Part shown: piece by piece, positions 1 through 47,590 of the stretch | How the letters are laid out: each line of letters opens with the position of its first letter | How positions within the stretch are numbered: the first letter of the stretch is position 1 | NCBI GenBank assembly: GCA_002791275.1 | Contig: PFWT01000003.1 | Span: 1 to 47,590, forward strand | DNA: 47,590 nt | Source of the DNA: Candidatus Uhrbacteria bacterium CG_4_9_14_3_um_filter_41_35 | GTDB taxonomy: Bacteria; Patescibacteriota; Patescibacteriia; UBA9934 | Reading direction: 5' to 3' | The notes under the pieces: generated by a model | What the model was told of the DNA's origin: nothing | Databases searched by the model: none | What the model saw: the letters and a program-made list of their open reading frames with translations, nothing else | Translations under genes and position numbers: made by a program

Positions 1-181
1 ATAGGGCTCCTTTTTGCCCAAATTTGACACATTTTCCAAATCCGTGCCTTTTTGAGCTTTTTCCCTTGAGGTGGTGCATTGAGTATAGAATGCGGGCGAT
101 ACTTGTTACTACTTGATTAATTATGCTAATTAGTGTATAGTTTTGTCTCACAGGGAGGATTTGAAAAAACCTGTGTCATTT

Positions 182-258
182 GCACTCGTAGCTCAACTGG
201 ATAGAGCAGGAGGGTTCTAACCTCAAGGTTGTAGGTTCAAGTCCTGCCGGGTGCACCA
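182..258 (+). tRNA. tRNA-Arg (anticodon TCT), CCA encoded
   Basis: Acceptor GCACTCG/CGGGTGC, D-stem GCTC/GAGC, anticodon loop GTTCTAA (TCT), T-arm GTAGG-TTCAAGT-CCTGC, 3' ACCA. Confidence 0.93.
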
Positions 259-259
259 T

Positions 260-335
260 GGCGGCTATGGTGAAACGGTTATCACAGGGGTTTGTGGTAC
301 CTCTATTACGGGTTCGATTCCCGTTAGCCGCCCCA
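260..335 (+). tRNA. tRNA-His (anticodon GTG), CCA encoded
   Basis: Extra G-1 paired with discriminator C73 (His hallmark), acceptor GCGGCTA/TAGCCGC, loop TTTGTGGT with GTG anticodon, T-arm CGGGTTCGATTCCCG. Confidence 0.93.
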
Positions 336-336
336 T

Positions 337-368
337 AAAAAAATCAGCCTTACGGCTGGTTTTTTTGT
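337..368 (+). terminator. intrinsic terminator of the tRNA pair
   Basis: CAGCC-TTAC-GGCTG hairpin followed by a T-tract. Confidence 0.75.
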
Positions 369-371
369 TGT

Positions 372-1375
372 TTAAACTCGACTCAGCATAAAATTAATGT
401 CTTCGTTAGTATTGGTTGTAATAAATTTTATATTTGGATGTTGATTCTGCCAGACTCTTAAGATTTCATCCGCAAAAGCTTGCCCAATTGTATATACGCC
501 AGAAAAATCCAATTCTATTTCTTTAAAATTTTCTAGATTAATTGTTACTCTCTTTGCTTTAGAACGGGAAAGTAGATTTTTGCCGAATTGATATAATTTA
601 CAGTAATTCTAGTTTTGTTAAATTCATAATCATTGTTTTCATCCCCGGTAAAAGAATCAAAGACATTTTTAACTGTTCTTTCTGAAGCTAGTTGAATGGT
701 GAATGTAATACAAGTTCCTTTTATCATTTTTCTAGTCATAATGAAAATATCAGGTAAAAGATTGTTGATAGTTAGTTTTTTTCATAACTATCAATAATGA
801 ATTGATCCGCCATTTTTGAAGTAAAAAAAATTCCTTGACCTGAATGTCGTTCAGGGTCAGTTGTGGTTTTTCCTTTTAAGATCTCCTGAATGGCAGACAT
901 TGTTCCTGGTAAGTGGAATTTTTTCTGCACACTATTAAAAATTCCGATACCCGAGTCGCGAATAACAAAAGTGAGCTAATCGACATTTAATAGTTATATT
1001 TTTTGATTTTGAATGATCTATTGCGTTATTTAGCATTTCTGTAAAACTGTATCGAAGAATTTGATAAACGTTATCCTGAATATCTATAAAAATACCAGTT
1101 TCATGTTCGATCTGTTTTAAGATTAAGTCTTCATAAAGATTCAAATTTTTCAATTTTAAAGTGATGGATCATATAGCTTTTCTCGCTTGCTTATTTGTAC
1201 TAAATACGTAATGAGCTGTGTTGGTTTTACCAAGCAAGACTATTGTTCCATCTTATTGAAGCTCATAAAGTAAGCGTTGAGCACAGGTTCTACTTACACT
1301 AAACTTACCTACCAAATCTTTCGTGGTGACAGATTTTTTTTTGGTTAGTTTTATTATTATTTCTTTTTATAACAT
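372..1375 (-). pseudogene. decayed wHTH - HATPase - DUF4325 (STAS-like) regulatory ATPase
   Basis: Minus-strand translation across frames gives KKSVTTKDLVGKFSVSRTCAQRLLYEL (HTH), RYSFTEMLNNAIDHSKSKNITIK (HATPase N-box), FVIRDSGIGIFNSV...HSGQGIFFTSKMAD (HATPase G motifs), INLENFKEIELDFSGVYTIGQAFADEILRVW (DUF4325-like). Several in-frame stops (TAA, TAA, TGA) and at least three frameshifts. Confidence 0.8.
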
Positions 1376-1431
1376 AAGTGGTTGACAAGAATAGAACAAT
1401 ACATTGAATAAATCTTGTCAACCACTTAACT

Positions 1432-2373
1432 TTACTCACCCTTGTCGTGAAATTTTTTGTGAATACTTTTCAGTTGTTTATCGGTAACGTGAGTGTAAAC
1501 CTGAGTGGTTGTAATTGATTCGTGACCAAGCATTGCCTGCACGGATCGGATATCAGCGCCGTTTCGTAGTAAATCAGTGGCGAAGGTGTGGCGCAAAACG
1601 TGTGGAGTGATTTTTTTGGTGATTCCGGCCGACAGCGCATATTTTTCAACTGCCCGTTGAATTGACCTCGGTGAGAGCGGTGTTACCTCTCCGCGCGCTA
1701 TTTTAGCCCTGTCGTGCCCGACAAACATATAGCTTGAAGTATCCTTTCTGACGCCGAGGTAGGTTTTCAGGGCTTCTTTAGCGTCAGGTGAGATAAAGAC
1801 AACACGGTGCTTACTTCCCTTCCCTTTTATAGTAAATTCGTCGCGCTTTAAATTGACTTGGTCGATTTGGAGATTAGAAAGCTCTGAAACCCGTAACCCG
1901 GTCGAAAAAAGCATTTCGAGAATTGCTTTATCGCGCAGTCCAATCAGTCCACCAAGTTCCAGCGGTGCTTGCCTTAATCTTTGAAATTCATCAGCTTCTA
2001 AAAATTCTATTTGCCGAGTACTTTGTTTTGCGAGCTCGATCTTATTTGCATCCAAACTTTTAATATCCAGTCTGGCTAGATATTTAAGAAATGATCGCAG
2101 AGCGATTAGGTGATAGTTTTGTGTAGTTTTTTTAAGATTTTCCCCCTCGCGACCCTCAAGATCTCGATTTAAATATAAGCGGTATTTGCGCACCATTTCT
2201 TGCGTGATCTTGTCAGTATCCGGATAGTCGGCCCACTCGGCAAACCGTGTTAAATAAAAATCATAATTTCGCGTGGTTTTTTCCGACCGCCCCCGCTCAA
2301 TTTCTAAATACTCCAAAAATAGTTTAATCATTTTTTGAATTTGTGTTTTGTTCATAGCTATATTATACGACAC
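1432..2373 (-). CDS. tyrosine recombinase, XerC/XerD-like
   Basis: N-terminal SAM-like core-binding domain; catalytic signature LFSTGLRVSELSNLQ ... HVLRHTFATDLLRNGADIRSVQAMLGHESITTTQVYTHV. Confidence 0.93.
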   Translation of the reverse strand: MSYNIAMNKTQIQKMIKLFLEYLEIERGRSEKTTRNYDFYLTRFAEWADYPDTDKITQEMVRKYRLYLNRDLEGREGENLKKTTQNYHLIALRSFLKYLARLDIKSLDANKIELAKQSTRQIEFLEADEFQRLRQAPLELGGLIGLRDKAILEMLFSTGLRVSELSNLQIDQVNLKRDEFTIKGKGSKHRVVFISPDAKEALKTYLGVRKDTSSYMFVGHDRAKIARGEVTPLSPRSIQRAVEKYALSAGITKKITPHVLRHTFATDLLRNGADIRSVQAMLGHESITTTQVYTHVTDKQLKSIHKKFHDKGE

Positions 2374-2477
2374 TTACGCAATTGATTGAATACTAGTAGA
2401 TTTGGAGATTTTTATAAGCGTTAATTTAGCCATTACTTATTTGATTTTGCGGTTTATTCACCGTACAATGCAGACGT

Positions 2478-5087
2478 ATGACAAAGAAAAAAATATTTGT
2501 AGTTTTGGACGGCAACGCACTTCTCCACCGGGCATGGCACGGCATTCCCCCGCTAACAGCACCAGATGGTCGTATCGTGAATGCGGTGTATGGTTTTGTA
2601 AATGCAGTTGAAACTATGCGCGAACGTTTTCACCCGGACTATATGGCTGTTGCTTGGGATTTACCGGGCAAAACATTCCGTCACGAGGAATTTGAAGCCT
2701 ATAAAGGCACTAGAACGAAAAAAGAACCGGAACTTTATGCGCAGATAGATTATATTAAAGATGTTTTGAAGGTTTACGATATACCTTCACTCACTACAGA
2801 AGGTATGGAGGCTGACGATATTTGTGGAACACTGGCAAAAAAATATGGCCCACAGATTGATGTTAAGGTTCTGATTTTAACGGGTGATATGGACTCACTT
2901 CAGTTAGTTGATCAGGATGTGGAGGTGGTGGCCTTTGTGAAGGGTATGTCAGAAACAAAGACTTACGATGTCACGGCGGTGAAAGAGCGTTACGGTTTGT
3001 TACCTGACCAGCTTATAGATCTAAAAGCACTAATGGGCGACTCTAGCGATAATATTCCAGGCATTGCCGGCGTTGGTAAAAAAACAGCTACAGATCTGTT
3101 AATTGAATTTGGAACAATTGCAAATATACTGAAAGCAGTAGAACAGAATGAAATTCCTGAAAAGTTTGCAAAAAAATTCAGAGGCCAAGAAGAAAATATT
3201 AAGTTAATGCAAAAGCTGGGGACTATAATCCAGGATGTAGACCTACAAAATTTTAACATCGAAGACGCAAAAGTGAACTCTGTACCAGCTGAAGATCTTG
3301 CTAAATTATTTCGAGAATTCGGTTTTAGGCGCTTGCTCGCAAAGTATGAATCGGAAACAAAAAATTTACCTGCGCCAACAAATAAAACTGCTAAAAAAAC
3401 TACTCAGAAAAAAACGGGGGTAAAATTTGTTAGTGCTTTAACCGAACTAAAAAATAACGAAATGGTGTTTGTGTTGAAGGCTGGTCAACCGGATTTATTT
3501 GGTTCGAGTATTAAAGAAATTCTGCTTTATAATGGCGAGAAGACTTATAGAGTCGAGTCACCAAAGGAGTCGGATATAACAATGGTAGTGGACTTTTTAA
3601 ATGCATCTGAGATTGTTATTGGCCACGATATTAAAAACTCGATGCATTTACTGGACCATATTGACAACACTCTGTTTGATGTGATGGTTGGAGCCTATTT
3701 GCTTGCACCTGGTTCGCGAAATTTTGATCTTGAGACAATAGTAGCCGAACAACTTAACCAAACACTAACGGACGCAACTTCATTACTTGATCGGGCGAAG
3801 TTGATTTACAAACTGTATAAACAGCTGTCGGCTGGTTTGAAGACCGAAGGAATTTGGCGATTGTCGGAAGATATTGAGATGCCCTTAATTCCTATTTTGC
3901 ACAAAATGGAAGACGCAGGTATTGAGGTTGATCCAAAAAAATTAAAAGAATTGTCGGCTCAGTTTGGCGTCGAACTCGAGGAGCTGACTCGGAAAATATA
4001 TCAACTCGCAGGTCGTGAATTCAATATAAACTCCCCTGCCCAACTTGCTGAAATATTGTTCGGAGACCTGGCGTTACCGACTGCAAAAATTAAGAAAACA
4101 AAAACTGGTTACTCAACCGCCGCTAGTGAACTCGAAAAGATGTGGGAAGAACATAAAATCATTCCTCTTATTAGTGAATACCGAGAATTTGCAAAATTGA
4201 AGTCCACTTATGTTGACGCGCTGCCATTACTTATCAAAAAAGACGGTCGTATTCACTCAACGTTTAACCAAACAATTGCGGCAACGGGCCGGTTATCAAG
4301 TTCAGATCCAAATTTGCAAAATATTCCAACTAGATCAAAACTGGGAAACGAGATTCGAAAAGCTTTCGTGGCGCCAAAGGGCAAGAAATTAGTGGCAATA
4401 GATTATTCACAGTTTGAACTTCGACTAGCCGCGGTTTTTTCCAAAGATGCTGGGTTTATTAAAGCCTTTCAGGACGGAGCTGATGTTCACGCGCGTACTG
4501 CCGCGGATATTCTCGACAAAGATGAACAAGAAGTTACTAAACAGGAACGAAGTGCGGCTAAGGGAATTAACTTTGGGATTCTCTATGGTATGGGTGTTAA
4601 GAAACTGGCAGCAAGTACCGGACTTTCAAAGGATGAGGCTCGATTGTTTATCGATAAATACTTCGCTGTTCACCCAGGTTTGATCAATTATATTGACCGG
4701 GCAAAAAAACTTGCGCACGAACGTGAGTATGCAGAAACGCTGTTTGGTAGAAAGCGATACTTGCCAGAGATTAACGGTAATATTCATATGTTGGTGGCAG
4801 CTGCGGAACGAATGGCTGTGAATATGCCGATTCAGGGCACGCAGGCGGATCTAGTGAAGATCGCAATGATCGATGTAGCGGATTGGCTTAGTACTTCTGA
4901 GCTTGATATTACAATGTTACTTCAAGTACACGATGAACTAGTCTTCGAAATTGCGGACGCAGACTTAGTACAGGCACTACCAAGACTAAAAGAAATAATG
5001 GAATCAGTATGGAAAAGCGAAATCCCCTTATTAGTAGACACAGAAACAGGAAACAATTGGGGTGAGATGCGAACGAGCATCGAATAA
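2478..5087 (+). CDS. polA: DNA polymerase I
   Basis: 5' nuclease (GDSSDNIPGIAGVGKKTA) and family A polymerase motifs (DYSQFELRLAAV, RSAAKGINFGILYGMG, QVHDELVFE). Confidence 0.97.
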   Translation: MTKKKIFVVLDGNALLHRAWHGIPPLTAPDGRIVNAVYGFVNAVETMRERFHPDYMAVAWDLPGKTFRHEEFEAYKGTRTKKEPELYAQIDYIKDVLKVYDIPSLTTEGMEADDICGTLAKKYGPQIDVKVLILTGDMDSLQLVDQDVEVVAFVKGMSETKTYDVTAVKERYGLLPDQLIDLKALMGDSSDNIPGIAGVGKKTATDLLIEFGTIANILKAVEQNEIPEKFAKKFRGQEENIKLMQKLGTIIQDVDLQNFNIEDAKVNSVPAEDLAKLFREFGFRRLLAKYESETKNLPAPTNKTAKKTTQKKTGVKFVSALTELKNNEMVFVLKAGQPDLFGSSIKEILLYNGEKTYRVESPKESDITMVVDFLNASEIVIGHDIKNSMHLLDHIDNTLFDVMVGAYLLAPGSRNFDLETIVAEQLNQTLTDATSLLDRAKLIYKLYKQLSAGLKTEGIWRLSEDIEMPLIPILHKMEDAGIEVDPKKLKELSAQFGVELEELTRKIYQLAGREFNINSPAQLAEILFGDLALPTAKIKKTKTGYSTAASELEKMWEEHKIIPLISEYREFAKLKSTYVDALPLLIKKDGRIHSTFNQTIAATGRLSSSDPNLQNIPTRSKLGNEIRKAFVAPKGKKLVAIDYSQFELRLAAVFSKDAGFIKAFQDGADVHARTAADILDKDEQEVTKQERSAAKGINFGILYGMGVKKLAASTGLSKDEARLFIDKYFAVHPGLINYIDRAKKLAHEREYAETLFGRKRYLPEINGNIHMLVAAAERMAVNMPIQGTQADLVKIAMIDVADWLSTSELDITMLLQVHDELVFEIADADLVQALPRLKEIMESVWKSEIPLLVDTETGNNWGEMRTSIE

Positions 5088-5181
5088 TAAACAAGAAAAT
5101 TCCATATGGAAGAGATGCGAACGAGCATCGAATAATAAACAAGAAAATTCCATATGGAAGAGATGCGAACGAGCATCGAAT
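5064..5181 (+). repeat. 48-bp direct tandem repeat, about 2.4 copies, starting inside the polA 3' end
   Basis: Unit GAGATGCGAACGAGCATCGAATAATAAACAAGAAAATTCCATATGGAA at 5064, 5112 and (partial) 5160. Each unit carries a GATGC/GCATC hairpin; the two full copies also carry the palindrome TTCCATATGGAA. Confidence 0.95.
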
Positions 5182-5296
5182 TAAGAAATAGAAGGCAAAA
5201 TAATATTCAAATAATCATCAGCTAAGGTTGGCGCATAAATACTGTGACAAAAGTGCCTCTATGGCACTTTTTCTTTTGTGGTAAGATGAGGTTAAT

Positions 5297-6268
5297 ATGA
5301 TGATATTTGTTTACGGTAGCAATCAATTTTTAGCATCTGAGAAAATAGCTCAACTTAAAGGTCATTTTGCTCAAAAATTTGATAAAACTGGAATGAATCT
5401 GGTGGAGTTTCCATTACCCGGCACCGAGATCGATCTTGGTTCAGTTATGCAAATCGTCCAAACCCCCCCATTTATAAGCGATAAACGGATGGTGATTATC
5501 AAAAATTTGGTTTCATCTTTGACTAAACCACTTTCAAAACCCTGGGTCGATTTTCTAAAGACCATTCCAGAATCAACTATTGTAGTATTTGAAGATAACG
5601 AAAGTATAAAAAAATTCGAAAAACGGGAAATTTTTTTGCAGTTTCGAAGCAAAGATGGAGTTTTTACGTATCCTTTTTCAGTCCAAACAATTACGGAGGT
5701 TGAAGATTGGGCTAAACAAGAAGTCAGGAGATTGCGTTTAAATATAGACGGTGATTTATTAAGCCAAGTGGTAGCAATGGTTGGGATAGATTTGTTTCAG
5801 CTCTCAAGTGAATTAAGAAAATTGAGGGATTATTCACAAGAATCTTCAGTTACGCGGGAAATGATCTCGGATTTAGTGAAGGCTAATTTCGAGGATCAGA
5901 TGTTTGTATTCATTGATGCGGTTGGGGCTAAAAATAAGAAAAAAACTTTGCAATTATTGACGGAACAACGAGAATCTGGGAGTGCGGATATGCATATATT
6001 TGCCATGCTGGCTCGTCAGATTCGCTTGTTGTTAGGAGCTCGATCTATTTTAGATAACAACCCCAGAGCCACAAAGGTTGAAGTGGCAGAAATTTTGAAA
6101 ATTCATCCTTTTGTAGCTCAGAAAACTTTAGCGCAAGCTAGAAGTTTTGATCTCGTTACACTAAAAGCACTGCATACAATGGTCTATAAATTTGATCGGG
6201 GTATGAAAAACGGTCAGATCCAGATGGATGTAGCCGTAGACCGGTTGGTAATTCAAATGCTTGGATAA
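5297..6268 (+). CDS. holA: DNA polymerase III delta subunit
   Basis: Full-length HolA-like: FVYGSNQFLASEKIAQLK N-terminus and C-terminal ML(A)RQIRLLLGARSI region. Confidence 0.88.
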   Translation: MMIFVYGSNQFLASEKIAQLKGHFAQKFDKTGMNLVEFPLPGTEIDLGSVMQIVQTPPFISDKRMVIIKNLVSSLTKPLSKPWVDFLKTIPESTIVVFEDNESIKKFEKREIFLQFRSKDGVFTYPFSVQTITEVEDWAKQEVRRLRLNIDGDLLSQVVAMVGIDLFQLSSELRKLRDYSQESSVTREMISDLVKANFEDQMFVFIDAVGAKNKKKTLQLLTEQRESGSADMHIFAMLARQIRLLLGARSILDNNPRATKVEVAEILKIHPFVAQKTLAQARSFDLVTLKALHTMVYKFDRGMKNGQIQMDVAVDRLVIQMLG

Positions 6269-6465
6269 ATAAAAAAGGTACTCGCTCGCGCAAATACCTC
6301 AGACACTCTCTACGTTTTGAATATCGATTCGCGTCTCTAGATTGTTAGCTTGATTTCAAAGGAAGTTCTGTTACTTAACAAGAATTTAGCTATGTTGTCA
6401 ATAATTTTCGTTGAAGCTCTGAGTGAAGCTAGGCGGGTTCGTTATTTTTACTTCAAAGTTTTGCC

Positions 6466-6494
6466 TTGACAAATCCTGCTAACTTTACTACACT
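6466..6494 (+). promoter_or_regulatory. sigma70-type promoter for rpsT
   Basis: TTGACA - 17 nt - TACACT about 80 nt upstream of rpsT. Confidence 0.75.
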
Positions 6495-6573
6495 TCCCCT
6501 GTCCACTTGCATGCAGTAGTTAATTAACTACAATCATAGAACGCTCTATTCTAAGCAATAACGACATAATATT

Positions 6574-6843
6574 ATGCCAAATTTAGAGAATGCTAAAAAA
6601 GCACTCAGACAGGCAGATAAACGAGCAGCTCGAAATCAGATTGTGAAGGATGAAATCCACTCACTTCGACGAGCTTTTCGAAAACTTGTAGATGGCGGAA
6701 AACTTGAGGATGCTAAGCAAATGCTCCCACTTCTAGATAAGAAGTTGGATAAAGCAGTTACAAAGAACATCTTTAAGAAAAACAAAATCGCTCGAGTTAA
6801 GTCTCGCCTTGCATTAAAGCTTGGAAAAGCTAATGCTAAGTAA
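6574..6843 (+). CDS. rpsT: 30S ribosomal protein S20
   Basis: Small basic protein MPNLENAKKALRQADKRAARNQ... typical of S20. Confidence 0.93.
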   Translation: MPNLENAKKALRQADKRAARNQIVKDEIHSLRRAFRKLVDGGKLEDAKQMLPLLDKKLDKAVTKNIFKKNKIARVKSRLALKLGKANAK

Positions 6844-6872
6844 AAAAAATAACCCTCAGGGGTTATTTTTTT
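6843..6872 (+). terminator. intrinsic terminator after rpsT (near-symmetric, may serve both strands)
   Basis: AAATAACCC-TCAG-GGGTTATTTTTTT. Confidence 0.8.
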
Positions 6873-6877
6873 GATGA

Positions 6878-7984
6878 TTAATCAACAACACTTGGCTGGA
6901 TTTTTTCAAGAAGAATTACGTCTTCTGCTGTACTGTTGGTTATTTTATTTACGTCCTTGCTAAGCTTGCGAAGCTCATCAGTTGATTGATTATATTGACT
7001 AATCGCTGTATTTAGATGCTTTCCAAGTTTATCGTAGTGATCCGAGTAGCTACGAAAATGTTTTCCAAGCTCCCCTACTTGTTTTACGATATCACTAGCT
7101 GATTCTTCAAATTTCAGTTCTCGTAAACCGAGTAAAACTGTTTGTAAATACGCATAAAGACTGGTTGGTGAAACTAGCATTACTTTTTTCTGAAAGGCGT
7201 ATTCGACTAAATTATTTGCGTTACTACCGGCACCTATTTCGATATTTAAAAGGTTATAATAAACCCCCTCTGCCGGAATGAACATAAAGGCAAAGTCCAT
7301 TGTACTAAACTCGCGACGAATATATTTACTAGTTTCATCTATTCGTTTCTTTATATCAGCCTTGAACTCTTTTTCTAATTTATCTTTTCGCTCTTTATCG
7401 TGCTCACCGATCATTCGGTTGTAGTTTTCAAGCGAAAATTTTGCATCGATTGGAATAATTTGGTCTCTGACTATTATTACCGCGTCTGCAATTAGTTTTT
7501 GGTTAAGCTTTGCGTCAAAACCAAGTGAATACTGCATTTTGTAATTTCCCGGGGGTAAAACATTACCAAGCAAAGTTTCTAGCCAGTATTCGCCAAGTAC
7601 TCCTCTTTGTTTTGGATTTTTCAAAATATCTTGTAAACCTTGCAACTGTTCAGAAAAGTTTAATACCTGACTATTTGTTTTTTCGAGTTCGGTAAGATGT
7701 TTGGTGACATCTGTGATAATTTTTGCGGTTTCGGAAAATTGTTTTTGCATTGAAAGATTGGAATCGCCAAGACCTTTTGTAACCTGATCATTTACACGAT
7801 CAAGTCTAGTTTGAACTTCTTTTCGATGATCTGAGGAAGAACGGACGATTTCTTCCCGTATTTGTTGGATATTTTGAATAATATTTTGCGACGCCTCATT
7901 TTCACTGCTCCTGCGGTTTTTAAGGAGTAAAATGATTATAAGTACGGCAAGTAAACTGATTAGCAGGGTGTCAAAATCGATCAT
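6878..7984 (-). CDS. rmuC: DNA recombination protein RmuC family
   Basis: N-terminal TM, coiled coil, and the RmuC core (KQRGVLGEYWLETLLGNVLPPGNYKMQYSLG ... IPIDAKFSLENYNRM ... FAFMFIPAEGVYYNLL). Confidence 0.93.
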   Translation of the reverse strand: MIDFDTLLISLLAVLIIILLLKNRRSSENEASQNIIQNIQQIREEIVRSSSDHRKEVQTRLDRVNDQVTKGLGDSNLSMQKQFSETAKIITDVTKHLTELEKTNSQVLNFSEQLQGLQDILKNPKQRGVLGEYWLETLLGNVLPPGNYKMQYSLGFDAKLNQKLIADAVIIVRDQIIPIDAKFSLENYNRMIGEHDKERKDKLEKEFKADIKKRIDETSKYIRREFSTMDFAFMFIPAEGVYYNLLNIEIGAGSNANNLVEYAFQKKVMLVSPTSLYAYLQTVLLGLRELKFEESASDIVKQVGELGKHFRSYSDHYDKLGKHLNTAISQYNQSTDELRKLSKDVNKITNSTAEDVILLEKIQPSVVD

Positions 7985-8011
7985 AATACAATTATTTTAT
8001 CATAATTTGTC

Positions 8012-8027
8012 CTAACTATATAGTTAG
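8012..8027. repeat. 16-nt perfect palindrome CTAACTATATAGTTAG
   Basis: Direct reading; lies between rmuC and tRNA-Arg. Confidence 0.85.
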
Positions 8028-8127
8028 ACTATTCAAGAAATTAAAAATCTGCTACTATTCACCTACCTTCGTAAAGTCAGACATCAGTATTTTGCGACGC
8101 CTATGTTCCGTGTGGAACAGCTAGATT

Positions 8128-8204
8128 GGTTCCGTAGCTTAACTGGATAGAGCAGCTCCGTCCTAAGGAGAAGATTACAGGTTCAAGTCCTGTCGGGACC
8201 ACCA
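8128..8204 (+). tRNA. tRNA-Arg (anticodon CCT), CCA encoded
   Basis: Acceptor GGTTCCG/CGGGACC, anticodon loop GTCCTAA (CCT), T-arm ACAGG-TTCAAGT-CCTGT, 3' ACCA. Confidence 0.93.
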
Positions 8205-8246
8205 GAAACACTATTTATACAATTTATAAAATTACCGATCGGTAAT

Positions 8247-8281
8247 AACAAAAACAACCACTAAAAGTGGTTGTTTTTGTT
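8247..8281 (+). terminator. terminator after tRNA-Arg
   Basis: AACAAAAACAACCAC-TAAAA-GTGGTTGTTTTTGTT, 15-bp perfect arms. Immediately preceded by the 16-nt palindrome ATTACCGATCGGTAAT (8231-8246). Confidence 0.8.
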
Positions 8282-8359
8282 ATATTTTGAGTTTGAATAT
8301 ATAGGAATACAAAAAAATACATAATTTGATTATTTCTTCTGCAATTTGTCTGATTTTGA

Positions 8360-8375
8360 TGTTCCACGTGGAACT
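8360..8375. promoter_or_regulatory. parS-like site TGTTCCACGTGGAACT
   Basis: Perfect 14-bp palindrome GTTCCACGTGGAAC, close to the bacterial parS consensus (TGTTNCACGTGNAACA). Weaker relatives at 8104-8119 (TGTTCCGTGTGGAACA) and 8391-8406 (TGTTCCATACGGAACT). Confidence 0.6.
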
Positions 8376-8544
8376 TCAGTTGTGTTGGTATGTTCCATAC
8401 GGAACTTTGACCTAAATAAGCGATTTTCAGCATATAATCGGTTAAAAAAATGTGATTTACAGAAAATAGAAACTGTAACCAGAACTTCAAGTTCGATTAC
8501 TATGGTTGTTTGTACAACAGTACTGTTGTTCTAATGTTTATAGG

Positions 8545-8585
8545 TTAAATTCCTTCAAAAATATGTTATTTTTGAAGGAATTTAA
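8545..8585. repeat. 41-nt perfect inverted repeat (19-bp arms, 3-nt loop)
   Basis: TTAAATTCCTTCAAAAATA-TGT-TATTTTTGAAGGAATTTAA. Confidence 0.9.
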
Positions 8586-8889
8586 TAAAATTGGTAAGTT
8601 GGCGTCATATACTCATGAAATACCTATTTTGTAAGTGAAGATTGATACAGAGGCCTAGTTTACTCAACTGTGTATAAAAGGTGAATAGAATTAGTTTGTG
8701 AGAGCAGAAGTCTTAAAAAGACAATATATTGTTGTATTTTAGATATATTAACTGTGAATAACTTTTTAAATCTTCGCTGTAAATGTTGGCATCTACAAGG
8801 AGAAAATGAGAAATTTTCAGCAAATATTATATTAAAAATTGGCAAAATTTGAGATGCGAAATATGTTCAATTAAGCGCGCTGGTATGAA

Positions 8890-8915
8890 GTTTGGCTACG
8901 CTAGCGTAGCCAAAC
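8890..8915. repeat. 26-nt perfect palindrome GTTTGGCTACGCTAGCGTAGCCAAAC
   Basis: Self-complementary with no loop; between the two minus-strand DnaA-box-like 9-mers and the TTATCCACA box. Confidence 0.9.
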
Positions 8916-9090
8916 GTAAATTTGTGTTTATTTGTGAAAATTATTGTTGATTTTGGATAATCTGTGCGTAAAGTTGTTGATAATTCAATTGTTATCCACA
9001 ATAATAGTTTGGTGCAAAATTACTTTTTCGCTAATTTTAGCAAAAAAGCTACTTTCTTAAAAATTGTGTTCAGTGCTATACTAGTTGTGT

Positions 9091-10023
9091 ATGAAACTCA
9101 GGGCCTATTCTGCTTGGTTGATTTTACTACTTCTTATAGTGGCACCGGTTTTTAATGTTGCCAAGGCTCAGATGACCTCAACTAATTACGAAATTCGCTT
9201 TGATAGTGTTGGTGCGGGTGGTGATGATACAAGTGGTTCGGTTACTTATCAACTTCGAGATTCAGTTGGGGGTAGCGGCGAGGGTAATGCAAGTTCTGCG
9301 ACTTACAATTTAACTGCCGGGTACAGACAGGGGGTGTTTGATCAGATTGCTACGTTTGAGACTTATGGCATGAACCGAGTTTCGGAAACTGCAGCTACGG
9401 CATTAACCGGAAATGTTGTTACAGTTAACACGGTTTCTGGTGTTTTGGTCGGAGATATGGCCTACATCGTGCAAGATCAGGGCTCAAATCAACGAACTGG
9501 CTTTGGAAAAGTCATCGACATTACCGGAAATGACGTCACTTTGGATAATATTACAACGCTTGGTGGTAGTTTAACGATAAACGGGAGTGCGGACTATTTT
9601 TATACGGCCAATAATAGTACGCTTGATTTAGGCGTCCTTAATTCATCGACTTTAAGTACAACGGCGCTCGGTTGGACTGTGGATGCGGATGTAAGTGGTG
9701 GTTATTCAGTTTATGTATTTGAAGATCATGATCTTCAACTTACGGTAGGTCCAGATACCTATGTCATTAACGATGTCGCAGATGGTAGTGTTAGTGCTGG
9801 TGCTTCAGAATACGGAGCTCGGTCTTCGGACCAAACACTAGCAGGTTCATCTTTTGACACCACGGACTATAATTTTTCGACAGCCCATCAATTAGTCGGT
9901 AGCAGATCTAGTAATTCGCTACTGAATCGCGATTTTCTCCTGATAAAAACTGGTGTGCAGTCTGGTCAAGAACCGGGAAATTATAGTCACACTTTAACCT
10001 TGATTTATGTGGGGGCTTATTAA
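9091..10023 (+). CDS. secreted surface protein of unknown function
   Basis: Signal peptide (MKLRAYSAWLILLLLIVAPVFNVAKAQ), then Ser/Thr/Gly-rich beta-type sequence (STNYEIRFDSVGAGG ... YQLRDSVGGSGEGNASSATYNLTAGYRQG). ORF track start 9085; ATG at 9091 preferred. Confidence 0.75.
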   Translation: MKLRAYSAWLILLLLIVAPVFNVAKAQMTSTNYEIRFDSVGAGGDDTSGSVTYQLRDSVGGSGEGNASSATYNLTAGYRQGVFDQIATFETYGMNRVSETAATALTGNVVTVNTVSGVLVGDMAYIVQDQGSNQRTGFGKVIDITGNDVTLDNITTLGGSLTINGSADYFYTANNSTLDLGVLNSSTLSTTALGWTVDADVSGGYSVYVFEDHDLQLTVGPDTYVINDVADGSVSAGASEYGARSSDQTLAGSSFDTTDYNFSTAHQLVGSRSSNSLLNRDFLLIKTGVQSGQEPGNYSHTLTLIYVGAY

Positions 10024-10921
10024 GTCGTTATTAGTTGTTGGTGTATTGTGTGCATCGTTTTTAGTTGCTCCAGTTTCGTTCGCTACCTCAATTTCGCCGT
10101 CCGTGGTCGATCTTTCTACTTTGCAAGGCGATACTGTTAATCAGATATTCTATCTTTTTGATGAAAAAAATACGCCAGCTCAATATACAATTGAACTATT
10201 GAATGTTGATCTTGGCACAAACGAGGATGAAATGAGTTTTACGCCTTTATCTGCAGATTTGGCTTCAATGTTCGACATCGGGGAAACTGTGCGTTTTGTA
10301 CAAGCTAAGCAGGTTGAACCGGTAAATTTAACCGTAAACGTGCCGGCTAATATTCAATCTCAGACTCTGGTTGTGGGGCTTAAGGTAACTGAAGTGCAAG
10401 GCGCATCTTCTGGCATTAATGTTCAAACAGGTTTGATAAGTTTAATTTTTATTACTATAGGTGATAATATTGATAGTAGTGCGCAGTTACTTGATTTTTC
10501 GTCATCAAAACTGGTGGCTTCCCAATTACCACTAACGTTTAGAACAACGGTTCGAAATAGTGGTCAGCGAATTTTGCAACCGCAGGGTGAAATTACGGTT
10601 AGAAATATGTTTGGGGGTTTGGTTAGTAAATATGGGGTCAATGAGGAAAAACGTCGAATTCCAATCGGACAGGAGCGGACTTATACTAATAACTGGGGGG
10701 ATTCAGTGACTGGTGACGGTTTTATTTCGAGTTTAAAAAATGAAACCAAACATTTTGCTATTGGTTTTTTCAAAGTTGAACTTAATCTAAAGCCTTATGC
10801 TGGGGGAGAAAATATTACAGCTGTAACCAACATCTTCATTCTTCCTTGGAGGTTTTTGCTGGTTACAACTGCGGTTTTTGCTCTATTTTACGGGGTCGTT
10901 CGCGTGCTTCGAAACAAATAA
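10007..10921 (+). CDS. secreted protein with C-terminal membrane anchor
   Basis: Signal peptide, beta-rich ectodomain (SISPSVVDLSTLQGDTVNQIFYLF...), C-terminal TM FLLVTTAVFALFYGVV + RVLRNK. Overlaps the upstream gene by 17 nt. Confidence 0.75.
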   Translation: MWGLIKSLLVVGVLCASFLVAPVSFATSISPSVVDLSTLQGDTVNQIFYLFDEKNTPAQYTIELLNVDLGTNEDEMSFTPLSADLASMFDIGETVRFVQAKQVEPVNLTVNVPANIQSQTLVVGLKVTEVQGASSGINVQTGLISLIFITIGDNIDSSAQLLDFSSSKLVASQLPLTFRTTVRNSGQRILQPQGEITVRNMFGGLVSKYGVNEEKRRIPIGQERTYTNNWGDSVTGDGFISSLKNETKHFAIGFFKVELNLKPYAGGENITAVTNIFILPWRFLLVTTAVFALFYGVVRVLRNK

Positions 10922-10924
10922 CCC

Positions 10925-13726
10925 ATGCTACATTTCTTTGGTCAATCACACAAAGTGTTGGCGTCATTATTGTTATTAATGATATTTTTTGGGTTGCTCG
11001 CACCTCTAGCTTTTGCTGGAACTGTTAGTAGTGTTTACGACCAACCAAGTACGCTTAAAGTAAACACCACCTCAAATCACCGATTTACTCTTGTGCTTAC
11101 GTCTGCTGTTTTGGAGGGTCAAACGCTCACTATAAATTTTCCAACCACTTTTGATACCGCGCTAATTGTTGAAAATGATGTTGATATTACGGACGATTTA
11201 GTAGATCTAACCACAGCCATTGATTGCTCTGGAACTGAACAGGCGTCGGTTTCGATGGCCCTTGATACCTTAACAATCGGCATTTGTGCTGGCGACGGGG
11301 GTGCAATTGCGAGTGACAGTACGGTTGTTATTGAGATCGGAACGAACGCATCAGCTAGCGGTCATCCAGAAAATCAGATCATTAATCCAAGTACAATTGG
11401 AACTTATTCAGCAACTATTGGTGGAACAGCTGGTGCTACGGGGATTATTCCAATTCCGATTATTACAAACGGAACAGGTAATGTTACAGGCTACATTGCG
11501 ACCCCTTCAACTGGTGGATCAAGTGGTGGCGAAGTTATTGCTCCATTACCAACGTATTCAGTGGCGGTCACAAGTCCTAATGGTTCAGAAATCCTGAATT
11601 TTGGTGGCAGCCATAATATCCGCTGGAGCTACACGGGTAGTGTGACCTCGGTTAATTTATTATATTCAACCAATAACGGCGGTACGTATACAAGTATTGC
11701 CGACGGAACTGCAAATACCGGCAGCTATAGCTGGACGATACCAGACGTAAATTCAGACCAGATGCTCATTCAAATCCAAGCGAAAGCTGGGTCGTCGGTT
11801 GTTGCTATCGATACCTCTGACTCTGCTTTTACTATAGTTGGCGCCCCGCCTGTGGTTGTTGAACCACCGCCAGAACCAATACCAGATCCAGTATTACCAC
11901 CTGCGCCCGAACCTACACCTGAACCAACGCCAACTCCAACTCCAACACCCACTCCTCCACCAACCCCAGCTCCAACACCGATTCCGTCCGGCGGTACAGG
12001 TGAACCACCTCCAGTCATCGGTGACGGTGCAACTGAACCAGTGCCAGATGTTCTCCCTAGCCAAACTCGAAAAATTACCACAACAATCAACACAGCTTTG
12101 AAAAAAATCTCAATACCTTCCCAAGCGGGGGATTTTTCTGTTCTGCCAAATCGTATTTCAAATATTATCGTCAATATTCAAGATTATACGAATTTAAATA
12201 AAGTCTCGGCAGTTTATGGGGAGGATGTTGTAGAACTTACGGATATGGGTGCTGGTCTGTACGAGGCTACAGTGCAGTCTGGTTTTTCAACAAAAACGCT
12301 CACAATCACCGCGGATTATAACGATCAAGAGGTGCTCACTGAGGTGTATAGCGTTGGCGTGCAGGAGCTCGGACAAATCGTTGAGCGACTAGACGGTCAG
12401 ACTGTGCCGGTGACTGGGGCGATTTCGATTATTTACGAAATGAAGGACGGTACAAAGAATCAGTGGAACGGTGGCTTTTATGGTCAGGACAATCCAGTGG
12501 TGACTAAAGAGTCTGGCGCGATTGGTTGGTATGTACCAAATGGAACTTATGTGATTACGGCGGCTAAATCTGGTTATGATGATGTTGAAGAAGTTGTTGT
12601 GGTCAAAAATAATATTTTATCGCCACAAATATTTTTAGTCCGGTCAAAAGAAGTGATTGTTCCACCAACGCCCACCTCAGTGCCAGAAACTCTAGCGACA
12701 GCAGTTACGGTGAAAGAAGTGATGCAGGACCCTATTACGCAATTTAATTTACTTGCTGACGAAGCGGTACAGGCAATTAACGAATTTCGAAACTCACCTG
12801 AGGTTCAGGTGGTCGCAGATGTTAGTGAACCTGTAATTGTTGCATCAGCTGTTTCGAGTGCGGTAGTTCTTGCCTCTTCTTTTAATTTGTTGCCACTTTT
12901 GCAGTATATGTTTTCGGCACCAATTTTATTCTTGGCGCGTCGTAAACGACAGAACTTTGGACTTGTCTATAACGCGATCACGAAGGTCCCGATTGATCTT
13001 GCAATTGTGCGCCTGTACACCGAGGCTGGAAAATTGATTAGAACAATGGTTACTGACCAGGAGGGTCGTTATTTTTTCAAAACCGAACCTGGTCGTTACA
13101 AGATCCAGGTAATGAAGAACGGTTTTATTTTTCCAACACAATACTTAAAAGGTCAAAAAGAAGATGGTGCTTTTTTGGATCTTTACACAAGTGGAGTAAT
13201 TGAAGTCCGAAGTGGTGATGTGATTATTACCGCAAATATTCCACTTGATCCGTCGGACGCGCCGAAGTTTCATCGCGCTAAAAGTCTTATTCTGAAACGG
13301 TTCTTACGAATTTTACAAAATATAATTGCGATCAGCGGGGTTGTTTTGGCTGGCATAGTCTTGTTTATCAAGCCCTCTACGTTATCGGTTGTTATGATTG
13401 TGTTGCAGATTGTGATTTACGCGATAACAAAAAAAATTGCCACACCGAAGAAAAGAAAAGGTTGGGGCATTGTTTCTGAAGCCAATAAAAAAACTTCGAT
13501 TGCCAACGCGGTCGTGCGTTTGTTTGAACCTAGATATAATAAATTAATCGAAACAACGGTTACAGACCGTAACGGACGTTACGCGTTTTTAGCGGGTCAA
13601 AACGAGTATTACGTAACGATTGAAAAACAGGGTTACAAAAAATCAGAAATTCGTCCGATTGATTATTCGAAAATGGGAGTACCTACCCCCATCTCAATTG
13701 ATGTTGTGATGGAAAAAGCGGTATAA
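10925..13726 (+). CDS. large membrane-spanning surface protein with Kre9/Ser-Thr-type domain, Pro-rich linker and two carboxypeptidase-regulatory-like domains
   Basis: Signal peptide; SPNGSEILNFGGSHNIRWSYTGS...; PEPTPEPTPTPTPTPTPPPTPAPTPIP linker; C-terminal TMs; two (VTD)xxGRYxF ... YxVxxxKxGF/Y domains. Confidence 0.8.
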   Translation: MLHFFGQSHKVLASLLLLMIFFGLLAPLAFAGTVSSVYDQPSTLKVNTTSNHRFTLVLTSAVLEGQTLTINFPTTFDTALIVENDVDITDDLVDLTTAIDCSGTEQASVSMALDTLTIGICAGDGGAIASDSTVVIEIGTNASASGHPENQIINPSTIGTYSATIGGTAGATGIIPIPIITNGTGNVTGYIATPSTGGSSGGEVIAPLPTYSVAVTSPNGSEILNFGGSHNIRWSYTGSVTSVNLLYSTNNGGTYTSIADGTANTGSYSWTIPDVNSDQMLIQIQAKAGSSVVAIDTSDSAFTIVGAPPVVVEPPPEPIPDPVLPPAPEPTPEPTPTPTPTPTPPPTPAPTPIPSGGTGEPPPVIGDGATEPVPDVLPSQTRKITTTINTALKKISIPSQAGDFSVLPNRISNIIVNIQDYTNLNKVSAVYGEDVVELTDMGAGLYEATVQSGFSTKTLTITADYNDQEVLTEVYSVGVQELGQIVERLDGQTVPVTGAISIIYEMKDGTKNQWNGGFYGQDNPVVTKESGAIGWYVPNGTYVITAAKSGYDDVEEVVVVKNNILSPQIFLVRSKEVIVPPTPTSVPETLATAVTVKEVMQDPITQFNLLADEAVQAINEFRNSPEVQVVADVSEPVIVASAVSSAVVLASSFNLLPLLQYMFSAPILFLARRKRQNFGLVYNAITKVPIDLAIVRLYTEAGKLIRTMVTDQEGRYFFKTEPGRYKIQVMKNGFIFPTQYLKGQKEDGAFLDLYTSGVIEVRSGDVIITANIPLDPSDAPKFHRAKSLILKRFLRILQNIIAISGVVLAGIVLFIKPSTLSVVMIVLQIVIYAITKKIATPKKRKGWGIVSEANKKTSIANAVVRLFEPRYNKLIETTVTDRNGRYAFLAGQNEYYVTIEKQGYKKSEIRPIDYSKMGVPTPISIDVVMEKAV

Positions 13727-16700
13727 TGAATTCTATAAAATTGTATCGTGAGGTGCGTGTGGAAAACTTTCCGCATGTGCCTGGCGATATGAAAAAAATT
13801 CGCACAAGAAAAACTCTGATTAGTAAGATCACAGCGCTGTTTGTGATCGGTTTTGCTTTTGTTTCGATGTTCGGATTTACTTTGCAGAATTTGCAAACTG
13901 CGCGCGCAGCTTCGGCACCAAACATTGTGAGTTATCAGGGACGGATTTTGAATACAAACAGTGTGCCTGTGGCCGACGCTTCGCTCGAAATGAAGTTTGA
14001 GTTTTACACAGCTGTTTCTGGGGGTACTTGTTTGTGGTCAAACTCTTCAGTAGACTGCGACACTAACACGCCAGGTTCAACCGTGGCGCGAAGTGTGACT
14101 TTGACTGGTGGTTTATTTTCAGAATTGTTAGGCGACACAACAGCTGGCACACCATACGCAGGAATTAGCGATACATTGTTTGCCGACAACGCCGGTGTTT
14201 ATTTGCAGGTCTACATTGCGGGTGAGGCCCTTTCGCCACGAAAACAAATTGCGTCTGTGCCGTACGCTTTGAACGCAGACACCCTCGATGGCGCGGACTC
14301 AACCACTTTTTTGACTGCTACGGGCGACACCGCAACCGGTAATCACGATTACACGGGGGCGATTTTTATGGGCGCTTCACCACTTGTCTTTGAGGGACTG
14401 ACTGATGATACCAACCAAACAACTTTTGCTTTTGTGGATCCAACTGGTACTCGAACGGTTACTTTTAAAGACGAGAGCGGAACAGTGGCGTATTTGTCAG
14501 ATATCTCTGGAATCGGAAGCAAGTGGACCGATGGCGGAGCTGTAACTTACCTAACTTCAACTACTGATGGTCTAGCAGTTGGCGGAACTGGCTTTGCTTC
14601 TGCATCATTTGGAATTGATGAAGCTAATAACACGATTTATATTGGCGAGGGAGCAAATTCAAACGGAAATATTGTTTTTAAGGCTTCGAATGCTGCCACT
14701 GGAACTTTGACTTATGGCACCGCTGACTCTTTCGACTTCACTGGCGGGAATATTACAACCGACGGTAACTTAGCGCTCAACGGAGGAAATCTAACGTCAA
14801 CTTCAACAGCCTTTAATTTCGATATTGGTAATACCGGCTCGTTGCTGTTTAGGGATGGAACCAATACACTGATGACGCTTACCGACGCTGGGACCACTGG
14901 TAGCTTGGGTATTAGTGGGGATCTGACGGTAACAGGTGGCGACATTACGCTTGGTACAACCTCGATCTTTTCAGGTGGTGATACCGCATCACTCAACAAC
15001 ATTGATGCGATTGATGCCACCACCAAAACAACCATTCAAACGGCGATCACTGCACTTGCAAACCTTACTTCTGCAACCTCACTCACCTCGGTTGGCACAC
15101 TTAGCGGTTTAACGGTAACTGGATTTTCTGATTTTACTGGGGCAACTATGGTCGGCGCCTCACCGCTTGTCTTTGATGGTGTAACGGCAGACGTCAACAA
15201 GACAACTTTTGCTTTCACGGATCCAACTGGAGTGCGAACCGTTACGTTTAAAGATGAAAGTGGAACCGTGGCGCTTTTGTCTGACATTGCACTAGCTAGT
15301 AGCAAGTGGACTGATGGCGGAGCTGTAACTTACCTAACTTCAACTACTGATGGTCTAGCAGTTGGCGGAACTGGCTTTGCTTCTGCATCATTTGGAATTG
15401 ATGAAGCTAATAACACGATTTATATTGGCGAGGGAGCAAATTCAAACGGAAATATTGTTTTTAAGGCTTCGAATGCTGCCACTGGAACTTTGACTTATGG
15501 CACCGCTGACTCTTTCGACTTCACTGGCGGGAATATTACAACCGACGGTAATTTAGCGCTCAACGGAGGAAATCTAACGTCAACTTCAACAGCCTTTAAT
15601 TTCGATATTGGTAATACCGGCTCGCTGCTGTTTAGGGATGGAACCAATACACTTATGACGCTGACTGATGCTGGAACCACCGGAAATCTTACGATTACCG
15701 GTGACCTTGGTGCGGTGGGCGGAAGTTTTTCTGGAAATGTAGGGGCTGTGGATGCTACGTTGTCGGGTAATTTAGCGGTTAATGGTGGGACGATCAGCTC
15801 AACCGCTACTGCTTTTAATATTGACGTTGGAAATACGGGCTCGATGGTTTTCCGGGACGGCACAAACACCCTCATGACGCTCACCGACGCTGGGACAACG
15901 GGAGACCTTACGACAAGCGGTGATGTGATCGTTTCAGGTGGCGATATCACCCTCGGTACTACTTCGATTTTCTCGGGCGGAGACACAGCTTCGCTTAACA
16001 ACGTTGACGCGCTAGACGCGACAACGGTTACTACGGTTCAAAACGCCATTACCTCACTCCCAAACCTAACCTCGGCAACTTCGCTCGCTTCTGTGGGAAC
16101 GCTAACGACGGGTGCAACCGGGGCTGGTTTTACGGTAGACCTCGACGCGTCAACTTTGACCTGTACTGACTGTTTAGATTTTACAAGCCTAGCGGATTCA
16201 ATGACGCTGGATGCTTCTTTGGCGATTGCTCAGGGCACAAATACTTGGACGAATACGTATACTGGTACAATTGGTAACGGCTTCACTTATAACGCGAACT
16301 TGACTACAACTGGAACCGCCCAAACCACAAATGTTAATGGTTTAACAACTGGGACAGGGATGCAATTGTCATCACTATCAAGTGCGCGGACTTCAGGGGA
16401 TTTAATGAAAGTATATTTGAGCTCACCGTATAGTGCCGGGGCAACGGTATCTGGAAATATTTTAGACGCAGGTCAGCTTATCTATAATAACTCAACCGGG
16501 GCGGTTGATGTTACTGGCGAAACAGCACTAATTGCACGAACAACAACTACACAAAACGCAGCAGCAACCACCAGCGTAACTGGGGCAGTGGCCTCGATTT
16601 CGAACTCTGCTTCGCAACTTCTTGGAATTTTAACAGACACAAGTAATGTTCTTAAGGTTAGTCAGAACTACGCAAGCGCAACAGGCGCTGTGCTTCAGAT

Positions 16701-19700
16701 CGACAATGCTGGTTCAGGATACGCAATTTCGGCAAACTCAGCTGGCTTTACGGTCGCTTCGAACTCGAACATCGCAACCAATGGTGACCTTACGGTGGCG
16801 GGTGGCGATATCACCCTCGGTACTACTTCGATTTTCTCGGGCGGAGACACAGCTTCGCTTAACAACATTGACGCGCTAGACGCGACAACGGTTAACACCG
16901 TTCAAAACGCCATTACCTCGTTACCAAACCTAACCTCGGCAACTTCGCTCGCTTCTGTGGGAACGCTAACGACGGGTGCAACCGGGGCTGGCTTTACGGT
17001 TAACCTCGACGCGTCAACTTTGACCTGTACCGATTGTTTAGATTTTGCAAACCTTGCTGACTCGATGACTTTAGATGCAGCACAATCTATTGTACAAGGT
17101 AACTATTCGTGGACAGACTATTATTTAAACACCACTGGAGTTGGCCGTTATTATAATGCGAATTTTTTACAAAACTACTCGGCAGCGGTTTATACTGCAA
17201 ATGGAATTATAGCCGGTGGAGTTTTAAAATTACAATCTTCCTCGGCAGTTCGAACGTCAGGAAAATTATTTGTAATTGACAACACAGCTACTTACACAAC
17301 TCCTGCTACAGTGTCAGGTTCACTCAATGACTTGAATCAAACACTGACCAATGAAACGGGTGGACTGATGACTATTTCTGGTAACACTGTAAACATTTCA
17401 CGCTCAAGCGTGTCAAATATTGCGAGTGCAAATACAGTAGTTACAGGAGCGGTGATGGCACTTTCTAATAATGCTACGGAAACAATTGGTCTTGTTAACG
17501 ACTCCGGAAGTATCCTAACACTTACACAAAACTACGCTAATTCCACAGGTGCGGTTTTAAAAATTGACTATGCTGGTACTGGTAATGCAATTCAGCTAAA
17601 CTCACCAACCTCAGGAGATTTAGCAATAAACGGCGGCAATATTACCTCTACAAGCGGAATGCAATTTTCAAGTTCCAGCTATATCTGGAAGGATCTAGGT
17701 GCTAATACACTAATGAATTTAACTGACGCTGGAACCACGGGTAACCTCGGAGTTACCGGAGATATTAGCGGAGTTGGTGGTACCTTCTCAGGTAATGTGG
17801 CGGTAAATGGCGGAACTTTAAGTTCGACTGCTACAACTTTTAATATTGACGTTGGAAATACAGGCTCGATGGTTTTTCGGGACGGCACAAACACCCTCAT
17901 GACTCTAGCCGACACTGGCACAACCGGAAACTTAACAACTACGGGTGACGTTATAGTTTCAGGTGGAGACATTACGCTTGGCGCAACCTCGATCTTCTCG
18001 GGCGGAGACATAGCTTCGCTCAACAACATCGATGCTTTAAACGCAACAACTACAACAACTATTCAAAACGCGATCACTTCACTACCGAATTTAACTTCAG
18101 CAACCTCACTCGCGTCAGTCGGAACTTTAACCACTGGGGCAACGGGGGCTGGCTTTACGGTTAACCTCGACGCGTCAACTTTAACCTGTACCGACTGTTT
18201 AGATTTTGCGAATTTTGCAGATTCGATGACTTTGGATGCATCGACTACGATTAATGCAGGTACTAGTAATTTGTGGCTACTTTCATCAGCTGGTACAAAT
18301 GAACTTCTTTCTCTAACTAATTTTAGAACCGATTCAGCGTTAGGTATAGTTCAAGGTGCGAGTCTAACGGCCACAACACCAACTTCGACGGATGGAGGAG
18401 TATTGCATGTAGTAAATACTTTGAACAATAATATTGGTCTATCGGTTTACAGCGATCACGCAGGTAGCGCTACAGCACCACTTAGCTATCTGTTTGCAGA
18501 CAATGCGGCTTTCGACCAAAACGTAGTGCAAGTAACAAATGATGGTGTGAAATCAGGAATCATGATTGATCAAAATGGAAATACCGGAATTGTATTATCA
18601 GAATCGGTTGGCGGAGCACTGCATGTTTCAAACAGCGGAAACCTTGGCTCAGGAATTACTGCATATAGTAATATTTCGGGACCTAACGCACCATTAGTAC
18701 ACTTTGCTACTGGATCAACTTACGCAAACCAAGCAACTATGTATGTATCGAGTGCAGGAGCCAGTTCACCTGCGCTTGGACTTGAATCGGGCAACACTAC
18801 AAACCTCGGAGCCTTAACAGTTTATAACTCAAGTAATACTGGAGTGGGACTGCTGGTAGATTCGTCTCTTGGTGCAACGGCTAGTTACCCACTTTCGAAT
18901 ATTATTTCTTCAAATGTAGCTTTTGATCAATCACTATTACGAATTAATAACGGTTCTTTGAATTCTTCAAGTGCCGGTCTTGAAATTGCAATGGATGCTA
19001 CAGATGCAACAAATCACATATATTCCGATGCTTTAAAAATTGGATACAATCCAACTATTAATACTGCATCTGGTCTATTAGCAACTGGAAATGCAGTTGA
19101 TGTTTCGCGGACACTGGCAAATAATGGCGCCGGCAGTTTGAATATTTCAGGCGCATTGATGACGCTATCAGATAGTGCAAGTACTTTGGGTGGACTAATG
19201 ATGCATACTGCGCCAATGATTCAAGCTACCCAGAACGTTACATATAGTACTGGTGATCTGATCTCACTTACAAACAATGGTGTTGGTTCGGGTATTGATA
19301 TTGTAAACACAAACAATGTTTCAGGTGCAGGTATAGTAGAAATTTCGGCTCTTGGCTTAACTTCTGGTTATGGATTTAATATAAAGGTTGATGCCTCACT
19401 ACTTTCTACTGGAGCAGCATACAGAGTTAAAGCTGCAACCTTGCTAACTACCCAAAAAGCCTTTAGTGCGGTGGCGAATACAACTGAAACTATTTATATT
19501 GAAACAGACGGAGATATTCATATTCCAGCCGGCTCAATTTGTATTGATAACGACGCCAGTTGTACATCTTCAACAGACGGTACGATTTACTATCGATCGG
19601 CTGTAACAACGGGTGGAGACTTAGCTGAGGTTTATGAGTCAACGGAAGTATTACAGGCCGGAGATATCATCGTGATTGATAGTGCTAACCCACTCAAAAT

Positions 19701-21621
19701 CAAGCAATCTACTTCTCCTTATGAACAAGTATCGATTTCAGTGGTGGCAACAAACCCAGGAAACCTAATGAACGGTCCAACGGAAGCTGACTTAACGGCC
19801 GTTGGAATTGATCCGTCGACCGCTTTACCAAATTGGGGAAACTATGTTTTACCACCAGGTTCTTATCCTGTGGCGCTAGCTGGTCGAGTTCCAACACGAG
19901 TTAATACAGAAAACGGTGCTATTGCAGTCGGTGATTTAATTACTACATCATCAACTGCTGGAGCAGGTATGAAATCAACAATGCCAGGCGCGGTTGTAGG
20001 TAGGGCTCTTCAGGCTTGGAACGGACCAGGTGAGGGTGTAATTGAAGTCTACATCCTTTCCGGTTGGCACTCAGGCGGAGCGATTGCAAACAACGGAACA
20101 ATGGGAACCTTAAATAATAATTTCGCTCTAACTGCGATTAGCCAAGCCACCGCCACAACCACAGGCCAAAATTCAAATGGTCTCTTTTTCCAGGGCTCTG
20201 GCTGGGACGGCACCACTGCCCAGGCGGTTGATATGGTGATTTCAAACGACGTAACTGATAGCGCAAACTACAAACTTTCTGTGAAAAATGATGTAGGAGC
20301 GGAAGTTGCCTATATTTCACAAAGTGGCGATATTGCACTTTCAGGCAAGTTGTATCCGTCAGACCGCGGAACTCTTCAGACCAGCAAGTACATATTCTAT
20401 GACGGCTCAGCTGGGCCGGGTGGCGACTTTATGCGCACCAATGCCTCTGGTTGGGCAACAGGTTCTTACGACTTTGCCGAAATGTTCCCATCAAATGACA
20501 GGGTAGTTCCGGGAGAGGTGGTGGTTTTTGCAAACGACAACCAAACTGTTCAACGATCAACTGGCGTAGCTTACGATCGAAAATTGGTGGGTATAATTTC
20601 TACTAGACCGGGGTTCTTAGCTGGTGAAAATTTAGATGGTCACGTACCGGTAGCTTTAGCAGGGCGGGTTCCAACCTTTGTTTCAAACGAAAATGGAACC
20701 ATTGCGCCAGGTGATCCACTTACAACTTCTTCGACTCCGGGCTACGCAATGAAAGCGACTGAGGCCGGACCAATTCTTGGTTACGCGATGGAGCCATTTA
20801 ATGGCACTATGGGTTCAATTATCACTTTTGTTCGAGCCTCATACTACGATGGTGGACCAGTGGTGGATGCGCCAGCAACGAATAATATCGCTTCAGGCTT
20901 AACCACTACGTCAAACCTCGATGTTTCTGGAACACTTAACCTAAACGCCGGAAATATCATCAATGTTTCCTCAATTGCAGGACTCGGTAACAGGTGGATT
21001 ATTAAAGACAACGGTGATCTTATTACTGAGGGTCGAATTACACACCTTGTAAAGTCTTACCAAAACACCGATGTTGAAACCTACGCTTCACTTTCTCGAG
21101 AAACAACTATTCAGCTTTCGGGAACTGCAACGCTCCATAATGGAACGGCAGTTATCAAGTTTGAGGATATCGATCCAGAATTTAATGATGTAATTTCAAA
21201 CCAAAATACATATCGGGTGTTCCTAACGGCTTCGGAGGCTACAAATTCACTTTACGCGCTCAATAGAACAATCGATGGATTCACGATTCAGGAATCAAAC
21301 GGAAATTCAAATGCCGTGATTGATTGGTTGGTGATTGCTTACCATAAAGATTACGCACCAACGGTAATTGTCCCTGACAACATTGCTCCGCAAACGGCAA
21401 CGAGCACACCAGCGGTTATCGCTTCGCCATCAGCTACAACTACGCCGGTAATCACGTCTACACCAGCTACCGTGTCGCCGACTCTTGAAACGGACACTGC
21501 AACCTCGACACCAGTAATTGCACCGGTGGTGAATAGCCAACCGACGCCAGATACACAAACAGCGACCTCAACAGTACCGGTGATTACATCTCCAACCGCA
21601 ACTAGCACACCGGCTATATAA
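13726..21621 (+). CDS. giant (2631 aa) repetitive, phage-tail-fibre-like surface protein
   Basis: TAATG overlap with the upstream gene; N-terminal hydrophobic segment; PNIVSYQGRILN start; repeated FRDGTNTLMTLTDAGTTG / GGDITLGTTSIFSGGDTASLNN modules; two ALAGRVPT...TTSS...GYAM-type C-terminal domains; Thr/Pro-rich tail. Confidence 0.85.
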   Translation: MNSIKLYREVRVENFPHVPGDMKKIRTRKTLISKITALFVIGFAFVSMFGFTLQNLQTARAASAPNIVSYQGRILNTNSVPVADASLEMKFEFYTAVSGGTCLWSNSSVDCDTNTPGSTVARSVTLTGGLFSELLGDTTAGTPYAGISDTLFADNAGVYLQVYIAGEALSPRKQIASVPYALNADTLDGADSTTFLTATGDTATGNHDYTGAIFMGASPLVFEGLTDDTNQTTFAFVDPTGTRTVTFKDESGTVAYLSDISGIGSKWTDGGAVTYLTSTTDGLAVGGTGFASASFGIDEANNTIYIGEGANSNGNIVFKASNAATGTLTYGTADSFDFTGGNITTDGNLALNGGNLTSTSTAFNFDIGNTGSLLFRDGTNTLMTLTDAGTTGSLGISGDLTVTGGDITLGTTSIFSGGDTASLNNIDAIDATTKTTIQTAITALANLTSATSLTSVGTLSGLTVTGFSDFTGATMVGASPLVFDGVTADVNKTTFAFTDPTGVRTVTFKDESGTVALLSDIALASSKWTDGGAVTYLTSTTDGLAVGGTGFASASFGIDEANNTIYIGEGANSNGNIVFKASNAATGTLTYGTADSFDFTGGNITTDGNLALNGGNLTSTSTAFNFDIGNTGSLLFRDGTNTLMTLTDAGTTGNLTITGDLGAVGGSFSGNVGAVDATLSGNLAVNGGTISSTATAFNIDVGNTGSMVFRDGTNTLMTLTDAGTTGDLTTSGDVIVSGGDITLGTTSIFSGGDTASLNNVDALDATTVTTVQNAITSLPNLTSATSLASVGTLTTGATGAGFTVDLDASTLTCTDCLDFTSLADSMTLDASLAIAQGTNTWTNTYTGTIGNGFTYNANLTTTGTAQTTNVNGLTTGTGMQLSSLSSARTSGDLMKVYLSSPYSAGATVSGNILDAGQLIYNNSTGAVDVTGETALIARTTTTQNAAATTSVTGAVASISNSASQLLGILTDTSNVLKVSQNYASATGAVLQIDNAGSGYAISANSAGFTVASNSNIATNGDLTVAGGDITLGTTSIFSGGDTASLNNIDALDATTVNTVQNAITSLPNLTSATSLASVGTLTTGATGAGFTVNLDASTLTCTDCLDFANLADSMTLDAAQSIVQGNYSWTDYYLNTTGVGRYYNANFLQNYSAAVYTANGIIAGGVLKLQSSSAVRTSGKLFVIDNTATYTTPATVSGSLNDLNQTLTNETGGLMTISGNTVNISRSSVSNIASANTVVTGAVMALSNNATETIGLVNDSGSILTLTQNYANSTGAVLKIDYAGTGNAIQLNSPTSGDLAINGGNITSTSGMQFSSSSYIWKDLGANTLMNLTDAGTTGNLGVTGDISGVGGTFSGNVAVNGGTLSSTATTFNIDVGNTGSMVFRDGTNTLMTLADTGTTGNLTTTGDVIVSGGDITLGATSIFSGGDIASLNNIDALNATTTTTIQNAITSLPNLTSATSLASVGTLTTGATGAGFTVNLDASTLTCTDCLDFANFADSMTLDASTTINAGTSNLWLLSSAGTNELLSLTNFRTDSALGIVQGASLTATTPTSTDGGVLHVVNTLNNNIGLSVYSDHAGSATAPLSYLFADNAAFDQNVVQVTNDGVKSGIMIDQNGNTGIVLSESVGGALHVSNSGNLGSGITAYSNISGPNAPLVHFATGSTYANQATMYVSSAGASSPALGLESGNTTNLGALTVYNSSNTGVGLLVDSSLGATASYPLSNIISSNVAFDQSLLRINNGSLNSSSAGLEIAMDATDATNHIYSDALKIGYNPTINTASGLLATGNAVDVSRTLANNGAGSLNISGALMTLSDSASTLGGLMMHTAPMIQATQNVTYSTGDLISLTNNGVGSGIDIVNTNNVSGAGIVEISALGLTSGYGFNIKVDASLLSTGAAYRVKAATLLTTQKAFSAVANTTETIYIETDGDIHIPAGSICIDNDASCTSSTDGTIYYRSAVTTGGDLAEVYESTEVLQAGDIIVIDSANPLKIKQSTSPYEQVSISVVATNPGNLMNGPTEADLTAVGIDPSTALPNWGNYVLPPGSYPVALAGRVPTRVNTENGAIAVGDLITTSSTAGAGMKSTMPGAVVGRALQAWNGPGEGVIEVYILSGWHSGGAIANNGTMGTLNNNFALTAISQATATTTGQNSNGLFFQGSGWDGTTAQAVDMVISNDVTDSANYKLSVKNDVGAEVAYISQSGDIALSGKLYPSDRGTLQTSKYIFYDGSAGPGGDFMRTNASGWATGSYDFAEMFPSNDRVVPGEVVVFANDNQTVQRSTGVAYDRKLVGIISTRPGFLAGENLDGHVPVALAGRVPTFVSNENGTIAPGDPLTTSSTPGYAMKATEAGPILGYAMEPFNGTMGSIITFVRASYYDGGPVVDAPATNNIASGLTTTSNLDVSGTLNLNAGNIINVSSIAGLGNRWIIKDNGDLITEGRITHLVKSYQNTDVETYASLSRETTIQLSGTATLHNGTAVIKFEDIDPEFNDVISNQNTYRVFLTASEATNSLYALNRTIDGFTIQESNGNSNAVIDWLVIAYHKDYAPTVIVPDNIAPQTATSTPAVIASPSATTTPVITSTPATVSPTLETDTATSTPVIAPVVNSQPTPDTQTATSTVPVITSPTATSTPAI
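14518..14880 (+). repeat. intragenic direct repeat A, copy 1 (copy 2 at 15301-15663)
   Basis: About 363 nt nearly identical (a handful of differences by eye), offset 783 nt = 261 codons. Confidence 0.9.
15301..15663 (+). repeat. intragenic direct repeat A, copy 2
   Basis: See copy 1 at 14518-14880. Confidence 0.9.
15937..16181 (+). repeat. intragenic direct repeat B, copy 1 (close copy from 16801; more diverged copy near 17960)
   Basis: GGTGGCGATATCACCCTCGGTACTACTTCGATTTTCTCGGGCGGAGACACAGCTTCGCTTAACAAC... at both 15937 and 16801, offset 864 nt = 288 codons; ends with LTCTDCLDF. Confidence 0.85.
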
Positions 21622-21641
21622 AAAATATTCAGATTTATGGT

Positions 21642-21675
21642 AAAATAAAAACGTTCAAATGAGCGTTTTTATTTT
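21642..21675 (+). terminator. hairpin terminator between the giant gene and the O-antigen-ligase-like gene
   Basis: AAAATAAAAACG ... CGTTTTTATTTT, 12-bp arms. Confidence 0.65.
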
Positions 21676-21684
21676 CTACATACT

Positions 21685-24096
21685 ATGAAAGATATTTTGA
21701 AATCAGGGACTTTAATTAAGGTCTACGCCAGCATTGCTCGGCTAGCCCTTTACGTTGCGGTGCTGTTTATTCCGCTCGCCTATTTTCCTTGGACGGTAGA
21801 TGCGCTTGAGGTTAATAAACAAACAATTTTACTCATTGTGATTTCAGTCGGGACAATCGCTTGGTTAGGAACAATGGTTGCTAGGCGCCAATTTGCTTTT
21901 AAGAAAACATGGTTGTTTATAGTTCCAGTGTTGCTTGTGATTTCGGTAGCAATTTCCTCCTTTACTTCACCTTCAGTTCTAACAAGCTGGGTTGGTCAAG
22001 GATTACAAGAGTACACCAGCTTTCTCTCATTCTTAGCCTTTTCGCTCTTGTTTATTGTGGCTAGCCACTTACTCAGTGAAACAAAAACTCAGCAAACTGT
22101 GTGGTTTTTATTTCTGCTAGCGTCTTCCTTGATTGGCCTTAATGTTAGTTTTGCAATTTTCGGCCTGCAGATTTTGCCAACTAACTTTATCGGCACACCA
22201 AATTCGTTAGGCTTTTTTATGACCTCAGTGGCTGTACTGGCTTCCGGACTTTGGTTAGTTGATGGTAATAAAGTCGACCAACAGATTTTACCTGCGGGCA
22301 TTATGGGGATAGTCTCAAAGGTTTTGATATTTATTACAGTTGTCGCGGATATTTTAATTTTACTGTCAATTGACTACTGGATGTTGTGGCTCTCTGCAAT
22401 TCTTGGAATGGGCATAATTTTTGGTTTTGCAATTCTAAGAGCAGATGAATTTCCAAACACTTCGAAATTCGTGTTGCCAATGCTTTTATTTGTGGTCTCA
22501 CTGCTTTTCTTATTCTTACCAAGTCCACTCGGAGGTCGATTTTCACCAGAAGTTTCGCCGTCTTATGGAGCTACACTAAATATCGCGAAAGCGACTTTGG
22601 CTGAGCACTCTGTACTCTTTGGCTCAGGACCTGGAACATTTTCTTTCAACTACGCTAAGTATGTTGTACAGGACGTGAATAATACCCAACTCTGGGACGT
22701 CCGTTTTGATCGTGGGGGAAGCTACTTGCTAACACTCCTTTCAACAATCGGTGTTGTGGGAACGCTACTCATGTTCTCATTCATTATGTGGCTTCTTGTT
22801 CTGGGGCTCAAGATGCTGATAACCGAACGAGCACACGCGGAGTGGAAAACAACTTTTGTTGCCTTTTCTGCGTGGTTAGTGTTAGCTTTTGGACTTTTCG
22901 CTTATTCTGCAAACTTTACCTTACTGTTTGTATTTTGGTTATTGTCGGCAGTGCTGGTAAGTCAGAGTAAATCGCAGGTATACGCTTCGGATTTCAAAAC
23001 CTCACCAAGATTTGGTTTGTTAACGGCATTCCTGTTTGTTTTGGTGAACGTAGGTTTACTTACAGTAATTTTTGTAAGCTCGTCAAGATATATCTCTGAA
23101 ATTGCTTTTGCTCACGCAGTTGAAAAAGACAAAGCAGGGGCGACTTTGGATGACGTAATTATTGATCTGGATCGAGCGGCTCGGCTAAATAAACTGTCAG
23201 ACGCAAACTATCGTAATTTAGCAAACGCTCTGTTACTTAAAGCAGGTGAACTCATCAAAAACCCAGACACTACACCAGAACAATTACAGAGCTTTATTGG
23301 TGCAAGTAAATCGGCAGCTGAACGAGCTAAAGACCTTTCACCACAAAATGTGACCAACTGGGCAATGCTTGGCGATATTTACCGCGAAGTTTCACCGGTT
23401 GTGGAGGGTGCTGATCAGTACGCAGTCGGGGCATATTTACAGGCAGTTGAACTATCTCCGACTAATCCAAAATATCGAACAGTTCTTGGGCGAGCATACT
23501 TAGTAAGAGCAGATCAGTTAGGTATTTTGGCGGAAGGTGATGATGAGGAAATTGCAAAGACAGCTTCTGAAAATCAGACTGAGGCGATTCGTTTGGCGGT
23601 CGAGAGTTTGCTAAAAGCAGTAGAGCTTAAGCCAAATTATGCACCCGCTGTTTACAACTTAGCGTTGGCTTACGAGCGACAAGGTAATTTAGCGGAAGCA
23701 GTTACAAAAATGGAAGCGTTGCGAGCTGGCAATCCGTCTGACATCGGAATCTCACTTCAGCTTGGTCTATTGTATTTAAAACAAGGAAAAACTGAACTTG
23801 CACAAACCGAGCTAGAAAGGTCAATCGAAATCGCGCCAAACTATTCAAACGCTCGCTGGTTCCTTTCTGCAGTTTACGAACAGCAGGGTAATTACACTGG
23901 TGCAATCGAACAGGTTGAAAAAGTTCTAGAATTGAATCCAGATAACTCCGCGGTTCAGCAACGACTAGATCGATTAAAGACTGGAGATGTAAACCCAAAG
24001 TTACCAGAGCCACTTGAAGAAACTTCAAATACTGCTTCGGACAGTATTGTAACAACTGGAGATAGTACAGTCTCTGAGCTACCAGTCACACCATAA
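21685..24096 (+). CDS. O-antigen-ligase-like polytopic membrane protein with C-terminal TPR domain
   Basis: About 10-12 hydrophobic helices with a Wzy/WaaL-like loop (FGSGPGTFSFNYAKYVV...RAHAEW), then TPRs (APAVYNLALAYERQGNLAEAVTKMEAL; NARWFLSAVYEQQGNYTGAIEQVEKVLELNPDN). Confidence 0.82.
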   Translation: MKDILKSGTLIKVYASIARLALYVAVLFIPLAYFPWTVDALEVNKQTILLIVISVGTIAWLGTMVARRQFAFKKTWLFIVPVLLVISVAISSFTSPSVLTSWVGQGLQEYTSFLSFLAFSLLFIVASHLLSETKTQQTVWFLFLLASSLIGLNVSFAIFGLQILPTNFIGTPNSLGFFMTSVAVLASGLWLVDGNKVDQQILPAGIMGIVSKVLIFITVVADILILLSIDYWMLWLSAILGMGIIFGFAILRADEFPNTSKFVLPMLLFVVSLLFLFLPSPLGGRFSPEVSPSYGATLNIAKATLAEHSVLFGSGPGTFSFNYAKYVVQDVNNTQLWDVRFDRGGSYLLTLLSTIGVVGTLLMFSFIMWLLVLGLKMLITERAHAEWKTTFVAFSAWLVLAFGLFAYSANFTLLFVFWLLSAVLVSQSKSQVYASDFKTSPRFGLLTAFLFVLVNVGLLTVIFVSSSRYISEIAFAHAVEKDKAGATLDDVIIDLDRAARLNKLSDANYRNLANALLLKAGELIKNPDTTPEQLQSFIGASKSAAERAKDLSPQNVTNWAMLGDIYREVSPVVEGADQYAVGAYLQAVELSPTNPKYRTVLGRAYLVRADQLGILAEGDDEEIAKTASENQTEAIRLAVESLLKAVELKPNYAPAVYNLALAYERQGNLAEAVTKMEALRAGNPSDIGISLQLGLLYLKQGKTELAQTELERSIEIAPNYSNARWFLSAVYEQQGNYTGAIEQVEKVLELNPDNSAVQQRLDRLKTGDVNPKLPEPLEETSNTASDSIVTTGDSTVSELPVTP

Positions 24097-24104
24097 AAAA
24101 GTTC

Positions 24105-24138
24105 GTATAAAATGAGGTGATTTCACCTCATTTTATAT
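24105..24138. terminator. intrinsic terminator
   Basis: TATAAAATGAGGTGA-TT-TCACCTCATTTTATA. Confidence 0.75.
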
Positions 24139-24379
24139 TTCTGAAAATTTACCTATGGAGATTTATTAAATACTAATTAAATAACGTCGTCTGATAGTGT
24201 TTTTTATGACAACTTTGACCAAGTTGCATGACATACACTAAGCCGTCATTCAGAGCCTGCTGTGAGTCATGGCGAAGAATCTAAATGTTGCAGTACACCG
24301 TAAATATAGGTCCAGGTTGTTAGAGAGGGTGTAGTTTTGGATAATGTCTTATTCTACCGAAAAGGGTGTGTATAAAAAA

Positions 24380-24405
24380 AAGACCCCAGCTGGGTCTAAG
24401 GTTGC
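24380..24405 (-). terminator. intrinsic terminator of the minus-strand caspase-like gene
   Basis: On minus strand: AGACCC-AGCT-GGGGTCT followed by T8. Confidence 0.75.
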
Positions 24406-24433
24406 AAAACAGAGTGTCTGCTTGCTTGCTAGT

Positions 24434-25483
24434 TTACCACTTGAAGTCGATCGAGGCTCCGTGTGGCGTTACGCTGAGGGCAGTGCCAGAGCCTGCGAGA
24501 ACCACGCTGGCAGTAAATAGCCCATAGGTGGTGCTTCGTAGGTGGCTATACCGCGAGCGAGCGTCGTTGTAGGCAGGCTCGTTCGGGTAGATGGTTTCAG
24601 GAGCGGTTGAAAGCACATTGTGCTTCATCCTGCTTGCAAGACCATAGGTGATGGCACCTGACACTGCGAGCGCCCCGCTTGTGGCAAGGAGTGTGGACCC
24701 GGCAAATCGGAGCTTCCTCGACGATGGCTTTTTGTTCTTGTGTGCGAGTTCTACCGAGGCGTCTGGAATGCTCGTTCCGTATAAGAATGCCAGCTCCCTA
24801 TTTACACAGATGTTGAATTGGCCAAAAGCCACTGGGCCGTCCTGCGATACAAGCCCTAAGCACTCGCTCATCGACTTTGCCATGGTGGGCTTGTCTGGAC
24901 CCGGATCGCTTTCGAAGCAGCTCAAGTTCGGGTACTCGCTAAAGTCCGAACAGCCAATTTCCCGCAAGGGGAAGTCTCGATAGACCAGTGGGTTCTGACT
25001 TTTCACCGAACCGTCGAGGTAGACGAACAGCTTCGTTTCTGCCGGCACTCTGTTTGCAATAAAATCACGCAGAATGCTGATATCGATGAGTGAGGAGGTT
25101 GGAGCGAGCAGCTCAGGGTCGAACATATCCGAAGCCATAAGACCCGGCGCACCCGAGTCCACAGCGCCGTGGGCACGGAGGACCAGAACAAGATTCTCAC
25201 CAGTTTGAACTTGTGTCAGACTTTCGGTGAAGGCCTTGATGATGTTCGGCCCGGTCGCTTCGGCGCCACACAAACTTACCACGTTGCCGAGCATCGCCTC
25301 AGAAGTGCCTAGTGTAGTTGCGAGCTCTTGGCACTCCGTTTGCGCGTTTTGCAAATGGGGGAGCTCGGGCGCAAAAGGGTATTCTTCAATTCCCACAATG
25401 AGGACATGGCTACGCGGGGCGTCTCCAGCTTTTGCGGTAAACGCCAGCAAGAAACCGATTACCAAAGTCAAAAACTGCTTCAC
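24434..25483 (-). CDS. secreted/membrane caspase-like (peptidase C14 fold) protein, putative Cys-to-Ser at catalytic position
   Basis: GTG start at 25483 with GGAGG 5 nt upstream; signal peptide KQFLTLVIGFLLAFTAKA; HVLIVGIEEYPFAPELPHLQNAQTECQELATTLG (p20 start), LVLVLRAHGAVDSG (His region), LFVYLDGSVKSQ (expected D-x-C region); two C-terminal TM segments. ORF track start is 25513. Confidence 0.68.
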   Translation of the reverse strand: MKQFLTLVIGFLLAFTAKAGDAPRSHVLIVGIEEYPFAPELPHLQNAQTECQELATTLGTSEAMLGNVVSLCGAEATGPNIIKAFTESLTQVQTGENLVLVLRAHGAVDSGAPGLMASDMFDPELLAPTSSLIDISILRDFIANRVPAETKLFVYLDGSVKSQNPLVYRDFPLREIGCSDFSEYPNLSCFESDPGPDKPTMAKSMSECLGLVSQDGPVAFGQFNICVNRELAFLYGTSIPDASVELAHKNKKPSSRKLRFAGSTLLATSGALAVSGAITYGLASRMKHNVLSTAPETIYPNEPAYNDARSRYSHLRSTTYGLFTASVVLAGSGTALSVTPHGASIDFKW

Positions 25484-25630
25484 AGGAGCCTCCAGATTTA
25501 TTGTTAATCCCAACTTGAGGGACTCATAAACCTAACTAATTTTAGCATAAGTGTCAATATCTTGACCGAATATGTTTTTTTACCTATTATCAAGACTTAA
25601 TCAGCCTTTTTAGGCGAAGATGTATATATT

Positions 25631-26707
25631 ATGCTCCAAGTTGGAATTGTCGGTCTACCAAACGTAGGAAAATCAACATTGTTTACCGCGCTCACTAAAA
25701 AACAAGTGGACTGCGCCAACTTTCCGTTTTGTACAATCGAACCAAACGTGGGGACTGTGAAGGTGCCAGACGCGCGGATTGATAACTTATCATCAATTTC
25801 GGGCTCACTTAAAGTAATTCCAACCGCGATCGAGTTCGTTGACATCGCCGGGCTTGTGAAGGGCGCTCACAAAGGTGAGGGACTCGGAAATAAATTTTTA
25901 GCAACCATCCGCGAGGTCGACATGATCGCGCACGTGGTTCGTAACTTTACAGAAGGTGAGGTAACGCACGTTGATGGATCAGTCGATGCGATACGAGATG
26001 TGGAGGTGATTGAACTAGAACTAATCATGGCGGATCTCGCGTCTGTTGAAAAACGTTTAAACAGCATTGAACGAAAGGCAGAGGCAACAAAAGATAAGGC
26101 GCTAGTAGCAGAGGTTGCAGTGCTTAAGAAGTGGCAAATGGTTTTAACCCAGGGAAAACTGGCGTCGGTGGTCGAACTTACACCGGAGGAACGGGTTACC
26201 GTAAACACCATGAGATTGCTTACAGACAAGAAGGTTTTGTATATCGTGAACGTGGACGAAAAAGACGCAAAGGATCCAAACTGGTCATCACCACTTGGCC
26301 CAGACCGAATTGCAATTCCAATCTCAGTTAAAATCGAAGCCGAAATTGCCTCACTCGAGGAAGAAGATGCGTTAATGTTCATGGAAGAACTTGGGCTAGC
26401 TGATTCTGGACTAAACGTAGTCATAAAAACAGCTTACACAATGCTCGACCTTATTACTTACTTCACAAGCGGTGTACAGGAAACGCGAGCTTGGACCGTT
26501 CGAAAAGGCTCAACCGCGCCACAAGCGGCGGGAGTAATTCACACGGATTTCGAAAAAGGTTTTATCCGAGCTGAAACTATTTCCTACAACGACTATGTTG
26601 AATTTAACGGGGAAGCTGGAGCCCGGGATAATGGAAAATTCAGGGTCGAGGGTAAAACATATGTGGTAGAAGACGGAGATGTAATGCACTTCAGATTTGC
26701 AACATAA
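25631..26707 (+). CDS. ychF: redox-regulated ATPase YchF
   Basis: [38 protein letters not shown]-terminal TGS-like domain. Confidence 0.97.
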
Positions 26708-26740
26708 AAAATACTAGCTTCGGCTAGTATTTTTTATGTT
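26701..26740. terminator. bidirectional terminator between convergent ychF and methyltransferase
   Basis: 18-bp perfect arms AACATAAAAAATACTAGC-TTCG-GCTAGTATTTTTTATGTT. Confidence 0.85.
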
Positions 26741-26800
26741 TAGATTATGTTGTTGCCAAAAATCTTAATCTTAAGACCTGAAGTCTAACTCTTAAAACAC

Positions 26801-28021
26801 TTACTTAATGAACTTCATCACTCTTCGACCGACGAATTGACCTTCACGGCGGTAGAGGATGTCATTATTGTATTCAGGATCAGTGCTGAAACCTATTTTT
26901 CGCATCACGGCGTTCATTGGCACCTCAAACGTATGTTCTTTTTGCACCAGGTTTCGAGTGTCTCCGGTGCGCGCTACCTCCTTTACAAAGTGAACGGGGT
27001 TAACCAACACAACAACACCGTCTGGTTTAAGAGTTTTGTAGAGAGCAGAAAAACAATCGGTATATAGCTTCTCAAGTTCATTAACTGCGGTAGTCACCTC
27101 GGCATAAGTTTCACTGCCTTGTCTTGGAACGCCGAGAAATGGCTCTGTTGCGATAGCGTCAATTGTTTCTGGCTCTATGTGTGCACCAATATTTACGGCG
27201 GTAGTAACGTATAATTTATAACTTGGCACGTCGTAACCAGAATTTTTGAGCCAACCCATATTTTGTTCGGTATCGGAGATGGCCATTTCTAAAATGTCAG
27301 AGCCTCTGAGTTTTTCAAAGCCAAGTAGCGCGCCCTCCATTAAAACAGTTCCCGAACCACAGAAGGGATCAAGTAAAGTTTTACCTTCAGGTTGAACACC
27401 AGTAATGTTGATCAGCATTCTAGCGAGTTTAGGTGGCAACATTCCGCGTTTTGCATCACGTCTTGGTCTATCAAAATCACGCTTTGACCAGTCCTCGTAA
27501 TCCTGGACAGCAGAAGTCAAACCAACCAGTGTTTCCCGTTCACTAACCAAAAATACAAATTCACCACCAGAGGCTAGCATTTTGTTTTTTGTAACAGTAA
27601 CGGCGCTTAGATTAGGATCTCGACTTGTAACATAACGTACAGGTTGACCCGACGCTTTGAGTGCTTTTTTGACCTCAAGCCCAATCGCATCTTTATCTTT
27701 TTGCAAAGCCCGAGCTCTTTTAGTATCCCCAAACTCGTAAATACTAAGACCAAAAGTAATTTTTCCGTCGTAGTTTGCTCCGATTATCATTGAAGTTAAG
27801 AACTCGATAAGTTCAGCGCGTGATTCTCGTTTTATTGAGCCCACGATGTGGCCAATTTTTTGAATCCCACCCAATTTGTCGTTTAGTTTTGTGAGCTCCA
27901 TGTCAATATCATCAAAAACTGCCACGAGTTCCGTTGCGTTTACGGGATCTGCTCCTGTTAGACCTTTAATTTCGAGCAGTGAAAGTTCCGGATTTGAGCC
28001 AAGTATGGTAAAAGTTTGCAT
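26801..28021 (-). CDS. Trm11/UPF0020-like RNA methyltransferase
   Basis: SAM motif LLDPFCGSGTVLMEGALLGF; motif IV position reads ATEPFLG; N-terminal THUMP-like region. Confidence 0.8.
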   Translation of the reverse strand: MQTFTILGSNPELSLLEIKGLTGADPVNATELVAVFDDIDMELTKLNDKLGGIQKIGHIVGSIKRESRAELIEFLTSMIIGANYDGKITFGLSIYEFGDTKRARALQKDKDAIGLEVKKALKASGQPVRYVTSRDPNLSAVTVTKNKMLASGGEFVFLVSERETLVGLTSAVQDYEDWSKRDFDRPRRDAKRGMLPPKLARMLINITGVQPEGKTLLDPFCGSGTVLMEGALLGFEKLRGSDILEMAISDTEQNMGWLKNSGYDVPSYKLYVTTAVNIGAHIEPETIDAIATEPFLGVPRQGSETYAEVTTAVNELEKLYTDCFSALYKTLKPDGVVVLVNPVHFVKEVARTGDTRNLVQKEHTFEVPMNAVMRKIGFSTDPEYNNDILYRREGQFVGRRVMKFIK

Positions 28022-28052
28022 ATACCTTTGAATGATATAGTATTAGATTACT

Positions 28053-29843
28053 ATGAGAAAATTTTTGCTTATAATTACAGCTGTTTTGCTGTTTGGTATC
28101 ACCAGAACGGCACTTGCGCAAGAGCCTGACTTCACAATTCACAATTTTCACGCTGATTTAACTATCAAAGAAGACGGTTCGCTTTTAGTGGTTGAAACAA
28201 TATCTGGCGATTTTCTAAAAGAAAAACACGGTATTATTCGATACATTCCAGTCGTTTACGATATGAGCGAGAATCTTGAAGCAACGACTGATCTTGCTCT
28301 AATAAATATAAAGGATATTTCAAACACCGATGTACCCTATTCTACATCAACTGAAAAAAATGATTTTGTAATTCGGATTGGTGATCCAAACAAGACCATT
28401 TCTGGTAGGTATGAATATACCATAGAATACACAGTTCGTGGGGCATTTATGTACTTCGATGATCATGACGAACTTTATTGGAATGTGACCGGGAACAATT
28501 GGCCGGTCGCAATGAAAAATGTGTCAGCTTCAATTCATCTACCACCGGGTGCTTTTTTAACAGGTAAGACTTGTTTTACTGGTAAAGAGGGAAGTACAGT
28601 GAGCAATTGCTCGTTTCGTGATTCAGGGATAAAAGTCGAGGTTACAGCGACTGATTATTTAACGCTAGCGATTGGTTTTACGCCAAATGTAATATCAGAG
28701 GTATTACCAACCATCATCGATAAAGCAGAGCTGGCACGTTTACAGGCCGAAAAAGAGGCAAGAGGTGCGGAAATTGCAAAAAAGTATATTGTAATTGCAA
28801 ATTTATTTTGGTTATCACCTATACTAATTATTGCTATTCTCAAGGTACTTAGCCAATTATTTTGGCCGTCAGTTGAGTCAAATCGGGCTGTTATAGCTGA
28901 GTTTAAAGCACCTGACGAGTTAAGGCCCACAGAACTTGCGGTACTTCTAAACGGCAAAATTCAGAAACAAGACATGTCTGCTTTTGTGGTAGATATGGCA
29001 GTGAGAGGTTATTTAAAAATTTCAGAATCAAATATCGGCAAGAAAACAAATATTGCAGTTATAAAATTAAAAGAGGCAGACTCGAACCTACGGTCATGGG
29101 AAGAAGCTTTTTTTACGGCAATGTTTAGGAGCTCAACGGAATTAGATCACCAAGCACTCGGAGCTCAACTTTCGACGGTTATTGGGAAAACGAATCAGGT
29201 GATTATAAACGAGCTTGTGCTTCAGGGTTATTTGAAACGAAATCACTATAAAAATGACAAGTATTTACTCGTACTTCTTTTTATCTATTTCTTAATTTTA
29301 GCCTTCAGTGGTCTAGTTGCTATGCTTGCATTTGCGAATTTTGTACCGTTTTTTGCAATGTTTATAACGGGACTTCTTCTGCCTTTCTTTAGACCAAAGT
29401 TAATTCAATACACTGAAAAAGGTGCGGAAGCAGCAATAAAGGGTCAAGGTTTGAAATTGTTCATTAATACTGCTGAGCGTTACAGATTAAAATGGCAGGA
29501 ACAAGAGAATATCTTTGAGGAATTATTGCCTTACGCAATGATTTTCAAAATTACCGATAAGTGGAGTAAAGTATTTCACGATTTTTACGCGGAAACTAAT
29601 CAAGTCAGAAATAAACCCGACTGGTACTCAGGATCTAACGACAGTGCTTTTGATTTTTCAGAAATGGGATCTAATTTAGCAAATTTCTCAAATTCACTGC
29701 CGAATAAACTACGCAAATATGGCTCTGGCGCTAGTTATGCGCGATCTGGTTCAAAAAAAGGTTGGTCTAGAAGCGGTAGTGGATTTTCAGGCCACGGCTC
29801 GTCTGGCGGTGGTTTTGGAGGCGGCGGTGGTGGATCTTGGTAG
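28053..29843 (+). CDS. DUF2207-type predicted membrane protein
   Basis: Signal peptide, DFTIHNFHADLTIKEDGSLLVVETISGDF..., internal TMs, Gly/Ser-rich C-terminus GGGFGGGGGGSW. Confidence 0.85.
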   Translation: MRKFLLIITAVLLFGITRTALAQEPDFTIHNFHADLTIKEDGSLLVVETISGDFLKEKHGIIRYIPVVYDMSENLEATTDLALINIKDISNTDVPYSTSTEKNDFVIRIGDPNKTISGRYEYTIEYTVRGAFMYFDDHDELYWNVTGNNWPVAMKNVSASIHLPPGAFLTGKTCFTGKEGSTVSNCSFRDSGIKVEVTATDYLTLAIGFTPNVISEVLPTIIDKAELARLQAEKEARGAEIAKKYIVIANLFWLSPILIIAILKVLSQLFWPSVESNRAVIAEFKAPDELRPTELAVLLNGKIQKQDMSAFVVDMAVRGYLKISESNIGKKTNIAVIKLKEADSNLRSWEEAFFTAMFRSSTELDHQALGAQLSTVIGKTNQVIINELVLQGYLKRNHYKNDKYLLVLLFIYFLILAFSGLVAMLAFANFVPFFAMFITGLLLPFFRPKLIQYTEKGAEAAIKGQGLKLFINTAERYRLKWQEQENIFEELLPYAMIFKITDKWSKVFHDFYAETNQVRNKPDWYSGSNDSAFDFSEMGSNLANFSNSLPNKLRKYGSGASYARSGSKKGWSRSGSGFSGHGSSGGGFGGGGGGSW

Positions 29844-29888
29844 TTTTGTGATAAGGTAACGTTTGAATGTTCTTTTAGGGGGCTAACG

Positions 29889-30386
29889 ATGTACAAAACT
29901 CTTTTGTTCTGGTTACTAACTGCTGGGCCAGCAATGGCTGAAGATGATTACAGCCTTGTATACCAGTGCGAAATGTTGAAGATGTATGGCGTATTCATCC
30001 GCTATCATCCGGTCGACGATAGGTATGACTGGGTAGATGATTTTTTCGAGGTTGCAGAAGGAAAAGCCTTATTTGTAGCTGCCCGAAATGGCCGGATGTT
30101 TGTAGGCTGGGGTAAAATCGAAAGCACAATACACGACCACGTTTATCGAGACAGTGTAAATATCGTAAACGGGGAGATCTTCTTTGTTTCTATGGATAAC
30201 GGTAGAAATTACCTTAATCTTGGCGACAAATCAGTGGCGATCGGCGGTACAGCCTGCAATATTGAGATCGAAACTGAGCAAGAAAACCTCAGAATAAGTT
30301 GGGTGATTTGTGGCCTCAGCGATCAGACACGACAAACCTGGGTAGTTGAGACTCACCCATCAATTATTAGTGCTTACCCTAGGTAG
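29889..30386 (+). CDS. small secreted protein of unknown function
   Basis: Signal peptide MYKTLLFWLLTAGPAMAED; upstream TTAGGGGGC as possible SD; no recognised family. Confidence 0.6.
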   Translation: MYKTLLFWLLTAGPAMAEDDYSLVYQCEMLKMYGVFIRYHPVDDRYDWVDDFFEVAEGKALFVAARNGRMFVGWGKIESTIHDHVYRDSVNIVNGEIFFVSMDNGRNYLNLGDKSVAIGGTACNIEIETEQENLRISWVICGLSDQTRQTWVVETHPSIISAYPR

Positions 30387-30452
30387 GTGCTTTTTTATTG
30401 ACGGATTTAAAGTTTTAGGCTAATATTCCAGCACTAATTAATCATAACAATT

Positions 30453-30492
30453 GTCCGTAGCCTGAAAGGGCTGCTTCAAACGAAGCCGATAT
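30453..30492 (+). promoter_or_regulatory. structured rpsF 5' leader (possible S6:S18 autoregulatory element)
   Basis: CCG followed by GTAGCC-TGAAAG-GGCTGC hairpin and GCTTC-AAAC-GAAGC hairpin with second CCG, directly upstream of the start codon. Confidence 0.45.
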
Positions 30493-30963
30493 ATGATCTA
30501 CGAAATTCTATATATCATTCCTTCAAAGTTTTCTGACTCAGAAATCGAAGGAGTAGAGGGTCACATTAACGAGATCCTAGTGAGAAATGAGGCTAAAGTC
30601 TTAAAAACAAGTAACCTCGGTAAGATTAAACTTGCCTACCCAATAAAACGGGAAAAACACGGAACTTACGTGCTAACCTACATCGAAGTTGCTGGTGTAA
30701 ATCTAGCGAAGATCGATCAGGATCTTCGACTTTCAGAAGAGGTTCTAAGGCATGTTCTAGTTAAAAGACCAGAAGGTGTTTCTGAAAAGAATTACACTAT
30801 TGGAACTTACGTTGAACCATTAACTTCAGAGGGGAAACGAACACGCGGAAAACGTGAAACAGTTAAAGAAGAAGCTGTAAAACCAGCTAAGAAGTTGTCG
30901 ACAGCCGCTTTAGATAAGAAACTTGATGAGATTCTTGATAGCGACATCGCTTCAGACATGTAA
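30493..30963 (+). CDS. rpsF: 30S ribosomal protein S6
   Basis: MIYEILYIIPSKFSDSEIEGV...LGKIKLAYPIKREKHGTYVLTYIE. Confidence 0.93.
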   Translation: MIYEILYIIPSKFSDSEIEGVEGHINEILVRNEAKVLKTSNLGKIKLAYPIKREKHGTYVLTYIEVAGVNLAKIDQDLRLSEEVLRHVLVKRPEGVSEKNYTIGTYVEPLTSEGKRTRGKRETVKEEAVKPAKKLSTAALDKKLDEILDSDIASDM

Positions 30964-31050
30964 TAATTAATCAGTCGGCAAAAGGTTGTAAAATGGTACA
31001 ATACGATAAGTTGGATTATCATCTAAACCTTTTAACCAAAACTAAAAATT

Positions 31051-31515
31051 ATGGCATCTTCACTTAATAAAGTTCAAATCATCGGAAACCTAACACGTGA
31101 TCCTGAAATCAAACAGACCACAAATGGTCAGTCAGTTTGCACAGTCGGCGTAGCTACAAACCGAACCTGGAAAGATCAATCAGGCGAGAAAAAAGAGCAG
31201 GTTGAGTACCACACAATTGTGGCTTGGGGTAAACTTGCAGAAATTTGTGGTCAGTACCTCAAAAAAGGTCAGAAAGCTTATTTTGATGGTCGACTTCAGA
31301 CTCGAGACTGGGAAGGTCCAGATGGAGTGAAAAAATACCGAACAGAAATCGTCGCAGAAAACATGATTATGCTTGGTGGTCGAGGTGGTGAAGGTGGTGG
31401 TAACAGTTTTGGCGGTGATGTTGATTACTCAGCATCAGCTCCTTCTGTAAGCGACGATCCTTCACGCGCTTCTAACTCAAACGACGAAATCAGAATTGAA
31501 GATATTCCATTTTAA
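31051..31515 (+). CDS. ssb: single-stranded DNA-binding protein
   Basis: OB fold LNKVQIIGNLTRDPEIKQTTNGQSVCTVGVATNR; acidic C-terminal tip DEIRIEDIPF. Confidence 0.95.
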   Translation: MASSLNKVQIIGNLTRDPEIKQTTNGQSVCTVGVATNRTWKDQSGEKKEQVEYHTIVAWGKLAEICGQYLKKGQKAYFDGRLQTRDWEGPDGVKKYRTEIVAENMIMLGGRGGEGGGNSFGGDVDYSASAPSVSDDPSRASNSNDEIRIEDIPF

Positions 31516-31587
31516 ACTAAATTAGGCTGTGATTGTGAGTTGGTACTGAGGTATCTCAAGTAAACTCTCAATAAACCTAAATAAAAT

Positions 31588-31818
31588 ATGGCAAAAAATA
31601 ATAACCTATTAACAACAGATAAGTACTGTAACTTCTGCGTTAATCAACAGCTTGATATTGATTACAAGAATACAGAACTTTTGAAGCGTTATATTTCATC
31701 TTTTGCAAAGATTACTTCACGAAAACGAAGCGGTCTCTGTGCAAAACACCAGAGAAAAATTTCTCTTGAAGTAAAACGCGCACGAATCATGGCATTTTTG
31801 CCATTCGTTCACAAATAA
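31588..31818 (+). CDS. rpsR: 30S ribosomal protein S18 (CxxC...CxxH form)
   Basis: KYCNFCVNQQLDIDYKNTELLKRYISSFAKITSRKRSGLCAKHQRKISLEVKRARIMAFLPF. Confidence 0.93.
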   Translation: MAKNNNLLTTDKYCNFCVNQQLDIDYKNTELLKRYISSFAKITSRKRSGLCAKHQRKISLEVKRARIMAFLPFVHK

Positions 31819-31890
31819 CATCAACCGTGAAACATTATTGTTTGGTTGATATATTAGTCAACTAATCAAATATATTTCACAAGATCAGCT

Positions 31891-32709
31891 ATGCTTTCAA
31901 AAGAAGATATACTGTATCGCAAAAAACTGTGGGACTCGGTCTTGGCCGATGTTCGGCAGTTTTTTGTTTCTCGGGACTTTTTAGAGTTTCAAACGCCACT
32001 ACTTGTGAAGTCGCCTGGTATGGAGCCGAACCTATCACCACTTAAAACCGTGGTGAATAACCAAAAAGCTGGCTTCATTACGTCCCCTGAATATTCAATG
32101 AAAAAACTTTTAGGTACAGGTTTTGAAAAAATCTTTACGATTACGCCCGTGTTCAGAGATAACGAAGCTGGACGACACAATACGCCTGAGTTTTTAATGC
32201 TTGAGTGGTATGCGCCAGGAGTATACGAGGATTTGATGGCTGAGACTGAAGAATTGTTACAGTTTGTCCTCGGAGACCGAACTGTTTGGCCAAAAATTAA
32301 ACATACAAACGCAAATATCGATGAACATGGCGATCCACATGTAGAGCATAAAAGGTTTTTTGTAAAGAATTACCCAGTGGCTGAAGCTTCACTGGCACAA
32401 ATATCAGTAGACGGAAGCTACGCAGAACGTTTCGAAGCTTTTGGGGACGGTATGGAACTCTGTAATGGCTTTGCAGAATTAACCGATGCTACAGAACAGC
32501 GACGCCGCTTTGAAGCTGAAAAATCGGCTAGACTAAAGGCCGAAAAGGAGGTTTTCCCGATTGATGAGGAACTGTTAAGTGCAATTGAAAGCATAAAAAA
32601 GCCAGTTTATGGAAACGCGCTCGGTCTTGACCGACTTGTGATGCTGAAGTACGGTATAGGGGATATAAATGACGTTCAGATATTTCCATCTAATCAGCGC
32701 TTCGTTTAA
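31891..32709 (+). CDS. epmA: EpmA/GenX-like class II lysyl-tRNA synthetase paralogue (EF-P lysyltransferase family)
   Basis: Class II aaRS core without anticodon-binding domain: TPLLVKSPGMEPNLSPL...TSPEYSMKKLLGTGFEKIFTITPVFRDNE...TPEFLMLEWY; C-terminal YGNALGLDRLVMLKYG. Confidence 0.88.
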   Translation: MLSKEDILYRKKLWDSVLADVRQFFVSRDFLEFQTPLLVKSPGMEPNLSPLKTVVNNQKAGFITSPEYSMKKLLGTGFEKIFTITPVFRDNEAGRHNTPEFLMLEWYAPGVYEDLMAETEELLQFVLGDRTVWPKIKHTNANIDEHGDPHVEHKRFFVKNYPVAEASLAQISVDGSYAERFEAFGDGMELCNGFAELTDATEQRRRFEAEKSARLKAEKEVFPIDEELLSAIESIKKPVYGNALGLDRLVMLKYGIGDINDVQIFPSNQRFV

Positions 32710-32742
32710 ATTCAGTAAAATAATTACATTGAAGTAAAAAAT

Positions 32743-33309
32743 ATGCCATCACCAAACGAATTAAAAAAAGGAACAGTTATTCGATACGACAATGACCTTT
32801 GGGTTGTTGCTGATTTTCAACGGGTCGCTCCTGGAAAAGGGAGCTCATTTGTTAGAACAAAATTAAAGTCACTTGCGTCCGGAAAAGTAGTAGAAAATAA
32901 CTTCAAAGCATCTGAAAACCTAGTGTTTGAAGATGTATCACGAAAAAAGATGCAGTTTATTTTTGGCGATTCAGAAACACTAACTTTTATGGACGGCAAA
33001 GATTACGAACAAATTGCTATCGGTCGGGATCTAATCGGAGACGATGCTCGATTCTTAAAAGAAGGCCTTGAGGTGACTGTAATTATGCACGGGGATCGAG
33101 CTATTTCAATGGAATTACCAGGTAAGATTGAATACACAATCACCGAGTCAGAACCTGCAGTGAAGGGTGATTCATCAAGCGGAAACGTGCAAAAAGATGC
33201 GGTTGTAGATAACGGTCTTAAAATTCGCGTACCAATCTTTATTAACGAAGGCGACTTGGTTCGAGTTAATACTGAAACTGGAGATTACGTAGAGCGTGTT
33301 ACAAAATAA
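32743..33309 (+). CDS. efp: translation elongation factor P
   Basis: Three-domain EF-P with PGKGSSFVR loop carrying the modifiable Lys. Confidence 0.96.
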   Translation: MPSPNELKKGTVIRYDNDLWVVADFQRVAPGKGSSFVRTKLKSLASGKVVENNFKASENLVFEDVSRKKMQFIFGDSETLTFMDGKDYEQIAIGRDLIGDDARFLKEGLEVTVIMHGDRAISMELPGKIEYTITESEPAVKGDSSSGNVQKDAVVDNGLKIRVPIFINEGDLVRVNTETGDYVERVTK

Positions 33310-33319
33310 TGAATTTTAT

Positions 33320-33345
33320 AAAACACAAGCGCAAGCTTGTGTTTT
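33320..33345 (+). terminator. intrinsic terminator after efp
   Basis: AAAACACAAGC-GCAA-GCTTGTGTTTT. Confidence 0.8.
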
Positions 33346-33406
33346 AGTTTTGGCAACAAAATAATCTCTGTGTTTCCTCTTTTTCTTATGATACAATGTT
33401 CGTATT

Positions 33407-35815
33407 ATGGCAAAACGAAGAAAGCGAACTAAACGAAAAGGTGGTAACTCAGAAGGGTTATCAGACGGTGTAAAACAGAGTATATTTGCAGTTTCTATTG
33501 TGGTGGCTGGCTTATTATTCTTTTTATCGTTCTTTGGTTTAGGCGGGGTTGTTGGTGAATATTCAAATCAAGCCCTGACAATGATTTTTGGTTGGGATAA
33601 GTGGCTGTTTTCCGTTGTACTATTGGTACTTGGTTGGAGCGCAATTTTTCCTGACCGTCGCCTTCTTTCAAACGTAAATTTAATCGGCATTGTCACTTTT
33701 TTTCTGGCGTTTAATGGTTTGCTGAATCTACTTTTTGCCAGCGATGGTCTTGCGGAAAAAATCGCAAAAGCCGGTGGTTACACTGGACTCTTAGTTTCAG
33801 CACCACTTGTTAGTTTAATCGGTTTTTGGGGAGCGTTCATTGTGGCTGTGGCTGGAATTTTTGTAGCAATCTTTTTAATTTTCAACGTCTCGCTTAATTC
33901 TATCCTCACGGTACACACCCATTTTACAAATATGGGACGAGTTGTTCACAGAAATCGAATTGAAGAACGTGAAGAATTTGATGACGAAGAAGAAGACGAA
34001 GGAGAGCTAGAAACCGATGAAGAGGATGCGGATCTTGAGGAGGAGTTGGATGAAGAAATAGAAGAGGAAGATGATGAGGAAGAAGGAGTTGAATCCGGGG
34101 TGAAGTCACCGCTAATGATCGGCGCTGGTGAATCGGTAATGACTAGCAAACGACGTCGACGGATAGTTATTCCAGTTGATTTGCTTGACGAGCGCATTAG
34201 TGAAGCTGAAGCTGGCGACACCGATAGAGCTGCGGATATTATTCAAAAGACATTCAAACACTTTAATATCGAGGTAGAAATGGTCGACGTACGTGTGGGT
34301 CCGTCGGTGACTCAGTATTCACTAAAACCAGCACAGGGAGTGAAGCTATCACGTATAGTTGGCTTACAAAATGACTTAGCACTCGCACTTGCAGCGCACC
34401 CAATCAGAATCGAGGCACCAATTCCAGGTAAGGCACTGGTTGGAATTGAGGTGCCAAATCGAAAAGTTGGTGCGGTTTCGTTGCGTGAACTACTCGAGTC
34501 TAAGGAGTTTAAAACACGCAAAACAAATATGATGGCACCACTTGGAAAGGATGTTTCAGGTGCTGTATCTTCTCTTTTTGTCGACAAGGCTCCGCACACG
34601 ATGGTGGCGGGAGCGACTGGGTCTGGTAAATCCGTTTGTTTAAACGGCGTGATTGTTTCACTGTTGTATCAAAATGGACCTGATGATCTAAAAATGATTA
34701 TGGTGGATCCAAAACGCGTGGAACTTGGAGTGTACGCTGGTATTCCACATTTATTAGTTCCGCCAATTACACAGTCGGAAGAGGCGATCAATGCTTTGAA
34801 GTGGGGTGTGCGGGAAATGGAACGACGACTCGACCACCTTGCGAAATACGGAGCACGAGATATAGATTCATATAACGCAAAGAGCAAGGAACGAATGCCA
34901 AAAGTCGTCTTTATTATCGACGAGCTTGCGGATCTTATGAGTCAGAACAAGCGAGATGTTGAGTCGTTAATTGTTCGAATTGCGCAAATGGCGCGTGCCG
35001 CGGGTATTCACTTGATTTTAGCAACTCAGCGACCATCGGTTGATGTTATTACCGGAACTATTAAAGCAAATATCCCAACACGTTTGGCGTTTGCCGTAGC
35101 TTCGCAGGTGGACTCAAAAACGATTCTTGATATTTCAGGAGCGGAAAAATTACTCGGTAGGGGAGATATGCTCCTTTCAACACCACAGCTTTCAAAACCA
35201 AAACGACTTCAAGGAGCCTATGTTTCAGATCAAGAAATTGAACGGGTGGTTGATTTCTTGAAGAAAGAAGGAGAACCAGATTATAATTACCAGGTTACTG
35301 AAGACTCTAGGGGTGGAGGTGTTGCGATGAGTTCTGAGGATTCAGACCCGCTTCTTGAAGAAGCTATTGCAATTGTAGTGGCCGATAGAAAGGCTTCCAC
35401 CTCCTACTTGCAACGGCGAATGCGAATTGGCTACTCACGAGCAGCGCGAATTGTGGATCTCTTGGCGGAGATGGGGATTATTGGTGAACAAAATGGCTCA
35501 AAGCCTCGAGAAGTACTCATAGAAAAATGGCCGTTACCAGGGGCAGGTGCACCAAAAAAAGCAAAAGAACCAATTGAATACGAGGAAGACTATGACGCTG
35601 AAGAGGAGATGGATGAAGAGGCTGATGATATGGCAATTGAAGAAGAAGACTTTGATGATGAGATGGAAGATTCAAAAATGACCCCACCAAAGCCAATTAT
35701 CGAAGCAGATGAAGATGAAGATGAAGATGAAGATGAAGATTTTTCAGAATTTGATGAGGAAGACGAAAATGATGACGATGATGACGAGTTTGCAAATTAT
35801 AATGATGACGAATAA
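33407..35815 (+). CDS. ftsK: DNA translocase FtsK/SpoIIIE
   Basis: N-terminal TMs, acidic linker, Walker A VAGATGSGKSVCLNG, gamma winged-helix, unusually acidic C-terminal tail. Confidence 0.96.
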   Translation: MAKRRKRTKRKGGNSEGLSDGVKQSIFAVSIVVAGLLFFLSFFGLGGVVGEYSNQALTMIFGWDKWLFSVVLLVLGWSAIFPDRRLLSNVNLIGIVTFFLAFNGLLNLLFASDGLAEKIAKAGGYTGLLVSAPLVSLIGFWGAFIVAVAGIFVAIFLIFNVSLNSILTVHTHFTNMGRVVHRNRIEEREEFDDEEEDEGELETDEEDADLEEELDEEIEEEDDEEEGVESGVKSPLMIGAGESVMTSKRRRRIVIPVDLLDERISEAEAGDTDRAADIIQKTFKHFNIEVEMVDVRVGPSVTQYSLKPAQGVKLSRIVGLQNDLALALAAHPIRIEAPIPGKALVGIEVPNRKVGAVSLRELLESKEFKTRKTNMMAPLGKDVSGAVSSLFVDKAPHTMVAGATGSGKSVCLNGVIVSLLYQNGPDDLKMIMVDPKRVELGVYAGIPHLLVPPITQSEEAINALKWGVREMERRLDHLAKYGARDIDSYNAKSKERMPKVVFIIDELADLMSQNKRDVESLIVRIAQMARAAGIHLILATQRPSVDVITGTIKANIPTRLAFAVASQVDSKTILDISGAEKLLGRGDMLLSTPQLSKPKRLQGAYVSDQEIERVVDFLKKEGEPDYNYQVTEDSRGGGVAMSSEDSDPLLEEAIAIVVADRKASTSYLQRRMRIGYSRAARIVDLLAEMGIIGEQNGSKPREVLIEKWPLPGAGAPKKAKEPIEYEEDYDAEEEMDEEADDMAIEEEDFDDEMEDSKMTPPKPIIEADEDEDEDEDEDFSEFDEEDENDDDDDEFANYNDDE
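35708..35740 (+). repeat. GAT(GAAGAT)5 hexanucleotide microsatellite within ftsK acidic tail
   Basis: Encodes DEDEDEDEDED; direct reading. Confidence 0.9.
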
Positions 35816-35849
35816 GCTTGAAGAGGATTTAAAATTGTAACTGGTTGTA

Positions 35850-36524
35850 ATGGTATTTGTAAAACGTAAACTAGATAGAAACCCGCAAACGCTCGGAGAA
35901 AAACTCCGAGCGCTTCGTCGTGGACAGGCGGTGAGCCTTGAAATGATGGAAAAAGAAACGCAAATTCAACTAAGGTACATCGAGGCACTCGAAAGAGGTA
36001 GGTACGAAGACTTACCCGAGCCAATTTACACGAGAAACTTTATTAGGTCGTATGTACGGGCTTTAAAATCGGACGAGGGTTATTTTCTGGAACTTTATGA
36101 AGAAGAGTGTGGGGTGTGCGATTTAGTGACACCCATGCAAACACCCAGACAACGAATTAAAAAAATAAAATTTTTAGTTTCGAATAAACTCCTGAAATTT
36201 GTTTGGTTATTTATTATAGCGATTTTAATTTTTGGTTACTTAAGTTGGCAGATTAAGGAAATCGTGGGGCCACCCGAAATTATTCTGTTTTCGCCAGTTG
36301 ATTCTTCGGTAACGTCTGAGGCAAAGGTTGTGGTTGAGGGATATGTTGATAATGAAGCTACGGTTTATGTAAACGGAACTCAGGTGGTTGTTGATGAACA
36401 AAATATTTTTAATTCCACGATTGATCTTGACAAAGGCTTGAATATAATCCGAGTCGAAGCAGAACGACGGTACTCGAAAAAAGCTTTAATTGAAAGGCGA
36501 ATTGTGTTTGATATACAAAAATAA
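35850..36524 (+). CDS. RodZ-like protein: HTH_25 + TM + extracytoplasmic Ig-like domain
   Basis: LGEKLRALRRGQAVSLEMMEKETQIQLRYIEALERGRYEDLPEPIYTRNFIRSYVRAL; TM; PPEIILFSPVDSSVTSEAKVVVEGYV. Confidence 0.85.
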   Translation: MVFVKRKLDRNPQTLGEKLRALRRGQAVSLEMMEKETQIQLRYIEALERGRYEDLPEPIYTRNFIRSYVRALKSDEGYFLELYEEECGVCDLVTPMQTPRQRIKKIKFLVSNKLLKFVWLFIIAILIFGYLSWQIKEIVGPPEIILFSPVDSSVTSEAKVVVEGYVDNEATVYVNGTQVVVDEQNIFNSTIDLDKGLNIIRVEAERRYSKKALIERRIVFDIQK

Positions 36525-36670
36525 AACAGGCTGTGAACAACTAACTTTTCGAACAAAATTATTGTGTTAATATAGAAGTACAGAGGGGATTGCTCCTCTC
36601 TTTTATTTAACCAGTCTGTGTTCGGGTTCTGATCCCACTCCCCATGCTCTCAGACCTTATACAACAAAAT

Positions 36671-37681
36671 ATGGCAAAAACAGACGAGCAAAAAGCTAGG
36701 TTAGCAGCGGCAACAGAGGCAATCTCACAAATTAAACAAAGGTTTGGTGAGGGTTCTATTATGCGTTTAGGTGAAGCGAGGGCAATGCAGGTTGAATCAG
36801 TTTCAACAGGTTGCTTGTCGCTAGATTTAGCTTTGGGGGTTGGTGGAGTTCCGCGGGGTCGGATTATTGAAATCTATGGTCCGGAATCTTCGGGAAAAAC
36901 TACACTATCACAGCACATTGTGGCAGAATTTCAGGCACTTGGTTGTGTAGCTGCGTTCGTCGATGCAGAACACGCTCTTGATCCAGATTACGCGCAGAAA
37001 ATTGGGGTTGATACAAACGAACTATTTATTTCTCAACCAGACACTGGGGAGCAGGCGCTCGAGATTGTCGAGACTTTGGTACGTTCAAGCGCGGTCGACG
37101 TAATTATTGTCGATTCTGTGGCCGCACTTACGCCAAAGGCTGAAATAGAAGGGGAAATGGGGCAGTCACATATGGGACTGCAAGCGAGACTTATGAGCCA
37201 GGCACTTCGAAAACTGGCAGGTATAGTTTCTAAAAGCGGAACGACGGTTATATTTATTAACCAGATCAGAATGAAGCTGGGCGTAATGTTTGGTAATCCG
37301 GAAACAACGCCTGGTGGAAATGCGCTTAAATTTTATTCCTCGGTTAGAATCGAAGTGAGACGTTCAGCGCAAATTAAACAGGGTGAGGCAATTGTTGGAA
37401 ATAGAGTTAAAGTAAAGATTGTAAAAAACAAAGTAGCGCCACCGTTTCAGCATTGTGAATTTGATATTATGTATAACGAGGGTATTTCAATTGCTGGGGA
37501 CCTAATTGATCTGGGGACACAAGTAGGCTCAATTGAAAAGAAAGGAAATACTTATAGTTTTGGTGAAGAACGACTCGGGGTGGGTCGGGAAAATGCTAAA
37601 AGATATTTGCGCGAAAATCCAAAGTCACTTAAGGCAATTCGCAAAGCAACAATGGAAATAGTAAAGAAAGATAAAGTTTAA
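36671..37681 (+). CDS. recA: recombinase RecA
   Basis: Walker [22 protein letters not shown] track start 36644, canonical MAKTDEQKA start at 36671. Confidence 0.97.
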
Positions 37682-37688
37682 TTGGCAC

Positions 37689-37738
37689 TGTAAGCTATAA
37701 AACACTCAACTTCTGAGCTGATTGTTTTATAGCTTACA
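37689..37738 (+). terminator. long hairpin after recA (possible terminator)
   Basis: 16-bp perfect arms TGTAAGCTATAAAACA ... TGTTTTATAGCTTACA, but only a weak T-tract. Confidence 0.5.
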
Positions 37739-37780
37739 AAATTTGTTTACCTTAAAATAAATCTTGGGTATTATTTTGAA

Positions 37781-37937
37781 TAAAGTCCGCTTTAACTGCG
37801 GGGTTTGGGTTGATATTATCAGATCTGTTCCAGAACGATACTTGGCGCGTGCCAAGGAAACTCTCTCCTCTCGTTCGTAAGAAAAGGCCTGATACTCGTA
37901 CATCTATTCCGGACCCTGCAGTTAAAGCGGATTTTTT
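37781..37937 (+). ncRNA. rod-shaped structured RNA, 6S RNA-like (ssrS candidate)
   Basis: Closing stem TCCGCTTTAACTGCGGGGTTTGG / CCGGACCCTGCAGTTAAAGCGGA; central bubble; TATCAGATCT / AGGCCTGATA; GAACGA / TCGTTC; CTTGGC-GCGT-GCCAAG hairpin; ends in T6. Upstream TTTACC-17 nt-TATTAT. Confidence 0.55.
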
Positions 37938-38044
37938 GTTTAAATAAATCTTTGTTTAAAATATTGTGGTTATTTATAAAATTCAGAAATTAATTTAGAG
38001 AATTGTAATCATTTTTGGTTTGATGAAGAATGGGGGCTATAAGC

Positions 38045-38074
38045 TTGACTAATTTCAGCAAAGTTTGATATACT
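38045..38074 (+). promoter_or_regulatory. promoter upstream of rpoB
   Basis: TTGACT - 18 nt - TATACT with extended TGn; leader of about 300 nt to rpoB. Confidence 0.7.
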
Positions 38075-38081
38075 CACTCCG

Positions 38082-38384
38082 CTTGGAAGGAGATATCCTT
38101 CTATCATCACTCTTGCTATCGACAAGGATGCAGAAGCGATGAATAAGCGCTAATATTAGCCACTTTAGGTGTGATCCCCAAACACCAGAATACGTCTTTC
38201 TATGCCCATTTTTTGGCATACGAGGACCTAAAATACAATAAGGTTGTTTAAACTATTCCAGCCTCGAGCTTTTCTCAGGGTGGCTTTTTGTGTTCAGGTC
38301 AGGCGTTTAGTTGCTAAAAATCCAAAAAACAATTGTTTTTTGGATGCAGATAATCAAGCTTAACGGGTAATTTAATACAAAACT
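38082..38384 (+). promoter_or_regulatory. structured rpoB leader with attenuator-like hairpin and 26-nt palindrome
   Basis: GAAGGA/TCCTTC, GGTGT/ACACC, TATGCC/GGCATA hairpins; AGCC...GGCTTTTTG (38260-38290); ATCCAAAAAACAATTGTTTTTTGGAT (38320-38345). Confidence 0.5.
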
Positions 38385-41300
38385 ATGGCACAAAAGACTG
38401 AAAAGACTGTTCAGCCGCGAAAGTTTTTCACGAAAAATAGGCCAGCGATGGATCTCCCAGAACTTATTGAGATCCAGAAGGCTTCTTATGATTGGTTTCT
38501 AAAAGAGGGTATTCGTGATCTTTTTCACGAGATCTCTCCTATTAGCGACTTTATCGGTCGTGATCTTGAGTTAACTTTTGAGGATTATTATATCGATGAA
38601 CCAAAATTCGATGAAACAACCTCAAAGTTCAAGAATATTACTTACGAAGCCCCGCTTCGAGTAAAGGCAAAATTAACTAATAACCGTACTAAAGAGTCAA
38701 AAGAACAGGAAATTTTCTTGGGGGACATTCCTGTGATGACACCACGAGGAACTTTTATTGTTAACGGTATCGAGCGTGTGATTGTTTCACAGCTTGTGCG
38801 TTCAGCTGGAGCTTTCTTCACTGCCGAGGTTGTTAGAGGTAGACGCCAGTATGGAGCAAAAATAATTCCAAACCGTGGAGCTTGGCTTGAGTTTGAAACT
38901 GATGGTAAGAACGTTATTTGGGTTAAGATTGACCGAAAACGAAAGGTAGCGGTTACTTCTCTTATGAGGGCTTTTGGGTTTTCTTCAGATGAAGAAATCT
39001 TACCATTGTTTGCCGATATCGACACTCATCCTTTGAATAAATATATTGAAGCTACACTCGCAAAAGACTCGGCTTCAAATGAAGAAGAAGGACTTAAAGA
39101 GGTTTATAAGCGTATTAGACCAGGTGATTTAGCAACAGCAGATAACGCACGTCAGCTAATTCACTCGATGTTCTTCAATTTTGACAGATACGACCTTGGT
39201 CCAGTTGGAAGATATAAATTTAATCTTCGATTTGGAAAAGATAATCCAGAAGAAGGTGTTCAAGACGAACCTAACAGAATTCTTTCAAAAGAAGATCTTG
39301 TTGAGATTATCCGGGAAATTATTCGTTTGAATAACTACCAGGAGGAACCAGATGACGTGGACCACTTGGGTAACCGCCGAATTCGTGCGGTTGGGGAGCT
39401 CATTCAGGGGCGATTTAGAATTGGTCTTGCTCGAATGGAGCGAATTGTTCGTGATCGAATGAGTACACACGACATTGAATCCTTGTCACCAGGAAAACTA
39501 ATCAACGCACGTCCAGTAATCGGCTCAACTCGTGAGTTCTTTATGAGCTCACAGTTGTCACAGTTCATGGACCAGATCAACCCACTTTCTGAGCTCGAGC
39601 ATAAACGCCGACTTTCAGCGATGGGACAGGGTGGACTTTCAAGAGAACGTGCTGGATTTGAGGTTCGAGACGTGCACACTACGCACTATGGTCGAATCTG
39701 TCCGGTGCAAACTTCTGAGGGACCAAACATTGGACTTATTGGACATCTTGCCAGTTACGCTCGAATCAATAAGTACGGATTTATTGAAACTCCATACCGA
39801 AAAGTTGTTATTGAAAATGGTCGAGCAAAAGTAACTAATGATATTGAATACCTAAACGCGTTTAAAGAAGAAAAATCAATTACTGTACCAGCTACAGCGC
39901 CAGTTGATGATGATGGTTACATTATCGCAGAATTTGTTGAGGCTCGAAAGTATGGAGAGGCGAAATCGGTTGCTGTTACTGAGGTGAATTACATGGATGT
40001 GTCACCTGGACAGATCGTGTCTATTGCTACATCACTTATTCCTTTCCTTGAGCACGATGACTCTACTCGAGCGCTCATGGGATCAAACATGCAAAGACAG
40101 GCTGTGCCTACAATTAGACCAAGAGCACCGATAGTTGGAACTGGCATGGAAAGACGAGCTGCGCTTGATTCAGGTCACGTGTTAGTAGCTGATGCTGATG
40201 GCGAAGTTACACTTGTAAACTCTGGAAAAGTTGTTGTTAATTACGAAAAAGAAGGGGAAGTTATTTACGATTTGAATAAATTTATTCGTTCAAACGCAAG
40301 TACAGCGATTAACCAGCGCCCAGTTGTTGTGCCTGGAATGAAAGTTAAAAAAGGTGACGTTCTGGCAGATGGTCCTTCAGTTCAAAATGGTGAACTTGCA
40401 CTCGGACAAAACATGATGGTTTGTTTCATGAGTTGGGACGGTTACAACTACGACGACGCGGTTATTGTTAACGAGCGAGTGGTGCAGGACGACCGGTTCA
40501 CGACTATCCACCTTGAAAACCTAATTCTAAACGTTCGAGACACAAAACTTGGACCTGAAGTAATTACTTCAGATATTCCTAACGTTTCAGAAGAAAAACT
40601 AAAACACCTAGACAACGAAGGAATCATTCGAGTTGGAGCCGAAGTGCACTCAGGAGATATCTTGGTTGGAAAAATTACGCCAAAAGGAGAAACTGAACTT
40701 TCAGCTGAAGAAAAATTGCTTCGTGCAATCTTCGGAGAAAAGGCTCGAGATGTTCGAGATTCATCACTTTACTTACAGCACGGCCACAAGGGTAAGGTTG
40801 TTGGTATAAAAATCTTCTCTCGAGAAGATGGTGATAACCTGCCACCAGGCGTGATTCGATCAATTCAGGTAACTGTTGCTGATCTACGAAAATTACAGGT
40901 TGGAGATAAAGTTGCTGGGCGTCACGGAAACAAAGGAGTTATTTCAAAAATCGTGCCGGTTGAAGATATGCCGTTTACTGAAGGCGGTCGAACTGCGGAT
41001 ATTATTCTCACACCGCTTGGAGTTGTGTCACGTATGAACTTGGGACAGATTCTTGAGGTTCACTTGGGACTTGCTGCGCACAAACTTGGATATACAGCTG
41101 CAGCGCCGGTATTTGATGGTGTTGACGAAGAAGATATTCAAAAAGAACTGGTTAAAGCTGGATATCCAAAAACAGGTCAGCTAACACTGTTCGATGGTCG
41201 AACAGGAGAGGCTTTCCATCACCCGGTTACGATGGGAGTTATGTACATGATTAAACTTAACCACATGGTTGAGGATAAAATGCACCAACGATCGATTGGT

Positions 41301-41627
41301 CCTTACTCACTAATTACGCAACAACCTCTTGGAGGTAAGGCGCAGTTTGGAGGACAGCGATTTGGAGAGATGGAGGTTTGGGCACTTGAAGCTTACGGAG
41401 CTGCTCACACACTTCAGGAGATTTTGACCATTAAATCAGACGATATTTCAGGTCGTTCAAAAGCGTACGAATCAATTATTAAAGGAGAAGAGATTACCAA
41501 GGTAAATATCCCAGAGTCCTTCAATGTGTTAGTTCGCGAAATGAAAGGTTTGTGTCTCGATGTTGAGCTTCTAGATAATGGCAAAAAGATAGAGCTTAGC
41601 GGAGAGCATGGTAATTCGAAACAATAA
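38385..41627 (+). CDS. rpoB: RNA polymerase beta subunit
   Basis: Full-length Rpo[51 protein letters not shown]. Confidence 0.98.
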
Positions 41628-41633
41628 AGACGT

Positions 41634-44600
41634 ATGGCATACAATACAAATTCACTCAAATCAACAGATTTCGATTCAATTCGTTTACGTCTTGCTAGTC
41701 CCGAAGTTATTCGGGAGTGGTCTTATGGTGAGATTACCAAGGCAGAAACAATTAACTACCGAACACAGAAGCCGGAAAAGCATGGACTTTTTGCGGAAGA
41801 AATTTTTGGACCTTCAAAGGACTGGGAATGTTACTGTGGAAAATACAAAAAAATCCGTTACAAAGGAATCATTTGTGATAAATGTGGTGTGGAGGTTACT
41901 CAGGCCGTTGTTAGGCGAGAACGAATGGGTCATATCGAGCTAGCTTCACCAGTTACACACATTTGGTTCTTGCGTGGCGTACCTTCAAAGATCGGTACAA
42001 TCCTAGATACAGGAGTACAGGCACTTGAAAAAGTGATTTACTTCTCTAGTTTTATTATCACCGATGTTGATCAGGAAGCTCTTGAACAGACTCAGGAACA
42101 GGTAAAACAAGAATACAAGAGTAAGAAAAAGATGATCGAAGGTGAGCAAAAACGTGATTTTGGACGTCTTGAAGAAAAATACAAGGATGACGCTAACAAG
42201 CTAAAAGAAGAGCAGGCTCGGCTCGAGGATGTGGCAAAGAAAAAGCTCGAGGAGCTTGAAGAGGAGTTTATTTCAGTTGATCAGGATCTTAAAGAGATTA
42301 AGGTACTGAAGATTATTCCAGAACCTGTGTACCATGACTGGTCGATTAAGTTTGGACATATTTTTGATGCGGGTATTGGAGCTGAGGCAATTCTTAAACT
42401 TCTACAAAGAGTTGATATTAGCGCAACTATTGATCAGCTTAATGAAGAACTTGAATCAACAAGATCAAAAACAAAACACGATCGAATTACCCGAAGACTT
42501 AAACTTCTGCACGCACTCAAGAAGACAAGTGTTCAACCAGAATGGATGGTTCTTCGCGCAATTCCGGTTATTCCAGCTGATATTCGTCCAATGGTAGCAC
42601 TTGACGGAGGCAGATTTGCAACCAGCGATTTAAACGATCTTTACAGACGGGTTATTAACCGAAACAACCGTTTGAAACGACTTTACGCGCTAAATGCGCC
42701 TGAGGTTATTACTCGAAACGAGAAGCGAATGCTTCAAGAAGCAGCTGATGCACTTTTCGACAACTCTGCTCGAAGTGCAAAGACAGTGATTGCTGCAACA
42801 GGTAAAAAACGACAGCTAAAGTCACTTTCTGACCTACTTAAAGGAAAACAAGGTCGATTCCGTCAGAACTTGCTCGGAAAACGAATTGACTACTCTGGTC
42901 GATCAGTAATTGTGGTTGGACCACAGCTGAAGATTAACCAGTGCGGAATTCCGAAGAAGATGGCGCTTGAACTATTCAAGCCGTTCGTTATCTCAAAACT
43001 TATTCAACGTGAATATGTGCACAACATCCGATCAGCAAACAAATTTATTGAATCTGATCGCGGTGAGGTGTGGGATATCTTGGAAGAAGTTACAGCGGAC
43101 GCTTTTGTTCTACTAAACCGTGCGCCAACCCTTCACCGTCTAGGTATTCAGGCCTTTAATCCAGTTTTGATTGAAGGAAAGGCTATTCAGGTGCACCCAC
43201 TTGTGTGTGATGCTTATAACGCCGACTTTGACGGAGACCAAATGGCGGTTCACGTACCACTTACAAAAGAAGCGCGAAAGGAAGCAAACGAAATTATGCT
43301 TTCCATCCGTAACCTGCTTAAACCATCTCACGGTGGTCCGGTAACAACACCGGGTAAGGACATGGCTTGGGCTTCTTACTACCTCACAATGACGTTAACT
43401 GAGCCAGACGAGAAAACTATGAAGGTTTTCTCAAATCCTGATCAACTAGTTTATGCCTATGAGGTTAAAAAGGTGGGACTTCAGGAATGGGTTCGACTTC
43501 GAATGAATGGAGAAATAATCGTTACAACAGTTGGACGAGTTATCTTGAACCGTTTATTCCCAGAAAAGATTGGTTTCGTAAACGATACTCTTGGAAAGAA
43601 GCAAATTGCCAACATTGTTCGTGAAACTCTTGAGTATTACGGACAGGAGTTTACAGCTGTGCTTCTCGATAAGATTAAAAACCTTGGATTTAGATACGCG
43701 ATGCTCTCTGGGTACTCATGGGGAATGAGTGAGCTACCTACTATCAAAGAAAAACCGGGTATTGTTAAAGCTGGAGATGCTCGAGTGCTCGAAGTTGAAA
43801 ATTTCTACGCTCAAGGTCTGCTTACTCAGGGTGAGCGTCACTCTCAGATCGTGAAGATTTGGACAGAGGTTAAGGACAGTATCGAGGATCTTTCAAAGAA
43901 CTCACTTACAAAAGGAAGCTCAGCGCAAACAATGATTGAATCTGGAGCTCGAGGAGCTTGGGGACAGCTTACTCAGATGATCGGTATGATCGGTATGAAA
44001 GCTTCACCTTCTGGAGATATTATTGAGCTTCCGGTGAAATCATCATTTAAAGACGGAGTTGACGTGCTTGAGTTCTTTATCTCTTCTCACGGTATTCGAA
44101 AAGGACTTACCGACACTGCGCTTAAAACTGCTAACGCTGGATACCTGACGCGTCGACTAGTTGATGTGTCACAGGATGTTGTTGTGCACGACGAAGACTG
44201 TGGAGACACAGATGGTGTGGTATTAACACACGCTGAGTCAGAAGAAATTGGAGAGCCACTTCTAGTTCGAATTTTGGGGCGTTTCTCACTTTCACCAATC
44301 AAAATGCCTGGCGGAAGCAAGGTGATTGTAAAAGCAGACGAGCTAATCACTGAGGAGCACATTCGAACTCTTACAGTAGCAAAGGCTGATCTAGTTGATG
44401 CGCACGTACGATCAGTGATGACCTGTAAATCACTTCGTGGCGTTTGTCAGAAGTGTTACGGTTACGACATTGCTTATAACAAGCTCGTTAAAATCGGAAC
44501 TTCAGTTGGTATTATTGCCGCGCAGTCTATCGGAGAACCGGGTACTCAGCTTACAATGCGTACCTTCCACACTGGAGGAGTTGCGGGTGGAAAAGACATC

Positions 44601-45629
44601 ACTCAGGGACTTCCTCGAGTGGAAGAACTTTTCGAAGCTCGTTTACCAAAGCGACGTGCAATTATGACTGAGGTTTCAGGATCAGTTGAAATTGAAGAAG
44701 CTGAACGAGAAATGGTACAGGCAGGAACTGGTAAGAAGATGACAGACACAAGACCAGGACAAAAGATTGTTCGTGTTCGCTATGAAGCGTCTGAAGAAAC
44801 AAAAATTTCTCTTGGTAGAGGAGCATCTGTTAACCTTAAAGAAGGTGATAAGGTAAAATCCGGACAGGTGATTGGTGAGACCACTGACGGAGAAAAGATC
44901 ATTGCCAAGGTTGATGGTGTTGTTACTTCAACAACCAAGACTAGCGTGGTCGTTGTACACGAAGCTACAAAAGTTCGTGAGTACATTATTCCACGAGGTT
45001 ACACACTCTATGTTAAACACGGAGATGAAATCTTGGCTGGAGATGTATTAACGGAAGGTCACCTCGACCTACAAGCACTCTTCAAGTACAAGGGAATGAA
45101 GGCGGTTCAGATGTATCTCTCAAAGGAGGTGCAGGGAATCTACGCTTCTCAGGGTCAACGTCTTAATAACAAGCATGTTGAGATTATTATTAAGCAGATG
45201 TTTAGTCGAATCCGAATTGTTTCACCTGGAGATACAGATTTCTTGCCGGGCGAAGTGATTGAAAAGAACGCACTAAACGTTGCACTTGACGAACTACCTG
45301 AAAACGGTGTACTTCCTGAGTACGAACAGTTATTCCTTGGAATCACCAAAGTTTCACTTTCAACCGAAAGTTGGCTATCAGCAGCCTCTTTCCAGGAAAC
45401 CGCTCGTGTACTTATTAACGCTGCGATTACCGGAAAGATTGATCCTTTGCAGGGGCTTAAGGAAAACGTTATCATTGGTCGTCTTATCCCTGCTGGAACT
45501 GGTTATGCCACTTCAGAGGCGGGAGTTCGCTCACAAGAAAGAGCCAATCAGATTGCCGAAGACGCAATTCAGGCTAGTGAACTTGATGAAGTTTCAGCAA
45601 AAAATGCGGAGGCGGAAGAGGAAAAATAA
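41634..45629 (+). CDS. rpoC: RNA polymerase beta' subunit
   Basis: CxxC zinc motif [20 protein letters not shown], catalytic [30 protein letters not shown]. Confidence 0.98.
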
Positions 45630-45634
45630 ATTTA

Positions 45635-45662
45635 CAAAACCACCTCGTTTGAGGTGGTTTTG
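45635..45662 (+). terminator. intrinsic terminator after rpoC
   Basis: CAAAACCACCTC-GTTT-GAGGTGGTTTTG + T-rich. Confidence 0.85.
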
Positions 45663-45718
45663 TTTTTGCCATCAGTTCAAAACTTTGCTAAGCTAGAGCC
45701 ATATTAATGATCAATTTT

Positions 45719-46438
45719 ATGAGTGGACACAGTAAATGGGCTTCAATTAAACATAAAAAAGGGGCAGCTGACGCTAAACGCGGTAAAGTTTTTAGTAAGC
45801 TTGCCAAACTTATGACAGTAGCTGCGAAGGAGGGAGGTTCAGATTTGAATATGAACTTTTCTTTGCGAATGCTGGCCGAAAAAGCCAAAAAAGCAAACAT
45901 GCCTAAGGACAATATTGAACGAGCTATTTCAAGGGGGACTGGCGAAGGGGCAGATGGTGTTCAGATGATCGAAGCGGTTTATGAAGCAATGGGACCTGGT
46001 GGTACTGCGATTATCGTGGAGACTTTAACCGATAATACTAATAGAACGCTTGGAAATTTGAAAAATACTATTATAAAACGCGGAGGCAATTTTGGTGCTA
46101 AGGTACTCTGGATGTTTGATAAAAAGGGAGTTGTTCGGGTTGAAGACGCTAGCGCGATTGCAGATCGGGATATTTTTGAGCTTGCACTGATTGAAGCCCG
46201 AGCGGATGATATTATTTACGATGAAAATGCACTCAGTGTGTACTGCGCAGTGCCTGATTTACAGTCAGTTACTGAAGCTGTAGTCTCTGGCGGACTGGAA
46301 ATTGAAAGCGCTGGTCTTGAGTACGTTGCAAAAGATGAAATCAAATTAAGTGAAGAGGACGAGGAAAAACTCTTTACTCTAATGGATCTTATTGAGGAAG
46401 ATGAAGATGTAACTAATGTTTTCTCAAACGCTGCTTAG
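45719..46438 (+). CDS. yebC: YebC/PmpR family transcription/translation regulator
   Basis: MSGHSKWASIKHKKGAADAKRGKVFSKLAK; ORF track start 45707. Confidence 0.95.
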   Translation: MSGHSKWASIKHKKGAADAKRGKVFSKLAKLMTVAAKEGGSDLNMNFSLRMLAEKAKKANMPKDNIERAISRGTGEGADGVQMIEAVYEAMGPGGTAIIVETLTDNTNRTLGNLKNTIIKRGGNFGAKVLWMFDKKGVVRVEDASAIADRDIFELALIEARADDIIYDENALSVYCAVPDLQSVTEAVVSGGLEIESAGLEYVAKDEIKLSEEDEEKLFTLMDLIEEDEDVTNVFSNAA

Positions 46439-46471
46439 GTTTTCAAATAACTTAGTAGTTTAAAAGTTAAG

Positions 46472-46972
46472 ATGTTAAACAAAACTCCAGAAATAATTAT
46501 CGGTATAGACCCTGGTTATGGTCGGTGCGGTTTTGGGGTGATTATAGAAAGTACGATTGGTGAGTACGATTCTTTAATCCACGGCGTTTTCACCACGCGT
46601 AAAGACCAGCTACACGCCAAGCGCTTGTCCGAGATTGCTCAAGATTTTAGGGCTATTGTGAAACAGTACAAACCGACTGTACTTGTGATTGAAGAGTTAT
46701 TTTTTGCAAAGTCAACCACAACCGCGCTCAAAGTAGCGGAGGTAAGGGGAGTGATTATGATGTTAGCCGACGAGCTTGATCTTCGTGTTGTAGAGGTAAA
46801 ACCAAATGAAGTAAAAATCACAATCACCGGTTATGGGAAAGCTGATAAAAAACAGGTTGAGGCTATGGTCAAAACTATTTTCAAACTCAAAGCCATACCA
46901 AAACCAGACGACGCCGCCGACGCACTAGCGATTGCTTGGACCGGTGCAGTGAAGCAACGCTTCACTAATTAG
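46472..46972 (+). CDS. ruvC: Holliday junction resolvase RuvC
   Basis: IIGIDPGYGRCGFGVI, VIEELFFAKSTTTALKVAEVRGVI, DDAADALAIA. Confidence 0.95.
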   Translation: MLNKTPEIIIGIDPGYGRCGFGVIIESTIGEYDSLIHGVFTTRKDQLHAKRLSEIAQDFRAIVKQYKPTVLVIEELFFAKSTTTALKVAEVRGVIMMLADELDLRVVEVKPNEVKITITGYGKADKKQVEAMVKTIFKLKAIPKPDDAADALAIAWTGAVKQRFTN

Positions 46973-47028
46973 GGCTTATTTTGAATTGCTGTGCATCAAT
47001 CTTTAGTTTTTCGCTATAATATTTTCGT

Positions 47029-47418
47029 ATGAAAAGATGGTTCATTATTATCCCACTACTTTTGATGATGTACGCTGGTGTGGCCTATCTATATTTTAGC
47101 AAACCAGTGGTCTTTGAAGTCAGAGCCGAACAACTTACACCAATAGAATATTTATATAGTAACTACAAACAGCCGGAGTGTAATCCGGAAATACTCGATG
47201 CGATTGCGATTTGTGAAAGCAAGTGGCGGATGATTTAAAACAGAACTTCGTCGGCCTATGGTTATTACCAGATTCTCGATTCAACAGAAAAAACCACGCC
47301 ACAGTGGCAGGCGGGCAGGCGGAAATATGATCCCTATACTAATGTAGATATGGCTATTTATTTGTATAAAACACGAGGGTCAAGCCCCTCGAATGAATCT
47401 AAACCTTGTTGGTACTAG
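47029..47418 (+). pseudogene. small secreted lysozyme/transglycosylase-like protein interrupted by one in-frame TAA
   Basis: Same-frame read: ...PEILDAIAICESKWRMI*NRTSSAYGYYQILDSTEKTTPQWQAGRRKYDPYTNVDMAIYLYKTRGSSPSNESKPCWY*; total length 130 codons in frame. Confidence 0.7.
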
Positions 47419-47467
47419 CGGTACCAACATCGTGAAGTTCAGCCTGAGATTTTATCAGTGGCCAAAA

Positions 47468-47500
47468 ATAATACACCTTTTAAAGGTGTATTATTTTTTT
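47468..47500. terminator. bidirectional terminator
   Basis: AATAATACACCTTT-TAAAGGTGTATTATT followed by T-tract. Confidence 0.75.
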
Positions 47501-47503
47501 GAG

Positions 47504-47590
47504 CTAATCGACATTTAAAGTTGGTTTTTGCCCCTGTCGTGTAGCCAAATACCAAGCAGCGAGGATGAGCTTTTTTTGAAGTGAGAATCC
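47504..47590 (-). CDS. C-terminal fragment of a CDS running off the window end
   Basis: Minus-strand open frame GFSLQKKLILAAWYLATRQGQKPTLNVD*, with a terminator immediately downstream; family not recognised. Confidence 0.45.
   Translation of the reverse strand, partial: GFSLQKKLILAAWYLATRQGQKPTLNVD

Follow-up and report, generated by a model that had tools for sequence, protein, structure and literature searches.

What is the structured RNA encoded between recA and rpoB in this Candidatus Uhrbacteria genome? The window, by which we mean the whole 47,590-nucleotide stretch of DNA analysed here, holds between these two genes a segment that folds into one long rod, and an earlier, sequence-only reading took it for a divergent 6S RNA. 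To our knowledge, almost nothing is known about regulatory RNA in the Candidate Phyla Radiation, and a full-text literature search combining 6S or structured noncoding RNA with the names of this group found no dedicated study.

A separate gene between recA and rpoB

The elements of the locus are listed below. Here and throughout, the names of neighboring genes (rpoB, ftsK, rodZ, recA, ndk and the M50 peptidase gene) were read from translated sequences.

36644-37681, recA
37746-37774, + strand, predicted sigma-70-like promoter of the rod RNA: TTTACC (37746-37751), 17 nt, TATTAT (37769-37774)
37781-37937, + strand, rod RNA, ~157 nt, its 5' end inferred from the -10 hexamer and its 3' end from the T run
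37932-37937, + strand, T6 run, predicted from the sequence to be the intrinsic terminator of the rod RNA
38045-38074, + strand, predicted separate promoter of rpoB, 3' of the rod RNA: TTGACT-18-TATACT with TG before the -10
38385-41627, rpoB

The promoter-like pair TTTACC-17-TATTAT ends at 37774, 7 nt 5' of the rod; together with the T6 run, it bears out the -10/-35-like sequence and T6 end that the earlier reading had described. Upstream of 23 of 30 homologs there is a -10-like hexamer (>=5/6 positions), where shuffles predict 5.8 (maximum 10 in 500 sets), and the majority of rod homologs have their own promoter and many have terminators. Directly 3' of recA, a long near-perfect hairpin at 37690-37736 (TGTAAGCTATAAAACA...TGTTTTATAGCTTACA) is probably the recA terminator. 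In relatives, where recA and rpoB were located by tblastn with the window proteins, sites equivalent to the rpoB promoter lie between the rod RNA and rpoB in three cases. Reading frames inside the rod RNA are short, of at most 58 codons, and due to chance. Because the rod has its own promoter and T6 run, recA its own hairpin and rpoB its own promoter, the rod reads as a separate gene that would form its own transcription unit.

Fold of the rod

The segment 37770-37945 folds at -72.1 kcal/mol, compared with -39.2 +/- 4.0 kcal/mol for 200 dinucleotide shuffles (z = -8.3, 0/200 as good). The complementary segments picked out in the earlier reading all lie where it had placed them, namely TCCGCTTTAACTGC.../...GCAGTTAAAGCGGA, TATCAGATCT/AGGCCTGATA, GAACGA/TCGTTC, the CTTGGC-GCGT-GCCAAG hairpin and T6. 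From the 5' end, the parts of the rod are as follows.

37785-37808, + strand, closing stem, 5' strand, holding the invariant UGCG core
37809-37816, + strand, internal loop, 5' side, partly paired in the best fold
37817-37832, + strand, upper stem, 5' strand (UAUCAGAUCUGUUCCA), from fold, alignment and covariation
37833-37838, + strand, stem under the apical hairpin, GAACGA strand, from fold and alignment
37841-37856, + strand, apical hairpin CUUGGC-GCGU-GCCAAG, its structure kept and its sequence variable among relatives
37857-37870, + strand, unpaired CU-rich strand GAAACUCUCUCCUC (consensus AAAAUCUCUCUCCUC), the family hallmark, between the apical hairpin and the UCGUUC strand
37871-37876, + strand, UCGUUC strand, partner of GAACGA, from fold and alignment
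37880-37894, + strand, upper stem, 3' strand (AGAAAAGGCCUGAUA), from fold, alignment and covariation
37895-37908, + strand, internal loop, 3' side, the larger side, from fold and alignment
37909-37931, + strand, closing stem, 3' strand, which with the T run makes the terminator hairpin

The asymmetric central bubble of the earlier reading stands in part. An asymmetric internal loop exists, but it is not wide open on both strands, because the minimum-energy fold partly closes it. Among Uhrbacteria relatives, the loop measures 4-6 by 6-10 nt and its flanks are paired and covarying; its 5' side is larger, at 8-9 nt, in the window's own family, where it partly closes in the best fold. No hairpin lies opposite the loop. 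The element conserved most is the unpaired CU-rich strand, which the earlier reading had missed.

Homologs and covariation

BLAST of the rod RNA against 60 relatives gave short, chance-level matches only. The first homologs came from synteny after recA combined with folding: the region after recA was folded in 75 of 89 relatives' loci, and four further same-family copies were obtained. A five-sequence alignment, with two-sided change at 26 of 46 pairs, yielded a covariance model (R1) that found one full-length match per genome, at E <= 6e-4, in 53 of 73 order genomes (Ca. Uhrbacteria and relatives). A second model (R2), built from 15 Uhrbacteria sequences (family f2), placed the rod in 65 of 381 sampled class genomes, plus a few outside the class; these searches over many genomes used strict filters, and their absence counts are lower bounds. 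Long hairpins score on the antisense strand too (to E 4e-9), so E-values alone overstate rod homology.

Covariation, which the sequence-only reading had proposed as a check on its stems, is strong. In the alignment of 15 Uhrbacteria sequences, both partners vary at 31 of 44 pairs and base pairing is kept in 93.6% of cells, a level reached in 0/500 shuffles, and sliding the partner strand by 1-3 columns lowers pairing to 36-45%. Across 25 sequences, compensatory change is seen at 44 of 49 pairs; the UGC/GCA pairs of the closing stem are identical in all 25, with compensatory changes on either flank. Membership in some other catalogued family, which would have spoken against the earlier reading, was not found either: Rfam scans at gathering and permissive thresholds matched no family to the rod RNA or to 36 homologous loci. 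Judged from these sequence comparisons, the rod RNA is a widespread family of ~125-175 nt that is not in Rfam.

Relationship to 6S RNA

By its published definition, 6S RNA is rod-shaped and 160-200 nt long; its 5' side opens into a large central bulge, within which product-RNA synthesis starts, and a hairpin lies opposite this bulge (PMC8414754). The rod RNA resembles it (RF00013, ssrS) in being a stand-alone rod of similar length with a long closing stem, an internal loop, an apical arm and its own promoter. The two differ in that neither is matched by the covariance model of the other, in their neighbors, and in the rod's small loop and its CU strand near the tip; the rod has neither a large open central bulge on its 5' side nor an opposing hairpin. 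The conserved GG of product RNAs was left out of this comparison because it was not obvious in the Patescibacteria 6S RNAs.

RF00013 gave no match at E <= 10 in the window's own genome and, with permissive filters, none at E <= 1 at 20 homologous loci. The model matches 6S RNA of E. coli, B. subtilis and some Patescibacteria, three of the latter above the family cut-off, and it can be said to work in Patescibacteria because 6S was recovered in some members. We also built a Patescibacteria-specific 6S model (R3) from nine Patescibacteria 6S RNAs. It found 6S in 42 of 381 class genomes, while on 38 genomes of the order it returned noise only, with two weak matches (E 0.95 and 4.8), neither of them at the rod. 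In the reverse direction, R1 had no match at ten Patescibacteria 6S loci. The landmarks of Patescibacteria 6S RNAs are a GGGA...CCC arm, a CCACCU-hairpin-AGG element and often UUCUACAA in the bulge; the rod RNA has none of the three.

When 39 class genomes that had an R3 match were searched at high sensitivity, the rod turned up in G252, G326 and G638, three members of family f28. In each, 6S and the rod lie at different places, so the rod is not the only 6S-like RNA of its genome. The rod lies between rpoB and ftsK, and 6S adjoins ndk in G326 and G638; the third genome, G252, was read only locally. A replacement of 6S by the rod in this order, which the mutually exclusive distribution had suggested, lost its appeal with these three genomes that carry both. 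Because f28 genomes hold both RNAs, the rod is not the lineage's 6S, although it may, improbably, be a second 6S diverged beyond recognition. What survives of the earlier reading is a real stand-alone rod with promoter and terminator, conserved beside rpoB; its identification as a divergent 6S RNA is not supported, given no credible match to RF00013 or R3, the absence of the phylum's 6S landmarks and the coexistence of both RNAs. Rod shape and an rpoB neighbor are insufficient for calling an RNA 6S.

The rod could still work like 6S RNA, its loop mimicking an open promoter and putatively holding RNA polymerase holoenzyme, whether as a replacement or as a second, very divergent 6S. We consider this unlikely. 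Its 6S-like size and internal loop, its position beside rpoB in its own order, the fact that canonical 6S was not found in the window's order and the finding that most class genomes with a 6S match are without the rod, and vice versa, are all consistent with such a role. The missing model matches and landmarks argue against it, as do a loop of only 4-6 by 6-10 nt with paired, covarying flanks in Uhrbacteria and conservation that falls in the CU strand rather than in the loop. The presence of both RNAs in the three f28 genomes points the same way, although Bacillus has two 6S RNAs in one cell, 6S-1 and 6S-2 (PMC8414754).

The comparison also brought together divergent canonical 6S RNAs from many Patescibacteria (L153-L162, L195-L214), mostly below the RF00013 cut-off. 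Their genes often adjoin ndk or an M50 peptidase gene, and the Rfam model misses most of them. At one locus (L198), a gene for a small RRM-type RNA-binding protein lies ~240-500 nt downstream of the 6S start. This assembled set lets one ask which lineages are truly without 6S.

The conserved CU-rich strand

The hallmark strand, AAA(U)CUCUCUCCUC, lies beside the apical hairpin. It is present in 62 of 63 homologs, a count made with a regular expression that demanded the CTCTC core, so that only positions outside that core are free evidence. The strand is unpaired with a mean probability of 0.87, while the rest of the RNA averages 0.27. The CU motif also forms part of the covariance models, which to some extent forces it into weak model hits; the search for the motif alone and the family-level covariation are independent of this circularity. 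In three homologs (L221, L224 and L236) the hairpin shifts from the 5' side of the CU strand to its 3' side and the strand is kept; it is therefore the strand that is conserved, not one fixed loop. One homolog (L130, in genome G003) has lost a clear CU motif.

An exact search for the motif in 287 genomes of the phylum returned 18 sites, of which about five are rods and the others are chance. On its own, the motif also led to rods in additional families that lie outside the class (L240, L241). Most matches of a GTDB-wide pattern scan were Uhrbacteria; a handful of stray records (Rhizobium, Thioclava, Prevotellaceae and similar) we have taken for chance.

A candidate RNA scaffold for a pyrimidine-reading partner

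The reading we favor, with a confidence a little short of even, is that of a stand-alone structured RNA from a family outside Rfam, which offers its CU-rich strand to a partner, most likely a protein. Transcription of the RNA would start at its own promoter and stop at its own stem and U run, and the long covarying rod would serve as a rigid, stable handle. Above the small asymmetric loop, as the comparison of homologs shows, a bulge holds the near-invariant CU strand (AAAAUCUCUCUCCUC) unpaired beside a variable hairpin. The strand may be the working part and the putative partner-binding site, and its partner would most likely be a protein that recognizes single-stranded, pyrimidine-rich RNA. 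Candidates for binding CU-rich RNA would include RRM proteins. The whole could act as a one-RNA ribonucleoprotein or as a titration RNA, as CsrB does for CsrA.

CsrB repeats GGA many times in loops. The rod would share with titration RNAs of this type the presentation of a protein-binding single-stranded motif on a stable structure, and differs from CsrB in having a single CU strand per RNA in place of GGA repeats. Y RNAs and stem-bulge RNAs, whose partner protein we take to be Ro60/Rsr, likewise combine a long end-closed stem with a pyrimidine-rich unpaired region, but the rod has no sequence or Rfam match to them. These RNAs have been reviewed (PMC4726728).

A base-paired RNA partner is less likely than a protein, since pairing at the start sites of 25 window genes is poor and near-complete complements in the genome are few. 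The specific form of this alternative, a trans-acting antisense RNA whose CU strand pairs with purine-rich mRNA sites as in cyanobacterial Yfr1, seems improbable to us. In its favor, the invariant pyrimidine motif is short, stays unpaired next to a stem-loop and is complementary to GAGGAGAGAGAU. Yfr1 offers a precedent: two stem-loops flank its unpaired motif, which contains a UCCU that target binding requires (PMC6778093). Yfr1/Yfr10 RNAs, like the rod, are nearly universal in a large group and carry one ultraconserved, unpaired, pyrimidine-rich motif by stem-loops (PMC6778093). However, Yfr1 is short, with two simple stem-loops, whereas the motif of the rod has another sequence and sits in the bulge of a 150-nt structure, in a window that lacks Shine-Dalgarno sites.

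The complementarity to translation start regions expected of a Yfr1-type RNA was not found. No Shine-Dalgarno-like sites occur in the start regions of 25 window genes, and CU pairing there is no better than in gene interiors (-2.7 vs -4.6 kcal/mol). In the genome, complements of the CU strand with at most one mismatch occur at only two other places, both in open frames and neither at a recognisable start codon. The strict conservation of 12-14 nt across orders also exceeds the usual need of seed pairing. Anti-Shine-Dalgarno pairing by the CU strand looks unlikely because the window genes are without such sites. In several of the 25 genes, a TATAAT-like box precedes the ATG by 5-10 nt, which suggests leaderless mRNAs, and many of the genes look leaderless.

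Returning to the protein-binding scaffold, we raise a wider proposal that is possible but doubtful. The rod may represent an undescribed class of ribonucleoprotein RNA, found in one class of Patescibacteria and thinly beyond, whose CU strand traps a global pyrimidine-reading factor and thereby sets the growth of bacteria with very small genomes; Rho, an RRM or cold-shock protein, or a part of the transcription or translation machinery are examples of candidates for this factor. The rod RNA occurs at one place per genome across the order and much further, and it has a clear part to mutate.

Genomic neighborhood

The adjacency to rpoBC stressed in the earlier reading is true of the window's own order, but it is no guide to function. 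In families f1 and f2, the rod lies upstream of rpoB on the same strand; rpoB is on the opposite strand in family f28, and in family f25 the neighbors are rodZ and ftsK, without rpoB. As far as gene order in these genomes indicates, the rod gene travels with the ftsK-rodZ-recA / rpoB neighborhood. The position directly 5' of rpoB in f1 and f2 would suit a cis-acting leader or attenuator of rpoBC, a role that we regard as very improbable. The rod has its own terminator and by this arrangement would not be co-transcribed with rpoB, and it cannot be read as an rpoB leader because a separate promoter follows it, the synteny is broken in f28 and f25, and in other orders it adjoins ftsK/rodZ. That the rod is only a strong terminator hairpin of recA, with no RNA function, is more improbable still: it does end in a stem and T run, but recA has its own hairpin, and the rod, at 150 nt, combines a promoter with stems that covary and an unpaired strand that is invariant.

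Three further features of the window were observed. The rpoB leader 3' of its promoter (~38076-38260) contains a conserved element at 38168-38187, AGGTGNGATCCCC-AACACC, common to three family relatives; it had no Rfam match in our scans and is possibly an uncatalogued rpoB leader. Shortly 5' of rpoB, a perfect inverted repeat (ATCCAAAAAACAATTGTTTTTTGGAT) occupies 38320-38346. Finally, a 2631-aa open reading frame at 13726-21621 lies within a run of long predicted proteins.
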